Assembly: GCF_900009145.1 (NCBI RefSeq)
Contig: NZ_LN889764.1
Coordinates: forward strand, 1 to 64,000
Source of the DNA: Planktothrix tepida PCC 9214
GTDB lineage: Bacteria; Cyanobacteriota; Cyanobacteriia; Cyanobacteriales; Microcoleaceae
DNA length: 64,000 nt
Direction: 5' to 3'
A program made the position numbers and the translations under genes. Below the pieces are notes generated by a model. That model ran no database searches. It saw only the letters and a list, made by a program, of their open reading frames with translations, and was not told the origin of the DNA. Positions 1 to 64,000 of this stretch are shown here, one piece after another (the stretch's first letter is position 1; each line of letters opens with the position of its first letter).

Positions 1-21
1 CTAATTGAGAAATAGTTTACA

Positions 22-642
22 GTGGATCAAGGTTTCCAGGGTTTAGTTGTGCAAGTTATTTATTTTTCATTCCTAAGCCAATTCAATCACCAAAGCTGTA
101 TTATTTTAAATAGTTGGGAATTACCGAAGGATTCAATTGAATTAATGAGCAATAGTACAGCTATACATTATTTATTCTTGTCTGGTTTAGGAGATTCTGC
201 CAGGGATTTGTTAAAATTTCAAGGATTATTGGATATTAAAAATTGGAATACTTTAATTGATTATTATGGAGGAAATCCTTACTTTTTAAATAGTATTTCT
301 ACAGTTATTAAAAATTTATTTGGCGGTAAAATTTCTGAATTTTTACGCTATGAAACTTTATTTCCAGGAGAAGATATAACGGAAAGTCTAACTCAACAGT
401 TTAATCGATTATCGGAATTAGAGCAAAAAATTATTATTCATTTAGGACAAAACCCTAACGAAATTATGCTATCGGAGTTTCAATCTAATCTGAAACTATC
501 TGCTTCTGATGTATTAAAAGCCTTAGCATCTTTAGGACAACGGTATTGGATTGAAAGATTAGAATTAGAAAATCAAATCTATTTTACCCTTCAACCGATG
601 CTGAAACATTATATTCAAGCTATGCAGAAACCAGGTTTCTAA
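22..642 (+). pseudogene. Remnant of an NB-ARC-type (STAND) ATPase, truncated at both ends
   Basis: The 206-residue frame resembles the C-terminal half of the nucleotide-binding region plus winged-helix part of cyanobacterial NB-ARC/WD40 STAND proteins. Visible landmarks are FNHQSCIILNSWELPKD, a YYGGNPYFLNSI stretch (usual GNPLALKI motif), FNRLSELEQKI and FTLQPMLKHYIQ. The P-loop half is missing, and an in-frame stop (13-15) lies just upstream of the GTG at 22, so the 5' part is absent or in another frame. At the 3' end the frame runs into a palindromic repeat that supplies the last residues (KPGF) and the stop, where full-length homologues continue. I infer a decayed gene. The window edge prevents checking the upstream half. 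Confidence 0.55.
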
Positions 643-689
643 AAAAATCTTGATTCTATGCCAAAGTTGTTGTCAGAAACCCGGTTTCT
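626..689. repeat. Paired 15-bp palindromes of the AAACC(C/A)GGTTT type
   Basis: AGAAACCAGGTTTCT at 626-640 and AGAAACCCGGTTTCT at 675-689 are each self-complementary around the central base and are separated by 34 bases. The same paired architecture with a similar spacer recurs at 50750-50910. This is an interspersed repeat; the first palindrome forms the end of the upstream gene remnant. Confidence 0.7.
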
Positions 690-755
690 AGGTAAAAAAA
701 TAAGGTGAGTTACAACTTGCGTAAACCCACCTTAAAATTAAACGTAAATGAGAGC

Positions 756-1706
756 TTAACCCTTCAATGCTTCTGCACCACCCACCACTTCCAGCAATTC
801 CTGGGTAATGGAGGCTTGACGAGCTTTGTTGTAGGATAACGTCAGGGATTTAATTAACTCTCCAGCGTTTTCACTGGCGTTACTCATGGCGGTCATCCGA
901 GCAGCTAACTCACTGGCGATGGATTCTTGCCAAGCGCGTAACAATTGGTTTGTTAAAAACAAAGGTAATAACGCATCCAAAATTTGGGCAGGATCTTGTT
1001 CAAAAATCATATCTCTCGGTAAATCCGCGAGATTATTTTTGACTTTCTCCCGTGTCACTTCAAATTGACCATTTTTTGTGGTCAAACGGAAGATTTCATC
1101 ATCAGTTGGTTCTAATCCTTGAGGATCAAGCGGTAACAGAGTTTGAATTACTGGACGAGAAGCAATTAACGAAACAAATTTCGTATAAATTAACTCAATC
1201 CGATCCAATTCCCCAGATAAAAATAAAGCCAAAAGATTTTCCGCCGAATCCCGTACTCGGTCTATAGTGGGATTTTTTTCAGGGTTTTCCACCGTTGCGC
1301 GGATATCAACATCCCGTCTTTGGAAATATTGAATGGCTTTGCGTCCGACTAATAAATAGGTGCATTCAACGCCTTCAGCTTCCAACTCTTTTGCACGAGT
1401 TTCTGCCCGTTTGATCACGCTACTATTATAGGTTCCACATAAGCCACGATTACCCGAAATTACCAGTAATCCGACTTTTTTAACTTCCCGTTGTTTGAGG
1501 AGGGGCAAATCTGCTTCTTCAAATTTTAAACGGGATTGTAACCCATAAAGAATTCCGGCTAACCGATCAGCAAAGGGGCGAGAAGCTAAGACTTGTTCCT
1601 GGGCGCGACGCACTTTTGCAGAAGCCACCAGACGCATCGCTTCTGTAATTTTCTTGGTATTTTTAACCGAATCAATGCGATCGCGGATCGCTTTTAAATT
1701 TGACAT
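756..1706 (-). CDS. atpG: ATP synthase F1 subunit gamma
   Basis: Central rotor stalk of the F1 ATP synthase, coupling proton flow through the c-ring to catalysis in alpha3beta3 on the thylakoid membrane. The 316 residues start with [20 protein letters not shown] and end in a helix containing [10 protein letters not shown] and [10 protein letters not shown], the conserved N- and C-terminal coiled-coil parts. A segment around residues 195-225 matches the cyanobacterial/chloroplast insertion, but it lacks the cysteine pair that makes the chloroplast subunit redox-controlled, as is usual in cyanobacteria. It is the last gene of the atp run and lies 120 bases after atpA. In cyanobacterial naming it is also called atpC. 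No beta or epsilon gene follows, consistent with their separate location in cyanobacteria. Confidence 0.97.
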
Positions 1707-1739
1707 AGTTTTGTCAGATTTGCAGTATTAAGTCAGTAG

Positions 1740-1759
1740 AGACGCGCTATGGCGCGTCT
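1740..1759. repeat. REP-like palindrome between atpA and the gamma gene
   Basis: AGACGCGC and GCGCGTCT form a perfect 8-bp stem with a 4-base loop. A longer, perfect version of the same element is found at 40156-40179 inside a coding region. Next to it (1805-1825) is a short CGACACC tandem repeat. The element could form an RNA hairpin in the atp transcript. Confidence 0.7.
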
Positions 1760-1826
1760 GTACAGGAGTCAGGCGTTTTAGGGGTCAGTTAACAGTTAAC
1801 CGACGACACCCGACACCCGACACCCA

Positions 1827-3359
<1,533 letters not shown>

Positions 3360-3413
3360 TTAGGGGTTATGAGTTAAAACAGATCCCATCTTTATCATGA
3401 CGGGTCATAACGA

Positions 3414-3965
3414 TTATTGGGCCAATTTCATGCCAATGCGACGCAGTTGTCCGCGCAAACTGGCATCCACCACGCGAGATCCAACTTTGATAATCACACC
3501 GCCCAATAAATCCGGGTCAAGGGTGGTGGAAATTTCCACCGAGCGGGCATTGGTCATGGCTTTGACTTTTTCAGTCAAGGTATTTTGTTGAGCTTCGGTT
3601 AACGGATGGGCGGAGGTGATTTCTGCCAATACCGTTTGATTGAGTTTCCGCAGTAATACTAGATACTGTTGACCAATTCCCTGTAAGAATAAAATCCGTC
3701 CCCGATCCACTAACAGCATCAAGAAATTCCGTAATAAGGGATTAACTTGATCTCCTGTAATGCGTTGCAGAACGGCTTTTTTATCCTGGGGTTTAATCAC
3801 AGGATTGTCTAAAAAGTTTTTTAATTCTGCGGAATTTTCCAGTAATTCGAGTAATGAGCGGATCTCATTGCCGAATTCTTCGGTTAAATTTCTCGATTGA
3901 GCCAAGGACATTAACGCCGAGGCGTAAGGCTCAACAATTTCTCCTGCGATCGCACTCATATTCAA
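3414..3965 (-). CDS. atpH: ATP synthase F1 subunit delta
   Basis: Peripheral-stalk subunit linking the top of F1 to the b/b' stalk. It has 183 residues. The N-terminal helical domain begins EIVEPYASALMSLAQ, and the C-terminal part contains DPDLLGGVIIKVGSRVVDAS, the family signature. The first codon overlaps the stop of atpF by four bases (3962-3965), which indicates translational coupling. A second ATG two codons in (MSAIAGEI) is an equally plausible start. Some cyanobacterial annotations call this gene atpD. Confidence 0.96.
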   Translation of the reverse strand: MNMSAIAGEIVEPYASALMSLAQSRNLTEEFGNEIRSLLELLENSAELKNFLDNPVIKPQDKKAVLQRITGDQVNPLLRNFLMLLVDRGRILFLQGIGQQYLVLLRKLNQTVLAEITSAHPLTEAQQNTLTEKVKAMTNARSVEISTTLDPDLLGGVIIKVGSRVVDASLRGQLRRIGMKLAQ

Positions 3966-4489
3966 CCTCCCAGCAGCGTTAGACTCCGATCAATTAACCG
4001 TTCCTGAACAGTGTCGTCAAGCTGTTGTTTGAGTTGAGCTTCTGCCCGTTCAATGGCTTGAGTGGCAATCAGAGAACGCAGTTGAGAAATCACTCGTTCG
4101 CGATCTGAATCTAACTCAGCGCTTGCGTTTGCTTTCATGCGTTCTACCTCTTCGGCAGCTTTAGCTAGAATTGATTCTCTAACGGTTTTTGCCCGTTCTT
4201 CGGCTTCAGCTAAAATTCGTTGCGCGTCCGTTTGGGCGGCGGTTAATTTTTGCTGTTGTTCTGCTAGAGATGCTTCTGCTTGTTTTTGACGCTGTTCAGC
4301 TTCTTGAATCGCTTCTTCAATGGTGGAGCGTCTTTCATTTAGGATTTTTCCTAAAAAGCCTCGCCCAAAGTAAACCAGCACACCAATCAGAATGGCTAGG
4401 TTAATTAGGTTCGTCTCAAAAATATTGGTATTGAGACCGAATCCAGCTTCAGAGCTAGCTTCTGTGGCTAGTAATAAAACAGTCTCCAT
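3962..4489 (-). CDS. atpF: ATP synthase F0 subunit b
   Basis: Peripheral stalk subunit with 175 residues. One membrane helix lies near residues 27-48 (NLINLAILIGVLVYFGRGFL), followed by a long charged coiled coil rich in Glu, Lys, Gln and Ala. It differs from the b' gene upstream in having a longer N-terminal leader before the membrane segment, as expected for the b copy of the photosynthetic b/b' heterodimer. It overlaps the delta start by four bases and lies 143 bases after the b' gene. Confidence 0.95.
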   Translation of the reverse strand: METVLLLATEASSEAGFGLNTNIFETNLINLAILIGVLVYFGRGFLGKILNERRSTIEEAIQEAEQRQKQAEASLAEQQQKLTAAQTDAQRILAEAEERAKTVRESILAKAAEEVERMKANASAELDSDRERVISQLRSLIATQAIERAEAQLKQQLDDTVQERLIDRSLTLLGG

Positions 4490-4632
4490 GATGTTCTTCT
4501 CATAAATGCGCGGCTTAAGGTTTAACTCCCTATAGGGGGCGTTATCATCTAGCCTGGGCTGTCTTCAATCCGAATTTTCCGCAGTTTCACAAGCTGAAAA
4601 CAATCTTGTGATCAGCTTTAACGCATCCAAGA

Positions 4633-5115
4633 TTATCTAACGAACTCAGCCCCTAATAATTTTTCTAAAATTTGGCGACTGAGAGGTTCAACTTGTTGCT
4701 CTAAAGCTTGCAGGGCTTGTTGTTTTTCCTGCTCAATTTCTTGAGCCGCTTTGTCTCTCAATTTTTGCGCTTCTTGTAATGCTTCTGCGACTTTTCCAGT
4801 AGCAATTTTCTGGGCTTCCGCTTGAGCATTTACAATCGTCGCTTGAGCTTTTTTGCGAGTTTCTGCTAACTCTAATTCGTATTGTTTGGCTAATTTTTCG
4901 GCTTTAGCCAGACGTTCTTTGGCGTTGACTTCGCGCTCGCGGATATAATCCGCCCGTTCATCAATTGCCTTTCCTAATGGTTTGTAGAAAACCTGGTTTA
5001 AAATTACTGCCAGAATTACGAACTGCACTGCCATTAAGGGCAAGGTGGCATCAAGATCAAACAGTCCTCCTTCTTTAGCAGCCTCTTCAACCGCAAATAA
5101 AATTGTCCAGTGCAT
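4633..5115 (-). CDS. atpF2: ATP synthase F0 subunit b'
   Basis: Second peripheral stalk subunit, found as a separate b' form in photosynthetic bacteria. It has 160 residues: a membrane helix at about residues 26-45 ([20 protein letters not shown]), then [17 protein letters not shown] and a long coiled coil. The short N-terminus and the [11 protein letters not shown] motif are typical of b' rather than b. It is called atpG in some cyanobacterial annotations. It sits between the c and b genes in the conserved order. Confidence 0.94.
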
Positions 5116-5212
5116 TATTGTCCCTTGAAGAGTTGAATTGAAGATGGATTTTAGACCCAGAGTTTCAGATCACCTGAAACCTCAAATCTAAAATCCATGT
5201 TTGGATTACTGT

Positions 5213-5500
<288 letters not shown>

Positions 5501-5726
5501 TCAATTAGACAAAATGTGAAATCAATCCCTATCAGCATTTATAAAACTAGGAGATTTGAAGAAAACAAATTTCTTCTTTGTCCCGTTACAAATGCCAGAT
5601 TCGTTTAATGGATTGGAGTCCCCAAAACGTTATTTTACCAATAAAGGGGATCAAGTTTAACCCAACAGAACATTTTGAAAAAATCAAGGTCTAAGAAAAG
5701 AAATCTTAAAGGGTTTGTTGCTTTTC

Positions 5727-6485
5727 TTAGTCGTGATGTTCTGCACCATGTCCTTCTAGGGCTTCACCAATATAGTTCGCTGCCAGCGTCGCAAAAATTA
5801 GCGCTTGAATGGCACTCAAGAATAAACCTAAAACCATCAGGGGCAGAGGAATAAACAGAGGCACCAGGAATACCAACACGGCAACCACCAGTTCATCCGC
5901 CAAAATGTTACCAAACAAACGGAAACTCAGTGAGAGGGGTTTGGTAAAATCTTCAATCACCCGAAATATAGCGAGAAACGCCAGGGGTTGAGCGTAATCA
6001 GCAAAATAACCGACAAAGCCTTTTTTACTGATTCCGGCGTAGAAATACGCTAAAGACGTTAACAGGGCTAAAGCCACTGTGGTATTGATATCGCTGGTGG
6101 GGGCTGCTAATTCTCCTGAAGGCAGTTCGATCAGCTTCCAAGGAATTAAGGCACCTGACCAGTTAGAGGCAAAGATGAATAAGAACAGTGTTCCAATGAA
6201 GGGAACCCAAGGACGATATTCTTTTTCCCCGATTTGGTCTTTAGCAAGGTTGCGAATGAATTCTAGGGCGTACTCCATAAAATTCTGCATCCCATTGGGA
6301 ATTCGCTGCACGTTGCTGCTGGCTAACACTGAGACAAGAATCAGCAAACCGATTACAAACCACGAAGTCAGAAAAATCTGACCATGCAATTTTAAACCGC
6401 CGACTTCCCAATAGAGGTGCTGGCCAACTTCCAAACTAGCAAGGGGAAGAGGATTGAAGATGTTTAAAACAGTCAGCATTTCCAT
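5727..6485 (-). CDS. atpB: ATP synthase F0 subunit a
   Basis: Stator subunit that forms the two proton half-channels against the c-ring. It has 252 residues and about five or six hydrophobic helices. The fourth-helix signature [17 protein letters not shown] (near residues 184-200) contains the essential arginine, and a C-terminal helix ends in the histidine-rich tail GHGAEHHD. It follows atpI after 54 bases. Also named atpI in some cyanobacterial schemes. Confidence 0.97.
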
Positions 6486-6539
6486 TCAAGAGGCTTCCTC
6501 TACAGATTGAGGACTGGAGGATTCCGAAAACCACGTGAC

Positions 6540-6956
6540 CTACTTTGGCTTCAAGGTGAACGTTGTCATGAGGACATAGGACAGGAGGGCGACTTTGTAG
6601 GTGAGAAATCCTAAGAAAATCGGTAAAATCTGGAGTTGATGCCATCGAGTGGCTAAAATCATAAAACCCGCTAGGATTAAAATCCGATTTTGGCCTAGTT
6701 TTTTCTTCTCTCTACCCAGTTTTTCCACATCCTGGCCGAGCATTCGCAAGTAGACTATGCCCACGCTCGCCCCGATTAAATAGTTGCAAGCAACTTCCAG
6801 GGAATAAAAACAGCAAACCGTAACAAAAATTACCCCCGTCGCGGCGAGTGTCATCAGCAGTAACTGACGTTGCAACTGATAATACTCCAGCATAGAAGGG
6901 TCGGGTTCTACAGAAAGCTTAGACCCGGATTCGACTGTTTCCTCTGCGTTTGTCAT
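6540..6956 (-). CDS. atpI: ATP synthase-associated AtpI-like protein
   Basis: First gene of the atp run. This is a small membrane protein of the Atp1/AtpI family, which in other bacteria helps assemble the c-ring. With the ATG at 6956 it has 138 residues; a GTG at 6995 would add 13 more. Hydrophobic segments lie at about residues 32-52, 58-76 and 92-135, with a charged loop QDVEKLGREKKKLG between them. The family is poorly conserved, so the assignment leans on position and topology. Confidence 0.85.
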   Translation of the reverse strand: MTNAEETVESGSKLSVEPDPSMLEYYQLQRQLLLMTLAATGVIFVTVCCFYSLEVACNYLIGASVGIVYLRMLGQDVEKLGREKKKLGQNRILILAGFMILATRWHQLQILPIFLGFLTYKVALLSYVLMTTFTLKPK

Positions 6957-7145
6957 AGTTACTTGGACAAGTTCACCTATTTTGAGTTTAGTCACAACTG
7001 ATTGAGCCGCTCCTAAAAGCGGGCAGTTCTAACTTTCCCCAAGTTCACGCACAGGCGCATAACACGCTCTGTAAGCCACAATGAATCATATCATGTTGTG
7101 GTAACAGAACTTAAAATAAATTTAATCACAGGAATTAATCAACAA

Positions 7146-7175
7146 GTAGGGTGCGTAAGCTCCGCGCACACACCC
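7146..7175. repeat. Interspersed GTAGGGTGCGTAA...GCGCAC element, copy 1
   Basis: A roughly 30-base unit beginning TAGGGTGCGTAA and continuing CCGCGCACACACC lies just past the proS stop. A near-identical copy follows the purK stop (52137-52166), and a reverse-orientation relative lies at 52784-52814. This is a small stem-loop repeat, always found next to gene ends here. Confidence 0.65.
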
Positions 7176-7184
7176 ATAACAAAC

Positions 7185-8999
7185 TTAATCCCCCAATGCA
7201 ACTTGAATCTTCTGTTTAAGGGTAGTCACAACATCCTCAATGGCGATTTCTTGGGAGTTGTGAGTGGCTCGTTCTACCCATTCCACCTTACCGGATTTAA
7301 TCGAACGTCCAGTGACAATGCGATAGGGGATGCCAATCAGATCTGCATCTTTGAATTTTACCCCGGCTCGTTCATCTCGATCATCTAATAATGTTTCAAT
7401 TCCCGCTTGGTTTAATTCGGTATACAATTTTTCCGCTATTTCCACCTGTTGACCATCGGTAATATTGGGAATCACAATAATGGCTTGATACGGTGCGATC
7501 GCTACAGGCCAAATGATGCCATCTTTATCATAGGATTGTTCAACGGCCGATTGCGCTAACCGAGACACCCCAACTCCATAACATCCCATCACTAAGGGTA
7601 ATTCTTCCCCCTGTTCATTGGTGAAAGTTGCCCCCATTGCTTGAGAATATTTAATCCCCAGTTGAAAAATATGACCGACTTCAATTCCTCTGGCACTGTG
7701 TAAAATTTGGTTCGGATCATGAACGGCGCGATCGCCTTTTTGAGCTTTTCTAATATCAACAATACGTTGAGATAAGGTAAATTCTTGACCCCAATTTGCC
7801 CCAACAACATGATATCCTGATTCATCCGCTCCGGTGACAAAATTCTTTAATTCAACGGCGGTTTGATCAACCATTCGCACAAATTTAGAGTAAACCCCTT
7901 CCTTCGTTTGAGAGCTAATATAATTATCTTCTAAATTCGGAGACATATAACCTAACGGTAACGTTTTTGCTGCCCATTTTTGTTGCGCTTCTTCATCAGG
8001 AACCGTTAACGATAATATGGTTTTTGCCCCAAATTCAGACGCTAATTTTGTTAATTCATTTTGCAATTTAACATCATTAACCTCCTGATCTCCCCGAATA
8101 CTGACTAAAATTAAAATTGTTGTGCCATTATCATAAACGACTTGATACAGAACATTTTTAACAATTTGGGTCGGGGAACATTTCAAGAAATTGGCTAAGG
8201 TTTCAATGGTGTTTGTATTCGGGGTTTCTAACTTTTGATATTCAGTAAAATTAGAGGGTTCAGCATCAACCGGAAGGGACACAGCTTTTTCAGTGTTAGC
8301 CGCATATTTGCCATCTTCAGTATAGAGAACTTCATCTTCTCCCGCTTCTGCTAAGACCATAAATTCTTGGGAACCTGACCCCCCAATGGCTCCAGAATCA
8401 GCTTCTACAGCCCGATATTGTAACCCACAACGACGCAACATATTGCGATAGGCTTGATCCATATCTCGATAGGTTTTCTTTAAACTTTCCTCATCGCTAT
8501 GGAAAGAATAGCCATCTTTCATAATAAATTCTCGTCCTCGCATTAACCCAAACCGAGGGCGAATTTCATCTCTAAATTTGGTTTGAATTTGATATAAATG
8601 TAAGGGTAGTTGTTGATGGGAACGGATCATATCTTTAGCAATAGTTGTGATCACTTCCTCATGGGTTGGCCCTAAGGCTAATTCCCGTTTGCGACGGTCA
8701 GTGAGGGAAAACATAATTCCCTCGGCTTTAGTATAAGTATCCCAGCGTCCTGACTCCCGCCAAAGTTCTGAAGGTTGGACTTGGGGAAGCAAACATTCTT
8801 GGGCTCCGGTGGCGTTCATTTCTTCTCGAACAATTTGAGAGACTTTTTGCAAAACGCGCCACATGAAGGGAAGATAAGCATAAATTCCACTTCCGATGCG
8901 TCGGATATATCCAGCACGGACTAATAGTTTATGACTGGGAATTTCTGCTTCTTTGGGATCTTCCCGCAGAGTGACAAATAGCATTTGAGACAGTCGCAT
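7185..8999 (-). CDS. proS: Prolyl-tRNA synthetase
   Basis: Charges tRNA-Pro. The 604-residue length fits the bacterial ProS type with an inserted editing domain. Visible class II features: N-terminal [14 protein letters not shown], motif 2 in the [19 protein letters not shown] region, the editing insertion (about residues 220-390, including [12 protein letters not shown]), motif 3 around [17 protein letters not shown], and a C-terminal anticodon-binding domain ending near [10 protein letters not shown]. It lies upstream of the atp operon on the same strand but about 230 bases away, so it is probably a separate unit. Confidence 0.96.
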
Positions 9000-9162
9000 C
9001 GTTTGGTTTCCTAAAATTAAAGACTAATTTATTATTATTGCAGAATTGTGTTCAATTTAACTCTAAAAAATAAAGATCAATCCCCGTAGGGGGCGAGGTT
9101 TCATCGCCTCTCATCTGATTTAAGTTTAAATTGTTATTTTTTTAAGAAGATTTTTGATTAAA

Positions 9163-9383
9163 TTATTTTTTGATTTTACTAGATTCATTGATTTTAGGAG
9201 GAAACACTTGAGATAAATCTAAGGTTAAATCGGGAAAACAAGGTAAAGCTACAGACTCGTTAGGTAAATAAATTGATTTATTACGATAACCAAAGTCTCC
9301 TTGTAATTTTTGATACGGTTCCCGATAACATTCTAAACACAAATATTTTAAATAACAATAGGATTTATATTCATTATAATGCA
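9163..9383 (-). pseudogene. Cysteine-containing ORF remnant without a start codon
   Basis: On the minus strand about 74 codons stay open from 9383 to the stop at 9163-9165. They read HYNEYKSYCYLKYLCLECYR, then PYQKLQGDFGYRNKSIYLPN. The composition looks like real protein (aromatic-rich, a CxxC pair) rather than random AT-rich DNA. There is no ATG or GTG in frame, and just upstream the frame enters a GCGAGCG...CGCTCGC palindrome and then an in-frame stop. I infer a gene whose 5' end was lost when the repeat arrived. The family is not recognised. Confidence 0.35.
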
Positions 9384-9387
9384 GTGC

Positions 9388-9496
9388 GAGCGTCCTCGCT
9401 CGCTAATCCCAATAAAAACTCCCTAAGTCAATACAAACCCCCCTAAGCTGTTACGCATTTAAACTTGATCATCTAGCGAGCCAGGAGGCTCGCAAT
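9388..9496. repeat. Two GCGAGC-type palindromes flanking a short spacer
   Basis: GCGAGCGTCCTCGCTCGC at 9388-9405 and GCGAGCCAGGAGGCTCGC at about 9476-9493 are related inverted repeats about 70 bases apart. They fill the space between the ORF remnant at 9163-9383 and the FAD enzyme gene that ends at 9517. The rest of the 9000-9516 interval shows no other gene. Confidence 0.6.
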
Positions 9497-9516
9497 GAGG
9501 AATTTAAAAATATTAA

Positions 9517-10992
9517 TTAAAAGACTTCCGCACCTTCAAACTGTTTAATATTTTGCAGTTTAGCAGACTCTCCACAGGTGCGAGGGGTGGGTAACATTTT
9601 ACCTGGGTTCGCTAAACCTTTAGGGTTAAAAACTTCTCTCACCCATTGCATTGTTTCTAAATCAATTTCGTTAAACATTTGGGGCATATAGCATTTTTTG
9701 TCCGCACCAATACCATGTTCACCGGATAAGCTTCCGCCTACTTCAACACAGATTTTTAGAATTTCTCCGCCAATTTCTTCAACGGTTTCTAATGCGCCTG
9801 GAACGGAGTTATCATATAAAATTAAAGGATGTAAGTTTCCATCTCCCGCATGAAACACGTTAGCAATGGGATAACCATATTTTTCACTTAACGCTTCAAT
9901 TTCTTTCAAAACATAAGCCATTTTTGTCCGAGGGATAACACCATCTTGGACATAATAATCAGGGCTGACATGACCTGCGGCTGCAAATGCTGCTTTGCGC
10001 CCTTTCCAAATTTTTAATCGATCTTCGGGGTTACTGGCTGTAGTAATATTTCTCGCCCCATTGTTTTTACAAATTTCCGCAACTCGTTGTTTATTCGTAT
10101 CTACTTCCACTTGTAAGCCATCTAATTCAACGAGTAAAATTGATCCGGCATCACGGGGATACAAACCAATTTTTACGACATCTTCAACGGCATTAATACT
10201 GAGATTATCCATAATTTCCATTCCCCCTGGAATCATCCCCGAACTAATAATATCAGAAACCGCAGAACCAGCCGCTTCTAAATTGGTAAAATCCGCTAAT
10301 AAAACACAAATTGATTCCGGTGCTTTCAGAATTCTTAAGGTGATTTCCGTAGCGATACCTAATGTTCCTTCTGAACCGACAAATAATCCTGTTAAATCAT
10401 ATCCCGGCATTTCGGGAATATCGCCCCCAATATCGACAATAGAGCCATCAGGAGTGACAATTTTTAAACCTAGAATATGATTGGTTGTTACTCCATATTT
10501 CAAACAATGAACGCCACCAGAATTTTCGGCAACATTTCCCCCAATAGAACAAATAATTTGGCTAGAAGGATCAGGCGCATAATAAAATCCAGCCCCACTA
10601 ACAGCTTGTGTCACCCAATTATTAATAACGCCGGGTTGTACTACAACTCGTTGATTTTCTAAGTCAATATGCAGGATTTTTCGCATTAAAGCAGTGACAA
10701 TTAACACGCAATCTTCAACAGGTAAAGCACCCCCTGAAAGTCCTGTTCCTGCACCTCTGGCGACCCAAGGAATTGAATTTTTATCGCAAATTTTAATAAC
10801 TTCTGCTATTTCTTCTGTGGTTTTAGGAAGTACCACTAAAGCGGGACGTTGACGATAGCTGGTCAGTCCATCACATTCATAAACCAGTAATTCTTCACGA
10901 CGTTGAATCACCCCTTTTTGACCAACAATGGCTACAAATTCTTGAATTAGAGGTTTCCAGTTTCGGGTTGGTTGTGATTTTTGAGCCAGCAT
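9517..10992 (-). CDS. glcD: FAD-linked oxidase, glycolate oxidase subunit GlcD-like
   Basis: Flavin enzyme of the GlcD/D-lactate dehydrogenase family, oxidising a 2-hydroxy acid such as glycolate or D-lactate. It has 491 residues. The N-terminal PCMH-type FAD-binding domain contains PWVARGAGTGLSGGALP (near 95-111) and IGGNVAENSGGVHCLKYG (near 150-167). The C-terminal half carries NVFHAGDGNLHPLI and SGEHGIGADK, the metal/substrate histidines of the family. Neither GlcE nor GlcF is adjacent, so the exact substrate is not determined by context. In cyanobacteria a GlcD-type dehydrogenase serves photorespiratory glycolate; that role is inferred. Confidence 0.85.
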   Translation of the reverse strand: MLAQKSQPTRNWKPLIQEFVAIVGQKGVIQRREELLVYECDGLTSYRQRPALVVLPKTTEEIAEVIKICDKNSIPWVARGAGTGLSGGALPVEDCVLIVTALMRKILHIDLENQRVVVQPGVINNWVTQAVSGAGFYYAPDPSSQIICSIGGNVAENSGGVHCLKYGVTTNHILGLKIVTPDGSIVDIGGDIPEMPGYDLTGLFVGSEGTLGIATEITLRILKAPESICVLLADFTNLEAAGSAVSDIISSGMIPGGMEIMDNLSINAVEDVVKIGLYPRDAGSILLVELDGLQVEVDTNKQRVAEICKNNGARNITTASNPEDRLKIWKGRKAAFAAAGHVSPDYYVQDGVIPRTKMAYVLKEIEALSEKYGYPIANVFHAGDGNLHPLILYDNSVPGALETVEEIGGEILKICVEVGGSLSGEHGIGADKKCYMPQMFNEIDLETMQWVREVFNPKGLANPGKMLPTPRTCGESAKLQNIKQFEGAEVF

Positions 10993-11044
10993 AGGAATAA
11001 CGATGAGAAGAACTTAGGATTTTTTATATTATATCGCTTTTATC

Positions 11045-12352
11045 CTAATTATTAACCTCCATATCTTTCATTTGAGTTGGCAGATCAATGATGAATTCAC
11101 ATCCTTCTTCTTGGCTAGAGTTAAAACTGAGTTTTCCTTGATGTTTTTGGACAATAATTTCATAGCAGGTGGTTAAGCCTAAGCCAATTCCTTGACCTAC
11201 AGGTTTTGTTGTAAAAAAGGGATTAAATAATTGAGATTTGACTTCCTCTGATATTCCCATGCCATTATCTTTAATCCGAATTCTGACTTCATTAGGATTA
11301 ATGGATTCTGTGATAATCCAAATCGTAGGGGGCAGATTGGATGACGTTTTTGCTCCTATTCCTAATTCCAAAGCATCAATAGAATTTGTTAATAAATTCA
11401 AAAAAACTTGATTAATTTGGCTGGCGTAACAGGTAACACGGGGTAAATTATCATAGGATTTAATAATTTCAATTTCAGCCCGTTGTCCCTCAGCACGCAG
11501 CCGATATTGGAGAAGTAATAATGTACTGTCTAGCCCTTGATGTAAATCTACCGGTTTAATATCGGATTCTCCCAACCGAGAAAAAATTCTTAAGGCGAGG
11601 ATAATTCTTCTAATTCGTTCTGTTCCTCTTTGCATCGATCCCAAAATATTTTGGAGATCATTAATCATAAACTCTAAATCAAATTCCTGTAAAAAAGATT
11701 GAATAGCTTTACTGGGTTGAGGATATTCGTTTTGATATAAATAAATTAATTTTAATAAATCTTGAATATATTGTTGAGTCGGAACTAAATTTCCTGAAAT
11801 AAAACTAATGGGATTATTAATTTCGTGAGCAATTCCAGCCACAAGCTGTCCTAAACTCACCATTTTTTCCTTTTGAATCAGTTGAGCTTGAGTGGATTTT
11901 AATTCTTTGACGGTTAATTGAAGTTGAGAATTTTGTTGTTTCAGTTGACTTTGTAACTTTTGAATTGTAAGTTGATTTTGAATCCGAATTAAAACTTCTT
12001 CAAATTGGAAGGGTTTAGTAATGTAGTCTACACCTCCAACTTGAAATGCTTTGACTTTATCTAAAACATCATCTAAAGCACTGAGGAAAATGATCGGAAT
12101 ATTTTGGGTACGTTCATCTTTTTTGAGTTGTTCACAGACTTGATAACCATTCATTTCCGGTAAATTAATATCCAATAAAATCAAATCTGGAATGATAGTT
12201 TTTACGGCAGTTAAAGCCATTTGACCGTTAATCGCTTTACGAACATTATATCCTTGGTCTACCAACATTTGGGATAAAAACCGCAAATTAGCAGGAGTAT
12301 CATCAACAACAAGAATATCGGCTTTGGGTTGATTGTTTAAAGTATGGTTCAT
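11045..12352 (-). CDS. Hybrid response regulator/sensor histidine kinase
   Basis: A 435-residue cytoplasmic two-component protein. The receiver domain occupies about residues 12-128 with phospho-acceptor aspartate in PDLILLDINLPEMNGYQ and the switch lysine in VDYITKPFQ. A glutamine-rich coiled coil (about 130-165) leads to the HisKA H-box MVSLGQLVAGIAHEINNPIS, then an HATPase domain with N box LTNSIDALE, G1 KDNGMGISEE and G2 GQGIGLGLTTCYEI. There is no membrane or sensory domain, so it probably works inside a phosphorelay. It lies 117 bases from the next response regulator on the same strand, so they may be co-transcribed. Confidence 0.93.
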   Translation of the reverse strand: MNHTLNNQPKADILVVDDTPANLRFLSQMLVDQGYNVRKAINGQMALTAVKTIIPDLILLDINLPEMNGYQVCEQLKKDERTQNIPIIFLSALDDVLDKVKAFQVGGVDYITKPFQFEEVLIRIQNQLTIQKLQSQLKQQNSQLQLTVKELKSTQAQLIQKEKMVSLGQLVAGIAHEINNPISFISGNLVPTQQYIQDLLKLIYLYQNEYPQPSKAIQSFLQEFDLEFMINDLQNILGSMQRGTERIRRIILALRIFSRLGESDIKPVDLHQGLDSTLLLLQYRLRAEGQRAEIEIIKSYDNLPRVTCYASQINQVFLNLLTNSIDALELGIGAKTSSNLPPTIWIITESINPNEVRIRIKDNGMGISEEVKSQLFNPFFTTKPVGQGIGLGLTTCYEIIVQKHQGKLSFNSSQEEGCEFIIDLPTQMKDMEVNN

Positions 12353-12469
12353 AATTGGAAATAATCAGCCATTTCTATTCTAATAAAAAGTTGAGTAGAA
12401 CAGATCCTCATGGGTTAGGAACATTACTGGAATGTTAAAAAGCACATTGGGTTAATTATACTAATTTTT

Positions 12470-14260
12470 TTACCAGTGTGGGCAAGATTGAATCAAATTA
12501 GTGGCTATTTTACTATTAACAGGTTTAGAAAAAAAATATCCCTGACCTGCATTACAGTTCAATTTTCGTAATTGAGCCAATTGTTGTGCGGTTTCTATAC
12601 CTTCTGCAATAACATTCATTCCCAAGGTTTTGACTAAACTAATAATGACAGGAACTAAGCCCAAATTTTGAGGATCATCGTTAATAGGACTAATAAAAGA
12701 ACGATCAATTTTGAGAATATTGACAGGGAAAGAATGAAGATAACTCAGAGATGAATAACCTGTCCCAAAATCGTCGATACTTAAATTTATTCGTCGTTCT
12801 TTTAACTGTTTTAATATCTCGGAAGCATTTTCAGGGTGATCTAAAATCGCACTTTCTGTAATTTCTAGGTTTAAATATTGAGGTTCAAGTTGGCTTTCCT
12901 CTAAAATCTGATCAATTTGTTGAATTAAATTGTGTTGAGCAAATTGTAAAGCCGATAAATTCACACTCACGGTTAAGGGATAATCCGTTAATTTTTCTTT
13001 TTTCCAGGTGGAAACTTGATGGCAAGATTCTCGTAATACCCATTCCCCAAGGCGAGAAATTAAACCCGTTTCTTCCGCAATGGGAATAAACAAACCCGGA
13101 GAAATTAAACCTTGGGTTGGATGATACCAACGCACTAAGGCTTCAAACCCAATAATAATTCCTGAATCTAAGGAAATAATTGGTTGATAGTGAACGCTAA
13201 ATTCTTGATTAGTAAGAGCTTTTCTAAGGTCGGTTTCTAATTGTAAGCGTTGCAGAACTGCTTTATACATTTCTGGCTCAAAAAGTTGATATCGACCTTT
13301 TCCTAATGCTTTCGCTTCATAAAGGGCTGTATCCGCATCTCGCAATAAATCTTCGGGTTTTTGATAACTGGTATTAGAAACAGCGATCCCTATACTCAAA
13401 TTAATAAAAATAGTTCTAATTCCTAGGGTAAAAGGATGGGAAAATGAGTCTAAAATTTGGCGGGCGACTTGTTGCGGGTTACGAGAGTTGAGCGGATTTA
13501 ATAAAATGACAAATTCATCTCCTCCTAAACGGGCAATTAAGTCCGGTGGATCAATAAAACTTTGTAACCGTTCAGCGATCGCAATCAACAACTCATCCCC
13601 GGCAAAATGACCTAAAGAATCATTGATTACTTTGAAGCGATCGCAGTCTAAACATAAAATAGCATACTGCTGATCTGGGGACTCTTGACTTTGTTGAAAG
13701 GCTTGTTTTAATTGTTCCATAAACGCCCCTCGGTTCCATAACCCAGTTAAAGGATCATGAAGCACAATTTTTAAGAGTTGATCATTGGCTTGTTCAAGCT
13801 GTAATGTTCTTTGTTTCACCCGTTCTTCTAGTTGAAAATTTAGGTGAATCAGTTGACTTTGAATTTGATTTAATTCTAAATGATGCTCAACTCGGACGAT
13901 GACTTCTTGATATTGAAAGGGTTTAGTAATAAAGTCTACCCCTCCCATTTTAAAAGCTTTAATTTTATCATTCACATGAGATAATCCACTCATGAAGATA
14001 ATAGGGATATTAGAGGTGAGTACATAAGATTTTAAATAATTACACACTTCATAACCATCCATTTCCGACATCATAATGTCAAGTAAAATCAAATCAAGGG
14101 AATGATTCATCGCGATGGAAATAGCACTTGGCCCATCATTGGCGATGTAAACACAGTATCCTTTACTTTCTAAAATTGAAGATAAAAAAATTAAGTTGTC
14201 TAGGGTATCATCCACCACTAGAATCTTTTGATTTTCACCCGAACTTAAGACATTATTCAT
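12470..14260 (-). CDS. Response regulator with GGDEF and EAL domains
   Basis: A 596-residue bifunctional cyclic-di-GMP protein. Receiver domain about residues 12-128 (acceptor aspartate in LDLILLDIMMSEMDGYE), coiled linker, GGDEF domain about 170-325 with intact RLGGDEFVILL, and EAL domain about 340-590. The EAL domain shows GFEALVRW, NLEITES, IDDFGTGYSSLSYL, KIDRSFI, EGIETAQQ and GQGYFFSKP, so the catalytic residues for phosphodiesterase activity appear complete. The receiver is close in sequence to that of the downstream kinase protein, suggesting the pair arose or works together. Target behaviour (motility, aggregation) cannot be read from sequence. Confidence 0.94.
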   Translation of the reverse strand: MNNVLSSGENQKILVVDDTLDNLIFLSSILESKGYCVYIANDGPSAISIAMNHSLDLILLDIMMSEMDGYEVCNYLKSYVLTSNIPIIFMSGLSHVNDKIKAFKMGGVDFITKPFQYQEVIVRVEHHLELNQIQSQLIHLNFQLEERVKQRTLQLEQANDQLLKIVLHDPLTGLWNRGAFMEQLKQAFQQSQESPDQQYAILCLDCDRFKVINDSLGHFAGDELLIAIAERLQSFIDPPDLIARLGGDEFVILLNPLNSRNPQQVARQILDSFSHPFTLGIRTIFINLSIGIAVSNTSYQKPEDLLRDADTALYEAKALGKGRYQLFEPEMYKAVLQRLQLETDLRKALTNQEFSVHYQPIISLDSGIIIGFEALVRWYHPTQGLISPGLFIPIAEETGLISRLGEWVLRESCHQVSTWKKEKLTDYPLTVSVNLSALQFAQHNLIQQIDQILEESQLEPQYLNLEITESAILDHPENASEILKQLKERRINLSIDDFGTGYSSLSYLHSFPVNILKIDRSFISPINDDPQNLGLVPVIISLVKTLGMNVIAEGIETAQQLAQLRKLNCNAGQGYFFSKPVNSKIATNLIQSCPHW

Positions 14261-14969
14261 AAATAATAGACTACTAAAATGAACTTTATAAAGGACAATT
14301 TAAACTGAGAGACAATAGCTCTATAACATTTTTATTCCCGATGTACAATCCTTCTGATGGCTGTTTTTTATTTAGCAAATTCAGACATTCCCTCCCAATA
14401 TTCATCAGTCAAAGACTTATGATTCTATTGATCTTAATCAATTTTCTCGATTGAGAAATAGCTGAAAAACAAGAAAATATTAAAACAAGGATAATAAAAA
14501 TTTTAATATTAAGGGTTAAGCTGATCATATAACTTAACCTGAATCAGTGGAAGTCGGACAAGTCTGATTTCAATTTTAAACTTGATTCGGGAAGATTTGG
14601 ATGGATACAAATCCCATCCCCCATAGATTAAGGTACAAATCTCAACAACAAGTTTTGAGATTCGCTGGGGTGTCAGGCGTGGGGATATGAGGGGGTTAGG
14701 AAATCTAAAAGGATTCAATTTAGATACAGAACCGCTTTAACAATTTACTACATTTACATTAACTGTTATTTTTGGTATAATTTGTCCATCCTATCTCCTA
14801 AGTTCTGTCAATATGTAATATCAGCTTGTACTATTTTTTGTTAAAAGATTAATAGTTTAAGACCCAAGGCACTAAAAAATCACTCCTCATCCTCCCAAAG
14901 CCTGTATTCCTTTATACTTATAATAAGGCTTTAAAGTAAAGTCTGCCAGCTTCTTCTAATATTTACTCA
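14261..14969. other. Intergenic region without a recognised gene
   Basis: About 700 AT-rich bases between two divergently oriented genes. A perfect inverted repeat, AATCTCAA...TTGAGATT-like, lies near 14635-14661. Open frames here (for example 14509-14718, minus) have no family-like composition. Promoters for both flanking genes must lie here, but I cannot place them confidently. Confidence 0.6.
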
Positions 14970-16364
14970 ATGATAATCGACGATGTGATTCTAGTCTTGA
15001 ACGCCATACTTCCTAAGCCTTTGACGCGACTTCAAGAGCTAATTTTGCGACAAGCGTGGGAAGGTAAAACCTACACGACCATTGCTCAGGAAGCTTACTA
15101 TGGCCCTGAGCGAGTTAGAAAAGTTGCAGCAGACTTGTGGATTTTACTGAGTCAGGTTTTGAATGAGTCTATCAATAAAAGCAACTTTCGCAAAATACTA
15201 GAATCCCGTGAACTCACCCTCGCTCAACAGCAATTAATCTGGCAAACATCTTCCCAACCTAGCCTCAACCGAAAAATCCCCCTGGAATTTCCTGATGGCC
15301 CTTTATCCTTAAGCTCTCGCTTCTATATTTCCCGTCCTCCCATTGAAGAACTCGCTTTTACAGAAATTATGGAACCGGGTTCTGTGCTGCGGATTAAAGC
15401 TCCTCAAAAAATGGGAAAAAGCTCATTATTATTAAGAATAATAGCTTATGCAAATGAACTTAATTATCGAAGTGTTACTTTAGATTTTAATCAGGCAGAA
15501 GAAAGTTTATTTATCGACTTAAATAAATTCTTGCGTTGGTTTTGTGCCAATGTCGGTCACGCTTTAGATTTAGAATCCCAATTAGAAAACTATTGGGATG
15601 AAGACATTGGGAGTAAAGTTAGTTGTACCATTTATTTTCAAAATTATATTCTCGAACGAATTCAAGAACCAATCGTATTAGTATTAAATGAAGTCAATCG
15701 AATTTTTGAATATCCTGAACTGGCTAAAGAATTTTTTCCGATGTTGCGAGTTTGGTATGAAGAAGCGCGTAAAATAGAAATCTGGCAAAAACTTCGCTTA
15801 ATTGTTGCCTATTCCACAGAAATTTATGTACCCCTTAACTTAAATCAGTCTCCCTTTAATATTGGATTACCGTTAAGCTTACCTTACTTGACTCACGAAC
15901 AAATCAAAGAACTAGCAGAATGTTATCAATTAGACTGGGCAGGTGATTCAGAAATTCAACAGTTAATGGCCATGGTGGGAGGACATCCGTATTTAGTCCA
16001 GTTAGCGATGTATCATCTAGTCTCTGTATCGAGTGCAGCATTTTGTAATATTTATACATCCATATCCCAACTGGGACTGGAGTGCCCTTTAACACCCAAA
16101 GCCCAACTGCAAGAACTCCTGCAACAAGCGCCCACAAACGCGGGAATTTATAAAAATCATTTGCGTCGTCTGTTGTTTTCTTTGAATCAATATCCTCAAC
16201 TGAAAGCCGCTTTTCAACAGGTGATTAAGACGGGAGATTCAGGTAAAATTGACTCGACTTTAGCTTATAAATTAGACAGTATGGGTTTAATTACATTTAA
16301 TGGTGATCAGCTTGAACCCAGTTGTGAACTCTATCGCCGTTATTTCCAAGAAGAATTACAGTAG
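14970..16364 (+). CDS. vMAP/AAA-like domain STAND-type ATPase
   Basis: A 464-residue protein of a family common in filamentous cyanobacteria. Residues 1-90 form a helix-turn-helix-like N-terminal domain (PLTRLQELILRQAWEGKTY, then IAQEAYYGPERVRKVAADLW) as in vWA-MoxR-associated proteins. Residues about 110-460 are an AAA-like ATPase with a P-loop-like IKAPQKMGKSSLLLRI near 145-160 and the Walker B-like segment PIVLVLNEVNRIFEYPEL. The C-terminal winged helix carries MVGGHPYLVQLAMYHL. Full-length STAND proteins often add WD40 or peptidase effector domains; none is present here. Likely a signalling or defence-related switch; the specific function is unknown. Confidence 0.8.
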   Translation: MIIDDVILVLNAILPKPLTRLQELILRQAWEGKTYTTIAQEAYYGPERVRKVAADLWILLSQVLNESINKSNFRKILESRELTLAQQQLIWQTSSQPSLNRKIPLEFPDGPLSLSSRFYISRPPIEELAFTEIMEPGSVLRIKAPQKMGKSSLLLRIIAYANELNYRSVTLDFNQAEESLFIDLNKFLRWFCANVGHALDLESQLENYWDEDIGSKVSCTIYFQNYILERIQEPIVLVLNEVNRIFEYPELAKEFFPMLRVWYEEARKIEIWQKLRLIVAYSTEIYVPLNLNQSPFNIGLPLSLPYLTHEQIKELAECYQLDWAGDSEIQQLMAMVGGHPYLVQLAMYHLVSVSSAAFCNIYTSISQLGLECPLTPKAQLQELLQQAPTNAGIYKNHLRRLLFSLNQYPQLKAAFQQVIKTGDSGKIDSTLAYKLDSMGLITFNGDQLEPSCELYRRYFQEELQ

Positions 16365-16371
16365 TTGACTG

Positions 16372-16423
16372 TTCCCTTATTCCCTGTTCCCTGTTCCCTT
16401 ATTCCCTGTTCCCTGTTCCCTAC
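16372..16423. repeat. TTCCCTG/TTCCCTTA short tandem repeat
   Basis: Seven-base units of the type TTCCCTG, mixed with longer variants, repeat from 16372 to 16423 directly after the stop of the AAA-like gene. The same family recurs at 37788-37814 (reverse strand) and 46382-46483. Confidence 0.75.
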
Positions 16424-16429
16424 TCTTAA

Positions 16430-16453
16430 TAAAAAGCCACCCCTAGGGTGGCT
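16430..16453 (-). terminator. Rho-independent terminator of glnA
   Basis: AGCCACCC and GGGTGGCT (16435-16442 and 16446-16453) form a perfect 8-bp stem with a 3-base loop. On the minus strand the stem is followed by a run of T (A's at 16430-16434 on plus), placed about 30 bases after the glnA stop. Confidence 0.85.
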
Positions 16454-16480
16454 ATAAAAAACTCAAATGAGTCAAAACAA

Positions 16481-17902
16481 TTAACAGTCGTAATAAAGTG
16501 CAAACTCGTAGGGAGTAGGACGTAACCGGGTGGGGTTAACTTCGTTATCGAGTTTGTAGGAAATCCAGTTAGCAATAAAGTCTTCGGTGAACACACCCGG
16601 TTCTGTTAAAAAGGCGTGATCTTGCTCTAAGGCTTCCAACGCTAATTCCAAAGAACCAGGGGTTGAAGGAATTTTCCGCAGTTCTTCAGGACTGAGATCG
16701 TAGATATCCACATCCAAAGGTTCACCCGGATCAATTTGGTTTTTAATCCCATCAAGTCCAGCACAGAGCATCGCTGCAAACGCCATATAGGGGTTAGCCG
16801 TCGCATCAGGACACCGGAACTCTAAACGCTTGGCTTTGGGGTTGTTTCCAGCCAGAGGAATCCGCACCGAAGCTGAACGGTTACCTTGGGAGTAAGCCAA
16901 GTTCACCGGAGCTTCATATCCAGGAACTAAGCGTTTGTAGGAATTAGTGCTGGGGTTGGTTAAGGCCAACAACGCCGGAGCGTGTTTGAGAATACCGCCG
17001 ATGTACCACAGCCCCATGTCGCTGAAGCCCGCATATTTATCCCCAGCAAACAAAGGTTGACCATCTTTCCAGATGGATTGGTGAGTGTGCATCCCAGAAC
17101 CGTTATCTGCAAAAATCGGTTTGGGCATGAAGGTGATGGTTCTGCCGTATTTTTTACCGACATTTTTGATCACATATTTGTAGATCATCAAATTATCGGC
17201 GGCTTCAATCAAGGTTCCGAATTTGAAACCGAGTTCACACTGTCCACCTGTGGCCACTTCATGGTGATGTTTTTCAATGGGAACGCCACATTTGGCCATG
17301 GTTAACAACATTTCAGTACGGATATCTTGGAAAGTATCCGTTGGCGCAACGGGGAAATACCCTTCTTTGTAGCCCGGTTTGTAGGCTAAGTTTCCACCAG
17401 GTTCTTCCCTTCCTGAATTCCAACGACCTTCAACAGAATCGACATAGTAATAGCCACAATGTTGTGTTTGATCGTAGCGAACATCATCAAAAATGAAAAA
17501 TTCCGCTTCCGGGCCAAAGAATGCCGTATCCCCAATTCCCGTCGAAATTAAATAATCAACGGCTTTTTGGGCAATGACACGGGGACAACGATTGTAGGGT
17601 TCTCCAGTGCGGGGTTCTTGAATACTACAAATGATGCTGAGAGTCGGTTCTGCCATGAAGGGATCGATCCAAGCAGTTTTTGGATCTAACACCATTGACA
17701 TATCGGATTCATTAATGGCTTTCCAACCTCGGATGCTGGAACCATCAAACGGTACACCATCTGTAAAGGAGGATTCATCGATTTGGCTGTTGTGTACCGT
17801 TAGATGCTGCCAGGTTCCCAGCATATCCACGAATTTCAGGTCAATCATTTGAATCCCTTGGTCTTCGATCATCGATAAGACCTCTTGGGCAGTCTCAGGC
17901 AT
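16481..17902 (-). CDS. glnA: Glutamine synthetase type I
   Basis: Condenses ammonium and glutamate, the entry point of nitrogen in the GS-GOGAT pathway. With the start at 17902 ([12 protein letters not shown]) the product has 473 residues, the standard GSI length; the longer frame adds six atypical residues. Visible: the beta-grasp N-domain ending [11 protein letters not shown], the catalytic metal site [13 protein letters not shown], the [16 protein letters not shown] and [10 protein letters not shown] segments, and [10 protein letters not shown]. The region around [14 protein letters not shown] is the C-terminus. Upstream is a canonical NtcA-activated promoter, so expression should respond to nitrogen status through NtcA/2-oxoglutarate. 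Confidence 0.98.
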
Positions 17903-17975
17903 GAATGAATATCTCCTCAAAAATCTTGATTATCTCTGAAAGCCTTGGCCGTTGGGCGAACAAAGCGACTGGCTG

Positions 17976-17981
17976 ATCATA
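17976..17981 (-). promoter_or_regulatory. -10 element of the NtcA-dependent glnA promoter
   Basis: Read on the minus strand this is TATGAT (TAN3T), 23 bases downstream of the NtcA half-site TAC, the usual spacing of class II NtcA-activated promoters. The start codon follows about 75 bases later. Confidence 0.85.
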
Positions 17982-18004
17982 GTGACTCAGATTGATTAAG
18001 TTTT

Positions 18005-18018
18005 GTATTGAGTGCTAC
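18005..18018. promoter_or_regulatory. NtcA binding site GTA-N8-TAC
   Basis: GTATTGAGTGCTAC matches the NtcA consensus GTAN8TAC exactly. On the minus strand it sits 23 bases from TATGAT, giving a full NtcA-activated promoter for glnA. It is palindromic and lies in the shared glnA/apcF intergenic region, so it could also affect apcF, whose start lies 59 bases away; that effect is speculative. Confidence 0.88.
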
Positions 18019-18076
18019 AATACAGCACGTCGCGGCTTCAGAATAATTGAAAGATATTATAAAGGAGATAGCCTTC

Positions 18077-18586
18077 ATGCGAGACGCCGTTACAAGCTTA
18101 ATAAAAAATTACGACAGAACGGGTCGCTATTTGGATCGAGATGCCATCGATCAATTAAAGTCCTATTTTTCGACGGGCACGGCACGGGTGCAAGCGGCTG
18201 CGGTGATTAATAGCAACGCGGCTACTTTGGTCAAACAAGCGGGTTCTGCCTTGTTTAGCCAAGTTCCTGAGTTGATTCGTCCCGGTGGCTATGCTTACAC
18301 CACACGTCGTTATGCAGCTTGTTTACGCGATATGGACTATTATCTGCGTTACGCTACCTATGCTCTGGTGGCCGGAGATATGGATGTTTTAGATGAACGG
18401 GTACTCCAAGGGTTACGGGAAACTTACAATTCCTTAAATGTTCCCGTTGGCCCAACTGTGATCGGCATCGGTATTCTCAAAGATTTAGTGGCTGAACAAG
18501 TTGCAGCCGCTGGACTGCCTACTGGAGATTATTTAGAACAACCTTTTGAGCATTTAATTCGGGAATTGGGTGAACAGGATATTTAA
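18077..18586 (+). CDS. apcF: Allophycocyanin beta-18-type core subunit
   Basis: Phycobilisome core subunit replacing a normal beta subunit in the terminal-emitter-containing trimer. The start at 18077 is set by AAGGAG at 18061-18066; the product has 169 residues, exactly the ApcF size. ApcF-like features are MRDAVTSLIKNYDRTGRYLD and the segment RRYAACLRDMDYYLRYATYA with the bilin-attachment cysteine C82. At position 72, where beta-type phycobiliproteins carry the asparagine that is N-methylated, this protein has tyrosine (RPGGYAYTTRR). It is divergent from glnA. Confidence 0.93.
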   Translation: MRDAVTSLIKNYDRTGRYLDRDAIDQLKSYFSTGTARVQAAAVINSNAATLVKQAGSALFSQVPELIRPGGYAYTTRRYAACLRDMDYYLRYATYALVAGDMDVLDERVLQGLRETYNSLNVPVGPTVIGIGILKDLVAEQVAAAGLPTGDYLEQPFEHLIRELGEQDI

Positions 18587-18834
18587 TCCCCCACTCAATT
18601 TTTGTTTAAGGCGATTGCATTGGCTAACGCTCATTTCATTTTGTATTGGCTCACTTATGCCCATAACCCCTCCGATTAGATGAACTTCACGGGTTTGTCT
18701 GTTAGGGGTTTCTGGGCTAATGCCATTTTTATATCCCTAATATTTGACTGCGGCGGGAGGAAAATCTTCACTACACCGGAGCAGGTGTTAGGGTGGAATG
18801 GAATCCCGACGCATTAATCTTGAAACACAAATCC

Positions 18835-19035
18835 TTAAAAGTCTTCAACTCGACCCCACACGATACAGGTTTTCAAATGGTGTTGACTTCTATTCTCCTG
18901 AACATTGTCTGTGGTTATGAGTTCTACTTTGCCATTGGGATAAATAATATGAATCATTTCTCCACTTAAAATAGCAACGGTTGAGGGTTGGCTAGTTTCT
19001 TGATTAGCAAGGGGAAAAAAATTCAGGGTTTTCAT
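18835..19035 (-). CDS. Small protein of unknown function
   Basis: A 66-residue frame with protein-like composition: MKTLNFFPLANQ, then VAILSGEMIHIIYPNGKVEL, ending in TCIVWGRVEDF. The IIYPNGKVELI stretch suggests a small beta-rich fold. No family recognised. It stands alone, between apcF and tlyA, on the opposite strand to both. Its reality rests on composition and a plausible ATG, so confidence is moderate. Confidence 0.5.
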   Translation of the reverse strand: MKTLNFFPLANQETSQPSTVAILSGEMIHIIYPNGKVELITTDNVQENRSQHHLKTCIVWGRVEDF

Positions 19036-19250
19036 GGATTAATCCTAGTAAATTTAATACAACCTCTAGCTTTCTCTATTAACCTCTGATTTTTTTGGGC
19101 AAACAGTGATATTTTGAGGGATTAATTAAGATAAATCTCAATTCCTGATGTGATAAGGATCATCGACTTCTACCGTAAAGTAGTACAGAAACTGAATCTC
19201 GATAACCGTTTCCTAATTCTCGGTTCCCTGCTCTATCGTTCCCAATTTTT

Positions 19251-20099
19251 GTGAAACAACGACTTGATACGTTATTAGTAGACCGCAATTTATGTGAGTC
19301 CCGCCAACAGGCTCAACGATTAATCCGGGCGGGAGAAGTTTTGGTGAATCGACAGGTCATTGATAAACCGGGAACTGAAATCAATACAGAAGCAGAGATT
19401 CAAGTGAAACAACGAGCCCCTTTTGTCTCCAGAGGCGGAGAAAAACTGGCTAAAGCTTTGGCAGAATTTAACATTAATGTGCGTGATCGCATTTGTCTCG
19501 ATGGGGGGATTTCAACGGGAGGGTTTACCGATTGTTTATTAAAAGCAGGGGCAAAACAAGTTTATGGCGTTGATGTTGGCTATGGACAATGCGACTGGGG
19601 GATTAGAAATGATCCACGAGTGATTTTATTTGAACGCACGAATCTGCGCTATTTAACGCCTAGTCAATTGTACGGAGAGTTAACGATTGCAGCCGATACA
19701 CCTTCAGAACAATATGCGGATTTTGCCGTTGTCGATGTATCCTTTATTTCCTTAACCAAAATTCTGCCTCCGTTATGGCAACTGTTAAAGCCGAATCGGG
19801 AAGTGGTACTGTTAGTAAAACCTCAATTTGAAGTAGGGAAAGAACGGGTGGGCAAAAAAGGCGTTGTCCGAGATTCTCAAGATCAAGCCCATGCTATCTT
19901 TCAAGTCGGTTGTGCTGCCCTAACGTTAGGCTGGCAATATCGAGGTTTAACTTGGTCGCCCATTCAAGGCCCAGCAGGGAATATTGAATATCTGTTATGG
20001 TTACACAGTGAAGGTCAACCCCTTCCTTCGGAAATAGCCATCGCCCAAATCACCCAATTAGCCCAGGCAACCCTAACGTCTTCCTCTACTCAACCTTAA
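19251..20099 (+). CDS. tlyA: TlyA-family rRNA 2'-O-methyltransferase
   Basis: S4-domain plus FtsJ-like methyltransferase, annotated as hemolysin A or 16S/23S rRNA (cytidine-2'-O)-methyltransferase. GTG start at 19251; 282 residues. Residues 1-65 are the S4 RNA-binding domain (KQRLDTLLVDRNLCESRQQA, AGEVLVNRQ). The methyltransferase part shows VSRGGEKLAKAL, CLDGGISTGGFTDCLL (SAM-binding, with ISTGGF close to the usual ASTGGF), VYGVDVGYGQ and LVKPQFEVGKE. It is followed after 17 bases by a membrane protein gene, probably in the same transcript. Confidence 0.92.
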   Translation: MKQRLDTLLVDRNLCESRQQAQRLIRAGEVLVNRQVIDKPGTEINTEAEIQVKQRAPFVSRGGEKLAKALAEFNINVRDRICLDGGISTGGFTDCLLKAGAKQVYGVDVGYGQCDWGIRNDPRVILFERTNLRYLTPSQLYGELTIAADTPSEQYADFAVVDVSFISLTKILPPLWQLLKPNREVVLLVKPQFEVGKERVGKKGVVRDSQDQAHAIFQVGCAALTLGWQYRGLTWSPIQGPAGNIEYLLWLHSEGQPLPSEIAIAQITQLAQATLTSSSTQP

Positions 20100-20116
20100 C
20101 CTCCTAAATTCGTTCG

Positions 20117-20806
20117 ATGAATTTCTTCAAACTACTGAGGCGCATTACGGTTTATATCTTATGCGCTTTCATGTTTGTCTTTTGTGTCGTTGTCCTCGCA
20201 GGAGTGGCAATTGCAATTAAAGTTTTAGTCCTGAAACTCGCCCATAAATTTATTTACCCTATATTTATGTTTGGCGATTTACTTCGGGGTTTAGAAATTA
20301 TTGATTTACTCAATATTTTGGTATTTGCCATTGTGGGGATGGGATTAGGATTAGCAACGGGTTTATTACCCACTTTTAATGCTCGCAAAATTAGTACATT
20401 TTTTCTAATTGTTTCAATCCCCCTGATTTTAGCGGTTCCTCAGATTGTGAAATACAATCTTTGGGTGGGGGATATTGCTCAGGATGATGATATTCCGGTT
20501 CCCCAAGCCCAAACCGTTGCAGATGACTTTTTAAAACGCAGAATTAATCGAGATGGAGTGTTTGGTTTCTATGTATATACGGGACAATTTCCTATGATTC
20601 CGACGCGACAAGTTCAGATGCAGGAATTGGAACGGTTAGAAAAACAAGTGAACTCTAAATTTGTTCGGGTGAGTGGGATTCCTCCGACTTTAATTACAGT
20701 GATTATGGGGGTTTGTTTTTGGGGGATTCGGATGTTTTATTTTGCGGTTGCTGTGATTACGGCGATTGCTCATTATCGAGAAGGATTGAGAATTGTCGCT
20801 AAGTAA
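20117..20806 (+). CDS. Membrane protein of unknown function
   Basis: A 229-residue protein with four likely membrane segments: about residues 8-35, 58-78 and 87-104 in the N-terminal half and 190-215 near the C-terminus. A soluble loop between 110 and 185 (GDIAQDDDIPVPQAQTVADD, ending with a charged helix MQELERLEKQVNSK) separates them. It lies 17 bases after tlyA on the same strand, so the two are probably co-transcribed. I do not recognise a family. Confidence 0.75.
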   Translation: MNFFKLLRRITVYILCAFMFVFCVVVLAGVAIAIKVLVLKLAHKFIYPIFMFGDLLRGLEIIDLLNILVFAIVGMGLGLATGLLPTFNARKISTFFLIVSIPLILAVPQIVKYNLWVGDIAQDDDIPVPQAQTVADDFLKRRINRDGVFGFYVYTGQFPMIPTRQVQMQELERLEKQVNSKFVRVSGIPPTLITVIMGVCFWGIRMFYFAVAVITAIAHYREGLRIVAK

Positions 20807-20814
20807 TCTTGGAT

Positions 20815-21228
20815 TTATCTCCAGTAATTTCTCCCTTTCCAAAACAAACCAATTAAAATTCCCATAATCGTGGTTTGAGATGTACTTAATAAAAGAATGG
20901 GCGGGAAACTGGATTTATAAATAAATAAAGTTATTAATAAACAAAGGAAAAGTACCCATAAACACGTTGTATTGAGGAAAACTTTAGAGGGACGAATTTC
21001 GATGAGATAAATGACCAAAGCTCCTACCCCAACCCCCACACCGAATAAAATTAATAAGTCTAAGGGGGGAGCATATAAAATTTGGATCATTTTTCGCAAG
21101 GCTAGAGATTGAGTGATTCCCCAAATCATTAAAATTTCTGCGATCGCAACAATTAAATAAGTCAGAGCGACATTTTGTAATAAAGGTATCCAAGGTAAAT
21201 TTTTAAAACGTTGTATAAATTTATTCAT
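20815..21228 (-). CDS. Small four-helix membrane protein
   Basis: With the start at 21228 (MNKFIQRFKNLPWIPLLQ) the product has 137 residues; a longer frame to 21276 is possible. Hydrophobic helices fall near residues 18-38, 52-72, 80-100 and 108-126, separated by short basic loops. It converges on the preceding membrane protein gene with only 8 bases between stops. The family is not recognised. Confidence 0.65.
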   Translation of the reverse strand: MNKFIQRFKNLPWIPLLQNVALTYLIVAIAEILMIWGITQSLALRKMIQILYAPPLDLLILFGVGVGVGALVIYLIEIRPSKVFLNTTCLWVLFLCLLITLFIYKSSFPPILLLSTSQTTIMGILIGLFWKGRNYWR

Positions 21229-21431
21229 AGTGATTTTAATAAAAGATGTAACGGTTAACGAACTTGCCAAATTCAACTGATTTTAGCAAAGGATTAACAA
21301 TCTCCCATTTTTGATTATATTAAACTCACGTTAGAATTTTGGATCAGGAACTTCAGAAGGTTCAGAACCCAGAATCTTAACCGCGAAGCAAACCCAAATC
21401 TAAAACCGATCAACTTGGAGCGGAAAAACCG

Positions 21432-21650
21432 ATGGAACCATCATCAATTAACTGTGCAGAAGCTTGTGTCAATGGCTGTGTTTTAGGGGATAAATGTCCC
21501 AATCGTGACTATATCCCAGAAACTGAAAATTTTATCAGCAATACCTCCTTAGACCAAATCTTAGAAATGGCAGAGGAGGCTGTCCGCAAGAAAAGAATGC
21601 AGCCGCCCACCTGGGTTTTACCTGATTTTCCTGAATCATTTAAAGACTAA
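21432..21650 (+). CDS. Small conserved cysteine-containing protein
   Basis: A 72-residue soluble protein. The N-terminal part carries four cysteines with CAEACVNGCVLGDKCPNRDY, then a helix LDQILEMAEEAVRKKRM and the tail PPTWVLPDFPESFKD. The cysteine spacing could bind metal or form disulfides. It resembles short hypothetical proteins that are widespread in cyanobacteria, but I cannot name a function. A plausible purine-rich site (TTGGAGCGGAAAA, 21414-21426) precedes the ATG. Confidence 0.7.
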   Translation: MEPSSINCAEACVNGCVLGDKCPNRDYIPETENFISNTSLDQILEMAEEAVRKKRMQPPTWVLPDFPESFKD

Positions 21651-21991
21651 TCAGCCCCAACAATTTAAAAGATAATCAGGGGAGTCAATGGCACTCTGAT
21701 TCAATGGGTTGTTGAGATTGAATCTAGGGTGTAGGGTAAACGGGTATGGGAAATCTAGGACGATATTAAGCTGTTCCCAATTTCCTATTCCCTGCTAGAA
21801 TCAGAAACCCGTTCAAGGGGGCCAAGGATTTGCCATTTTATCGGTGCTCACCTTTAAAGTTTAGGATATCTCCTAATTTGTGGCGTTTAATACACTCAAG
21901 GGCTTGGTTTCTCGACCAACTTACCCTATAGTAGTTTTGTTTCTGTGGTTTAAAGTTATAGAACCGTTATTCATCTACTTCCCCTATTAAA
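21651..21991. other. Intergenic region upstream of ftsZ
   Basis: About 340 bases without a gene. It presumably contains the ftsZ promoter. A TATAGT hexamer at 21927-21932 is a possible -10 element, but I see no matching -35, so I do not call it. Confidence 0.5.
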
Positions 21992-23272
21992 ATGACAGTT
22001 AAGAATAATCTGGGGTCTACCCAAGGCAATTCTGATGCTGAAGGAAAAGCGAATCCCTGGTTGTCAGCAGATTCAGCCAATCCATTCCGTAGAAATGAAC
22101 GAATAGTTAACCCTAATAATGATTCTAAAGATATGCCCCGCGAAGAATCTTGGAGTGGCGATATTATTCCCAGCAATGCTGCAAAGATCAAAGTAATTGG
22201 TGTGGGCGGCAGTGGCGGTAATGCTGTTAACCGAATGATTGACAGCCAGGTAACAGGTGTTGAGTTTTGGTCAGTGAATACCGATGCTCAAGCTTTAACT
22301 TTATCGAAAGCCCAAAAACGGTTACAAGTGGGTCAGAAATTAACTAGAGGCTTAGGGGCAGGTGGAAACCCCGCCATTGGTCAAAAAGCGGCGGAAGAAT
22401 CACGGGATGAAATTCTTCATGCTTTGGAAGGGGCAGATTTAGTTTTTATTACTGCTGGCTTAGGAGGCGGAACCGGAACCGGGGGAGCCCCGATTGTGGC
22501 AGAAGTCGCGAAAGAAATTGGAGCCTTAACGGTTGGGGTCGTCACTCGTCCGTTTACCTTTGAAGGACGCCGACGGATTTCCCAAGCGGATGAGGGAATT
22601 GCCGCATTACAATCCCGTGTAGATACGTTAATTGTGATTCCGAATAATAAATTGTTATCGGTGATTAATGAACAAACCCCCGTGCAGGAAGCGTTTCGCT
22701 ATGCGGATGATGTCTTACGTCAAGGGGTACAGGGAATCTCTGATATTATTACAATTCCGGGTTTAGTCAACGTGGATTTCGCCGACGTCCGGGCGGTGAT
22801 GGCCGATGCCGGGTCGGCTTTATTAGGCATTGGCATTGGTTCGGGCAAATCACGGGCTAGAGAAGCGGCCGTTGCTGCGATCGCCTCTCCCTTGTTAGAA
22901 TCCTCCATTGATGGGGCGAAGGGGGTTGTATTTAATATTACTGGCGGTACGGATTTAACCTTACATGAGGTGAATGCGGCTGCTGAAACGATTTATGAAG
23001 TGGTTGATCCTAATGCCAATATTATCTTTGGGGCTGTGATTGATGAACGGATGCAGGGAGAAGTAAAAATCACGGTAATTGCTACTGGGTTTTCAGGAGA
23101 CAATAAACAAGCTATCCCCGTAACCCGTGAAGTTAATGTACAACGGGGGAATACCATTCCGGTGATTCCGGCTCCAGGGAACCCACCCCAACCCCAAACT
23201 CCCTCTAACCCAGCCCAACCCGGATTAGATATTCCTGATTTTCTCCGTCGGCGCAAACCCCCTACTCGTTAG
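21992..23272 (+). CDS. ftsZ: Cell division protein FtsZ
   Basis: Tubulin-like GTPase that forms the division ring. It has 426 residues. A 60-residue polar N-terminal extension is typical of cyanobacteria. The GTPase domain follows with [18 protein letters not shown], the tubulin signature [15 protein letters not shown] and the T7-loop region [11 protein letters not shown] with the catalytic aspartates. A proline-rich linker ([15 protein letters not shown]) leads to the C-terminal peptide [12 protein letters not shown], the FtsA/SepF/ZipN-type docking tail. It stands alone, without the ftsQA genes next to it. Confidence 0.98.
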
Positions 23273-23594
23273 ACCCATCAGGGGAGCACCGGAAGCCGAA
23301 CACTCGGCATTTGGTACTCTCCACTTGACAACAGCCCACACTCAGCAGTTAATCGTTAACCATTAAGGTTTAGTCAGGCTGTACCCTGGCAGTGGCAATT
23401 GTGGCGCATCTCTGCCTTAAGAAGGATATATTTTTAACTGTACAACAGAGTAAACTTGATGTAACTTCTCCATTAGAGCACTCCTTAACTATCGGTAAAG
23501 GACAAGGGTTCGTCGGGTATTTTTATCCGTTCTTTCATCTCTTTTAAATACTACAAATAAGAGCTAAAACAACGCCTAAAAATACCCCAATCAG
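23273..23594. other. Intergenic region downstream of ftsZ
   Basis: About 320 bases between two convergent genes. A small hairpin GCCGA-ACAC-TCGGC lies about 20 bases after the ftsZ stop (23295-23308) and may end its transcript, although no T-run follows. No coding frame of note. Confidence 0.5.
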
Positions 23595-24122
23595 TTAACC
23601 CATCCATCCATCTCGAATCGAAGCTTCTTTGCGCGAGTAATTATCGGCAAAAGCACGATGACGATGCACCACTTTTTGATCAAGATTAGGCGGTGTATTT
23701 TCCCAGGGTTCAGAGCGCGGTACATTTCTTTTGGGAGCCTCTTGTTTCTGAATCTCTTGATTAACCTCTGTGGCTTCTTCTGGAGATAAAGGAGTTGAAT
23801 GTCGCAGCAAGTCTCTTTGTACCGCCGCGATCGCTTGTCGCACGGCGGTTTTGATCGAGGGGGAAAACTCTGCCTGTCCCCGTTTAAGTTGCTGCATCCA
23901 ACCTTCTTTACTGGAAGCGTAAAGCGGCGGTAAACGATTGAGCGCGTAGGTTTCCACTTCAACCCGCTTAATATATTGGGAAAGTCGTGGCGGAAGAGAA
24001 GCTAATTGACGTTTGACTTCCTCAGCCACTAAGTCTTCCATTACGTTGTGATATCTACGGTTAGAACCTATAGCCATAGTATTGGTATTGACCGAGCCAG
24101 ATTCAGTATTCAGTGTTGTCAC
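23595..24122 (-). CDS. ComFB-family (late competence) protein
   Basis: A 175-residue protein. Residues about 22-120 match the ComFB fold: RYHNVMEDLVAEEVKRQLAS, VEVETYALNRLPPLYASS and WMQQLKRGQAEFSPSIKTAV. The central ALNRLPPLY segment is the family hallmark. ComFB proteins in cyanobacteria have been connected with cyclic dinucleotide binding and with natural competence/motility; the role here is inferred from family only. The C-terminal 50 residues are polar and probably unstructured. A hydrophilic frame in another phase (23591-23962) is a shadow. Confidence 0.8.
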   Translation of the reverse strand: MTTLNTESGSVNTNTMAIGSNRRYHNVMEDLVAEEVKRQLASLPPRLSQYIKRVEVETYALNRLPPLYASSKEGWMQQLKRGQAEFSPSIKTAVRQAIAAVQRDLLRHSTPLSPEEATEVNQEIQKQEAPKRNVPRSEPWENTPPNLDQKVVHRHRAFADNYSRKEASIRDGWMG

Positions 24123-24315
24123 GGTGATTCTCCTCTAGTTTCTAGTTTAACGATTTTGAAAGTCTGTGAGATCCTCCCGAAAAGATAGGAAATGACAGGG
24201 GACTTTATAACGGAAGGAGGAGAAAGGCATTCGGGAACAGTAACCGTTACCCCTGAACCGTAATTCGGTATAGGGGGCACATTCTGAGTCTTGCGAGGTT
24301 CTGACCTCAGCAGGT

Positions 24316-24717
24316 TTATGGGGTGCCGGAGTTTTGGGCTTGGGTGAGGGTGATTAAATCTTCAATCTGTTTAAGATTGGGATCACCGGCTAGGTAACTA
24401 ATTCCTCGATGGAGGTGTAGGCGAAACTGGGTGGCGAGGGTTTCGGGATCGGTTCCTAAGTGATCATTATGGCAACGTTGCTTGAGGGCAAGGAGTAATA
24501 AATCACACATCTGACCCCCAAAGACTTGCCATGTCATTTCAACATTACTATCGCTAGGTATGGGAACTGGGGAAGGAATTGTTGACTCTGCTAGTGAACG
24601 ACACAACGCCCAACGACACAGGATATTCCAATTCTCTATTTTGGTGACTCGCTTAAGTTTCGTCAGCTGCTCCTTCGCGGTTAGGGATAGGCGAATTCGC
24701 TCTAAGGGGGGTTCCAT
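24316..24717 (-). CDS. dndE: DNA phosphorothioation protein DndE
   Basis: Small DNA-binding component of the Dnd sulfur-modification complex (DndCDE). It has 133 residues. Family landmarks: IRLSLTAKEQLTKLKRVTKI at the N-terminus, NWNILCRWALCRSLAE, and the C-terminal HLHRGISYLAGDPNLKQI. DndE homologues form tetramers that bind nicked DNA. It is the last gene of the minus-strand run, 177 bases after dndD, so it may have its own promoter or translation signal. Confidence 0.9.
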   Translation of the reverse strand: MEPPLERIRLSLTAKEQLTKLKRVTKIENWNILCRWALCRSLAESTIPSPVPIPSDSNVEMTWQVFGGQMCDLLLLALKQRCHNDHLGTDPETLATQFRLHLHRGISYLAGDPNLKQIEDLITLTQAQNSGTP

Positions 24718-24894
24718 TGTGATTCACGAGACAATTCAGGAAATCCACAGATCTTAAATCTATATATAGAAAATTTTATACCGAAATACTGAAGAATTGT
24801 AATCTAGGTAGGGTATTTTTTTACAAAACCTTGATTTAAACTGAAGTTTTATGAAGCTTCTGTAAAGGAATATTGCAGACTCAACCTTATCTTC

Positions 24895-26880
24895 TTAAAA
24901 GAAATAACCAGGTTCAATGCGGGTTTGGCGTTGTGTTGGGTCGTATTTGAGTAAATACTCACGAGCGATGGCTTCTTGTTCGCGTAAACTGTTGACTTCC
25001 TTTTCGGCAATTTCCGTATCTGTTGAAAGTAAAATAACTTGATGGCTGGCTGCGGGAAAATACCGTTCAATTAAGTTTTGACGGTGGGAGGAGTCTAAAC
25101 GGCCTAATGGGGTATCAATGGCAATGGGTAAATTGCGACCGGAAACCCTCGCTAACCCCCATAAAAAAGCGATCGCTAACAGTTGTTTTTCTCCGGCTGA
25201 AAGGCGGTGTTTCTCAACAGGTTGTCCTTGGGGATCATAGAGGGATAAACTAAAATCTTCCGTTTGGATAATAACTCGATGCACTAAGTCGGATTTATGT
25301 AATAAATAACGAAAACATTCTGTTACTTCTACTTCTAATTTATTTAGCTTTTTTAAAGTCAGTTTTTCTTTAAAAACCTTCAATGTACTTTGAACTTTAG
25401 CCACGCTATCAATAATATGATTAACATTTTTTCGATCAATAGTATTTTGACTATATTTTTCTAAGTCTTTTTTAGCTTTTTCATACTGAGCTTGACATTT
25501 TTTACACCGTTCTTCTGCCTCTTCAATAGCCGTTTCCAGTTTTGTGAATTCTGTTTGAGCTTGGGAGACGGTTTCTAACAGTTGTTCATAGACCTCTGGA
25601 GGGGCGGCAACGGCTAATTGTCTATCCAGACTTGAAATTGTGTCTTCAATACTTCTTAAGGCGTCTAAGCTATCCTGAGAGGATTGAATTTGACTCGGAA
25701 GTTGATGTTCTAAAACGGTTTTTAACTGCTGGAGAACTTTATCATCTAGCCCCAAAAAAAGGGTTTCTTGATTTTCGGAATTATCGGTTAATTTGTGATA
25801 ATCATCTTCTAAATATAACTTAATATTTTCTAATTGGTTTGGGGTAATATTAAGCTGTTCTAAATATTGAAATAAACGTTGATCTCGTTCTTTAATAACA
25901 TCTTGAGCCACTTTTGCTTTTTGCAAATTTAGCTCTTGTTCTCCTTGGTTTTTAGCTTGTAATAATAGAGGAGTAATTAACGCCAAAGGTAAATAATCTC
26001 CAGCTAATTCACAAAGATTATCTCGCTGTTGTTTAGCTTTCTCTCGTTCATGTTCTAACTGTTGTTCTAATTGACTCCGTTCTCCGGCAATTTTTCCACC
26101 TTCGAGTTTAAATTTTTCCTTAGCCGCATATAACCTTTTTTTAGCTATTCCTGCTTTTTCCTTCAAGTTTAATATGGATTTTTCAGCATTTTCCCATTCT
26201 GATTTATAGCGGTTTAACTTGTTTTCAATGGCTTCTAAATCCGCTAATTCCTTAGAGTCAGCTAATTGTTTACGTTTACGGTTCGCTAAAATATCTAAAT
26301 CTATGGCTAACCGTTCTGCTAATTCTAACCCTAATAAAGATTGAATAGCCTGAACCACAACGTTAGGGGGTGTGTCTAAATCTGCTAATTCTTTAACTTG
26401 TTCGCCATCAAATAAAAATAAATTAGAAATGCCAATGGGAAAAAAATCTTCTATCCGTTCATCCCAGGTTTCTAACCAAGCGGAGTCCGGCCAATCATCA
26501 ATTAAGATTCCTAAAATATCTTTACCATTTTTCGGGTTTTTTGTCCAGCGACGTTTGACCCGAAATTGAACTTGCATATTTTGAACGATATGTTCAAATA
26601 ACAATTCGACACTGGTTTCTTCATGGGGTAGGGTATGTTTATTAACGGCTTGTTTGAGAAAGTCAGGATAACTTAAACTTCCCCGTGTTGAACATTGAGC
26701 CCGTTGTCCATAAAGTGCCAGTCGCATCGCATCCATTAAGGTTGTTTTTCCACCCCCATTCATACCACCGAATAACACAATAGGGCTAATAACATTATCA
26801 TTAATTTGAGGACGTAAATCAATGACTTGTTTCCCTCGATAGGGGCCAAAGTTTTCGACTGTTAATTCTAGGAAAATCAT
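24895..26880 (-). CDS. dndD: DNA phosphorothioation ATPase DndD
   Basis: SMC/Rad50-like ATPase of the DNA sulfur-modification complex. The start at 26880 (MIFLELTVENFGPYRGKQ) gives 661 residues, the normal DndD length; the longer frame reads through an intergenic palindrome. Walker A FGGMNGGGKTTLMDAM lies near residues 37-52, then a two-part coiled coil (about 190-520) with charged heptads, the signature HRLSAGEKQLLAIAFLWGLA and Walker B/D-loop IAIDTPLGRLDSSHRQNL. ATP-driven structural changes in DNA are thought to accompany sulfur insertion. It lies directly after dndC. Confidence 0.95.
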   Translation of the reverse strand: MIFLELTVENFGPYRGKQVIDLRPQINDNVISPIVLFGGMNGGGKTTLMDAMRLALYGQRAQCSTRGSLSYPDFLKQAVNKHTLPHEETSVELLFEHIVQNMQVQFRVKRRWTKNPKNGKDILGILIDDWPDSAWLETWDERIEDFFPIGISNLFLFDGEQVKELADLDTPPNVVVQAIQSLLGLELAERLAIDLDILANRKRKQLADSKELADLEAIENKLNRYKSEWENAEKSILNLKEKAGIAKKRLYAAKEKFKLEGGKIAGERSQLEQQLEHEREKAKQQRDNLCELAGDYLPLALITPLLLQAKNQGEQELNLQKAKVAQDVIKERDQRLFQYLEQLNITPNQLENIKLYLEDDYHKLTDNSENQETLFLGLDDKVLQQLKTVLEHQLPSQIQSSQDSLDALRSIEDTISSLDRQLAVAAPPEVYEQLLETVSQAQTEFTKLETAIEEAEERCKKCQAQYEKAKKDLEKYSQNTIDRKNVNHIIDSVAKVQSTLKVFKEKLTLKKLNKLEVEVTECFRYLLHKSDLVHRVIIQTEDFSLSLYDPQGQPVEKHRLSAGEKQLLAIAFLWGLARVSGRNLPIAIDTPLGRLDSSHRQNLIERYFPAASHQVILLSTDTEIAEKEVNSLREQEAIAREYLLKYDPTQRQTRIEPGYFF

Positions 26881-26901
26881 AATTAAAATAAGGATATGTG
26901 G

Positions 26902-26920
26902 AACAGGCATCTTGCCTGTT
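26902..26920. repeat. Perfect palindrome between dndC and dndD
   Basis: AACAGGCA-TCT-TGCCTGTT forms an 8-bp stem with a 3-base loop in the 44-base gap between the dndC stop and the dndD start. It could act as a transcript processing or attenuation hairpin within the operon, or be another interspersed repeat. Confidence 0.7.
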
Positions 26921-26924
26921 AATC

Positions 26925-28505
26925 TTAAGAAGGGTTTTGAAATTTCAAAGTTGCCCAACTTAACTGTTGAGGAGGGTCGGCTTTTTTGCCCTCAACAGCT
27001 TGCTTAACTTGTTCAACACTTCCGGTTTTTGCGGCTTCTTTTAAATTGCGTTCATAATGAGCATTCTCAATAGCATCCTGTTGCGGTCGAGAACTGGTTT
27101 CAAAACAGCGTTCTAAATCATCATAAATTCCCGTCCGTCTTGCCATTGTTTTATACTGACGTTCAGTATCCATTAATTTTGCCATTAGTTCCATATACAT
27201 CCCATCCCCTTCACTGAGTTCTTCTAAAATTTGCCATTCATCTCCACCCAGAACATGATTTCCCGCACCGATACGGGGGTCTTCAAAGGGTTCTCCCATA
27301 ATTTCCTCATAAATTTTGGGTAAACTATCATCAAATTCGTGTTTTTCCTCTAACCATATTCGCCGAATTTCGCTCAATTCTCCTATTGTAATTAAGGTAA
27401 TATCTCGATATTCTTCCGGTGCTGTTTGTCTAATTTGTTGTTGTGCTTCTAATACCCGTCTTAACCAATGTTCTCGCCATTTTTTGGTATATGGCCCCGG
27501 TATAGGTTCAACAGATATTTCCCCATCAACATTTCGTTCAAAGAGTTGAACAGTTCCAACAAGTCGCCTAAAATCTCGTTTATCTCGATCATTTTGGATA
27601 TCTAATTCTAAACGCAGATCCACAAGAGGTTGTAACCATTCTTTTTCTTGATCATTTTGTATCATTGCAGTTAATGATTTATCACTATCCACCAAAGTAC
27701 AAACCCAACAGCCAAACCGAGAGCTTCCACAGCTAGGAGTAGAGGTATCGACAACAAGAGGGCATTCATTATCTGCTGTTGCGCCTCGATACATCGCAAA
27801 TAATTCTTTATTATCCAGACCCCAAGGATTTTCCCATTGCATTAAATACATCCAAACTTCGTCAGTTCGCCAACTTTCAATAGGCGTATAAAGTAGAGAA
27901 CTAGGTAAATGAGGATGAGGACAAAGATGATCACGAACTCGTTTTGTTTCCCGTTTAGCCATGATCATTGCACGGTTAGAACTTTCTGTTTTGCGTGTTC
28001 CTAAAATTACAATAGCTTCACCATTTGACCGTACAACATCACGAATAAAACGGTTAGAAGGATCAATTTTTAAGCGTCCAGTACACCATCTAAACCGATG
28101 ACGAGGTGCAGGATAACCTTTCCCTATTAAACCTGCCCAATAAGTTTGTGTTACTTCAGGTGTTAACAAATGAGGTTCAATAGGAAGATTATTTGTCTGA
28201 GCTACTAATTTCATTCTATTTAAAGAATTATTCACCCAAGCAGAGACAATAGGGTTTTCTACTAAAGTATCTGTACTAATAACATAAATCTTCTTATTGA
28301 GCTTTTCAGGAGGAAGTGTTGCGATCGCATTCCAAATCAGTTGTAAACTAGCTGTGCTGTCTTTACCTCCAGAATAGCCAATAACCCAAGGAATTTGATC
28401 TAAACAATATAAATCTTTAATTTCCTGAGTCAGACTTTCAAGATCATTGACAAATTCATCAATATTTCGAGATGGGAATAAGGATATTTGTTGTTCAATA
28501 GCCAT
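26925..28505 (-). CDS. dndC: DNA phosphorothioation sulfurtransferase DndC
   Basis: PP-loop ATP pyrophosphatase with an iron-sulfur cluster, giving the sulfur for backbone modification. It has 526 residues. The PP-loop WVIGYSGGKDSTASLQLIW lies near 40-58. Cysteine-bearing motifs follow: RFRWCTGRLKIDPSNRF, NECPLVVDTSTPSCGSSRFG and CWVCTLVDSDKSL, matching the cluster ligands expected for DndC. The C-terminal part is helical and charged. It lies 7 bases after the HNH gene and 44 bases before dndD. No dndA is in the window, so a housekeeping cysteine desulfurase elsewhere probably feeds it. Confidence 0.96.
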   Translation of the reverse strand: MAIEQQISLFPSRNIDEFVNDLESLTQEIKDLYCLDQIPWVIGYSGGKDSTASLQLIWNAIATLPPEKLNKKIYVISTDTLVENPIVSAWVNNSLNRMKLVAQTNNLPIEPHLLTPEVTQTYWAGLIGKGYPAPRHRFRWCTGRLKIDPSNRFIRDVVRSNGEAIVILGTRKTESSNRAMIMAKRETKRVRDHLCPHPHLPSSLLYTPIESWRTDEVWMYLMQWENPWGLDNKELFAMYRGATADNECPLVVDTSTPSCGSSRFGCWVCTLVDSDKSLTAMIQNDQEKEWLQPLVDLRLELDIQNDRDKRDFRRLVGTVQLFERNVDGEISVEPIPGPYTKKWREHWLRRVLEAQQQIRQTAPEEYRDITLITIGELSEIRRIWLEEKHEFDDSLPKIYEEIMGEPFEDPRIGAGNHVLGGDEWQILEELSEGDGMYMELMAKLMDTERQYKTMARRTGIYDDLERCFETSSRPQQDAIENAHYERNLKEAAKTGSVEQVKQAVEGKKADPPQQLSWATLKFQNPS

Positions 28506-28512
28506 GCTGCGA

Positions 28513-29481
28513 TCACCCTAATACAGTTTTAAAGATGTTGTTTCGATGCCACTGAATAGCATCAAGCCTTGGATAAAATTTTTCCATGTTGGGTAAAAAT
28601 AAAGAATCTCCATTAAAATCTTTCATGGGTCTAGCATGAGGTGATATTTCTTGTAAATCTTCTGCAACAATAATTTTATAATTATTATCTATTGTAAACC
28701 AACCTCGATCAAATGCCCAATGATGATTTTTACAAAATGAAATTCCATTATCAATTTTATTGTCATAAAATAAAGACATCGGTTTTATATGTGCTCCATC
28801 TACAATAGTTTGATTAATAGAACGAATTACTTTCAACCCACAAAACGCGCATTTATAATCATAAATATGAATAATGGATTTCCTAAAAAAAGCATCTCTC
28901 ATAACTGATTTATAAATTCTGATTTTTTTTTCAATTAATTGATCTAACTGTGTTAGCTCTTGTTCGGCTTCAGTTTGTAAATTTTGATTTACTCCTAAAA
29001 TATCTTCTAATTCTTTTTGGGTATCAGAAAACCAAACTGATATTAAAGTATCTACTAATTCTTTTCGGGTTTCTCCATTTTTGATAAGTTCAAATAATTG
29101 CTCATCTAACTTAGCATATTCTACCGCTTGTTTCAATTTATTAATACTCTTAGGTTGAAACCCATCAAAATCAGGCTTTAACTTCAAGTGCCAAAAATTT
29201 TCCCGTTTCAAGTGAAAAAAAGGATAGTGTAACCCTCCTGAATATCCTTCATTTCCCAAAAATTGCCAATGCTTTTTGAAGGTATTAATTAATTCATCTG
29301 ATACTGTAATTTCGTTTTTCTCAATAATACCTTGTGTGATCAGATCAATAACAGATAACAACAAGATAGGTTTATAAGGAGCATCACCTCGTTGACGAAT
29401 TTTATTAACCCTTAATTCCGAAAAGCGTTTACAATAGTCTCCAAGAGTTTGCCTGTTGTTAGGTTGTTGTGTACTGTCCAT
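28513..29481 (-). CDS. HNH endonuclease with a putative phosphorothioate-binding N-domain
   Basis: A 322-residue protein at the head of the dnd operon. Residues about 10-150 contain APYKPILLLSVIDLITQGII, YSGGLHYPFFHLKRENFW and related helices. This pattern resembles the sulfur-binding domain of ScoMcrA-like enzymes (APHKPLLLL, YPFWRL type). Residues about 200-290 form an HNH domain with YDYKCAFCGL, VDGAHIKPMS and NGISFCKNHHWAFDRGW, with histidines and CxxC present. Enzymes of this design cut phosphorothioated DNA, but here the gene travels with the genes that make it. The N-domain assignment is by eye. Confidence 0.75.
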   Translation of the reverse strand: MDSTQQPNNRQTLGDYCKRFSELRVNKIRQRGDAPYKPILLLSVIDLITQGIIEKNEITVSDELINTFKKHWQFLGNEGYSGGLHYPFFHLKRENFWHLKLKPDFDGFQPKSINKLKQAVEYAKLDEQLFELIKNGETRKELVDTLISVWFSDTQKELEDILGVNQNLQTEAEQELTQLDQLIEKKIRIYKSVMRDAFFRKSIIHIYDYKCAFCGLKVIRSINQTIVDGAHIKPMSLFYDNKIDNGISFCKNHHWAFDRGWFTIDNNYKIIVAEDLQEISPHARPMKDFNGDSLFLPNMEKFYPRLDAIQWHRNNIFKTVLG

Positions 29482-29599
29482 ATTTTCCTCCTAACCGAAA
29501 TTTAGATATACTCCAGTTCTTTTAATTTCGGTAAGATAGCCTTTTGGGTAAACTTTTTTTAAAAACCCACTGTTTGCCTTATCAGCTTATCTTGCACTC

Positions 29600-31174
29600 A
29601 TGAAACCTGCAACTCCTTCCGATCTGATCGCAACAATTTGTAATCCTGGGACTGAGATCTCCCAATTTTTGGACATCTACCTGAACCAAAGTGATCGCCT
29701 TTTTGTCCAAAAAACCCAAATGGCCGGAACCGAAACCTTTATCAGTGCTGTTACCCTAGAATGGATAGCCGCAAAAGTCGGTTTTGCCTCCCAACTCCCC
29801 TTATTTCAACCTCATTTAGACTCAACAGTTAACGTCAAACGCGACGCTGAAACCGTTGATGAGATTTTCCAACGTCCCCTCGACTGGTCACGTCAAGCAA
29901 CCTTAACCCAATATCTTACTAACCATAAAGACCATAAATTTCCTGCGGTGTTAGTTGTCCTTAGTCCCGCCTGGGTCGATGACCCCAAAGCCACTCAATG
30001 GGGTAAACACGGACGGGCCACCGAGTCCGCCATCGAATTTCTCCCCCTCGACAGCCAAGGAAAACTGGGACTATTGCAGATGTCGAGTGATGTCTCTGTG
30101 TTTGCTTTGGATGGACAACACCGCTTAATGGGGATACAAGGTCTGATGCAACTCCTACGGACAGGACACTTGCAACCCTACACTAAACAGAAAAAACCCA
30201 TCGGGGATGCTATTACTGTTAAAGAACTTAGCCAAAAATTCGGTATCACTCCCCAACAGTTACAACAGTTATCCCAAGAAACCATCGGAGTTGAATTTAT
30301 TCCCGCAGTGGTGAAGGGAGAAACTCGCGCCGAAGCCAGACACAGGGTAAGGTCTATTTTTGTTCACGTTAACTTAATGGCCGTCAAACTTAGTAAAGGA
30401 CAGTTGGCGCTATTAGATGAAGATGATGGGTTTTCTATTGTTACTCGTCAGGTGGCCGTTTCCCATGCTTTATTTTGCGATAAACCCGGACGCAACCCTA
30501 GAATTAATTGGGATAGTGCCACAGTCGCCTCTAAGTCAACGGTCTTAACCACCCTGCAAGCATTAACCGATATGGGTCAACGGTATTTAACCCCCAAATT
30601 TCCCCACTGGAAAGCTGCAAAATCTGGGTTAATTCCCCTGCGACCCACCGAAGCTGAATTAGAAGCAGGTATTGAGGAGTTAAAACAATTCTTTGATGGC
30701 ATGGCGAGTTTACCCAGTTATCAAAAGTTAGAACAAGGTTGGGAAACTCCAGCTTTGCGTCGGTTTAGCTTTGAGAAACCCGGAGGAGAGGGAAATTTAC
30801 TGTTTCGTCCTGTGGGTCAAGTCGCCGTAGCAGTCGCGTTGGGGGTGTTGGTGTTTTATCAACAACGGTCGGTAACAGAGATTTTTGAGAAATTGCAAAG
30901 TTTTGATGGGTCTGGGGGGTTTAGTGGCATGGAATATCCTGACTCGCTCTGGTATGGGGTATTATATGACCCAAATAAGCGCCGAGTGAGGGTAGCCGGA
31001 AAAGAGTTGGCGGCGAAGTTACTCATTTATTTATTAGGGGGAATGCAGCAACCGATGGAATGCGCTGAGTTACGCAAAGCCTTAGCAGATGCTAGGACGT
31101 TTGAGAATAAAGCCGTGAGTTTTGAAGGTCAATTTGTCAAACCCAGAGAAGTCGGTTTACCCGAAATTTTGTAG
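29600..31174 (+). CDS. dndB: DGQHR-domain protein DndB
   Basis: Member of the DndB/DGQHR family. DndB proteins regulate the level of phosphorothioation, and in some hosts act as transcriptional repressors of dnd genes. It has 524 residues with the defining motif FALDGQHRLMGIQGL near residues 169-183 and a downstream RHRVRSIFVHVNLMAVKLSK segment typical of the family. It is divergent from the HNH-dndCDE run with a 118-base gap, so a shared regulatory region could let DndB control both directions; that is inference. Codon use is less AT-rich than the neighbouring HNH gene. Confidence 0.9.
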   Translation: MKPATPSDLIATICNPGTEISQFLDIYLNQSDRLFVQKTQMAGTETFISAVTLEWIAAKVGFASQLPLFQPHLDSTVNVKRDAETVDEIFQRPLDWSRQATLTQYLTNHKDHKFPAVLVVLSPAWVDDPKATQWGKHGRATESAIEFLPLDSQGKLGLLQMSSDVSVFALDGQHRLMGIQGLMQLLRTGHLQPYTKQKKPIGDAITVKELSQKFGITPQQLQQLSQETIGVEFIPAVVKGETRAEARHRVRSIFVHVNLMAVKLSKGQLALLDEDDGFSIVTRQVAVSHALFCDKPGRNPRINWDSATVASKSTVLTTLQALTDMGQRYLTPKFPHWKAAKSGLIPLRPTEAELEAGIEELKQFFDGMASLPSYQKLEQGWETPALRRFSFEKPGGEGNLLFRPVGQVAVAVALGVLVFYQQRSVTEIFEKLQSFDGSGGFSGMEYPDSLWYGVLYDPNKRRVRVAGKELAAKLLIYLLGGMQQPMECAELRKALADARTFENKAVSFEGQFVKPREVGLPEIL

Positions 31175-31595
31175 CGGTTTTCTGTGAAAAAATTTTGTTT
31201 GTTGGGGGAGGGGTTGACAAAACCCCCGGCACAAGAGACAATGTTGTAAGGGGGAGTTCGTGTATATACTTGATTAATTAGTCAATTATTGTTTAACGAA
31301 CAGTCAAACACCCCAAATCAATTTTTGTTAACTGACCTCCCCTTAATTTCCCCTATCTTATAATAGGGACGACACACACATCAGTGTCAACTTAACGCCA
31401 AAAGCCTTGAAATAAATTTCAGGCTAAAAGCTAAAACCCGTTAAAACGGGTTAATAAAGAATGATCTTAGTCATCTAAAGATGACTTCAGCTTTTAGCCC
31501 GAACTTTAGTTCAGGGCATTAATCATCGAAGTTGACCCTACTCTGAATTTGATTTTCAGCCCTTGAGATAACAGTTAATAGGAGTCAACTAACTA
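31175..31595. other. Convergent intergenic region with a multi-hairpin element
   Basis: A 420-base space between the convergent dndB and kaiC stops. Apart from the nested hairpin repeat listed at 31401-31520, no gene or clear terminator is seen. Confidence 0.6.
31401..31520. repeat. Nested hairpin repeat element
   Basis: Several inverted repeats are nested in about 120 bases: GCCTTGAAAT/ATTTCAGGC, then an outer GGCTAAAAGCT/AGCTTTTAGCC pair enclosing AACCCGTT-AA-AACGGGTT and AGTCATCT-AA-AGATGACT, followed by GAACTTTAGTTC. Such compound hairpins resemble REP or miniature insertion elements mobilised by Y1-type transposases; no transposase is nearby. Confidence 0.75.
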
Positions 31596-33146
31596 TTATT
31601 CATCAGACTCAATCTTTCCAAGAATACGACCTAACTCACTCTTTTCATTCACCGCAATTCGAGTCGGAGAACCACTAATAATCCGTTCATAATCTCGGAA
31701 AGAATCAGTAATCAGAGGGCCGTGATCACTAATCGTATATTCTCGAATGCCTTTATCATGCCAAGAACCCCTCATCTTAAACACGTTTAAGGCACGGGAC
31801 ATTTCCCCTCGAATTTCCACATATTGCAACATCAAAATCGTATCGGTAATCGTTGAAATATGGGAATCCGTAATCGAATGGGAACCCATAAATTGATCCG
31901 TTGTATTCGTGAAAAATCCTGTAATTTCCTCCTGTTTAGCATAACCCGTTACCCCAATCACAAATTGACGAAAAGCGTTATTACTCACCCCTCGTGCTAA
32001 AGCTGATAACGAATCAATCGCAATTCGAGCGGGTTTAAACTCAGAAATTTCCGATTTAATAATTTGTAAATGATCTTCTAATCCCGCAGATTCAGGATAA
32101 CTACATAAAATTTTCAGTAATCCTTTTCGTTCCATTTCTTCAAAATCAATCCCCCAAGAACTCGCATTTCTAAATAACTGAGCACGAGATTCTTCATAGG
32201 CAAATAACATGGCTCGTTGACCATTTTTACAGGCATCCTGTAGGAAAATACTGACTAATAACGTTTTACCCGTTCCCGTTGCTCCCGTTGCCAAAATAAT
32301 CGAATCTTTGAAGAACCCACCGCCACACATGAGATCGAGGGTAGGATTTCCAGAAGAAACCCGGGCATTGGACGAACGTTGAGTGAGGCGCATCGCCCCC
32401 AGAGGAAAGATCCCAATCCCATTATTGGTAATCGTAAAGGGATATTCCCCCTTCATGTGGGTTGTACCCCGCAATTTGAGAATTTCCGCCGTGCGTCGCC
32501 GTCGTTCTCCCTCTAAAACGTTCCGAAAGATGACGACATTATCGGAAACAAATTCTTCCACCCCAAATCGCGCCACCGGGCCATATTCTGCCTCTCGTTC
32601 CGTTGTCATAATCGTGGTAGCTCCCACCTGTTTCAATCGCGCTACCAGGCGGAAAATCTCTCGTCTGACCACTCCTGCGGCTTCATATTGTTGGAAAACG
32701 GCCGTTACCGAGTCAATCGAAACCCGTCGAGCTTTATATTTACGAATAGCATATTGAATCCGCTCAATTAAAGCTGATAGGTCAAAATTTCCTACAATAT
32801 CTTGCCCCTCTGGGTCAGGAGAAGCATCTAAAATAAATAACTTTCCTTCATCAATAAATTGTTGGAGATCCCATCCAAAACTAGAAGCATTTTTAATAAT
32901 ATCTGTAGGTGATTCTTCAAACGTGACGAAGATCCCAGGTTCATCAAAATAGGTAATTCCATTGTAGAGAAACTGAACCGCAAACAAGGTTTTTCCGGTT
33001 CCTGATGTCCCGCTCACTAACGTCGTTCTAGCAATAGGCATTCCGCCATGACTAATATCATCAAAACCTTCAATCATGGTGCGGATTTTCTGCACCCCTA
33101 TCAGTTTACGTCCATTGCTTTTGGTTTCCTGAGAACTTTCACTCAT
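31596..33146 (-). CDS. kaiC: Circadian clock protein KaiC
   Basis: Hexameric autokinase/phosphatase/ATPase core of the cyanobacterial clock. The start at 33146 (MSESSQETKSNGRKLIGVQK) gives 516 residues; a 36-codon upstream extension is unlike the family. Duplicated RecA-like domains: CI with GTSGTGKTLFAVQF and VTFEESP, CII with GATGTGKTLLVSIF and AYEESRAQ. The phosphorylated serine-threonine pair is in SHISTITDT, and the C-terminal A-loop region is present (ERIISGSPTRIAVNEKSELG). It follows kaiB on the same strand after about 200 bases. Confidence 0.98.
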   Translation of the reverse strand: MSESSQETKSNGRKLIGVQKIRTMIEGFDDISHGGMPIARTTLVSGTSGTGKTLFAVQFLYNGITYFDEPGIFVTFEESPTDIIKNASSFGWDLQQFIDEGKLFILDASPDPEGQDIVGNFDLSALIERIQYAIRKYKARRVSIDSVTAVFQQYEAAGVVRREIFRLVARLKQVGATTIMTTEREAEYGPVARFGVEEFVSDNVVIFRNVLEGERRRRTAEILKLRGTTHMKGEYPFTITNNGIGIFPLGAMRLTQRSSNARVSSGNPTLDLMCGGGFFKDSIILATGATGTGKTLLVSIFLQDACKNGQRAMLFAYEESRAQLFRNASSWGIDFEEMERKGLLKILCSYPESAGLEDHLQIIKSEISEFKPARIAIDSLSALARGVSNNAFRQFVIGVTGYAKQEEITGFFTNTTDQFMGSHSITDSHISTITDTILMLQYVEIRGEMSRALNVFKMRGSWHDKGIREYTISDHGPLITDSFRDYERIISGSPTRIAVNEKSELGRILGKIESDE

Positions 33147-33352
33147 AATTTTTATCTTAAAGAATATGGCTCTGATCGATGAACCTGTGAGACTTTTGCT
33201 ACATTTACCACAAAATCTGGAACAGTAGGGGATCAAGTCATCATTCTCAACCAAGAGTTCCCAGCAGTTGGTAAGGGTGGATCAGAATTGACGGACATCA
33301 GTAATCTATTTTACCTTGTCCTTACCCTCCAAAATCGATTTCAAGTCCAGAT

Positions 33353-33655
33353 TTACTCATCCATCAGTTCTTCATAGAGAAGATCGAGTCCAATTAAAAC
33401 TTTTTCTCGATCCGAGAGATCACCAATTATTTTCCGCACCGGAGGAGGCAAGATTTTAGACAGGGTAGGAGTCGCTAAAATTTTATCTTCCTCTGCCAGT
33501 TGTGGATTTTTGAGAACGTCAATGACTTTTAAGGCATAAACCCCTTGAAATTCCTGTTCTAAGATGTCTTTAAGGGTTTTCAATGCTCGGACTGAGTTGG
33601 GAGTATTCCCCGCCACATAGAGTTTGAGGACATAGGTTTTTTTAAGAGGACTCAT
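33353..33655 (-). CDS. kaiB: Circadian clock protein KaiB
   Basis: Fold-switching clock protein that binds KaiC and sequesters KaiA. It has 100 residues with [20 protein letters not shown] at the N-terminus and [20 protein letters not shown], the thioredoxin-like core. The acidic C-terminus is LLYEELMDE. The length is the same as other KaiB proteins. It lies between kaiA and kaiC, consistent with the standard kaiABC arrangement. Confidence 0.98.
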
Positions 33656-33732
33656 AAATGTTGATTGGCCGGTGTTAGATGGGGTAGGAAAAACTTATTT
33701 TATCGTTAAAGATGAAGGTTCAATTACTATTT

Positions 33733-34695
33733 CTAGGAATCTCTAGGAATTGATCGGCGATACATTTCACATAAATGGGCAATGGTGTCAATTAAAGTTA
33801 ATCGGTAATCTAATAAAACATCTTCGCTTCTTCCTTCTAATTTAAGCTGTTTAGAAAAATTATCCATCAACTCCATGTGAATTTCCACAATTCGGGTGAC
33901 AGGAACATCAGCAAAAAAAGCCAAATTTACATATTCATCAATTTTATTATTCAAACTTTGATCGGCTGAAAAATAACTGAGAACGATTTGGCGATATTTG
34001 GTTTTAAGTTGATCGATAAATTCCTGCCGTTCGGCCGGGGCCATATTACGAATAAAATTTTGGGGGCTTCTTTTATAGTACACACCCAGGTATCCTAAAC
34101 GCTCATGGAGTTTACTGACCAGGCGACGTTGTTGACGAATGATAAAATTCGTTAGCTCTGTCGGTGCGTCACCACTGGCAGATTGTTCGGTGAGGCGAGT
34201 TGTAATCGCATTGGTAATAAATTGACTAATCGCTTTATCAATATAAGCGGGAATCTGATTGAGTTGATTGTCCCCGATTCGTACCTCGGTACAGTGGTAG
34301 AAATAGGGTGAGGATTCTCCCGGTAATGAAGTTTCATCTGAAGAATCTGATAGGGTCGTTAAACGCTCTATCAGTTGGGGTTGTGCTGTGATAATCACCG
34401 CAGGTACAGAAATAGACTGATTGTGGAGATATTGGCTCAGAGCCAGCAAATCGGAATTATCCTCAAGAACGATACAATCGAGTTGCTGTCTTTCTTGAGC
34501 CATGAATTGGAGAAAGGCTTCAACAGACTGAATCTGCACTGCCGTATAACTATCATTCTGTAAATGGGACATGACAATATTAGCCAGTCTCACAGTCGGC
34601 ACAAAAACACCGATGGATAGCTGTGGACGCCACACAGTTGGGGAGGTTGGGACTAAGTTTTCACCGAACAAATCAGTCAGAGCCAATTGCTCCAT
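33733..34695 (-). CDS. kaiA: Circadian clock protein KaiA
   Basis: Stimulator of KaiC autophosphorylation. The 320 residues include both domains: an N-terminal pseudo-receiver domain (about 28-160, LSIGVFVPTVRLANIVM onwards) lacking phospho-acceptor geometry, and the C-terminal KaiC-binding dimer domain (about 190-310) with LHERLGYLGVYYKRSPQNFI and LIDTIAHLCEMYRRSIPR. It is a long-form KaiA, unlike the truncated KaiA seen in some Nostocales. It is the first gene of the kaiABC run. Confidence 0.97.
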   Translation of the reverse strand: MEQLALTDLFGENLVPTSPTVWRPQLSIGVFVPTVRLANIVMSHLQNDSYTAVQIQSVEAFLQFMAQERQQLDCIVLEDNSDLLALSQYLHNQSISVPAVIITAQPQLIERLTTLSDSSDETSLPGESSPYFYHCTEVRIGDNQLNQIPAYIDKAISQFITNAITTRLTEQSASGDAPTELTNFIIRQQRRLVSKLHERLGYLGVYYKRSPQNFIRNMAPAERQEFIDQLKTKYRQIVLSYFSADQSLNNKIDEYVNLAFFADVPVTRIVEIHMELMDNFSKQLKLEGRSEDVLLDYRLTLIDTIAHLCEMYRRSIPRDS

Positions 34696-34785
34696 TACTA
34701 AGATTGTTTAATCCTATATAATAGTATTTAATCACGAATTGTAACTATTTTTTAACGATTCCCTAGAAAAATCCTACTTCTAAGA

Positions 34786-35910
34786 TCAAGAAACGGTTTT
34801 AACCTCCCCGTGAGTCAAAGGTTGATAAAATTTAGCCGCGAGGGGTTTAATCCGAGTTAAAGCTAAATTTTCTGTAACATGAGCAACAGTTTTCATTCCC
34901 ACTAAAGCCGTCAATAATCGGGGACAGGAACGAGTAAACTGAAGGGCCTTTAGGGTCGGGGTTAAGGAAGTCTGATGGAGTCCCTCTTGCAGGGCATCTG
35001 GAATGTGACCAATGGCTTTTGTTTGGCCAAGGGAGGCACTAGAAATCACCGATAATCCTAAACGATGGGCAGCCTCTAAAGTCGGAAGCCATGTCCGCTT
35101 AACGTGCTGAGTGGGTTGAACCAAAGCCTCTAGCATTGTTGCATTAATCGGTAACTGAATAAACTTGAAATGATCCTGGCCTTCGGAGGTGACTTGACTT
35201 GCTAATGCTTTAGCCTTGGCTAAATCCAAATAGTTGAATGCGGTGGGTGGCACTCGCAGACCGTCCCAAGTGGCTAACCCATAGGCACTAATTTTTCCTT
35301 GGCTGACGGCTTTTTCTAATACTTCAAAGGCAAGTTGGAGACGGTGATAAAAAATTTCTGGGGAAACTTCCGAAAGTTGCATTTCTGGGTTATGGAGATA
35401 ATAAATATCAATGGTTTCTAACCCTAAATTATCTAAACTTCGTTCGAGTTGATCCCAAATATATTCGGGGTGTAAACAGTGGCATTCGGCAACTAAATCC
35501 TGGGGTTCAATGGAAAATTTACTACTTTCAATATATCGAGAATAAAACCAACTAATGCGCTCATCATCAGGAATAAACCCTCCTTTTGTACAAATTACTA
35601 ATTCATCCCTGGATATAGTTTCATCCCGGATTAAAGCCAATAACGCATCACTAACACTCCATTCAGCGTGCATATAGCGATAATTAATTGCCGTATCAAT
35701 CAAGTTAATTCCATTTTCAACCGACTCGATAATGGCATCCGTGACGAGATCATCTGTATGAGAGTCCGGCGCACCTAAATAAGTGCCAATCCCAATCGAA
35801 CTAACAACCCAATCATTAGCTTGTCGAAAATGAGTTGCTACACAGTCTTGCTGATGTCGTTCTCGATATCTTTGGGTTCCTGCCAAAGTCGCTTTACCTG
35901 AAATTTTCAT
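34786..35910 (-). CDS. Aldo/keto reductase family protein
   Basis: NAD(P)H-dependent oxidoreductase-like TIM barrel of 374 residues. Features: IGTYLGAPDSHTDDLVTDAI with the family's first strand, the catalytic-aspartate region NLIDTAINYRYMHAEWSVSD (D and Y visible), the lysine-containing ELVICTKGGFIP strand and IDIYYLHNPEMQL. It is the larger, bacterial form. The substrate is unknown. It is followed by kaiA on the same strand, 90 bases on, but there is no known functional link. Confidence 0.88.
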   Translation of the reverse strand: MKISGKATLAGTQRYRERHQQDCVATHFRQANDWVVSSIGIGTYLGAPDSHTDDLVTDAIIESVENGINLIDTAINYRYMHAEWSVSDALLALIRDETISRDELVICTKGGFIPDDERISWFYSRYIESSKFSIEPQDLVAECHCLHPEYIWDQLERSLDNLGLETIDIYYLHNPEMQLSEVSPEIFYHRLQLAFEVLEKAVSQGKISAYGLATWDGLRVPPTAFNYLDLAKAKALASQVTSEGQDHFKFIQLPINATMLEALVQPTQHVKRTWLPTLEAAHRLGLSVISSASLGQTKAIGHIPDALQEGLHQTSLTPTLKALQFTRSCPRLLTALVGMKTVAHVTENLALTRIKPLAAKFYQPLTHGEVKTVS

Positions 35911-36203
35911 ACGGTATCTAGGTTTAATAAAAGCTTGAAAATTGGGTTATACTCTCTATTTTAAACGTTTCCTTTCGGTCTTCTCGTTTTATTACTATTT
36001 TGTTACTCATCAATATAAAATCCTCCAATTCAGCACCCATCCCTTGTAAGCAGGTGAAACCTGAATCAACAAACACCCCAAACCCAAAACCTCAATTCTT
36101 AATTCTTAATTCTTAATTCCCCCTATCCTCGTCAGTACAAGAGATGATGGAAGATCAAGGGCGATTCCAAATGCCCCTGTCGTTAGTAGAGAAGGTTGTT
36201 TCT

Positions 36204-37100
36204 ATGCCATCCTTGAGATATGCCTATTTTCCCGGCTGTGTTGCCCAAGGAGCTTGTCGGGAACTGTATCAGTCTACGCAAGTCCTCGCCCAAACTTTAG
36301 GCATTGAACTCATTGAACTGAAAAAGGCATCCTGCTGTGGTTCGGGAACATTCAAAGAAGATTCTCGGCTCTTAGAGGATACCGTCAATGCCCGTAATAT
36401 TGCTTTAGCAGAAGAATTAAATTTACCTTTACTGACCCATTGCAGTACCTGTCAAGGGGTGATTGGTCACGTTGATGAACGGTTAAAGGAATTTCAAACT
36501 ACAGATCCGGCTTATATTGAAAAGGTGAATGGATTACTCAGCAAAGAGGGATGCTCCCCCTATCAGGGGACAACGGAAGTTAAACACCTGCTTTGGGCCT
36601 TAGTCGCCGATTATGGTTTAGCCGAAATTCAACAAAAAGTCAAACGCAGACTGTCCGGTTTGAAGTGTGCTGCCTTTTATGGCTGTTACCTCTTACGCGC
36701 TCAAACCCATCTCCCCTATGATGACCCCCATCAACCAGAATCGATGGAAAATCTGTTTCGGGCGGTCGGGGCGACTCCCGTTTATTATCGGGGTAGAACC
36801 CAATGTTGCGGTTGGCCTTTGTCGAGTTACGCCACAGAATCAGCTTTTCAAATGGCCGGAAACCAAATTCAAGATGCCATTGACAACGGTGCAGATTGTT
36901 TGGTCACACCTTGTCCCCTCTGTCATCTTAATTTAGATTCCCGCCAACCGGAAGTGGAAAAAGTCATCGGTCGTCCCTTGGGTTTACCCGTTCTCCATCT
37001 TCCCCAATTAGTGGCCCTGGCCCTGGGTATCGACCCTAAACAACTGGGTTTAGACCGCCATGTTGTCTCTACCCAGTCGGTTTTAGAGAAAATTCGGTGA
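36204..37100 (+). CDS. HdrB-like (CCG domain) iron-sulfur protein
   Basis: A protein of the heterodisulfide reductase subunit B family, with two CCG domains that bind non-cubane iron-sulfur clusters. The start at 36204 (MPSLRYAYFPGCVAQGACRE) gives 298 residues; the upstream ATG at 36144 adds 20 unlike residues. Motifs: KKASCCGSGTFKED and THCSTCQGVIGHV in the first half; FYGCYLLRAQTH and RTQCCGWPLSSY, with TPCPLCHLNLDSRQ, in the second. In cyanobacteria this is a conserved lone gene of uncertain function, annotated by homology to HdrB or to succinate dehydrogenase-like C subunits. Confidence 0.88.
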   Translation: MPSLRYAYFPGCVAQGACRELYQSTQVLAQTLGIELIELKKASCCGSGTFKEDSRLLEDTVNARNIALAEELNLPLLTHCSTCQGVIGHVDERLKEFQTTDPAYIEKVNGLLSKEGCSPYQGTTEVKHLLWALVADYGLAEIQQKVKRRLSGLKCAAFYGCYLLRAQTHLPYDDPHQPESMENLFRAVGATPVYYRGRTQCCGWPLSSYATESAFQMAGNQIQDAIDNGADCLVTPCPLCHLNLDSRQPEVEKVIGRPLGLPVLHLPQLVALALGIDPKQLGLDRHVVSTQSVLEKIR

Positions 37101-37671
<571 letters not shown>

Positions 37672-37751
37672 ACTCTGCCCAAAACCGGGTGTTTTTATCA
37701 ATTCCAACTCCTGACTTCCACTGGGAAGATTACAAGGAGTTCAATCTTCAC

Positions 37752-37780
37752 AGAGGGCGGAATTTACCCCCTCTTTTTTT
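37752..37780 (+). terminator. Terminator of psaC
   Basis: AGAGGG (37752-37757) pairs with CCCTCT (37769-37774), and a run of T follows to 37780. It lies about 80 bases after the psaC stop. A short AGGGAAC tandem repeat (37788-37814) follows at once. Confidence 0.8.
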
Positions 37781-37787
37781 ATGATTA

Positions 37788-37814
37788 AGGGAACAGGGAA
37801 CAGGGAACAGGGAA
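37788..37814. repeat. AGGGAAC short tandem repeat
   Basis: About four seven-base AGGGAAC units in a row; the reverse-strand form is the TTCCCTG repeat seen at 16372-16423 and 46382-46483. Confidence 0.7.
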
Positions 37815-37911
37815 AATACTTCTGGCTGTTTTATGTCCGGTTTAAATTATGACCCTCTATTTAAAATTGTTATAGATTTTATAGAAATTTTATTGATAGC
37901 TCGGAGATATT

Positions 37912-39267
37912 ATGAATTCTAATTCTAGTTTAGATGCAATTGCTCGTTTTTTTAACTTTCAAGAACTCCAGACTAATTTTAGGATTGAAATTTTAGCCGG
38001 AGTCACAACTTTTGTGACCATGGCTTATATTTTAGTCGTTAATCCTGCTATTTTATCTAATGCTATTTTTCTCCAAACCTCCGGGGATTTATTCGGAGAG
38101 TTAGTCATCGCAACGGCTTTGGCTTCTGCTTTAGCAACGTTAGTTATGGGGTTATATGCTAAATATCCCTTTGCATTAGCACCCGGAATGGGATTAAACG
38201 CCTATTTTGCCTTTTCGGTGGTGTTAGGATTAAGTATTCCTTGGCGAGTTGCCTTAGCTGCTATTTTAATTGAAGGCTTAATTTTTATTGCCTTAACTCT
38301 GAGTCGATTTAGAACTCAAATGATCACTGCTATTCCTGAAGGCATTAAACACGCCGTCGCCGCCGGAATTGGTTTATTTATTGCCTATATTGCTTTAACA
38401 GGTGCAAAAATTATTGTCACGGATGCAGCCACAACTACAACATTAGGAAACTTAAACGACCCGACTGTATTAATTACAATTGCTGGAATTTTGATAACAG
38501 CGGCTTTAATGGCTCGTCGAGTTACGGGAGCTTTATTATTAGGAATTTTAGCCACAGCCGGGTTAGGATGGATTTTAGGAATCGCCCCCTGGCCTAAAGG
38601 AATTATCGGTTTACCTCAATTACCCGTTGATTTATTCGGTCAAGGAATTATGGGGTTAAAAGAAGTCTTACAAGTGAATTTTTTACAGATTTTTACAGTT
38701 ACTTTTGTCTTTTTCTTTGTGGATTTATTTGATACGGTGGGAACCCTAACGGGATTAGGAATGAAAGCAGGTTATATTAACGAACAGGGAGAATTTCCGC
38801 GTGTTACAGAAGCCTTTATGGCGGATGCGGTGGGAACAACAACGGGGGCAATTTTTGGCACTTCTACGGTCACAACTTATATTGAATCTGCATCGGGAAT
38901 TTCTGAAGGCGGAAGAAGTGGATTAACGGCTGTGGTTGTAGCTATTTTATTCACAATTTCAATATTTTTTATTCCTCTATTATCCGCAATTCCCAGCTTT
39001 GCAACGGCACCGACTTTAATTATTGTGGGAGTGTTAATGATGGGAAGTGTACGATATATTCATTGGGATGATCCCGCAGAATCAATTCCGGCATTTTTAA
39101 CAATTTTTATAATGCCCTTAAGTTATTCAATTGCAGACGGTTTAGGAGTTGGTTTAATTACTTATCCCATAATGAAATCCTTTCAAGGGAAGTTCCATGA
39201 AACTAATATTGCCATGTGGGTTTTAGCGGTTATTTTTATGTTAAAGTTTGTTTTTGTGGGGAAATAA
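37912..39267 (+). CDS. NCS2-family (AzgA-type) purine permease
   Basis: Membrane transporter of the nucleobase:cation symporter 2 group, adenine/guanine/hypoxanthine type. It has 451 residues and roughly 12 to 14 hydrophobic segments. AzgA-type features are ILAGVTTFVTMAYILVVNPA near the N-terminus, FALAPGMGLNAYFAF, and TFVFFFVDLFDTVGTLTGL with the substrate-site acidic residues and AIFGTSTVTTYIESASGISE. The family is well defined; the precise base transported is not. Confidence 0.9.
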   Translation: MNSNSSLDAIARFFNFQELQTNFRIEILAGVTTFVTMAYILVVNPAILSNAIFLQTSGDLFGELVIATALASALATLVMGLYAKYPFALAPGMGLNAYFAFSVVLGLSIPWRVALAAILIEGLIFIALTLSRFRTQMITAIPEGIKHAVAAGIGLFIAYIALTGAKIIVTDAATTTTLGNLNDPTVLITIAGILITAALMARRVTGALLLGILATAGLGWILGIAPWPKGIIGLPQLPVDLFGQGIMGLKEVLQVNFLQIFTVTFVFFFVDLFDTVGTLTGLGMKAGYINEQGEFPRVTEAFMADAVGTTTGAIFGTSTVTTYIESASGISEGGRSGLTAVVVAILFTISIFFIPLLSAIPSFATAPTLIIVGVLMMGSVRYIHWDDPAESIPAFLTIFIMPLSYSIADGLGVGLITYPIMKSFQGKFHETNIAMWVLAVIFMLKFVFVGK

Positions 39268-39328
39268 GCAGGGGATATGAGGTTAAAGTTTTATCTGTCA
39301 CAATTTCAACCAAATACTTAAACCCCAA

Positions 39329-39355
39329 ACTGATAACTGATAACTGATAACTGAT
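39329..39355. repeat. AACTGAT short tandem repeat
   Basis: Four copies of the heptamer ACTGATA/AACTGAT. The same unit is massively repeated at 42399-42539. Confidence 0.75.
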
Positions 39356-39357
39356 TT

Positions 39358-39954
39358 TCAAGATTTCTCCCCAATATATTTTAATTTCCATAAACAACCC
39401 GACATAAAATTAGTGAAAATATGGGCAATAATCGGAACCAATAAATTACCAGTTGCGATCGCACTATACCCTAACAAAAACCCGACAATGATTGCCCAAA
39501 TGACATAGGGCCATTGTTGAGAACCGCTAAAATGGAGAACCCCAAAAGCAATACTTGAAACCACTAAAGCCAGGGGCGTTAATCCTAAATCCGATAACAT
39601 TACCCCTCGGAATAATAATTCCTCACTGAGTCCGGGTAATAAACCTAACCAAATTAAATCCGGCCATAATAAAGGACTGAGGACTAATTTTAAATAAGTA
39701 TTCGCACTGCGACTATAAGCCGGCCAGATGCGATACATGACAAAACTGGCAATTGTAATGATTAACCCGACACCTAAACCCCACCCTAAACTAAGTCCAG
39801 AAAAAGTCACAGGTAAAAGGGTCACATGACTCAAATGTAACCAAGCTTTAGCGATCGCTAATAAGACAATAGCCGTTCCCCCCATCGCCACTAAAACTTG
39901 AGTTCGGGTTAAGGGTTCGAGTTCAAAATTGTTCGGTGTTTGTTGTTCTACCAC
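39358..39954 (-). CDS. CPBP-family intramembrane metalloprotease
   Basis: A 198-residue membrane protein of the Abi/CAAX-protease-like (CPBP) family. Catalytic motifs are visible: the EExxxR motif in SEELLFRGVMLSD (about 110-122), FGVLHFSGSQQWPYVIWA with the second-motif histidine, and IIAHIFTNFMSG with the third. Hydrophobic segments fill most of the rest. Members act as Rce1-like proteases or as scaffolds in cyanobacteria; the target is unknown. It ends 12 bases upstream of a DUF3326 gene stop, on the same strand. Confidence 0.85.
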   Translation of the reverse strand: MVEQQTPNNFELEPLTRTQVLVAMGGTAIVLLAIAKAWLHLSHVTLLPVTFSGLSLGWGLGVGLIITIASFVMYRIWPAYSRSANTYLKLVLSPLLWPDLIWLGLLPGLSEELLFRGVMLSDLGLTPLALVVSSIAFGVLHFSGSQQWPYVIWAIIVGFLLGYSAIATGNLLVPIIAHIFTNFMSGCLWKLKYIGEKS

Positions 39955-39966
39955 AAGCTATAAAAA

Positions 39967-41133
39967 TTAAGAGTATTTCAGTTCGTTTAGGGATAATAAA
40001 TGGGGACGCAAGGCATTCGGATCAACTCCCGCTTTATGCGCCACTAAAATTCCTAAAGCCTCTAAATAAGAGTTTACCTGCACGGCTTGAATTCCTAACC
40101 GTTCTGGGGTGACTTGCATTCGGGTTTTATTTTCCCCAACGGTAATAATTTGAGTAGAGACGCGCCATGGCGCGTCTCTTGGTGCGTTTCTTGGCGCGTC
40201 TCTTGGTGCGTTTCTTGGCGCGTCTCTTGGTGCGTTTCTTGGTGCGTTTCTTGGTGCGTTTCTTGGCACATCTCTACGGCTCAAACTCAGGATAGCAGAC
40301 CCTCCACAAGCTGTTGCGGGAACCACCACCGCATCCACTTGATCCGCCCAAATTGTCCCAGAAGTAGCAGAAGTTACGAACTGGGGTGCCCGACTCAACC
40401 CCACTAATACACAGGGGAGAAAGGTATATCCCAGTTCCTCCGCCGCCGAACGAGGAGATAACTCAGGATCAAGGGGAAGGGGAGAAAGGGCTGGAGCATG
40501 GGCACAGGGAATTTGAAAGGTGCGGACAATTAAATGGCTGATCACCGCTTCTGCTCCCGCCAAGGGATCAACGCCCTGTCCATGACGATAAGCTTCTAAA
40601 ACACTACTATTTTCAGCTTCAGGAAAACGGGCGACAACAGCAATGGCCTCGGCTTTGGCTTCTGTAATTAACCGCTCTGCGGCTCGTAATAAACTGTCCG
40701 GGTTGCCAATAGTTCCCCAGGAAGCCCCGGACTCAGAGGTTCTCAGTTCCACGTTTAGGGGCGCATCGGTAATTACATAGTCTGTTAAGCTTAAGCCTAA
40801 CGTTGCTCTAGCTGCGTCAGCCACTTGTAAATGTCTGAGCCGTAATTCCGGTTCAATGGCTTGATCTAAAAGTAACCCAACTCGGTTTTGATGAACCGTT
40901 TGGAGTCCCCACGTTCCCGCCGCAAATTGATCTAAAGCATACCCTTCTACATACAAAGTATTGGACATAGGCCAATACAGTTGAGCACCATTGAGAACGT
41001 TGGGATGGGTAATTAAAGTATCTGCAACTTGAGCGATCGCCCTCGCAACGGGTAAACCATCCCCTGCATACCCTCCAATGGCCGCACCGATGCCTGTTGG
41101 GATGATTAAAATAACGGTATAAGGACGAGGCAT
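39967..41133 (-). CDS. DUF3326 protein with a tandem four-residue insertion
   Basis: A 388-residue protein of a family found in cyanobacteria and plastid-related lineages, function unknown. The N-terminus PRPYTVILIIPTGIGAAIGG and segment YWPMSNTLYVEGYALDQFAA are typical. A region near residues 286-322 is a low-complexity array of RNAP/RDAP units, produced by nine 12-bp direct repeats (40168-40275) that start as the right half of a REP-like palindrome. The rest of the frame stays intact to the stop, so the repeat has been tolerated in a surface loop. Confidence 0.85.
   Translation of the reverse strand: MPRPYTVILIIPTGIGAAIGGYAGDGLPVARAIAQVADTLITHPNVLNGAQLYWPMSNTLYVEGYALDQFAAGTWGLQTVHQNRVGLLLDQAIEPELRLRHLQVADAARATLGLSLTDYVITDAPLNVELRTSESGASWGTIGNPDSLLRAAERLITEAKAEAIAVVARFPEAENSSVLEAYRHGQGVDPLAGAEAVISHLIVRTFQIPCAHAPALSPLPLDPELSPRSAAEELGYTFLPCVLVGLSRAPQFVTSATSGTIWADQVDAVVVPATACGGSAILSLSRRDVPRNAPRNAPRNAPRDAPRNAPRDAPRNAPRDAPWRVSTQIITVGENKTRMQVTPERLGIQAVQVNSYLEALGILVAHKAGVDPNALRPHLLSLNELKYS
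40156..40275. repeat. REP palindrome expanded into nine 12-bp in-frame repeats
   Basis: A perfect 24-bp palindrome (40156-40179, core GACGCGCCATGGCGCGTC) is followed by tandem 12-bp units alternating between TGGCGCGTCTCT and TGGTGCGTTTCT. Units run at 40168, 40180, 40192 and so on to 40275. As 12 is a multiple of three, the reading frame of the surrounding DUF3326 gene is preserved. The same palindrome core lies at 1740-1759. Confidence 0.9.
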
Positions 41134-41233
41134 GATCAGATGTTGTAGGGTTTAGGATGTTGGGTATGTCGAAACCTATTTTAAGGGATTAACAATCGCT
41201 GTGTTACCGACAAACTTTATTCAGGGTATTGGG

Positions 41234-41260
41234 TTGCAGAATGAAAAATTGTGTTATAAT
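41234..41260 (+). promoter_or_regulatory. Promoter of the SRP RNA gene
   Basis: A perfect TATAAT lies at 41255-41260, six bases before the predicted 5' end of the RNA. A weak -35 (TTGCAG, 41234-41239) is 15 bases upstream, somewhat closer than ideal. Confidence 0.7.
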
Positions 41261-41266
41261 AGTCAA

Positions 41267-41362
41267 TGACCTGGACTTATGCGATTAGAACGCCCAAACC
41301 TTGTCAGAACCGGAAGGTGGCAGCAATACGGGATGCTTCTGATAGGCGTAAACTCCGGGTCA
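41267..41362 (+). ncRNA. ffs: Signal recognition particle RNA (4.5S type)
   Basis: RNA scaffold of the signal recognition particle. The apical, Ffh-binding part reads GTCAGAACCGGAAGGTGGCA with GCAGCAATACGGGA, i.e. the GGAA tetraloop-type tip and the conserved asymmetric AGCA loop. The ends pair: TGACCTGGA (41267-41275) with TCCGGGTCA (41354-41362), giving a closed hairpin of about 96 bases, the small bacterial form. A run of seven T follows directly (41364-41370) and should end transcription. Confidence 0.93.
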
Positions 41363-41422
41363 CTTTTTTTACACCGAAAAATCTGTAATCGGTGATACTT
41401 GTTTTAGGAAGTTGGAGTGGTT

Positions 41423-41782
41423 ATGCCGGGTTTCGGAGATCTTTTCCAAAAAGCCGTTTACTTGGGGGTGGGTTTAGCCTCCTATGCTGGCGAAAAAGCC
41501 AGTAAAACCCTAGCAGAATTACGCACGGATGCCCAGAAATTAGCCGATGAACTCGTGAAACGGGGCGAAATGACGACAGAAGAAGCCCGTCGTTTTGTGG
41601 AAGATACCATTCAGCAAGTTCAACAACCGCCGACTGAACCTCCGCTTTCATCTCCTAAGTCTGAACCCCGTCGCATTGAAATTGTAGATGATGAGGAACC
41701 CACTCCCGTCGATGAAGGGGTGGAAAAGTTAAGAAAACAGGTGCAAGATTTACAAGACGAATTGCGACGCTTACAGCAATAG
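41423..41782 (+). CDS. Phasin-like coiled-coil protein
   Basis: The ATG at 41423 gives 119 residues; a GTG two codons earlier is possible. An amphipathic helix (GDLFQKAVYLGVGLASYAGE) is followed by EKASKTLAELRTDAQKLADE, an acidic linker and a C-terminal coiled coil LRKQVQDLQDELRRL. This layout is like small phasin-family/polyhydroxyalkanoate-associated proteins and some thylakoid-associated helical proteins. Function is not proven. A strong terminator follows at 41843-41874. Confidence 0.6.
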   Translation: MPGFGDLFQKAVYLGVGLASYAGEKASKTLAELRTDAQKLADELVKRGEMTTEEARRFVEDTIQQVQQPPTEPPLSSPKSEPRRIEIVDDEEPTPVDEGVEKLRKQVQDLQDELRRLQQ

Positions 41783-41842
41783 TCAAGGGATAATCAAGCT
41801 CACCCCGATACAAAAAATTATACTAAATGGTTAATTCATTCG

Positions 41843-41874
41843 CGCTATACTAGAAAGATAGTATAGCGATTTTT
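41843..41874 (+). terminator. Strong Rho-independent terminator
   Basis: CGCTATACTA and TAGTATAGCG (41843-41852, 41859-41868) make a perfect 10-bp stem with a six-base loop, followed by ATTTTTT. It ends the phasin-like gene, 60 bases after its stop. Confidence 0.9.
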
Positions 41875-41920
41875 TGCTGTATTTTATAAAATTTATTCAG
41901 ACAACTGGTTAATCAGTCTC

Positions 41921-42349
41921 ATGGAAGAGTGGTCAAAAAGTATTGTAGAAGCACTAGAAGCAGTCGTTTCAGACATGGAGAAATTTTTTGCAGACGTGAC
42001 TGAAGAAGTTAACGAAATGTTTAACGAACTCACCAAGATCTCGGAAGAAATTACCGATGAGGTACAAAATAAAATTCTTCCTGAACTTGATGAATGTATG
42101 AATGATATCTTTGAACCCATTCTCGATATTTATTTTGATCTCGATTCAGGTCTGGATTTAGGTTTAGATCATGAGGGAGAACATTTTGATCCCTTTGTCA
42201 CTTATGTTCAACCCACAGAAACAGAACAACCCGCCTGTCGAGGATGCAAACATTATCACGGACAAGTTTATGGGGGAAATTTATTAGTTTGTGGAATGCA
42301 CCCAACGGGAGCCGAAGGAGAAACTTGTTCTGATTGGGAAGGCGAATAG
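41921..42349 (+). CDS. Acidic cysteine-motif protein of unknown function
   Basis: A 142-residue, strongly acidic protein. The first 75 residues are a predicted helical bundle (SIVEALEAVVSDMEKFFADV, EEVNEMFNELTKISEEI). The C-terminal 40 residues hold a cysteine/histidine motif: ACRGCKHYHGQVYGG, LVCGMHPTGAEG and ETCSDWEGE. Four cysteines plus histidines could hold a metal. Short proteins with a similar C-terminal CxxC...C...CxDW tail are common in cyanobacteria. It is not assigned to a pathway. Confidence 0.7.
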   Translation: MEEWSKSIVEALEAVVSDMEKFFADVTEEVNEMFNELTKISEEITDEVQNKILPELDECMNDIFEPILDIYFDLDSGLDLGLDHEGEHFDPFVTYVQPTETEQPACRGCKHYHGQVYGGNLLVCGMHPTGAEGETCSDWEGE

Positions 42350-42398
42350 GGAATTTAGTTAATAAATTAACCGTTAATTATTAACTCTTACACTGTTA

Positions 42399-42539
42399 AC
42401 TGATAACTGATAACTGATGACTGATGACTGATAACTGATAACTAACTGATGACTGATGACTGATAACTGATGACTGATGACTGATGACTGATAACTGATG
42501 ACTGATAACTGATGACTGATAACTGATGACTGATAACTG
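42399..42539. repeat. Heptamer tandem array RACTGAT, about 20 units
   Basis: AACTGAT and GACTGAT units alternate irregularly for about 140 bases, with one interrupted unit near 42440. The array fills the whole space before the helicase gene, and the ATG at 42526 used by that gene lies inside its last units. The unit is seven bases, so unit gain or loss would shift any frame entering from upstream. Confidence 0.95.
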
Positions 42540-43896
42540 TATTCCTCAAATTCCACCTTCATTGCATCTACGAGCCTATCAAAAGCAAGCGGTCAATAAC
42601 TGGTTTGCTAATCGGGGACGGGGAACGTTAAAAATGGCAACGGGAAGCGGTAAAACCATTACAGCGTTAGCGATCGCCACAGAATTATATCAGAAAATTG
42701 GTTTACAAGCATTAATTATTATTTGTCCCTATCGCCATTTAGTAACTCAATGGGCAAAAGAGGCAGAAAAATTTAATTTAAACCCGATTTTAGCCTTTGA
42801 AAGTGTCAGGTATTGGCAAAAACAATTATCGACTGAATTATATCAATTAAGAGCCGGATATCAAGCATTTTTAACGGTTATTACAACTAATTCTACCTTA
42901 ATTTCCGAAGGATTTCAATCTCAACTACGTTACTTTCCCGAAAAAACGTTAATGGTAGGAGATGAAGCCCATAATTTAGGAAGTCCTCGCTTAGGGGAAA
43001 GTTTACCGCGAAATATTGGCTTAAGATTAGCCCTTTCAGCTACTCCTGAACGGCATTTTGATGAAAGTGGAACCGATGCGATTTTAAACTATTTTGGGCC
43101 TGTTTTACAACCGGAATTAACCTTAGCAGAAGCCATTCGTCAAGGCGCATTAGTTCGCTATTTATATTATCCGATTTTAGTCGAATTAACAGAAGCAGAA
43201 AGTCGAGCCTATCATCGATTAACGACGCGCATTGGTTGGGCGTTAATGGGGGACGAGAAAAACTGGGAAAATAATGAAACCGTTACAGCTTTATTAATTC
43301 AAAGATCTCGATTAATTGCATCAGCAAGCAATAAATTAGATGCGTTACGTCAGTTAATGAAAACACGATTAAATACAACTCATACTTTATTTTATTGTGG
43401 AGATGGAAGCATAGAAACCTTAGAGGATTATTCCCCACGACAATTAGAAGCAACGGTGGAATTATTGGGGTCAGAATTGGGTTATCGGGTGAATACTTAT
43501 ACCGCAGAAACCCCTTTAATTGAACGGGAAAAATTACGTCAACAATTTGAACGAGGGGAATTACAAGGATTAGTAGCAATTCGATGTTTAGATGAAGGGG
43601 TTGATATTCCCGCGATTCAAAATGCCGTGATTTTAGCGAGTAGTTGTAATCCTCGACAATTTATTCAACGACGGGGAAGAATTTTAAGACCCCATCCAGG
43701 GAAAGAACGAGCAACGTTATTTGATATGATTGTTTTACCCCCAGATTTAGATCGAAATACCTTAGAAGTTGAACGCAATTTATTAAGAAAAGAGTTAAAA
43801 CGGTTTTTAGAATTTGCCAATTTAGCCGATAATGCTGGGGAAGCCAGATTAAAATTACTTCAGTTACAAAAGCGATATGGATTATTGGACTTATAA
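42526..43896 (+). CDS. Phosphorothioation-associated DEAH helicase (putative restriction component)
   Basis: A 456-residue superfamily II helicase of the type annotated as DNA phosphorothioation system restriction enzyme. Motifs: LRAYQKQAVNNWFANRGRG (Q region), Walker A MATGSGKTITALAIA, DEAH box VGDEAHNLGS, SATPE (motif III), and motif VI region QRRGRILRPHPGK. No separate nuclease domain is visible. Its ATG is inside a heptamer repeat; the frame is closed just upstream by TAA, so either this ATG or a TTG at 42562 must be used. It is followed by a 79-aa gene and a DndD-like ATPase on the same strand. Confidence 0.82.
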   Translation: MTDNCIPQIPPSLHLRAYQKQAVNNWFANRGRGTLKMATGSGKTITALAIATELYQKIGLQALIIICPYRHLVTQWAKEAEKFNLNPILAFESVRYWQKQLSTELYQLRAGYQAFLTVITTNSTLISEGFQSQLRYFPEKTLMVGDEAHNLGSPRLGESLPRNIGLRLALSATPERHFDESGTDAILNYFGPVLQPELTLAEAIRQGALVRYLYYPILVELTEAESRAYHRLTTRIGWALMGDEKNWENNETVTALLIQRSRLIASASNKLDALRQLMKTRLNTTHTLFYCGDGSIETLEDYSPRQLEATVELLGSELGYRVNTYTAETPLIEREKLRQQFERGELQGLVAIRCLDEGVDIPAIQNAVILASSCNPRQFIQRRGRILRPHPGKERATLFDMIVLPPDLDRNTLEVERNLLRKELKRFLEFANLADNAGEARLKLLQLQKRYGLLDL

Positions 43897-43997
43897 TTCT
43901 TTATAAAAGTTAACCCTATTTTCAAATCTCAACAATTATTGTAGGATTAATAGCAGGATGGCTATAGATAGGCGTAGTCCATTTTAGGGGAATAAAA

Positions 43998-44237
43998 ATG
44001 TTGAAATATTCTGAAAGTTTGATTACGGCGATTACGAATGTTTTCTCTGAAAAAAAATCTACTTACGGAGATAACATTAATCCTAAAGAAGCTCAAGACC
44101 CGATTACCAATGCTTCCCCGGAAGTTCGAGAAATTATTGAACGGGTTTTACAAGCCGAACGAGATAAATTATATATGAAAAATCCGCGTAATATTAATGA
44201 TGATATTCTCAAAATTATTAAGGATGTGGTGCAATGA
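43998..44237 (+). CDS. Small protein in the Dnd-associated module
   Basis: A 79-residue helical, charged protein: MLKYSESLITAITNVFSEKK, then PEVREIIERVLQAERDKLYM, ending DDILKIIKDVVQ. It has no recognised family. Its stop overlaps the start of the DndD-like gene (ATGA at 44234-44237), and it lies about 100 bases after the helicase gene. The overlap means it is probably translated with the ATPase and acts as its partner. Confidence 0.75.
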   Translation: MLKYSESLITAITNVFSEKKSTYGDNINPKEAQDPITNASPEVREIIERVLQAERDKLYMKNPRNINDDILKIIKDVVQ

Positions 44238-46300
44238 GATTAATTTCAATTCAACTCTGCAATTTTCGGCAATTCTATGGAAAAACCCCAGAAATTATTT
44301 TGGGTTATGGAGAGAGAAATACAACGGTGATTCATGGCAATAATGGAGCCGGAAAAACCACATTAATGAATGCGTTTACTTGGGTTCTTTATGAAAAGTT
44401 TAGTGCCGCCTTTGCCATTTCTGAACATTTAGTGAATAAACGAGCATTAAATGAATCTGAACCCGGAAAAGGGGTGGGATGTTGGGTAGAATTAATCTTT
44501 GAACATGATCATAAACGATATTTAGTCAAACGGATTTGTCGAGCTTATAAAAATGGCAGTGAGATTGAACAAACAGCCAGTCAATTATATATGCAAGTGG
44601 CGGGAGATGATGGACGCTGGGGAATGCCGCCTCACCCTCCAGAGGAAATTATTAATCGAATTTTACCGTTAAGTTTACATCAATATTTCTTTTTTGATGG
44701 AGAGAGAATTGAGCAGATTGTTAGAGATGAACGTAAAGTAGAAATTGCGGATGCAACAAAAGAGTTATTAGGAGTTGAAGTTTTAAATCGAGCCATTAAA
44801 CATTTAGGGGAAGCCAAGAAATCCTTAGAAACGGATTTAGGAATGATTGGAAATCCTGAAACCAAAAAATATTTACATGAAAAGAAAAAAGCGGAACAGG
44901 AAATTGAACGTTTGTTGCAAAGACAGACTGAAATTACCCAAGAGTTAGACCACCAAAAGCTGGTCAAATCAACCTTGAGTGAGAGATTAATGGAGTTAAG
45001 TGGTGCGGCTGAATTACAACAATTACGGAATGAATTAGACCTAAAAAAACAATTACTCCGAGAACAACTCCATCAAGGTCATGTCGCTATTAATCGAGGA
45101 ATTTCAACCAAAGGCTATACGGTTTTAATTCCTGAATTAACAGCAGAATTTAGAACAATATTTTCCGAAATGCGAGAACGGGGGGAGTTGAATACCGGAA
45201 TTACCAAACAGTTTTTGCAGAGTTTATTAGCGGAAAAAAAATGTATTTGTGGGGCTGAGTTAATCCCAGGAAATACGGGATGTGAACAAGTTGAACATTG
45301 GTTAAATCAAGCGGGAACGGCTGATATTGATGAAACAGCAATTCGGTTAAGTAGCCAAGTAGATGAATTAGATAAACAAGCCACTGAATTTTGGGACGAA
45401 ATTAATCGCCAACAACTGAATATTCAAACTTACCGAGAAGAATTACAACGGATTGAAAATGAACTCGATAGCATTACCAATAAACTGAGAAAGTTTCCTG
45501 ATGAGAATATTCAAGAGTTACAAAAACGGTTAGATGAAATTGAACTCAAAATTAGTGAGTTAAATCGAGAAACGGGTTCAAATCAGCAACAAATTGAGAA
45601 TTTTAAAGCAACGGTTGAGAGTTTGTCTCGGCAAGTTGATAAACAACAAATGAATGAAATAAAACAAGTATTAGTGCAGCGAAGAATTGCAGCCACTCAA
45701 GATGCAATCTTGCGTTTAAATCAAGTTAAAGACCGTTTAGACCAACAATTTCGCTGTCAGTTAGAAAAGCGAGTGCAAAAATTATTTAGTCAAATTTCCT
45801 TTACACCTTATTTACCAAAATTAACGGAAAAATATGAATTAAAATTAGTTGAAACCACCGCCGGAGAGGAAGCGGAAGTTGCGGCTTCAACGGGGGAAAA
45901 TCAGATTTTAAGTTTATCGTTTATTGGGGGAATTATTGATGGGGTCAGAGAATGGAGTCAAAAAAATACTTTAATGGGCCCCGATAGTAGTACCTTTCCG
46001 ATTGTTATGGACTCGCCTTTTGGCAGTTTAGATGAAATTTATCGGCGACAAATTGCAAATATTATTCCACAATTAGCAAATCAATTAATTGTTTTAGTCA
46101 CCAAAACTCAATGGCGGGGAGAAGTAGCAGAAGAAATGGAAAAACGCATTGGACGCGAGTATATTTTATCCTACAATTCTCCAAAAACTGATTGTGAAGA
46201 AGATTGGATAGAATTAGGAGGAGTGCGTTATCCCTTAGTCCATCAAAGTTCAAATGAGTTTGAATATACGGAAATTTTAGAAGTGGAATATGATTTTTAA
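44234..46300 (+). CDS. Second DndD-like SMC/Rad50-type ATPase
   Basis: A 688-residue ATPase. N-terminal domain MRLISIQLCNFRQFYGKTPE with Walker A IHGNNGAGKTTLMNAFTWVL (near 33-52) and Q-loop area FFFDGERIEQIVRDERK. A long charged coiled coil (about 200-510) has at its tip CICGAELIPGNTGCEQ, a zinc-hook-like cysteine motif. The C-terminal signature ENQILSLSFIGGIIDG and D-loop VMDSPFGSLDEIYRRQI are intact. It differs from the dndD at 24895-26880 (which lacks this hook) and is coupled to the helicase and 79-aa genes, so it probably drives restriction rather than modification; that is inference. Confidence 0.85.
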   Translation: MRLISIQLCNFRQFYGKTPEIILGYGERNTTVIHGNNGAGKTTLMNAFTWVLYEKFSAAFAISEHLVNKRALNESEPGKGVGCWVELIFEHDHKRYLVKRICRAYKNGSEIEQTASQLYMQVAGDDGRWGMPPHPPEEIINRILPLSLHQYFFFDGERIEQIVRDERKVEIADATKELLGVEVLNRAIKHLGEAKKSLETDLGMIGNPETKKYLHEKKKAEQEIERLLQRQTEITQELDHQKLVKSTLSERLMELSGAAELQQLRNELDLKKQLLREQLHQGHVAINRGISTKGYTVLIPELTAEFRTIFSEMRERGELNTGITKQFLQSLLAEKKCICGAELIPGNTGCEQVEHWLNQAGTADIDETAIRLSSQVDELDKQATEFWDEINRQQLNIQTYREELQRIENELDSITNKLRKFPDENIQELQKRLDEIELKISELNRETGSNQQQIENFKATVESLSRQVDKQQMNEIKQVLVQRRIAATQDAILRLNQVKDRLDQQFRCQLEKRVQKLFSQISFTPYLPKLTEKYELKLVETTAGEEAEVAASTGENQILSLSFIGGIIDGVREWSQKNTLMGPDSSTFPIVMDSPFGSLDEIYRRQIANIIPQLANQLIVLVTKTQWRGEVAEEMEKRIGREYILSYNSPKTDCEEDWIELGGVRYPLVHQSSNEFEYTEILEVEYDF

Positions 46301-46381
46301 AGGAATAAAAAATACTCAACAGGAGTTAGGAATATGGTAATGGGATTATATCGCACCACTAATATTAATCCCTTAGTTCCT

Positions 46382-46483
46382 ACTATTCCCTATTCCCTAT
46401 TCCCTATTCCCTATTCCCTATTCCCCATTCGTAATTCGTAATTCGTAATTCATAATTCGTAATTCCCTATTCCCTGTTCCCTA
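46382..46483. repeat. TATTCCC and GTAATTC tandem repeats
   Basis: About seven CTATTCC-type heptamers are followed by five GTAATTC/ATAATTC units, then more TTCCCTR units. It separates the ATPase gene from the convergent M48 peptidase gene. Confidence 0.85.
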
Positions 46484-46490
46484 CTAGGAA

Positions 46491-47522
46491 TTACTGACCA
46501 AAACGACGGTCAATATCGTCCGCAGCAGAACCCCCTCGACGGGAATTAATTCTTAAAGATTGACCATCTTTGGAAAGGTCATAAGTTAGGGGTTGAGTCG
46601 ATTTAATCAAACTTTCGCCTTCTTGCGCTAAAGTTGCTGGAGGGTACTGATTCATTAACGCTCTAAGCTGTTCAACTCGCTTAGGAATAGCCGGATGAGT
46701 GGTATCAAATTCAGCACCGGATGTGCGTCCTAAAACATCCATAACTCGAATACATCCTTCCGCGTCAAAACCCGCTTTAGCAATATATTGATAGCCAACT
46801 TCATCAGCTTCAAATTCTTGTTTGCGATTATTTTCAGCGAGCTTTTGTTCTAATTCTGTAGTTTTTTCTTGAACAATTTCTTTCACCCGTTCTTCTGCTT
46901 GCGCTAAACGTTGACGACTCGCACCTTGTAACGCACTATTTCCCACGTTTCCCGCAGTTCGACCCCAACCTCCCAAAAAACCACCAACAGTTTGCAAAAC
47001 AGCACCTCCAACTGAAGTTCCTGTTGCATCAGATTTAGCATCTTGAATTTCAGCTAAAACTTGTTCTTCGGCTTCTTTTTGAATGCGTTCTTTTAAAGCT
47101 GCTTCTTCGGCTGGCCCTAACGCAATATGACGTTTAACATGATGTGCCATTTCATGACCAATGACACAAGCAATGGCAGAAGAATCTCCTGCTAATTGAT
47201 CTAAAATTCCTGTATAAATCGCAATTAAATTAACTTCCGTTGCAAAGGCATTAATATTATATTCATCTACAATTCCAACCCGCCAAGGCGTATTATCTAA
47301 ACCATTAGCTCTGGCAATTCTATCAACAACCCGATAAATGACATAAACATCTTCTGAAAGTTCTTCTTTCGCTTGCTTATAAAACTCATCGTTGGATGGA
47401 TTTTGAGCCATTAAAACGCTTTCAGGATTCAATGATTCCGCTAAAAGAGGTGTAGGGAAAAATAGGGTACTTAAACAGGTGAGAATGGCTAATTTTTGAG
47501 TAGATTGCAACAACGGAAACAT
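46491..47522 (-). CDS. M48-family metallopeptidase
   Basis: Secreted or membrane-tethered zinc peptidase of 343 residues. An N-terminal signal-like segment (LAILTCLSTLFFPTPLLAES) precedes the catalytic domain. The HExxH motif is in VIGHEMAHHVKRH (about 131-143), and the third ligand glutamate in EFEADEVGYQYIAKAGFD. A glycine-rich stretch GGAVLQTVGGFLGGWGRTAG lies between them, and a TTHPAIPKRVEQLRALM segment is typical of the BepA/YcaL-like group. Likely role: envelope protein quality control. It converges with the DndD-like gene. Confidence 0.9.
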   Translation of the reverse strand: MFPLLQSTQKLAILTCLSTLFFPTPLLAESLNPESVLMAQNPSNDEFYKQAKEELSEDVYVIYRVVDRIARANGLDNTPWRVGIVDEYNINAFATEVNLIAIYTGILDQLAGDSSAIACVIGHEMAHHVKRHIALGPAEEAALKERIQKEAEEQVLAEIQDAKSDATGTSVGGAVLQTVGGFLGGWGRTAGNVGNSALQGASRQRLAQAEERVKEIVQEKTTELEQKLAENNRKQEFEADEVGYQYIAKAGFDAEGCIRVMDVLGRTSGAEFDTTHPAIPKRVEQLRALMNQYPPATLAQEGESLIKSTQPLTYDLSKDGQSLRINSRRGGSAADDIDRRFGQ

Positions 47523-47715
47523 AACCGCACCTCGGCTGACACAACGAGCAATTTTCGTGGGTTTAACTTTAACACTTCTGTTTGCTTTTGTCTAGGGAAA
47601 AATATACTTATTTTTTTACAGGAATTAAATTGACGTCAAAACGTTTACAAAATTTTATACTCAAGCTTTCATCCTAGGGTTACGCTTAAAAATCCGCAGT
47701 TGCAATGAGAGAGAA

Positions 47716-50700
47716 ATGGACTATTTAACAGAGTGGACAGAAAGTGGCGTTGATGAAGAACTCACCCAACTTAACGTGATTCCTCTGGATGGGTATCGTC
47801 CGTTAGATTATCTTCTCTATGCTGATACCCTTCCGCGATTAAATACAGGCCGTTTATCAGAACCTATTCTTAACCGTTATAAACATCTTTATGATGGAGG
47901 TTGGTGGTGTTCTGGGATTGATATTTTGACTGGAAACCCTGATTTATGGGGATGTTTTAAACCAATTAAACCTCGTCTAACCTCAGATCAAAGTAAATGT
48001 ATTAAATATGAACATCCTCCCAATACACCAATGGGAATTTTTGCTCTCAGAATTTCTCGAACAATTTGGGAAAGAATTGCCCAAAAATATGCTGTTGAAA
48101 TTAATTCATCTGATATTCAACCTCATCAACCGGATTTAGGATTTTGGCGCTGGGTAATTTGTCATCCCGAACTGCCTTTATGTATTACTGAAGGAGCTAA
48201 AAAAGCCGGAGCATTACTAACAGCCGGATATATTGCGATCGCACTTCCTGGAATTCATGGTGGGTATCGAGTTCCCCGTGATCAATATGGAAATAGAATT
48301 GCTAAACCTGCTTTAATTCAGCAATTACAGCAGTTCTCAGTTCAAAATCGGAAAATTTATATCGTATTTGATCAAGATACTAAACCTAAAACCATTAAAG
48401 CCGTTAATTCAGCCATTCAGCAAACAGGATATTTATTATCACAAGCCGGATGTTCCGTTTATATTGTCAATTGGAATCCTCAATTTGGTAAAGGAGTTGA
48501 TGACTTAATTGCAGAACAAGGACAAACAGTATTTGATCAGGCATATCAAACGGCAACTCCTTTAGAAACCTGGAAAGCATTTTCTTATAATCGCTTAAAT
48601 TATTCCCCCAATATTGACCTCAATAGTCGCTATTTATCCGATATAAAAATACATCAAAATGCTAAACTAATCGCCATCAAATCTCCTAAAGGAACCGGAA
48701 AAACAAAAATATTAGAAACCCTAGTTCAAGAGGCACTTGAAAAAAAACAATGGGTTTTAGTGATTGGTCATCGAATTCGACTCATTGAAGCGTTATGTCA
48801 ACGGTTTGGATTACAATACATGAAATCTGCCGTTGAAACTCCTAATTCTGCTTTTGGGTATGGATTATGTATTGATTCATTACATCCTAATTCTAGCATT
48901 AAATTTGAAGCCAGAGACTGGTCAAATGGACTGGTTATTTTAGATGAAGTTGAACAAGTATTATGGCATGGATTAAACTCAGAAACCTGCCAAAATTATC
49001 GAGTTTCTATTCTAAAATCATTCAAAACTCTCCTGCAAAATGTCTTGGGAGGAGGCGGTCAAGTTGTGATTTCCGATGCCGATTTAAGCGATACCTCTAT
49101 TGATTATTTAACCGCCTTATCCGGTATTCATCTGCAACCTTTTGTGATTCAAAATCAGTGGCAACCTTCACCCGATGAAGCGTGGACAATTTATAACTAT
49201 TTAGGAAATACCCCTGACCAACTGGTGAAAGACTTAGAACAACATATTGCCGAAGGAGGGAAACCTTTTGTTTGTTTATCTGCCCAAAAATTAGCGAGTC
49301 AATGGGGAACTCGTACCCTAGAAACCTATTTAAAAACTCAATTTCCAGATCGTTCTATCTTGAGAATAGATTCCGAATCTTTAGCTGATCCTACTCATCC
49401 TGCTTATGGTTCAATTGCTAACTTCAATCAACAGCTAATATCCTATGATATTGTGTTAGCTTCTCCTTCCATTGAAACGGGAGTTAGTATTGATATTCAA
49501 AATCATTTTACCTCAGTTTGGGGAATCTTTCAAGGCATTCAAGCGGAAAATTCTGTCCGTCAAGCATTGGGACGAATTCGAGAGAATATTCCCCGATTTA
49601 TTTGGATGGCAAACCGAGGATTTAATCAGGTGGGAAATGGTGCAACTTCTATGAGTTCTTTACTCGGTAGTGGACAACGATTAACTCGCTTAAATATTCG
49701 GCTGTTGCAACAATCAGATTTTGCAGGATTAGATGATTTAGGAATAGGATTTCAATCTGAATCTTTAGTCTGTTGGGCAAAAATGGCAGTGCGATTTAAT
49801 GCAGGAATGGATCATTATCGAGAAACGATTTTAACAGCGTTAGCAGGAGAAGGTCATCAGATTATTGAGGTTCCAGAAGCTAAAAAAATACCCAAAAATG
49901 CGATTAAATCGACGCAAAAATTTCAAACTAAAAATTCAGAACGTCCGACCCTTAATGAACTCATTTTAGCGGTTAAGGATCAGAATTACCAAGCGGAAAG
50001 TTTGGCTGTAATTCATTCTATTGATTTAAGTGATTGTCAATATTATTCTCTTCAAAGAAAATTATCAAAAACTCCAGAAGAACGTCGCGCAATCCGTAAA
50101 TATGAGTTAAAATTACGCTATGGGGTTGCTGTTACATCAGATTTAATTGCTAAAGATGATCAAGGATGGTATGAACAACTCAGAATTCATTATTTCTTAA
50201 CCGTAGGTCGTCCTTATTTAATGGGTCGAGATGCGTTAATTGCAAGACGGTTAATGGAACAAGGACAAGGCAATATTTTTGCCCCGGATTTTAATCGCTC
50301 CCAGCTAGGTGCTATGATTGGAATCATGGAATTATTAGGGATTCCGGCTTTACTTAAAAATCAAGAACGGGATTTAAAAAATACTGATGCTGACTTACAA
50401 ACCATTACTGAAATTGCCCTTAAAGATCGAAGTGCTATTAAAACGATTACAGGAATTGGACTCGCTAAAAATTCAAGTCCTATTACCATTTTACGCCGAT
50501 TTTTAGATAAAATTGGTTATCGTCTAACCTGTGTTCGCTGCCAAAGTGAAGGGAAAAAACGAGTCAGGGTTTATCGGGTTATAGACCCCCAAGATAACCG
50601 AGAACAAATCTTCCAACATTGGTTAAAATTAGAAGGTCAATATCCTTGCCAATTAGACACAACCATTCCTGAAAATAATTTCATTTCAACTCCTTTTCAA

Positions 50701-50742
50701 TTCACCCCAGACTATATCCAACTTTCTCTATTCAACTCCTAG
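47716..50742 (+). CDS. Plasmid replication protein, CyRepA1 family
   Basis: A 1008-residue protein like the large replication proteins of cyanobacterial plasmids. Residues about 100-290 contain the DUF3854/TOPRIM-like primase region: PLCITEGAKKAGALLTAGYI, GIHGGYRVPRDQ, RKIYIVFDQDTKPK. A helicase-like ATPase follows: Walker A IAIKSPKGTGKTKILETL near 320, Walker B LVILDEVEQVLWHG near 405, and an arginine-finger region QALGRIRENIPRFIWM near 615. The C-terminal 380 residues are alpha-rich. Its presence among chromosomal genes suggests an integrated plasmid or element; no partition or mobilisation genes are adjacent. Confidence 0.85.
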   Translation: MDYLTEWTESGVDEELTQLNVIPLDGYRPLDYLLYADTLPRLNTGRLSEPILNRYKHLYDGGWWCSGIDILTGNPDLWGCFKPIKPRLTSDQSKCIKYEHPPNTPMGIFALRISRTIWERIAQKYAVEINSSDIQPHQPDLGFWRWVICHPELPLCITEGAKKAGALLTAGYIAIALPGIHGGYRVPRDQYGNRIAKPALIQQLQQFSVQNRKIYIVFDQDTKPKTIKAVNSAIQQTGYLLSQAGCSVYIVNWNPQFGKGVDDLIAEQGQTVFDQAYQTATPLETWKAFSYNRLNYSPNIDLNSRYLSDIKIHQNAKLIAIKSPKGTGKTKILETLVQEALEKKQWVLVIGHRIRLIEALCQRFGLQYMKSAVETPNSAFGYGLCIDSLHPNSSIKFEARDWSNGLVILDEVEQVLWHGLNSETCQNYRVSILKSFKTLLQNVLGGGGQVVISDADLSDTSIDYLTALSGIHLQPFVIQNQWQPSPDEAWTIYNYLGNTPDQLVKDLEQHIAEGGKPFVCLSAQKLASQWGTRTLETYLKTQFPDRSILRIDSESLADPTHPAYGSIANFNQQLISYDIVLASPSIETGVSIDIQNHFTSVWGIFQGIQAENSVRQALGRIRENIPRFIWMANRGFNQVGNGATSMSSLLGSGQRLTRLNIRLLQQSDFAGLDDLGIGFQSESLVCWAKMAVRFNAGMDHYRETILTALAGEGHQIIEVPEAKKIPKNAIKSTQKFQTKNSERPTLNELILAVKDQNYQAESLAVIHSIDLSDCQYYSLQRKLSKTPEERRAIRKYELKLRYGVAVTSDLIAKDDQGWYEQLRIHYFLTVGRPYLMGRDALIARRLMEQGQGNIFAPDFNRSQLGAMIGIMELLGIPALLKNQERDLKNTDADLQTITEIALKDRSAIKTITGIGLAKNSSPITILRRFLDKIGYRLTCVRCQSEGKKRVRVYRVIDPQDNREQIFQHWLKLEGQYPCQLDTTIPENNFISTPFQFTPDYIQLSLFNS

Positions 50743-50749
50743 TTAATCC

Positions 50750-50910
50750 AGAAACCGGGTTTTTGCTCACAATTTTGTTAACTATCCCCAATTTTCTGAT
50801 AAAAACCTGGTTTCTTTTAGGCGTGGGATAGGTAAAATTCAAAAACCGGGTTTTTGCTCAAAATCTTGTTAACTATCCTCAATCTTCCGATAAAAACCCG
50901 GTTTCTTTTA
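50750..50910. repeat. Two tandem ~70-bp units of the AAACCGGGTTT element
   Basis: Unit 1 (50750-50819) and unit 2 (50841-50910) share the same plan: AAACCGGGTTTTTGCTCA, a spacer with TTGTTAACTATCC, then AAAAACC(T/C)GGTTTCTTTTA. Each unit's ends are complementary so each can form a long hairpin. The palindromes match those at 626-689. It lies between the CyRepA1-like gene and purK. Confidence 0.85.
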
Positions 50911-50956
50911 AGCGACAAATCAGTTAAAATAAATAAAGTTGAGATTATTTCCCAAA

Positions 50957-52138
50957 ATGAACACCCTATCAACTCCTACAATTCAACCCCAAACCCTGAC
51001 AAAAATTGGTGTAATTGGAGGGGGACAACTCGCTTGGATGATGGGAATGGAAGCCGCATCTTTAGGGGTTTCTTTATTTGTTCAAACCCCCCACAGCACT
51101 GACCCAGCAGTTCCTTTCTCCTCCGAAACCATTTTAGCTGCTATTGATGACCCGACAGCCACCGCAAAATTAGCAAAATATTGTGATGTTATTACTTTTG
51201 AGAATGAATTTGTTGATTTAAACGCTTTATCTAAACTGGAAGAACAGGGGGTTTGTTTTCGTCCTCGCTTACAAGCTTTATCCTTATTATTAGATAAATA
51301 TGATCAATTAAGTTATTTAGAAAAAATAGGTTTACCCGTTCCTGCATTTCAACTCTTAACCCCTGAAAATGGTAAAATAATTAATCATAATCTGGGTTAT
51401 CCTGTGGTTTTAAAAGCTTGCCGTTATGGATACGATGGACAGGGAACCTTTATTATTAAAAATGCGGAGGAACTCTCTAAAACCTGGGCAAAATTTAACT
51501 ATCCTCCCATGTTATTACAACAATTTGTCCCCTTTGAACGGGAATTAGCGGTTATTGCAGCGCGTTCTGTTACAGGAGATGTGGCAGTTTATCCGATAGT
51601 AGAAACGGTGCAGAAAAATCAAGTTTGTCATCGAGTTATTGCTCCAGCTAATATTAATAAAAGTATAGCAGAACAAGCAGAAACAATTGCAACAACGTTA
51701 TTGAATAGTTTACAAGTGATTGGGCTATTTGGAATCGAATTATTTTTAACATCCGAAGGGGAAATCTTAGTGAATGAAATTGCACCTCGCACCCATAATT
51801 CCGGTCATTTTAGTTTAGATGCTTGTGAAACTTCCCAATTTAAACAACATTTAAGGGCGGTCAGTGGTTTACCATTAGGTAATACCGCGTTAAACTGTAG
51901 TGGGGCTGTAATGGTGAATTTATTAGGCTTTGAAACCGCTAATTGTGACTATTTAGAAAAACGCAAAAAAATCGCAGAAATTCCTAATACTTTTATTCGT
52001 TGGTATGGTAAAACAGAATCTCGCCCCGGTCGAAAATTAGGTCATGTAACCGTATTAATTCAGACAGAAAACAAGGAAAATATAGAAGAAAAAGCGAATA
52101 AAATAGCTGATGAAATCGAATCAATTTGGTACTCGTAG
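50957..52138 (+). CDS. purK: N5-carboxyaminoimidazole ribonucleotide synthase
   Basis: ATP-grasp enzyme of purine synthesis that carboxylates AIR. The ATG at 50957 gives 393 residues; a TTG six codons upstream is less likely. Features: KIGVIGGGQLAWMMGMEAAS-like N-terminal nucleotide-fold (here IGVIGGGQLAWMMGMEAAS), DKYDQLSYLEKIGLPVPAFQ, GYDGQGTFII and the metal-binding VNEIAPRTHNSGHFSLDAC. The C-terminal domain includes WYGKTESRPGRKLGHVTVL. PurE is not adjacent. Confidence 0.95.
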   Translation: MNTLSTPTIQPQTLTKIGVIGGGQLAWMMGMEAASLGVSLFVQTPHSTDPAVPFSSETILAAIDDPTATAKLAKYCDVITFENEFVDLNALSKLEEQGVCFRPRLQALSLLLDKYDQLSYLEKIGLPVPAFQLLTPENGKIINHNLGYPVVLKACRYGYDGQGTFIIKNAEELSKTWAKFNYPPMLLQQFVPFERELAVIAARSVTGDVAVYPIVETVQKNQVCHRVIAPANINKSIAEQAETIATTLLNSLQVIGLFGIELFLTSEGEILVNEIAPRTHNSGHFSLDACETSQFKQHLRAVSGLPLGNTALNCSGAVMVNLLGFETANCDYLEKRKKIAEIPNTFIRWYGKTESRPGRKLGHVTVLIQTENKENIEEKANKIADEIESIWYS

Positions 52139-52166
52139 GGTGCGTAAATTCCGCGCACACACCACA
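52137..52166. repeat. Interspersed GTAGGGTGCGTAA element, copy 2
   Basis: Nearly identical to the unit at 7146-7175, with a few changes (AAATT for AAGCT). It overlaps the purK stop codon region. Confidence 0.65.
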
Positions 52167-52252
52167 ACCCCATCATTCCTGGAAAAAGCTAGTCTATAAA
52201 TGACTTTTCATGATATGTTATTAATTATAAGGGATATTTGCACTCAGTACAC

Positions 52253-52732
52253 ATGGCTACTTCTATCTATTATATTCCTATTGATGAATCATTAGGAATT
52301 GCTAAACATTATTTTATTTCCTCCGATGGAACCTTTGAAAATTCAATTGGCTGGGGGCCTAATGGTGTTGAATATAAAGGTAAAGGAGTTGAATTAACCC
52401 CTGAACAACAAAAACGGATTTTAGACTATCCTCAATTATTTGGAGAGTATAATATTCATCGGAATAATTGTGAAATGTTTGCTTGGTATGTGATTACAGG
52501 TAAACAATATTCAGGACAAATTAAAGACAAAATTCATACAGCTATTGGAGCTTTAGCAGTTTCTTTGGTTCAACCTGTTTTAACTGTTCAGAGTTATGAA
52601 AGTTATCAGTTAAAGCAGGCTATTGCTAACAAGTTAAATCAAGATTTAGAAAATGCTAAAAAGGAAAAGCTAAAACAACAGCAAAAAGAGCGTGATGAAT
52701 TTTGGCGCAAACGAGATGCAGGTGAATTGTAG
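52253..52732 (+). CDS. LRAT-like (NlpC/P60-type cysteine) domain protein
   Basis: With the ATG at 52253 the protein has 159 residues; a TTG at 52238 is an alternative. Residues 1-95 look like an LRAT/H-box fold: IGWGPNGVEYKGKGVEL, then YNIHRNNCEMFAWYVITGKQ, where NNCEMF matches the NCEHF catalytic cysteine motif. A histidine in GIAKHYFIS may be the catalytic base. The C-terminal 60 residues are a hydrophobic patch (IGALAVSLVQPVLTV) and a charged helix. Such proteins are acyltransferase-like thiol enzymes; the substrate is unknown. Confidence 0.55.
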   Translation: MATSIYYIPIDESLGIAKHYFISSDGTFENSIGWGPNGVEYKGKGVELTPEQQKRILDYPQLFGEYNIHRNNCEMFAWYVITGKQYSGQIKDKIHTAIGALAVSLVQPVLTVQSYESYQLKQAIANKLNQDLENAKKEKLKQQQKERDEFWRKRDAGEL

Positions 52733-52783
52733 ATAAAGTAGTGCCACTATCTCGGTCGCTAATATTTATTGATTAAGTGTGAT

Positions 52784-52814
52784 TAGGTGCGTGCCCGGAG
52801 CTTAAGCACCCTAC
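52784..52814. repeat. Interspersed GTAGGGTGC element, copy 3 (inverted)
   Basis: Reads AGGTGCGTGCCC then GGAGCTTAAGCACCCTAC, the reverse complement of the elements at 7146 and 52137 with small changes. Together with copy 2 it brackets the LRAT-like gene in inverted orientation. Confidence 0.6.
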
Positions 52815-52889
52815 AAAGTTAAGCAACTTGGCAAAAATTCCCTAAATTTTTCTGATGGGGTAAAGGTTTACCTTCAGCTTGATAACTCT

Positions 52890-53936
52890 CTAACAAATTC
52901 GAGGTAACTGTTCTCCACTTAACATATCAATAATCCGTTTTGCTCCGATTGTACTTTCCATTGTAACTAAAGAGGTTAACGTTTGTTTAACGTAACCAAT
53001 TAAACTTGCTTCTGGAATTTTTGCTTGTAAAATCGATAAAGTTTTTTCAATATCTTTTTCAGGGACAAATACCGCAAACCGCCCTTCATTGGCAACATAA
53101 AGGGGGTCAAATCCTAAAATTTCACAAGCTCCTTTAACTTCTTCTAAGACCGGAATTGCTCTTTCTTTTATTTCAATTTCAACATGAGCACCGATGGCAA
53201 TTTCATTCAACGTACTCGCTAAACCACCCCGTGTTAAATCTCGTAAACAGTGAATTTCTATTCCCGCCTCTAATAACTCTAAAACCACATCCGCCACAGG
53301 TGCAGAATCACTTTCTATTGTTGTTTCAAACTCTAATCCTTCCCGCACTGCCATAATTGCAATCCCATGTCGCCCCAAATCTCCATTAATAATTACAGCA
53401 TCTCCCGGTTGAACCGATAGAGGATTAATAGTTAAATGATGTTCAATAATCCCGATACCCGATGTATTAATAAAAATCCCATCTCCCTTGCCTTTATCAA
53501 CAACTTTAGTATCTCCAGTGACAATTTTAACCTGAGCATTCTCGGCTGCTTTTTTCATCGATAGAATAATTTCCCATAGAGTTTGAATGGGTAAACCTTC
53601 TTCTAAAATAAAACCCACACTTAAATATAAAGGACGAGCACCCGCCATTGCTAAATCATTAACCGTTCCATGAACAGCCATTGAACCAATATCTCCCCCT
53701 GGAAAAAATAGAGGATTAACGACGTATGAATCCGTTGTAAAAGCAATTTTATTGCCACTGAATCGCAAAGTAGCTGCATCATGTTCCACTTGATTTGAAT
53801 CACCAAAAGTGGGTAAAAACATCTGGTCAATTAATTGACGCATGAGTTTACCCCCACCGCCATGAGCGAGTAAAATATAAGGATATTGTTGCAGGGGGAT
53901 TGGACAGGTTAAACTAAAGTCTTGATTAGATGTCAT
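52890..53936 (-). CDS. hypE: Hydrogenase maturation factor HypE
   Basis: Makes the cyanide ligand of [NiFe] hydrogenase by dehydrating the C-terminal thiocarboxamide. It has 348 residues in a PurM-like fold: [17 protein letters not shown] near the start, [20 protein letters not shown] and [14 protein letters not shown]. The C-terminus is LPRIC, ending in the essential cysteine. No other hyp or hydrogenase genes are nearby, so the partners are elsewhere. It is divergent from a small membrane protein gene 57 bases away. Confidence 0.95.
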
Positions 53937-53993
53937 AGATAGGTTATTGATAGAATAAAGATGAATTTATAAGAGAATTTTAGGAAGGGGCAG

Positions 53994-54494
53994 ATGAAAC
54001 AGTTATCCCCTAAGCTTTATAAAGTTTGGCTTTATCTCATCCTTTTAATTCTGGGCTATATTTTAGCCGGATGGCTATTAACTGCATTTCAGGTTTCCAT
54101 CTGGGTTTGGGTGATAACCTTAGCCATTATCCTCTATTTAGCCAAAACAGGTTCCGAGGGTATTGTATTAGGAAGTGCTGGGGTCATGGGAATTATATTT
54201 TTTGGTGTTATTTTCCGAGTATGGCCCAAAAATTGGCCAATAACGATTTGGTTGCAAGATATTCCCGTTGGATCAGGGACTCGACCTAAACTGATTATGC
54301 TTTGGCCTCTAACCTATATTTTACTGTGGTTATTCGCTATTTTACTCGTTCTAGGATTAGCATTTGCCCATAAACCCTTAAAATTTTTAGGCTTAAATCC
54401 ACAACAATGTTTTTATTGTTTAACTTTGTTATCTGGGTTGTCTTTAGGAATAGGTGTGTTAATCTTTAAAAATAGCTTATTCAATTTTATTTAG
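53994..54494 (+). CDS. Small multi-helix membrane protein
   Basis: A 166-residue hydrophobic protein with about four or five helices: near residues 9-27, 33-50, 57-75, 102-122 and 134-158. A polar loop PKNWPITIWLQDIPVGSGT between helices is distinctive. No family recognised. Start at 53994 is supported by AGGAAGGGG (53971-53979) at a suitable distance. Confidence 0.65.
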   Translation: MKQLSPKLYKVWLYLILLILGYILAGWLLTAFQVSIWVWVITLAIILYLAKTGSEGIVLGSAGVMGIIFFGVIFRVWPKNWPITIWLQDIPVGSGTRPKLIMLWPLTYILLWLFAILLVLGLAFAHKPLKFLGLNPQQCFYCLTLLSGLSLGIGVLIFKNSLFNFI

Positions 54495-54553
54495 AAGAGC
54501 TATACCTAAGTAACATCCGTACAAATTCCGTATAAATTCGGATATAACACCGT

Positions 54554-55003
54554 ATGAAATCTTCGGCTATTCACAAAGAACCTATTGATAAATTACCTTA
54601 TCATGCCAAAACACCCGAACATTATATCCAACAAATTGAACCTAGTATTTTATCAAGTTTTACTCCAGAGCAATTAAATGAAATTAAAATAATATTAAAT
54701 CATGCAATTCCTAAAAATTCTCCTAAAATTGTAGATTTAAGATTGAACGTTGACTTAATTCTTTCTCGATTTTATGTTGTTTTATTAGTGGGGAAAGAAC
54801 GCCGAAAAGTTCAACGCCATTACGTTACACGGGGCCTCACAAAAGTGGGGAATTTCGTGGCTGCTATTATTTTATTAATTACTTTAAACTTAATGATTAC
54901 TGTTTTGATCTGTTTATTGCTGTATTTAATTAAATCAGCAATTGGAATTGATTTTTTTCACCAAAGTCATTTAATTGATAAAATCAAGGAATTTTTATAC
55001 TGA
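54554..55003 (+). CDS. Small protein with one or two C-terminal membrane helices
   Basis: A 149-residue protein. The first 95 residues are soluble and basic: AIHKEPIDKLPYHAKTPEHY, FTPEQLNEIKIILNHAI, LLVGKERRKVQRHYVTRG. The segment FVAAIILLITLNLMITVLIC and its continuation form one long or two short membrane helices. It is followed by a hairpin (55005-55023) and then the WD40-J gene. Function unknown. Confidence 0.6.
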   Translation: MKSSAIHKEPIDKLPYHAKTPEHYIQQIEPSILSSFTPEQLNEIKIILNHAIPKNSPKIVDLRLNVDLILSRFYVVLLVGKERRKVQRHYVTRGLTKVGNFVAAIILLITLNLMITVLICLLLYLIKSAIGIDFFHQSHLIDKIKEFLY

Positions 55004-55097
55004 TGTAGCTTTAAAAAAGCTACCTATTCCTCTTTTATCAATAAGGGGAATGAGTGAGATGATCAATTTTAGCAAGACCTAAATAGTTAGCTTAACA

Positions 55098-56948
55098 GTG
55101 GACGCTAATCTTGTACAAACGATATCTAGTTCGGAAAAATTCATGAAAAGCTATTATAATTTTTCTCAAAAATCAACTCCTGGTACAACATTTGTTACCG
55201 TTGGTGCAGCAACTGGGGCAGGAATTTATAGCACGATTGGTGGTGTGGGACTGGTGGGAAGTTTTTGGGGAATTGGGTTAGGAATGATGCCCTTAATGGG
55301 TGTGGGGGCGGTGGCGGGTGCTGCAACTTATGGCGCATTTAGAGCTATTAATCAAGGGGATTCTATTGCTTGGGGTACAGTAGGATTAGGGGCAATTTCC
55401 GGCATAGGAATTTCTTCCGTTGTGGGAGGAATGGGGTTAGGTTTTGCGGGGACAGGCGTAGGAATTGGCATGGGAACATTAGGAGTTTTTGGCGGCATTG
55501 TTGGGTTAGGATTATATGGAATTGCCCAATTAATTGATGCTGCCGGAAGCGGAGAAACAGCGTTTCAAGCCTTTGACCGGATGGAAGAACGGATTTTAGA
55601 TCAGGAATTTTATACCACCGCGTTATTAGAAGTATTGGAACTTATTCCTGAATTTCAAGAAGAAAAATTAAAACAAAAATTCGATAATTTAGAATTAGAG
55701 GATGAATTAAAACAGCTTAAACAAAAGATTCAAGATACCCAGAAATCATCTTTTCAAAAAAATAAAGAAAAACCTACTATTGAAAATTACAGTCTTGTTA
55801 TTTATCCCCAATCACCTGATTTAATGTGGATAGAAACACAGCGTTTAGCCGGACATCAAAATTCAATTCATGCGGTGGCTTTTAGTCCTGATAGTCAAAC
55901 TTTGATCAGTGCCAGTGATGATCGTAATATTCACATTTGGGATGTTAATACAGTTAAGAAAAAATATACTTGGTTTATGCCTTATGAGATGTATTCAGTT
56001 GCCATTAGTCCTAGTTCAGAAGTCGTTGCCACCGGAAGTGTTAATGGTCGAATTACCCTCTGGAATTTTCAGACTCGACAACTGAATCGAACTTTATTGG
56101 ATCTGAATCTTCCTGAAAAAAATATGGGAATTATTACGTCCCTCGTATTTAGTCCCGATCATCAAATTTTAATCAGTGGAAGTAGCGATAAAACCGTTAG
56201 ACTTTGGTATTTTAAAACCGGACAATCTAAACGAATTTTGAACGGACATACTGATGGAGTTTGGTCTGTTGCTATCTGTTCTAAGAGTGAATTTGTAGCC
56301 AGTGGGAGTGCTGATAAAACTATTAGAATTTGGAATATCAAAACCTATGAAAATCCTATTGTTTTAACCGGACATTCTAACTGGGTGACTTCTGTTTTAT
56401 TCAGTCCTGATGATAAAGTCTTAATCAGTGCGAGTGCTGACAATACAATTAAAGTCTGGGATCTTAAAACCTATCAATTAATTCGGACATTAACCGGACA
56501 TTCTGCCGCTATTTTTTCTATAGCTTTGAGTCCCAATGGCAAAATTTTGGCGAGTGGAAGTGTTGATCAAACGGTTAAATTATGGAATTGGAAAACAGGA
56601 GAATTATTGCAAACGCTCTCCGGTTGTTCTCCCGTTGCCTTTAGTCCCGATGGTCAACGATTAGTTAGTGGGAGTCAAAAGGGGATTTTACAACTGTGGT
56701 ATCAACAATTAAGTCTACCAGAATTAATCGCATCTGAACATTATCAAAATTGGTGGCAAGTATTAAGAGTTCATCCCAAGGCAACACCGAATCAAGTGAA
56801 AAAAGCCTATTATCAATTAGCCAAACAATATCATCCTGATTATAACATCAAATCTGAAGCGATCGCTGTTATGCAAAGAATTAATCACGCCTATGAGACT
56901 TTTTTAAATGAATGGAGTCAACAGGTGCGATCGCCATCAATAAAATGA
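55098..56948 (+). CDS. WD40-repeat protein with glycine-rich N-domain and C-terminal J domain
   Basis: A 616-residue multidomain protein. Residues about 25-155 are very glycine-rich and hydrophobic (IGGVGLVGSFWGIGLGMMPL and similar), looking like glycine-zipper helices that may insert in membranes. A coiled coil follows (about 170-235). Residues 245-550 hold about seven WD40 blades with repeated SGSSDKTVRLW and SGSADKTIRIWN motifs. Residues 560-608 are a J domain: WWQVLRVHPKATPNQVKKAY and YHPDYN, with the HPD triad that stimulates Hsp70. GTG start at 55098; an ATG at 55143 is possible. It may recruit DnaK to a WD40-bound client. Confidence 0.85.
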   Translation: MDANLVQTISSSEKFMKSYYNFSQKSTPGTTFVTVGAATGAGIYSTIGGVGLVGSFWGIGLGMMPLMGVGAVAGAATYGAFRAINQGDSIAWGTVGLGAISGIGISSVVGGMGLGFAGTGVGIGMGTLGVFGGIVGLGLYGIAQLIDAAGSGETAFQAFDRMEERILDQEFYTTALLEVLELIPEFQEEKLKQKFDNLELEDELKQLKQKIQDTQKSSFQKNKEKPTIENYSLVIYPQSPDLMWIETQRLAGHQNSIHAVAFSPDSQTLISASDDRNIHIWDVNTVKKKYTWFMPYEMYSVAISPSSEVVATGSVNGRITLWNFQTRQLNRTLLDLNLPEKNMGIITSLVFSPDHQILISGSSDKTVRLWYFKTGQSKRILNGHTDGVWSVAICSKSEFVASGSADKTIRIWNIKTYENPIVLTGHSNWVTSVLFSPDDKVLISASADNTIKVWDLKTYQLIRTLTGHSAAIFSIALSPNGKILASGSVDQTVKLWNWKTGELLQTLSGCSPVAFSPDGQRLVSGSQKGILQLWYQQLSLPELIASEHYQNWWQVLRVHPKATPNQVKKAYYQLAKQYHPDYNIKSEAIAVMQRINHAYETFLNEWSQQVRSPSIK

Positions 56949-57044
56949 TCAATTTAACAAATATAAAGATTAGTAACTCAATCAAAAAAACAAGAATAAT
57001 TATAATTTTTTAATAAAGTTAGTTGTGTACTATTACAATATAAT

Positions 57045-58109
57045 TTAGATATTTCGCAATTTTATTTCGAGTGACTGATTATTCATGTTGCTTGTTAATC
57101 GCTCTTGATAAAGATACATAAGATCGTTAATAGCTACTTCTTTAACTTCTATTGAATTAATTAATTTAATCTGTCTAGTTGTTCCTCTAGTAATAATCCA
57201 AACTTGTTTATGATGATTATAAAATTCTTCTGTTGTTCTTCCAGATAATTCAATACTACCTTGTTTCAGTTTATTACAATAATTATTTATTTGTTCAATT
57301 TTACTGTTTTCTATATTCTGGAAATCAAGAGTACAATCATAAATAACTGCTAAATTTCCAATTTTGAAAAAACCATCAGCTTTTCCTGCTTGTCTTTCTC
57401 CTGTAAAATTATATACTGTCTCTATTCCCAATAACTTGAGTAAATAATAAGCATATTCTTCAAATTGTTTCCAGTTATTTGTTGTGATAATTTTATCAAA
57501 AAATCTCGGTGATAAATCTGAATCTAATTGTATTTGTTTATTCTGGTTATCCTTGTTAATATCTGAAATTTTATTGGGAATTAAATTATTATTTAAACTA
57601 AAAGCAATTAACTTATTCATAACTCTCTGAAATTCAAGCATTTCATCCTTAAAAATACGCATTTTGGTACTAATAAATTCATTTTCTAACTTTTTTCTTT
57701 GTGCTATTACAATATATTTAGTACCATTTTTTGATTCCTTAACCTCAAAGAAATAGTAATGGGAACTGCTAAAATATTTTTCTTCTAAAAAAATTAGATT
57801 GTTTGGCGATAAATTAGATTCTATTTGATTATTATGATAATTGTTATCGGTTTCAGTAACAGAAGTGTCATTTAAAGAAAAATTAATTAGCTTATTCAAA
57901 ATCCTTTGAAATTCAAGCATTTCATTTTCAAAAATACGCATTTTGGTACTAAAAAATTTATTTTCTACCTTTTTTCGTTGATCGATAATAATATACTTAG
58001 AACCATTTTTTGCTTCTTTGACTTCAAAAAAATAATGATGTGAACCGCTCAAATATCTTTCTGTTAAAATAACATTCCTCTTTTCAGAAGAAAACCTATT
58101 TTCTGTCAT
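57045..58109 (-). CDS. Tandem PUR-alpha-like repeats fused to a nuclease-like domain
   Basis: A 354-residue protein. Residues about 15-75 and 108-170 are two copies of one module, each with YFFEVKEAKNGSKYIII or YFFEVKESKNGTKYIVI followed by STKMRIFENEMLEFQR or its counterpart. They resemble the PUR-alpha-like (DUF3276) nucleic-acid-binding fold. Residues about 205-335 look like a PD-(D/E)XK-type domain: WKQFEEYAYYLLKLLGIE, ADGFFKIGNLAVIYDCTLD and HHKQVWIITRG. The usual ExK after the aspartate reads DCT, so activity is uncertain. AT-rich composition and location beside a restriction-modification cassette suggest a defence role. Confidence 0.6.
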   Translation of the reverse strand: MTENRFSSEKRNVILTERYLSGSHHYFFEVKEAKNGSKYIIIDQRKKVENKFFSTKMRIFENEMLEFQRILNKLINFSLNDTSVTETDNNYHNNQIESNLSPNNLIFLEEKYFSSSHYYFFEVKESKNGTKYIVIAQRKKLENEFISTKMRIFKDEMLEFQRVMNKLIAFSLNNNLIPNKISDINKDNQNKQIQLDSDLSPRFFDKIITTNNWKQFEEYAYYLLKLLGIETVYNFTGERQAGKADGFFKIGNLAVIYDCTLDFQNIENSKIEQINNYCNKLKQGSIELSGRTTEEFYNHHKQVWIITRGTTRQIKLINSIEVKEVAINDLMYLYQERLTSNMNNQSLEIKLRNI

Positions 58110-58165
58110 GTTTTTTATCTCTTTATATTAGCTGAGTTATTAAATATAATATCAATAAAGGCAAC

Positions 58166-58200
58166 ATGGAATCAAAGGGTGCGATCGCCATCTGTAAAAC
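58166..58200. repeat. Left direct repeat of the restriction-modification cassette
   Basis: This 35-base stretch (ATGGAATCAAAGGGTGCGAT...) matches 60534-60568 at 34 of 35 positions. The same sequence in diverged form is the end of the WD40-J gene at 56912-56946. The controller, HNH and methyltransferase genes all lie between this copy and the one at 60534. Confidence 0.85.
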
Positions 58201-58229
58201 CCTAATGAGTTAGCCTTTGCTCAAAATGT

Positions 58230-58255
58230 GACTGATCGTCCGTAGACTGATCGTC
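58230..58255 (+). promoter_or_regulatory. Candidate C-box operator, two direct repeats
   Basis: GACTGATCGTC occurs twice, at 58230-58240 and 58245-58255, with a 15-base period. Each is close to the GACTNNNAGTC half-site pattern of controller-protein operators (one mismatch). It lies 22 bases upstream of the chosen start of the XRE-type gene, as expected for an autoregulated controller. Confidence 0.7.
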
Positions 58256-58277
58256 TATGAAAGGGGATCATAATTTT

Positions 58278-58526
58278 ATGGAACAGTCTAAAACACAAGT
58301 TTTAAAGGCTTTAGGAAGTTTGATTAGACAATATCGAATGTCTATCAGAATTTCTCAAGAGGAGTTAGGGTTACGTTCTCACCTAGATCGAACCTATATA
58401 TCTGGACTAGAACGGGGTGTAAGAAACCCTTCTTTAACAGTTCTAGTTTCTCTTGCTAGTGGTTTGAATATTACTGTTTCAGAACTGCTTGAGAACTTAG
58501 AAACAGAGATGAGGAATGTGGAGTGA
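58278..58526 (+). CDS. XRE-family controller (C) protein of a restriction-modification system
   Basis: A helix-turn-helix protein of 82 residues with the start at 58278, placed by AAAGGGGAT upstream; the ATG at 58257 is alternative. LGSLIRQYRMSIRISQEELG, then YISGLERGVRNPSLTVLVSL, form the complete XRE fold. This size and its position before a nuclease gene are those of controller proteins that delay nuclease expression until the methylase has protected the DNA. Its last bases overlap the nuclease start (58523-58526). Confidence 0.85.
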   Translation: MEQSKTQVLKALGSLIRQYRMSIRISQEELGLRSHLDRTYISGLERGVRNPSLTVLVSLASGLNITVSELLENLETEMRNVE

Positions 58527-59266
58527 ACCCAGAATCAGCAGAAAGTTTAAAATCTAAACTTAAATCAGGTTCATCACAGTCTAAAGTTTTCGATTTATTA
58601 TCTGATCAAAAGTGGCATTGTCGCAACTGTGAAGGGAAAAAAGTTGCTTCTAATCAATATGCTGGAGGTGGGGGAATTCAAGGTTTAGAACGAGGAAATA
58701 GAAGTGGTCGTCCAGGGTTAGTGATTGAAACCAAGCGAGAAATTTGTCAAGTTTGCCAAAAAATTACTATTTGGGATCGATGGACGGGAGAAACCAGAGA
58801 AGCAAATGCTTCTGCTAATCTTCCTCCTAAATTAGTCAAAAGAATTTTAGAGATTTACAATTATATAGACGTGATTGAAAATCGGCAACGGTTGCCTCAT
58901 GAGTTAGTTATTGATCATCGTTTTCCGATGGAACGTTGGGGTAAAAGTGAACCGAATCATGATGTTAATATGAGTGAAACTGAAATTAGGAATAAATTTC
59001 AACTCCTCAAAAAAGATAGTTCTGGGAATCATAATCTTTTAAAGTCGAGAAGTTGCGAGAAATGTATTGAAACAGGAAACCGAGGAACACCATTAGGACT
59101 CGAATTTTGGTATTTTGGGAATGAGAAATGGCCGGATAATATTCCTCAATCGGGTTCAGAAGCCGAGGAAGGATGCGTCGGTTGTGGATGGTATAATTTT
59201 GAGGCTTGGCGAACTGCTCTTAATGCAACTCTAAAGCAAGTTGAATCTCAGAATTTTTTGGAATAG
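58523..59266 (+). CDS. HNH-type type II restriction endonuclease
   Basis: Predicted nuclease of 247 residues, GTG start at 58523 preceded by GAGGAATGTGGA. Zinc-type cysteine pairs appear at WHCRNCEGK, ICQVCQK, RSCEKC and EEGCVGCGWY. The ELVIDHRFPMERWG segment with SSGNHNLLKSRS is an HNH/beta-beta-alpha-metal pattern (aspartate-histidine, asparagine, and a lysine). It is translationally coupled to the controller gene and converges with the cytosine methyltransferase gene, overlapping it at the 3' end by 47 bases. The recognition sequence cannot be told from sequence alone. Confidence 0.8.
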   Translation: MNPESAESLKSKLKSGSSQSKVFDLLSDQKWHCRNCEGKKVASNQYAGGGGIQGLERGNRSGRPGLVIETKREICQVCQKITIWDRWTGETREANASANLPPKLVKRILEIYNYIDVIENRQRLPHELVIDHRFPMERWGKSEPNHDVNMSETEIRNKFQLLKKDSSGNHNLLKSRSCEKCIETGNRGTPLGLEFWYFGNEKWPDNIPQSGSEAEEGCVGCGWYNFEAWRTALNATLKQVESQNFLE

Positions 59267-60419
59267 TTGATAACTCTTTCTCTTTCCCTAAACTAATACT
59301 ATCTAAATAAGGAATGAGAGCATATCCAATACATTCTGCTAAACGGGGAGGAACTGCATTTCCAATTTGCCACATGGCTTTTTTCATCGTTCCTGCAAAG
59401 ATAAAAGAATCAGGAAATGTTTGTAATCTAGCCATTTCACGCGCAGAAATCACTCGATTAAGATAAGGGTGAATATGAGTTCCACCGTGATTTTCTTTTA
59501 TGGTCATACTGGGTTTACCTGAATATTGACGTTTGAACGCATCAAGATAAGTTTCATAGAGAGAACCTCCGGGGGGAACTTGTGCAATTCGCTGCATATA
59601 TTCAGGAGAATGGCGAGTCCATTCATGATTAATTTCAGGAATAGGTGTATACTCAGGAAGATCAGAAATAGCGGATTCAATCGGTTGATATTGTTCGGGT
59701 AAAAGTTGAGGTTTGGGATAAGGGTTTTGGAGTCCAAATCGATTGGCAATAAATATCGCTCTAGGTCGAATTTGAGGGACTCCATAGGCAGCAGATTCAA
59801 GAATAACAACTGAAATATTTGAGTAACCTATGGCTTGAAATTGTTCAAATACTTCCTGTTTAATTTTTCCATTTTTCAGAGTTAGAATACCCGGTACATT
59901 TTCCATCACAACGTACCAAGGCAGAATTTCTGAAACAACACGAATAAACTGTTTAAATAAGTTATTTCTGGGATCATCAGGGTTTCGTTTTCCAGCAACA
60001 GAAAATCCTTGACAGGGAGGGCCACCCACAACAAGATGAATCGGGGGGAAATGCAATTTTTCCAAAGATTTTCTGGGATTGAATTCATGAATATCACCAC
60101 AAAAATGATTACAACTTGGAAAATTATTTTGATGAGTTGCTGAAGCAATGGAATTAATTTCAATACTAGCTACAGGATTAAATTTTGCTTGGACTAAACC
60201 TTGAGTAAATCCCCCTGCACCACAAAAAAGATCGATAAAGTTATAGTTAAATGAGGATACAGACTGATTGTCAATATCAATAAAAACTTGATAGGGATCA
60301 CGTTGAGTTGTTAATAGTTGCTGTTGAAGTTTTTCATAGCGACCTGATTTTGCTTTTTTTTGTTTTTTAGGAGTAGATTCTGTTTGTGTAGTGGGAAATA
60401 AAGATAACTGTAAATCCAT
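59220..60419 (-). CDS. DNA (cytosine-5-)-methyltransferase
   Basis: Protects host DNA from the neighbouring nuclease by methylating cytosine at C5. It has 399 residues. Motifs in order: I FIDLFCGAGGFTQGL (near 60-74), IV VVGGPPCQGFSVAGKRN with the catalytic cysteine, VI VVMENVPGI, VIII near RPRAIFIANR, and X QIGNAVPPRLAECIGYAL. The N-terminal 45 residues are basic and probably unstructured. The first bases lie next to the fragment of a WD40-J gene at 60423. It converges with the nuclease gene. Confidence 0.95.
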   Translation of the reverse strand: MDLQLSLFPTTQTESTPKKQKKAKSGRYEKLQQQLLTTQRDPYQVFIDIDNQSVSSFNYNFIDLFCGAGGFTQGLVQAKFNPVASIEINSIASATHQNNFPSCNHFCGDIHEFNPRKSLEKLHFPPIHLVVGGPPCQGFSVAGKRNPDDPRNNLFKQFIRVVSEILPWYVVMENVPGILTLKNGKIKQEVFEQFQAIGYSNISVVILESAAYGVPQIRPRAIFIANRFGLQNPYPKPQLLPEQYQPIESAISDLPEYTPIPEINHEWTRHSPEYMQRIAQVPPGGSLYETYLDAFKRQYSGKPSMTIKENHGGTHIHPYLNRVISAREMARLQTFPDSFIFAGTMKKAMWQIGNAVPPRLAECIGYALIPYLDSISLGKEKELSTIPKNSEIQLALELH

Positions 60420-60422
60420 TTA

Positions 60423-60579
60423 AACAAGCCTATTATCAATTAACAAAAAATATTATCCTAATTATAACATTAAATCAGAAGTGATCGCTGTTATGCAAAG
60501 AATTAATCACGCCTATGAGACTTTTTTAAATGAATGGAATCAAAGGGTGTGATCGCCATCTGTAAAACGGACAATTTAA
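60423..60579 (+). pseudogene. Duplicated 3' fragment of a WD40-J-type gene
   Basis: Aligns with 56802-56957, the J-domain end of the WD40-J gene, over about 155 bases at roughly 85-90 percent identity by eye, with a one-base deletion near 60448. A frame resumes around MQRINHAYETFLNEW as in the intact gene. It is separated from the intact gene by the PUR-nuclease gene and the restriction-modification cassette. It marks the right border of the inserted block. Confidence 0.85.
60534..60568. repeat. Right direct repeat of the restriction-modification cassette
   Basis: Thirty-four of 35 bases match 58166-58200; the difference is T for C in GGGTG(T/C)GATCG. It is part of the larger 3' fragment listed at 60423-60579. 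Confidence 0.85.
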
Positions 60580-60615
60580 CCCAATAGAGTCTGTGAATTG
60601 AGTGAACTGAACCGT

Positions 60616-63567
60616 TTAGATTTTGAGTAAAACGCTTGAATCTTGGCGATGAAATTTCTCAGCCATTGAAGATTTATTTAATAAGCGTTCGGCTTCTTGA
60701 GGGTTGAGAGGTTTGGAGAAATAATAGCCTTGACCATATTGACATTCCAGGGATTTTAACTGATATAATTGTTCTTGGGATTCAATACCCTCTGCGATCG
60801 CATCCATCCCTAAACTATGGGCTAAAGCCACAATGACTTTAACCAATTCACGTTTATTTTCATCTAAGAACATTTGACTAACAAAAGAACGATCTATTTT
60901 TAAAACATCCACTGGAAATTGATGTAAATATCCCAAGGAACAATATCCGGTTCCAAAATCATCAATACAGAGTTTAATTTCTCGATGTTTGAGTTCATTT
61001 AAAGTAGCGATCGCCAATTGAGGATCAGACATAATTGCCGTTTCTGTAATTTCTAATTTTAACTCCGATCCCATTACTTCCGTTTCTGTCAAAATCCGAT
61101 CAATTTTTTGACTTAAATCCGATGTAAATTGTTGACCCGATAAATTAACACTCATCCTTAATTGAGGATGGCAATTAAATTTCTGTTTCCATTCGCGTAA
61201 TTGGCGACAAGCTTGTCGTAAAACCCACTCCCCAATATCAACAATTAATCCGGCTTCTTCCGCCACAGGAATAAATTCAGCCGGAGAAATAAAACCTTCT
61301 TGGGGATGTTGCCAACGCAATAATGCTTCAAACCCAGAAATTTCCCCATTTTCTAAATTAATAATCGGTTGATAATGGAGTTGAAATTGATTTTTTTCAA
61401 TCGCCCAACGTAGATCCGTTTGTAACTGTAACCGCCTTAAAGCATCGGTTCGCATAGTCGCATCAAACACGACATAACAGCCTTTTCCTTGCTGTTTTGC
61501 TCGATACATGGCGGTATCAGCATCGCGTAACACTTCTGAAGGTAACAGGTATTCTGAGGAACTGTGAACAATGCCAATACTGCTCCCGGTAAAAATTTGA
61601 TTTCCGTTCAAATTAAAGGGTTTTTTGAGAGACTTTTGGACTCGTTCAGCAATCTCTTTGACTTCTTCTGGAAAACCCACATTTTCTAATAAAATTGTAA
61701 ACTCATCCCCCCCTAATCGGGCTAAAACATCCTGATTTCTTAAACAAACTTTGAGCCGTTTGGCAATTTCAATTAATAATTGATCCCCGCTTCCATGCCC
61801 TAAACTATCATTAATAAACTTAAATCCATCTAAATCTAGGAATAACACGGAAAAATGATAGCCGGGTTGTTCTTGACATTGAATAAGAGCCTGTTTAAGT
61901 CGTTCAATAAAAAAGGCTCTATTCCATAAATTTGTTAAAGAATCATGGGAGGCACTATAACGAAGTTTTTCTTCCGTTTGCTTAAAGCTGGTAATATCAA
62001 CAATTGAACCTTCATAATATAAAATATGCTGTTTTTTTCCATCTAAAATTGCTCTCACATTGGCAAAAATCCAAATCACGCTATGATCATGACGATAGAC
62101 CTGGGCTTCAAAATTATAAATTTCATGGTGTTGATTCAGTAAATCAATCATTTGATAAAATTCTTGATGGTGAACAAACACTTCTCGAATAAATGAGTTA
62201 TTTCCGGTTAAAGCATCTGGAGACGAATATCCTAAAATTGTGGCGAAAGCTGGATTAACTCGGATATATTCTCCATCGCGGCTAATTTGAAAAATGCCTT
62301 CAACTGCATTTTCAAAAATACTACGATATTTTGCTTCTGCTTGTTTCCGTTGAAATACGGTTCCTAACTGAGTGGCAATGGAAGAAATTAAATTCAATAA
62401 TCGTTTATCTTCCTGCTTGTTCGTTATTGTAAAAAATATTAAAACGACTAAAACTTTATCATCAACAACAATAGGTACACCAAACCCCGCTTTAAGTCCA
62501 AACTTGATGGCAATTTCTTTACGCGCAAAATGATCGGGTGATTCTTGTTCTATATCAAATATCCATTCCGGTTGTTGAGAAGAGTAAATGCGTCCAGTGA
62601 GACTTTGATTGGGTTGGAATATATACTGTTGATTCAGGCGTTGAAATTCTTCTAAATTTTCTCCTCGATTATATCCAATCGGGCTACATTCAAGATACTT
62701 TCCGTAAGGGTGGGGAACCCAAGCCTCCCCAAATTCCCAACCGATTGTTTCACAGACTAATCGCAATGCTACTTCTAAAGCAGACTCAAAATTACAGGCG
62801 ACACTGACTTCTTTTGTAATTCGTTGTAAGAGGAGTAATTCTTCTTCTGCACGTTTGCGTTCTGTAATATCTAATCCCGCACCGACAAAATATTCATATT
62901 CATCAGTTTCTTCATTAAAAATTGCCCGACCATGCCATTCAACAATCAATTCTTGACCGTCTTTGGTTAAAATTCGTTCTTCAGTACGAATCGGTAAACG
63001 GCGTTGAATCATCAATTCAAAAACCCAGGGTAAAGAATCACCATTGCGACGGGGAACAAACGTTGCTGTATAATCAGTTCCCTTAATTTCTTCTAAGTCA
63101 TAACCCAAAGTTTTTAGCATCATATCATTCATCAGTTGCACTTTTCCATCGGCATCTAAGACAATAAAAAAGGCAGGATTAGCATCAAATAAAGTTTGAG
63201 TAAAGTCTTTTTCTTTGCCTAAGGCAACTTCGGCTTTTTGACGTTCCAGGATTTCTGCCTGCATTTGATTCATAAGCGGACGAATCATTAGCACGAGGTA
63301 ACTTGCACCCATTGCAATTACCCCCATTAAAATACTGGCGGTCGTCCAGAGTGCTGCATGAATTGTTTGATCATCATCACTTTCCTCAGAAGGGGGAGGC
63401 AAAATTTGCTCCTGATGTTCTAATAGGACGGGGGGTTCTTCGTGAGGTTTGAGGCGAAAATAAAAAGGAAATAAACTTCCTAGGAAAATTAACAGACCCA
63501 AAATTAAGAATCCTAGGGCAGATCCTTTAAGGACAAAGGTTTGAAGATTTTGTGTTTTTCTTTGCAT
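60616..63567 (-). CDS. Membrane PAS/GAF/PAS/GGDEF/EAL signalling protein
   Basis: A 983-residue cyclic-di-GMP turnover protein. Two membrane helices (about 14-34 and 72-95) enclose a short external loop. Then come a PAS domain (about 115-235), a GAF domain (about 255-400) with ASIGNED-type chromophore cysteine not evident, a second PAS (about 405-530), GGDEF with RLGGDEFTILLEN (about 545-700) and EAL with GFEALLRW, KLEITETAI, IDDFGTGYCSLGYL, KIDRSFV and GQGYYFSKP. All catalytic motifs look intact. The short loop suggests the input is sensed by PAS/GAF inside the cell. Confidence 0.93.
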   Translation of the reverse strand: MQRKTQNLQTFVLKGSALGFLILGLLIFLGSLFPFYFRLKPHEEPPVLLEHQEQILPPPSEESDDDQTIHAALWTTASILMGVIAMGASYLVLMIRPLMNQMQAEILERQKAEVALGKEKDFTQTLFDANPAFFIVLDADGKVQLMNDMMLKTLGYDLEEIKGTDYTATFVPRRNGDSLPWVFELMIQRRLPIRTEERILTKDGQELIVEWHGRAIFNEETDEYEYFVGAGLDITERKRAEEELLLLQRITKEVSVACNFESALEVALRLVCETIGWEFGEAWVPHPYGKYLECSPIGYNRGENLEEFQRLNQQYIFQPNQSLTGRIYSSQQPEWIFDIEQESPDHFARKEIAIKFGLKAGFGVPIVVDDKVLVVLIFFTITNKQEDKRLLNLISSIATQLGTVFQRKQAEAKYRSIFENAVEGIFQISRDGEYIRVNPAFATILGYSSPDALTGNNSFIREVFVHHQEFYQMIDLLNQHHEIYNFEAQVYRHDHSVIWIFANVRAILDGKKQHILYYEGSIVDITSFKQTEEKLRYSASHDSLTNLWNRAFFIERLKQALIQCQEQPGYHFSVLFLDLDGFKFINDSLGHGSGDQLLIEIAKRLKVCLRNQDVLARLGGDEFTILLENVGFPEEVKEIAERVQKSLKKPFNLNGNQIFTGSSIGIVHSSSEYLLPSEVLRDADTAMYRAKQQGKGCYVVFDATMRTDALRRLQLQTDLRWAIEKNQFQLHYQPIINLENGEISGFEALLRWQHPQEGFISPAEFIPVAEEAGLIVDIGEWVLRQACRQLREWKQKFNCHPQLRMSVNLSGQQFTSDLSQKIDRILTETEVMGSELKLEITETAIMSDPQLAIATLNELKHREIKLCIDDFGTGYCSLGYLHQFPVDVLKIDRSFVSQMFLDENKRELVKVIVALAHSLGMDAIAEGIESQEQLYQLKSLECQYGQGYYFSKPLNPQEAERLLNKSSMAEKFHRQDSSVLLKI

Positions 63568-64000
63568 TGCATCAATATAGAATTAAATTAAGAGTTCTAT
63601 TCCCAATCCTTTGAGTCGGTTGGAAGTGTAACAATAATAATAATCAATCTTTCAAGATTTCGCCTAAAGCAAAAGCAGAGGACATTAGACAAGGTTGTAG
63701 GAATCCAGATTCTAGGAATCTTGAATGATTAATTGATAATTTAGATAATTTTGGGGAGAAGTGTCAATTCTATCTCATATTTTAGTATAACGTTCTCTGA
63801 ATTTAATATTTTTTGTTAAAAAATAAAGATTATTTGAAATTAATTTGTAAAATTTTAATCTTACTATAATCTTAAAATTGTCAGTGATCTAACTCACATC
63901 TTAAGCTAATTCATATCATATTGTTTCCTTGGGGTTATAACGGGACTTAGAAATAGATTTCCCTTCAGAAATAACAAAAAAGAGTTTTAAAGCTTAATTT
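63568..64000. other. AT-rich intergenic region at the window edge
   Basis: About 430 bases upstream of the GGDEF/EAL gene. No coding frame, RNA gene or clear hairpin is visible. The flanking gene to the right is outside the window. Confidence 0.5.

What the first reader, a model, noticed from the sequence alone, without database searches (positions are those of the whole stretch)
24316..31174. Dnd modification operon headed by an HNH enzyme with an apparent phosphorothioate-binding domain
DndC, DndD, DndE and DndB are recognisable, so the host should carry sulfur in its DNA backbone. The first gene of the dndCDE operon (28513-29481) encodes an HNH nuclease whose N-terminal third resembles the sulfur-binding domain of ScoMcrA-type enzymes, which cut phosphorothioated DNA. 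Such enzymes normally occur in hosts without dnd genes. Co-transcription with the modifier suggests a new arrangement: a context-specific nuclease, one that cuts foreign modification patterns, a copy-control device, or a nuclease held off by DndB.
Basis: partly seen in the sequence, partly recalled or inferred. Interest (0 to 1): 0.85.

Follow-up and report, generated by a model that had tools for sequence, protein, structure and literature searches.

The report
Matched sulfur reader and writer operon
A cyanobacterium carries, in the same operon as the genes predicted to put sulfur into its DNA, a nuclease with a sulfur-sensing domain, and across related species the sensing part is exchanged together with the target-choosing part of the sulfur writer, which suggests the two form one matched defence system.

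Summary

The arrangement is not a one-off. In 386 cyanobacterial genomes 34 of 41 SBD loci lie within 4 kb of dndC, although such enzymes were reported near dnd in under 3.6% of cases overall. The DndH model finds nothing in the dnd+ genomes. Dnd-linked HNH nucleases are already in print.

What I found no report of is a co-swap. Across 85 loci one SBD class (L) goes with one class of DndC target region (alpha) in 20 of 21 cases; the other SBDs never do (0 of 64). On a tree of the rest of the locus, SBD class changes 15 times, DndC class 15, jointly 16 (30.5 if shuffled). In 43 loci with DndB between the two genes the counts are 7, 7 and 7.

Best reading: SBD-HNH is the dedicated, specificity-matched effector of cyanobacterial Dnd, sensing the mark its own DndC writes. 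PT in the host, cleavage, and whether PT restrains or triggers the nuclease are untested.

The parts
28513..29481 (-). SBD-HNH nuclease gene, 322 aa, first gene of the operon
   Evidence: 7 nt before dndC
28987..29481 (-). sulfur-binding domain (residues 1-165): Y36-K37-P38 and Y86-P87-F88 stand where ScoMcrA has H116-R117-P118 and Y164-P165-F166; base-reading loop near residues 104-112
   Evidence: P38 in 68 of 68 and P87 in 66 of 68 linked loci
28516..28914 (-). HNH nuclease domain (residues 190-322), H231/N245/H254 with C211, C214, C250
   Evidence: PF13391 41.6 bits over cut-off 21; HNH triad in 67 of 68 loci
26925..28505 (-). dndC, sulfurtransferase, 526 aa
   Evidence: TIGR03183 692 bits
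27861..28238 (-). DndC residues 90-215: target region that is exchanged together with the SBD
28077..28118 (-). DndC residues 130-143, GYPAP-RHR-FRW...: the published 'specificity loop'; Arg-Xxx-Arg predicts GpsGCC by the published rule
   Evidence: rule from PMC12193691 (passages)
27471..27614 (-). DndC residues 298-345: second, weaker co-varying segment
24895..26880 (-). dndD, SMC-like ATPase (ORF opens at 26958; probable start ATG at 26880); its residues 226-270 (ORF numbering) also co-vary weakly with the SBD
   Evidence: TIGR03185 674 bits, match starts at residue 27
24316..24717 (-). dndE
   Evidence: PF08870 149 bits, TIGR03184 128.7 bits
29600..31174 (+). divergent DndB-like DGQHR protein, 524 aa
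   Evidence: PF14072 60.1 bits, TIGR03187 161.6 bits, TIGR03233 only 20.6
29482..29599 (.). 118-nt divergent intergenic region between SBD-HNH and the DndB-like gene, presumed promoter region
   Evidence: consensus scan found no sigma-70-like site, which is weak evidence in a cyanobacterium

Best explanation
The gene is the dedicated nuclease of a cyanobacterial phosphorothioate (PT) restriction system, DndBCDE plus SBD-HNH, that does without DndFGH. DndC-D-E writes PT at a short motif. The SBD of the nuclease reads PT in that same context, so reader and writer must match and are exchanged together in evolution. Most likely the reading step lets the nuclease tell marked self DNA from unmarked invader DNA: it is gated by cognate PT, in the manner of the PT-sensing nucleases DndI and SspE, and attacks DNA without the mark. 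Shown here: SBD fold and pocket, intact HNH residues, purifying selection, linkage, absence of a DndH-model match, co-exchange of SBD and DndC target region. Inferred: PT in this host, PT binding, DNA cleavage, that matching means reading the same motif, and the direction of the gating.
For: Fold and pocket. Both halves under purifying selection: dN/dS 0.06-0.25 in six of seven pairs; the seventh, window versus L140, 0.49 in the SBD at dS 0.033 and 0.13 in the HNH domain. Linkage: 34 of 41 SBD loci within 3.9 kb of dndC; 36 of 39 SBD genomes have dndC against 58 of 347 others (relatedness not corrected). Independent scan, best 80 of 262 relatives: 73 intact SBD-HNH with dndC, 3 with a broken SBD-HNH frame and dndC, 4 where the contig ends first. 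DndH model: 1 of 386 genomes, and that one not dnd+. Co-swap: in pairs with HNH at least 80% identical, a changed SBD goes with median DndC identity .81 instead of .94, while DndB stays (.96.96), DndD nearly (.91.90) and DndE falls less (.94.89); the main fall is in DndC 76-225; two islands of about 50-80% nucleotide identity separated by about 2.2 kb at 86-99% in three pairs of loci; SBD L-type with alpha 20, L with non-alpha 1, Y with non-alpha 64, Y with alpha 0; Fitch changes 15, 15, joint 16, shuffled mean 30.5, minimum 25; in the 47 loci with the genes more than 1.2 kb apart 7, 7, joint 7, and the same in the 43 of these with DndB in between (shuffled mean 13.4, minimum 11). The neighbouring dnd_assoc_4 swaps with the SBD, but in 31 loci without an SBD it is only weakly coupled to DndC (.111, 24 of 500 shuffles) against .401 in 60 loci with one. 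A GmrSD-type nuclease sits in the same slot in a locus of the same genus (L070 against L069).
Against: The closest biochemically studied relatives (EcoWI, SprMcrA and others) cut PT-DNA rather than spare it (PMC7461809, passages), and one of the active enzymes there, Mae9806I, has a name pointing to Microcystis (recall). No NTPase domain, which drives gating in SspE and DndI, was found here (Pfam). Correlation of classes cannot by itself tell matching from mutual avoidance. Within the large Y class there is no fine-scale co-variation (partial r -0.08), and at coarse cluster cuts (k = 2 to 6) the count of joint changes was no better than simulation. One exception, L136. DndC is not the only co-varying part: DndD 226-270 falls from .89 to .76, about as much as the weaker DndC segment 298-345 (.94 to .79), and DndC 350-505 from .97 to .89. 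By the published loop rule nearly all classes look like GpsGCC writers, so the motif difference behind alpha is unknown. dndC is often present without SBD-HNH (60 of 94 loci).
Confidence: 0.62

Rival explanations
1. Avoidance: SBD-HNH is an ordinary PT-dependent (type IV or IIM) cutter of foreign PT-DNA. Its SBD must not read the host's own motif, so each change of DndC target forces a change of SBD.
For: The SBD-HNH enzymes whose PT preference was established cut PT-DNA (PMC7461809, passages). Two-class correlation is also what avoidance gives. Unlinked SBD-HNH genes in dnd+ hosts (L162, L163, L164) carry a different loop class.
Against: It would not explain why the gene sits in the dnd locus in 34 of 41 cases, nor why rarer DndC classes q, p and o come with SBD clusters of their own instead of either common SBD (those are single lineages, so weak). 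Avoidance requires L to read both the beta and gamma motifs and Y to read alpha. The window's pair has the Tyr that ScoMcrA uses on GpsGCC and the Arg-Xxx-Arg loop said to write GpsGCC.
Confidence: 0.17
2. Self-targeting device: the SBD reads the host's own PT and the HNH can cut the host genome, but expression, partial modification or DndB keep it silent until phage attack, loss of control or over-modification triggers suicide.
For: Matched reading plus the known behaviour of SBD-HNH enzymes; divergent DndB-like gene; suicide action on self-DNA was proposed as possible for Dnd-associated nucleases (PMC10853773, passages).
Against: Of the neighbours tested (DndB, DndD, DndE, dnd_assoc_4, a second DndD-like ATPase, a methyltransferase) only the adjacent dnd_assoc_4 and one short DndD segment co-vary clearly with the SBD; DndB does not.
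Confidence: 0.15
3. Hitchhiking: the driver is the adjacent dnd_assoc_4 protein, or one long tract, and the SBD is carried along.
For: dnd_assoc_4, where present (56 of 85 loci), lies at a median of 35 nt upstream and swaps with the SBD (.955 versus .622). In Planktothrix SBD-HNH and the DndC N-terminal part differ as one block.
Against: In loci without SBD, dnd_assoc_4 is barely coupled to DndC (.111). In 43 loci DndB lies between the two swapped genes, and in the three pairs aligned at DNA level DndB and the HNH domain are conserved between the tracts. In the window's genome dnd_assoc_4 lies on another contig.
Confidence: 0.06
4. Relic: the nuclease or its SBD is inactive, which would explain tolerance.
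For: A few copies are broken: L077 (stop in the HNH motif), L081, L157, L185, L216, L253.
Against: Catalytic triad in 67 of 68 and pocket prolines in 68 and 66 of 68 loci; purifying selection.
Confidence: 0.02

Closest known systems
SBD-HNH PT-dependent endonucleases EcoWI, SprMcrA, Ksp11411I, Bsp305I, Mae9806I (PMC7461809, passages)
   Same: SBD plus HNH without SRA, similar size, pocket and HNH residues; NF045808 match of 127 bits
   Different: Those are reported rarely near dnd (under 3.6%) and cut PT-DNA; here the gene is a regular part of the dnd locus and its SBD is exchanged with DndC's target region; below the NF045808 cut-off
SBDHga (8h0l), sulfur-binding domain of Hga (Hahella ganghwensis by recall)
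   Different: Leu-Pro in the pocket where the window has Tyr-Pro; described as sequence-promiscuous (recalled; paper not found in the library)
wHTH(SBD)+SAD+HNH proteins in Dnd loci (PMC10853773, passages)
   Same: PT-reader plus HNH encoded in Dnd neighbourhoods, mostly without DndFGH (197 of 698 taxa with it); proposed as alternative restriction component
   Different: That type is described with a SAD/SRA domain, absent here; no reader-writer co-exchange is reported in the passages I read
IscS-DndBCDE-DndI (PMC11662687, part 1 of 5 read)
   Same: PT-sensing nuclease working with DndBCDE that spares PT-marked self DNA
   Different: DndI uses an ATPase; none found here; co-transcribed with dndFGH, for which the DndH model finds nothing here
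SspABCD-SspE (PMC9646914 and PMC8092258, starts of abstracts in listings)
   Same: PT reader gating a nuclease next to its writer
   Different: SspE is an NTPase and nickase; motif CpsCA; no such NTPase here

Membership tests
SBD-HNH PT-dependent endonuclease (EcoWI/SprMcrA type) | sulfur-binding domain fold at the N-terminus | tested here: met
SBD-HNH PT-dependent endonuclease (EcoWI/SprMcrA type) | sulfur cavity residues (basic residue-Pro; aromatic or aliphatic residue-Pro-Phe) | tested here: met
   K37-P38 and Y86-P87-F88 align with R117-P118 and Y164-P165-F166
SBD-HNH PT-dependent endonuclease (EcoWI/SprMcrA type) | HNH catalytic residues and zinc cysteines | tested here: met
   H231/N245/H254, C211, C214, C250
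SBD-HNH PT-dependent endonuclease (EcoWI/SprMcrA type) | curated cut-off of NF045808 (180 bits) | tested here: not met
   127.2 bits; 0 of 386 cyanobacterial genomes reach it
SBD-HNH PT-dependent endonuclease (EcoWI/SprMcrA type) | PT-dependent cleavage | not testable with these tools
   biochemistry
ScoMcrA type (SBD-SRA-HNH) | SRA/SAD domain between SBD and HNH | tested here: not met
   no SRA in the Pfam scan; only a helical linker of about 40 residues
Dnd modification system | DndC, DndD, DndE equivalogs over cut-off | tested here: met
Dnd modification system | DndB equivalog over cut-off | tested here: not met
   TIGR03233 20.6 against 328; a DGQHR/PF14072 relative is present. The rest of the genome was not searched for DndB
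Dnd modification system | cysteine desulfurase (DndA or a substitute such as IscS) | tested here: inconclusive
   no DndA over cut-off; three cysteine-desulfurase-like proteins above 320 bits elsewhere in the genome
Dnd modification system | PT in host DNA | not testable with these tools
   needs LC-MS
DndBCDE-FGH restriction system | DndFGH | tested here: not met
   only the DndH model TIGR03237 was searched: no match in the own genome or in any dnd+ genome; 1 of 386 matches. DndF and DndG not searched
PT-sensing NTPase nucleases (SspE, DndI) | NTPase domain in the nuclease | tested here: not met
   Pfam finds only HNH_2 above cut-off
Specificity-matched restriction-modification system | reader and writer share target specificity | tested here: inconclusive
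   co-exchange in about 14 shared changes; the shared motif itself was not measured

The most novel reading that the evidence does not exclude
Cyanobacteria run a modular PT restriction-modification system in which target choice is an exchangeable pair: a target region inside DndC (residues about 90-215) and the SBD of the co-encoded HNH nuclease. The pair has been swapped as a unit about fourteen times while the catalytic parts (HNH, DndB, most of DndD and DndE, rest of DndC) largely stayed. This locates the target-recognition region of DndC by evolution alone, and turns the SBD, known as an enemy of PT-DNA, into a reader of self.
Probability: 0.6. Interest if true: 0.86.

Novelty: new variant of a known kind. 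Interest (0 to 1): 0.72.

Why it matters
Nearly half of PT-containing strains were reported to lack dndFGH, sspE and pbeABCD (PMC7464106, passage), and what they restrict with is an open question. SBD-HNH enzymes next to dnd were left as unresolved cases in print because they ought to be suicidal. The co-exchange of SBD and DndC target region indicates that in cyanobacteria the two are one functional unit, predicts which DndC segment chooses the motif, and offers natural matched and mismatched pairs to test whether PT restrains or triggers the nuclease. It also gives a set of naturally varied PT readers and writers for mapping or engineering.

Full report
WHAT IS THERE. The window lies in a cyanobacterial genome of 6.78 Mb whose relatives are Planktothrix: the best outside match of the nuclease is 88% identical, in Oscillatoriales cyanobacterium CG2_30_40_61, and G255 of the same genus has a contig of the same length as the Planktothrix rubescens PCC7821 chromosome. 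On the minus strand, SBD-HNH (29481-28513), dndC (28505-26925), dndD (probable start 26880, end 24895) and dndE (24717-24316) follow each other with gaps of 7, 44 and 177 nt. A DndB-like DGQHR gene diverges at 29600. DndC, D and E pass their curated cut-offs; the DndB-like protein passes PF14072 and the DGQHR model but not the DndB equivalog. DndA is not in the cluster; the genome has several cysteine-desulfurase-like proteins, none over the DndA cut-off.

HOW COMMON IS THE ARRANGEMENT. In 386 cyanobacterial genomes an SBD profile finds 41 loci in 39 genomes (pieces of one locus counted once); 34 lie within 3.9 kb of a dndC over cut-off. Thirty-six of the 39 genomes have dndC, against 58 of the other 347 (not corrected for relatedness). 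Of the seven unlinked loci, three are full-length genes in dnd+ hosts (L162 in the window's own genome, L163, L164), one is a fragment in a dnd+ host (G111), one is truncated in a genome without dndC (G133), and two are in genomes with only weak DndC-like matches (G011, G170), the latter about 5 kb from divergent DndC, D and E relatives. An independent scan of GTDB contigs gave 262 relatives, of which the best 80 were kept, all cyanobacterial by title: 73 intact SBD-HNH with dndC, 3 with a broken SBD-HNH frame and dndC, and 4 where the contig ends 0.8-5.0 kb downstream with no dndC seen. In print, fewer than 3.6% of such enzymes were near dnd, left as about 65 unresolved cases (PMC7461809, passages). 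So cyanobacteria are a strong exception. The DndH model matches 1 of 386 genomes, and that genome is not dnd+, in line with the reported absence of dndFGH in Nostocales (PMC8569181, passages). The gene can be lost: 60 of 94 dndC loci have no SBD match within 6 kb, and broken copies next to intact dndC occur (L077, L081, L157, L185, L216, L253). The three loci with a broken dndC inside a contig (L158, L160, L161) have no intact SBD-HNH: L158 and L160 have none, and in L161 the nuclease is itself truncated, with transposase-like sequence (by eye) at its 3' end. Three loci are few, but the asymmetry is that of a restriction enzyme and its modifier, the opposite of what a free-standing PT cutter should show. 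Within one genus, L069 has SBD-HNH and L070 a GmrSD-type nuclease in the same slot.

THE CO-SWAP. Sixty-eight distinct loci with SBD-HNH, DndC and DndD were compared pairwise (2278 pairs). Of the 321 pairs with HNH at least 80% identical, 227 have similar SBDs (65% or more) and 89 have quite different ones (below 58%); 5 lie between. Median identities in the two groups are: SBD .91 and .50, HNH .89 and .85, DndC .94 and .81, DndD .91 and .90, DndE .94 and .89 (191 and 53 pairs), DndB .96 and .96. Window by window (42 discordant and 170 concordant pairs), the DndC loss lies at residues 76-225, with minima of .57 and .43 at 166-210, and more weakly at about 286-360. DndB shows nothing of the kind. 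DndD has one dip, residues 226-270 (.83 and .75 against .93 and .87), about as deep as the weaker DndC segment, and DndE a slight one at 46-75 (.87 against .93). Restricted to loci with DndB in between: DndC 90-215 .95 to .69, DndC 298-345 .94 to .79, DndD 226-270 .89 to .76, DndC 350-505 .97 to .89, whole DndD .93 to .91. The main segment contains the loop that a 2025 study, based on structure prediction with mutants and mass spectrometry, calls the DndC specificity loop (PMC12193691, passages). At DNA level the pairs L128/L089, L074/L084 and L207/L238 show two islands of about 50-80% identity, one covering the SBD and some 450 nt upstream, one the DndC region, separated by about 2.2 kb of HNH and DndB sequence at 86-99%; further dips follow dndC, between dndC and dndD or in inserted DNA. 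The two islands are separate tracts that had to be exchanged together.

HOW OFTEN. Eighty-five loci (100 with DndC, identical ones dropped) were classed by SBD and by DndC 90-215. The L-type SBD (mostly Leu or Ile before the Pro-Phe, loop mostly GGRPQ) occurs with the alpha DndC class in 20 cases and without it in 1 (L136); all 64 other SBDs go with non-alpha DndC. On a tree of HNH, DndB, DndD and the rest of DndC, SBD class changes at least 15 times, DndC class 15 times and the joint state 16 times, so about 14 changes are shared; with DndC labels shuffled the joint count averages 30.5, minimum 25. In the 47 loci with the two genes more than 1.2 kb apart the counts are 7, 7 and 7 (shuffled mean 13.5, minimum 10); in the other 38 they are 8, 8 and 9 (16.7, minimum 12). 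In the 43 of the 47 that have DndB in between they are again 7, 7 and 7 (13.4, minimum 11). Among pairs with nearly identical DndC outside the region, 32 of 32 alpha-gamma pairs differ in SBD class, while 162 of 162 same-class pairs and both beta-gamma pairs share it. The partial Mantel correlation of SBD with DndC 90-215, given the rest of DndC, is .42 (0 of 1000 permutations); for HNH it is .03. The classes were named after seeing the tables; unsupervised cuts agree at k = 8, 10 and 12, not at k = 2 to 6 by the count of joint changes. In Planktothrix itself the window (Y, beta), P. rubescens L148 (L, alpha) and PCC 11201 L180 (Y, gamma) differ most in SBD-HNH and the first two fifths of DndC and less elsewhere; here the two sit in one block, so hitchhiking cannot be excluded there.

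CONTROLS. The 157-aa dnd_assoc_4 gene, found in 56 of the 85 loci and then at a median of 35 nt upstream of the SBD, also swaps (.955 versus .622). It could be the driver, but in 31 loci without any SBD it is hardly coupled to DndC (.111, 24 of 500 shuffles), against .401 (0 of 500) in 60 loci with one; and in the window's genome it is on another contig. The upstream DndD-like ATPase and the downstream methyltransferase do not swap (.938 and .959 in discordant pairs, from 22 and 4 pairs).

WHAT IT MEANS. The SBD and the target region of DndC are bound to each other by selection. The simplest reason is that the SBD reads the context its own DndC writes. The window's pair fits: Arg-Xxx-Arg in the loop, said to write GpsGCC, and the Tyr-Pro pocket, of which ScoMcrA's Tyr contacts GpsGCC. 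The same correlation would also arise if the SBD had to avoid the host's motif; I rate that less likely because it does not explain residence in the dnd locus, but only a binding assay can settle it. Given matched reading, PT must gate the nuclease, either sparing marked DNA, as DndI does, or as a trigger, as in SspE (PMC11662687, part 1 of 5 read), or the system is a suicide device. Sequence cannot decide the direction. I favour gated restriction of unmarked DNA.

NOVELTY. SBD-HNH enzymes, their occasional closeness to dnd, and their possible role as alternative restriction components are in print (PMC7461809, PMC10853773, passages). In my searches I saw no report that the enzyme is a regular component of cyanobacterial dnd loci, or that its SBD is exchanged together with a target region of DndC. 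I rate it as a new variant of a known kind.

Noticed in passing
G000 contig C6:7812-8792 (L162:7812-8792): The window's own genome has a second, unlinked SBD-HNH gene of another loop class, beside a divergent 383-aa gene with HNH-like motifs by eye.
   Followed up: partly
window dndD residues 226-270, about 26149-26283: A short DndD segment co-varies with the SBD class (.89 to .76), about as much as the weaker DndC segment; possibly a third part of the exchanged set.
   Followed up: partly
L070:10777-13167: A GmrSD_N nuclease of 797 aa occupies the slot that SBD-HNH has in L069 of the same genus.
   Followed up: partly
L181:4026-6095, L255:3589-5661 and many others: A second DndD-like ATPase (about 690 aa, 155-164 bits on TIGR03185 in the two tested, below cut-off) stands upstream of dnd_assoc_4 and SBD-HNH in many loci; it does not swap with the SBD.
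   Followed up: partly
G000 contig C47:78731-79186 (L260): dnd_assoc_4 (TIGR04062) of the window's genome lies away from the dnd operon; in many other loci it is adjacent to SBD-HNH and is exchanged with the SBD.
   Followed up: yes
L166:7486-9036 and L165:7486-10329: An SBD-only gene stands beside an SBD-HNH gene; in L166 about 5 kb from divergent DndC, DndD and DndE relatives.
   Followed up: no
L101:6482-7453: A LAGLIDADG endonuclease gene sits between SBD-HNH and dndC.
   Followed up: no
many loci, e.g. L093:6088-7263, L112:10864-12051: Cyanobacterial dnd loci carry several kinds of DndB/DGQHR paralogues in different orientations, some in the slot between DndB and DndC.
   Followed up: no
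window 31596-34695: The dnd locus sits next to what look by eye like kaiC, kaiB and kaiA clock genes (not run against a library).
   Followed up: no
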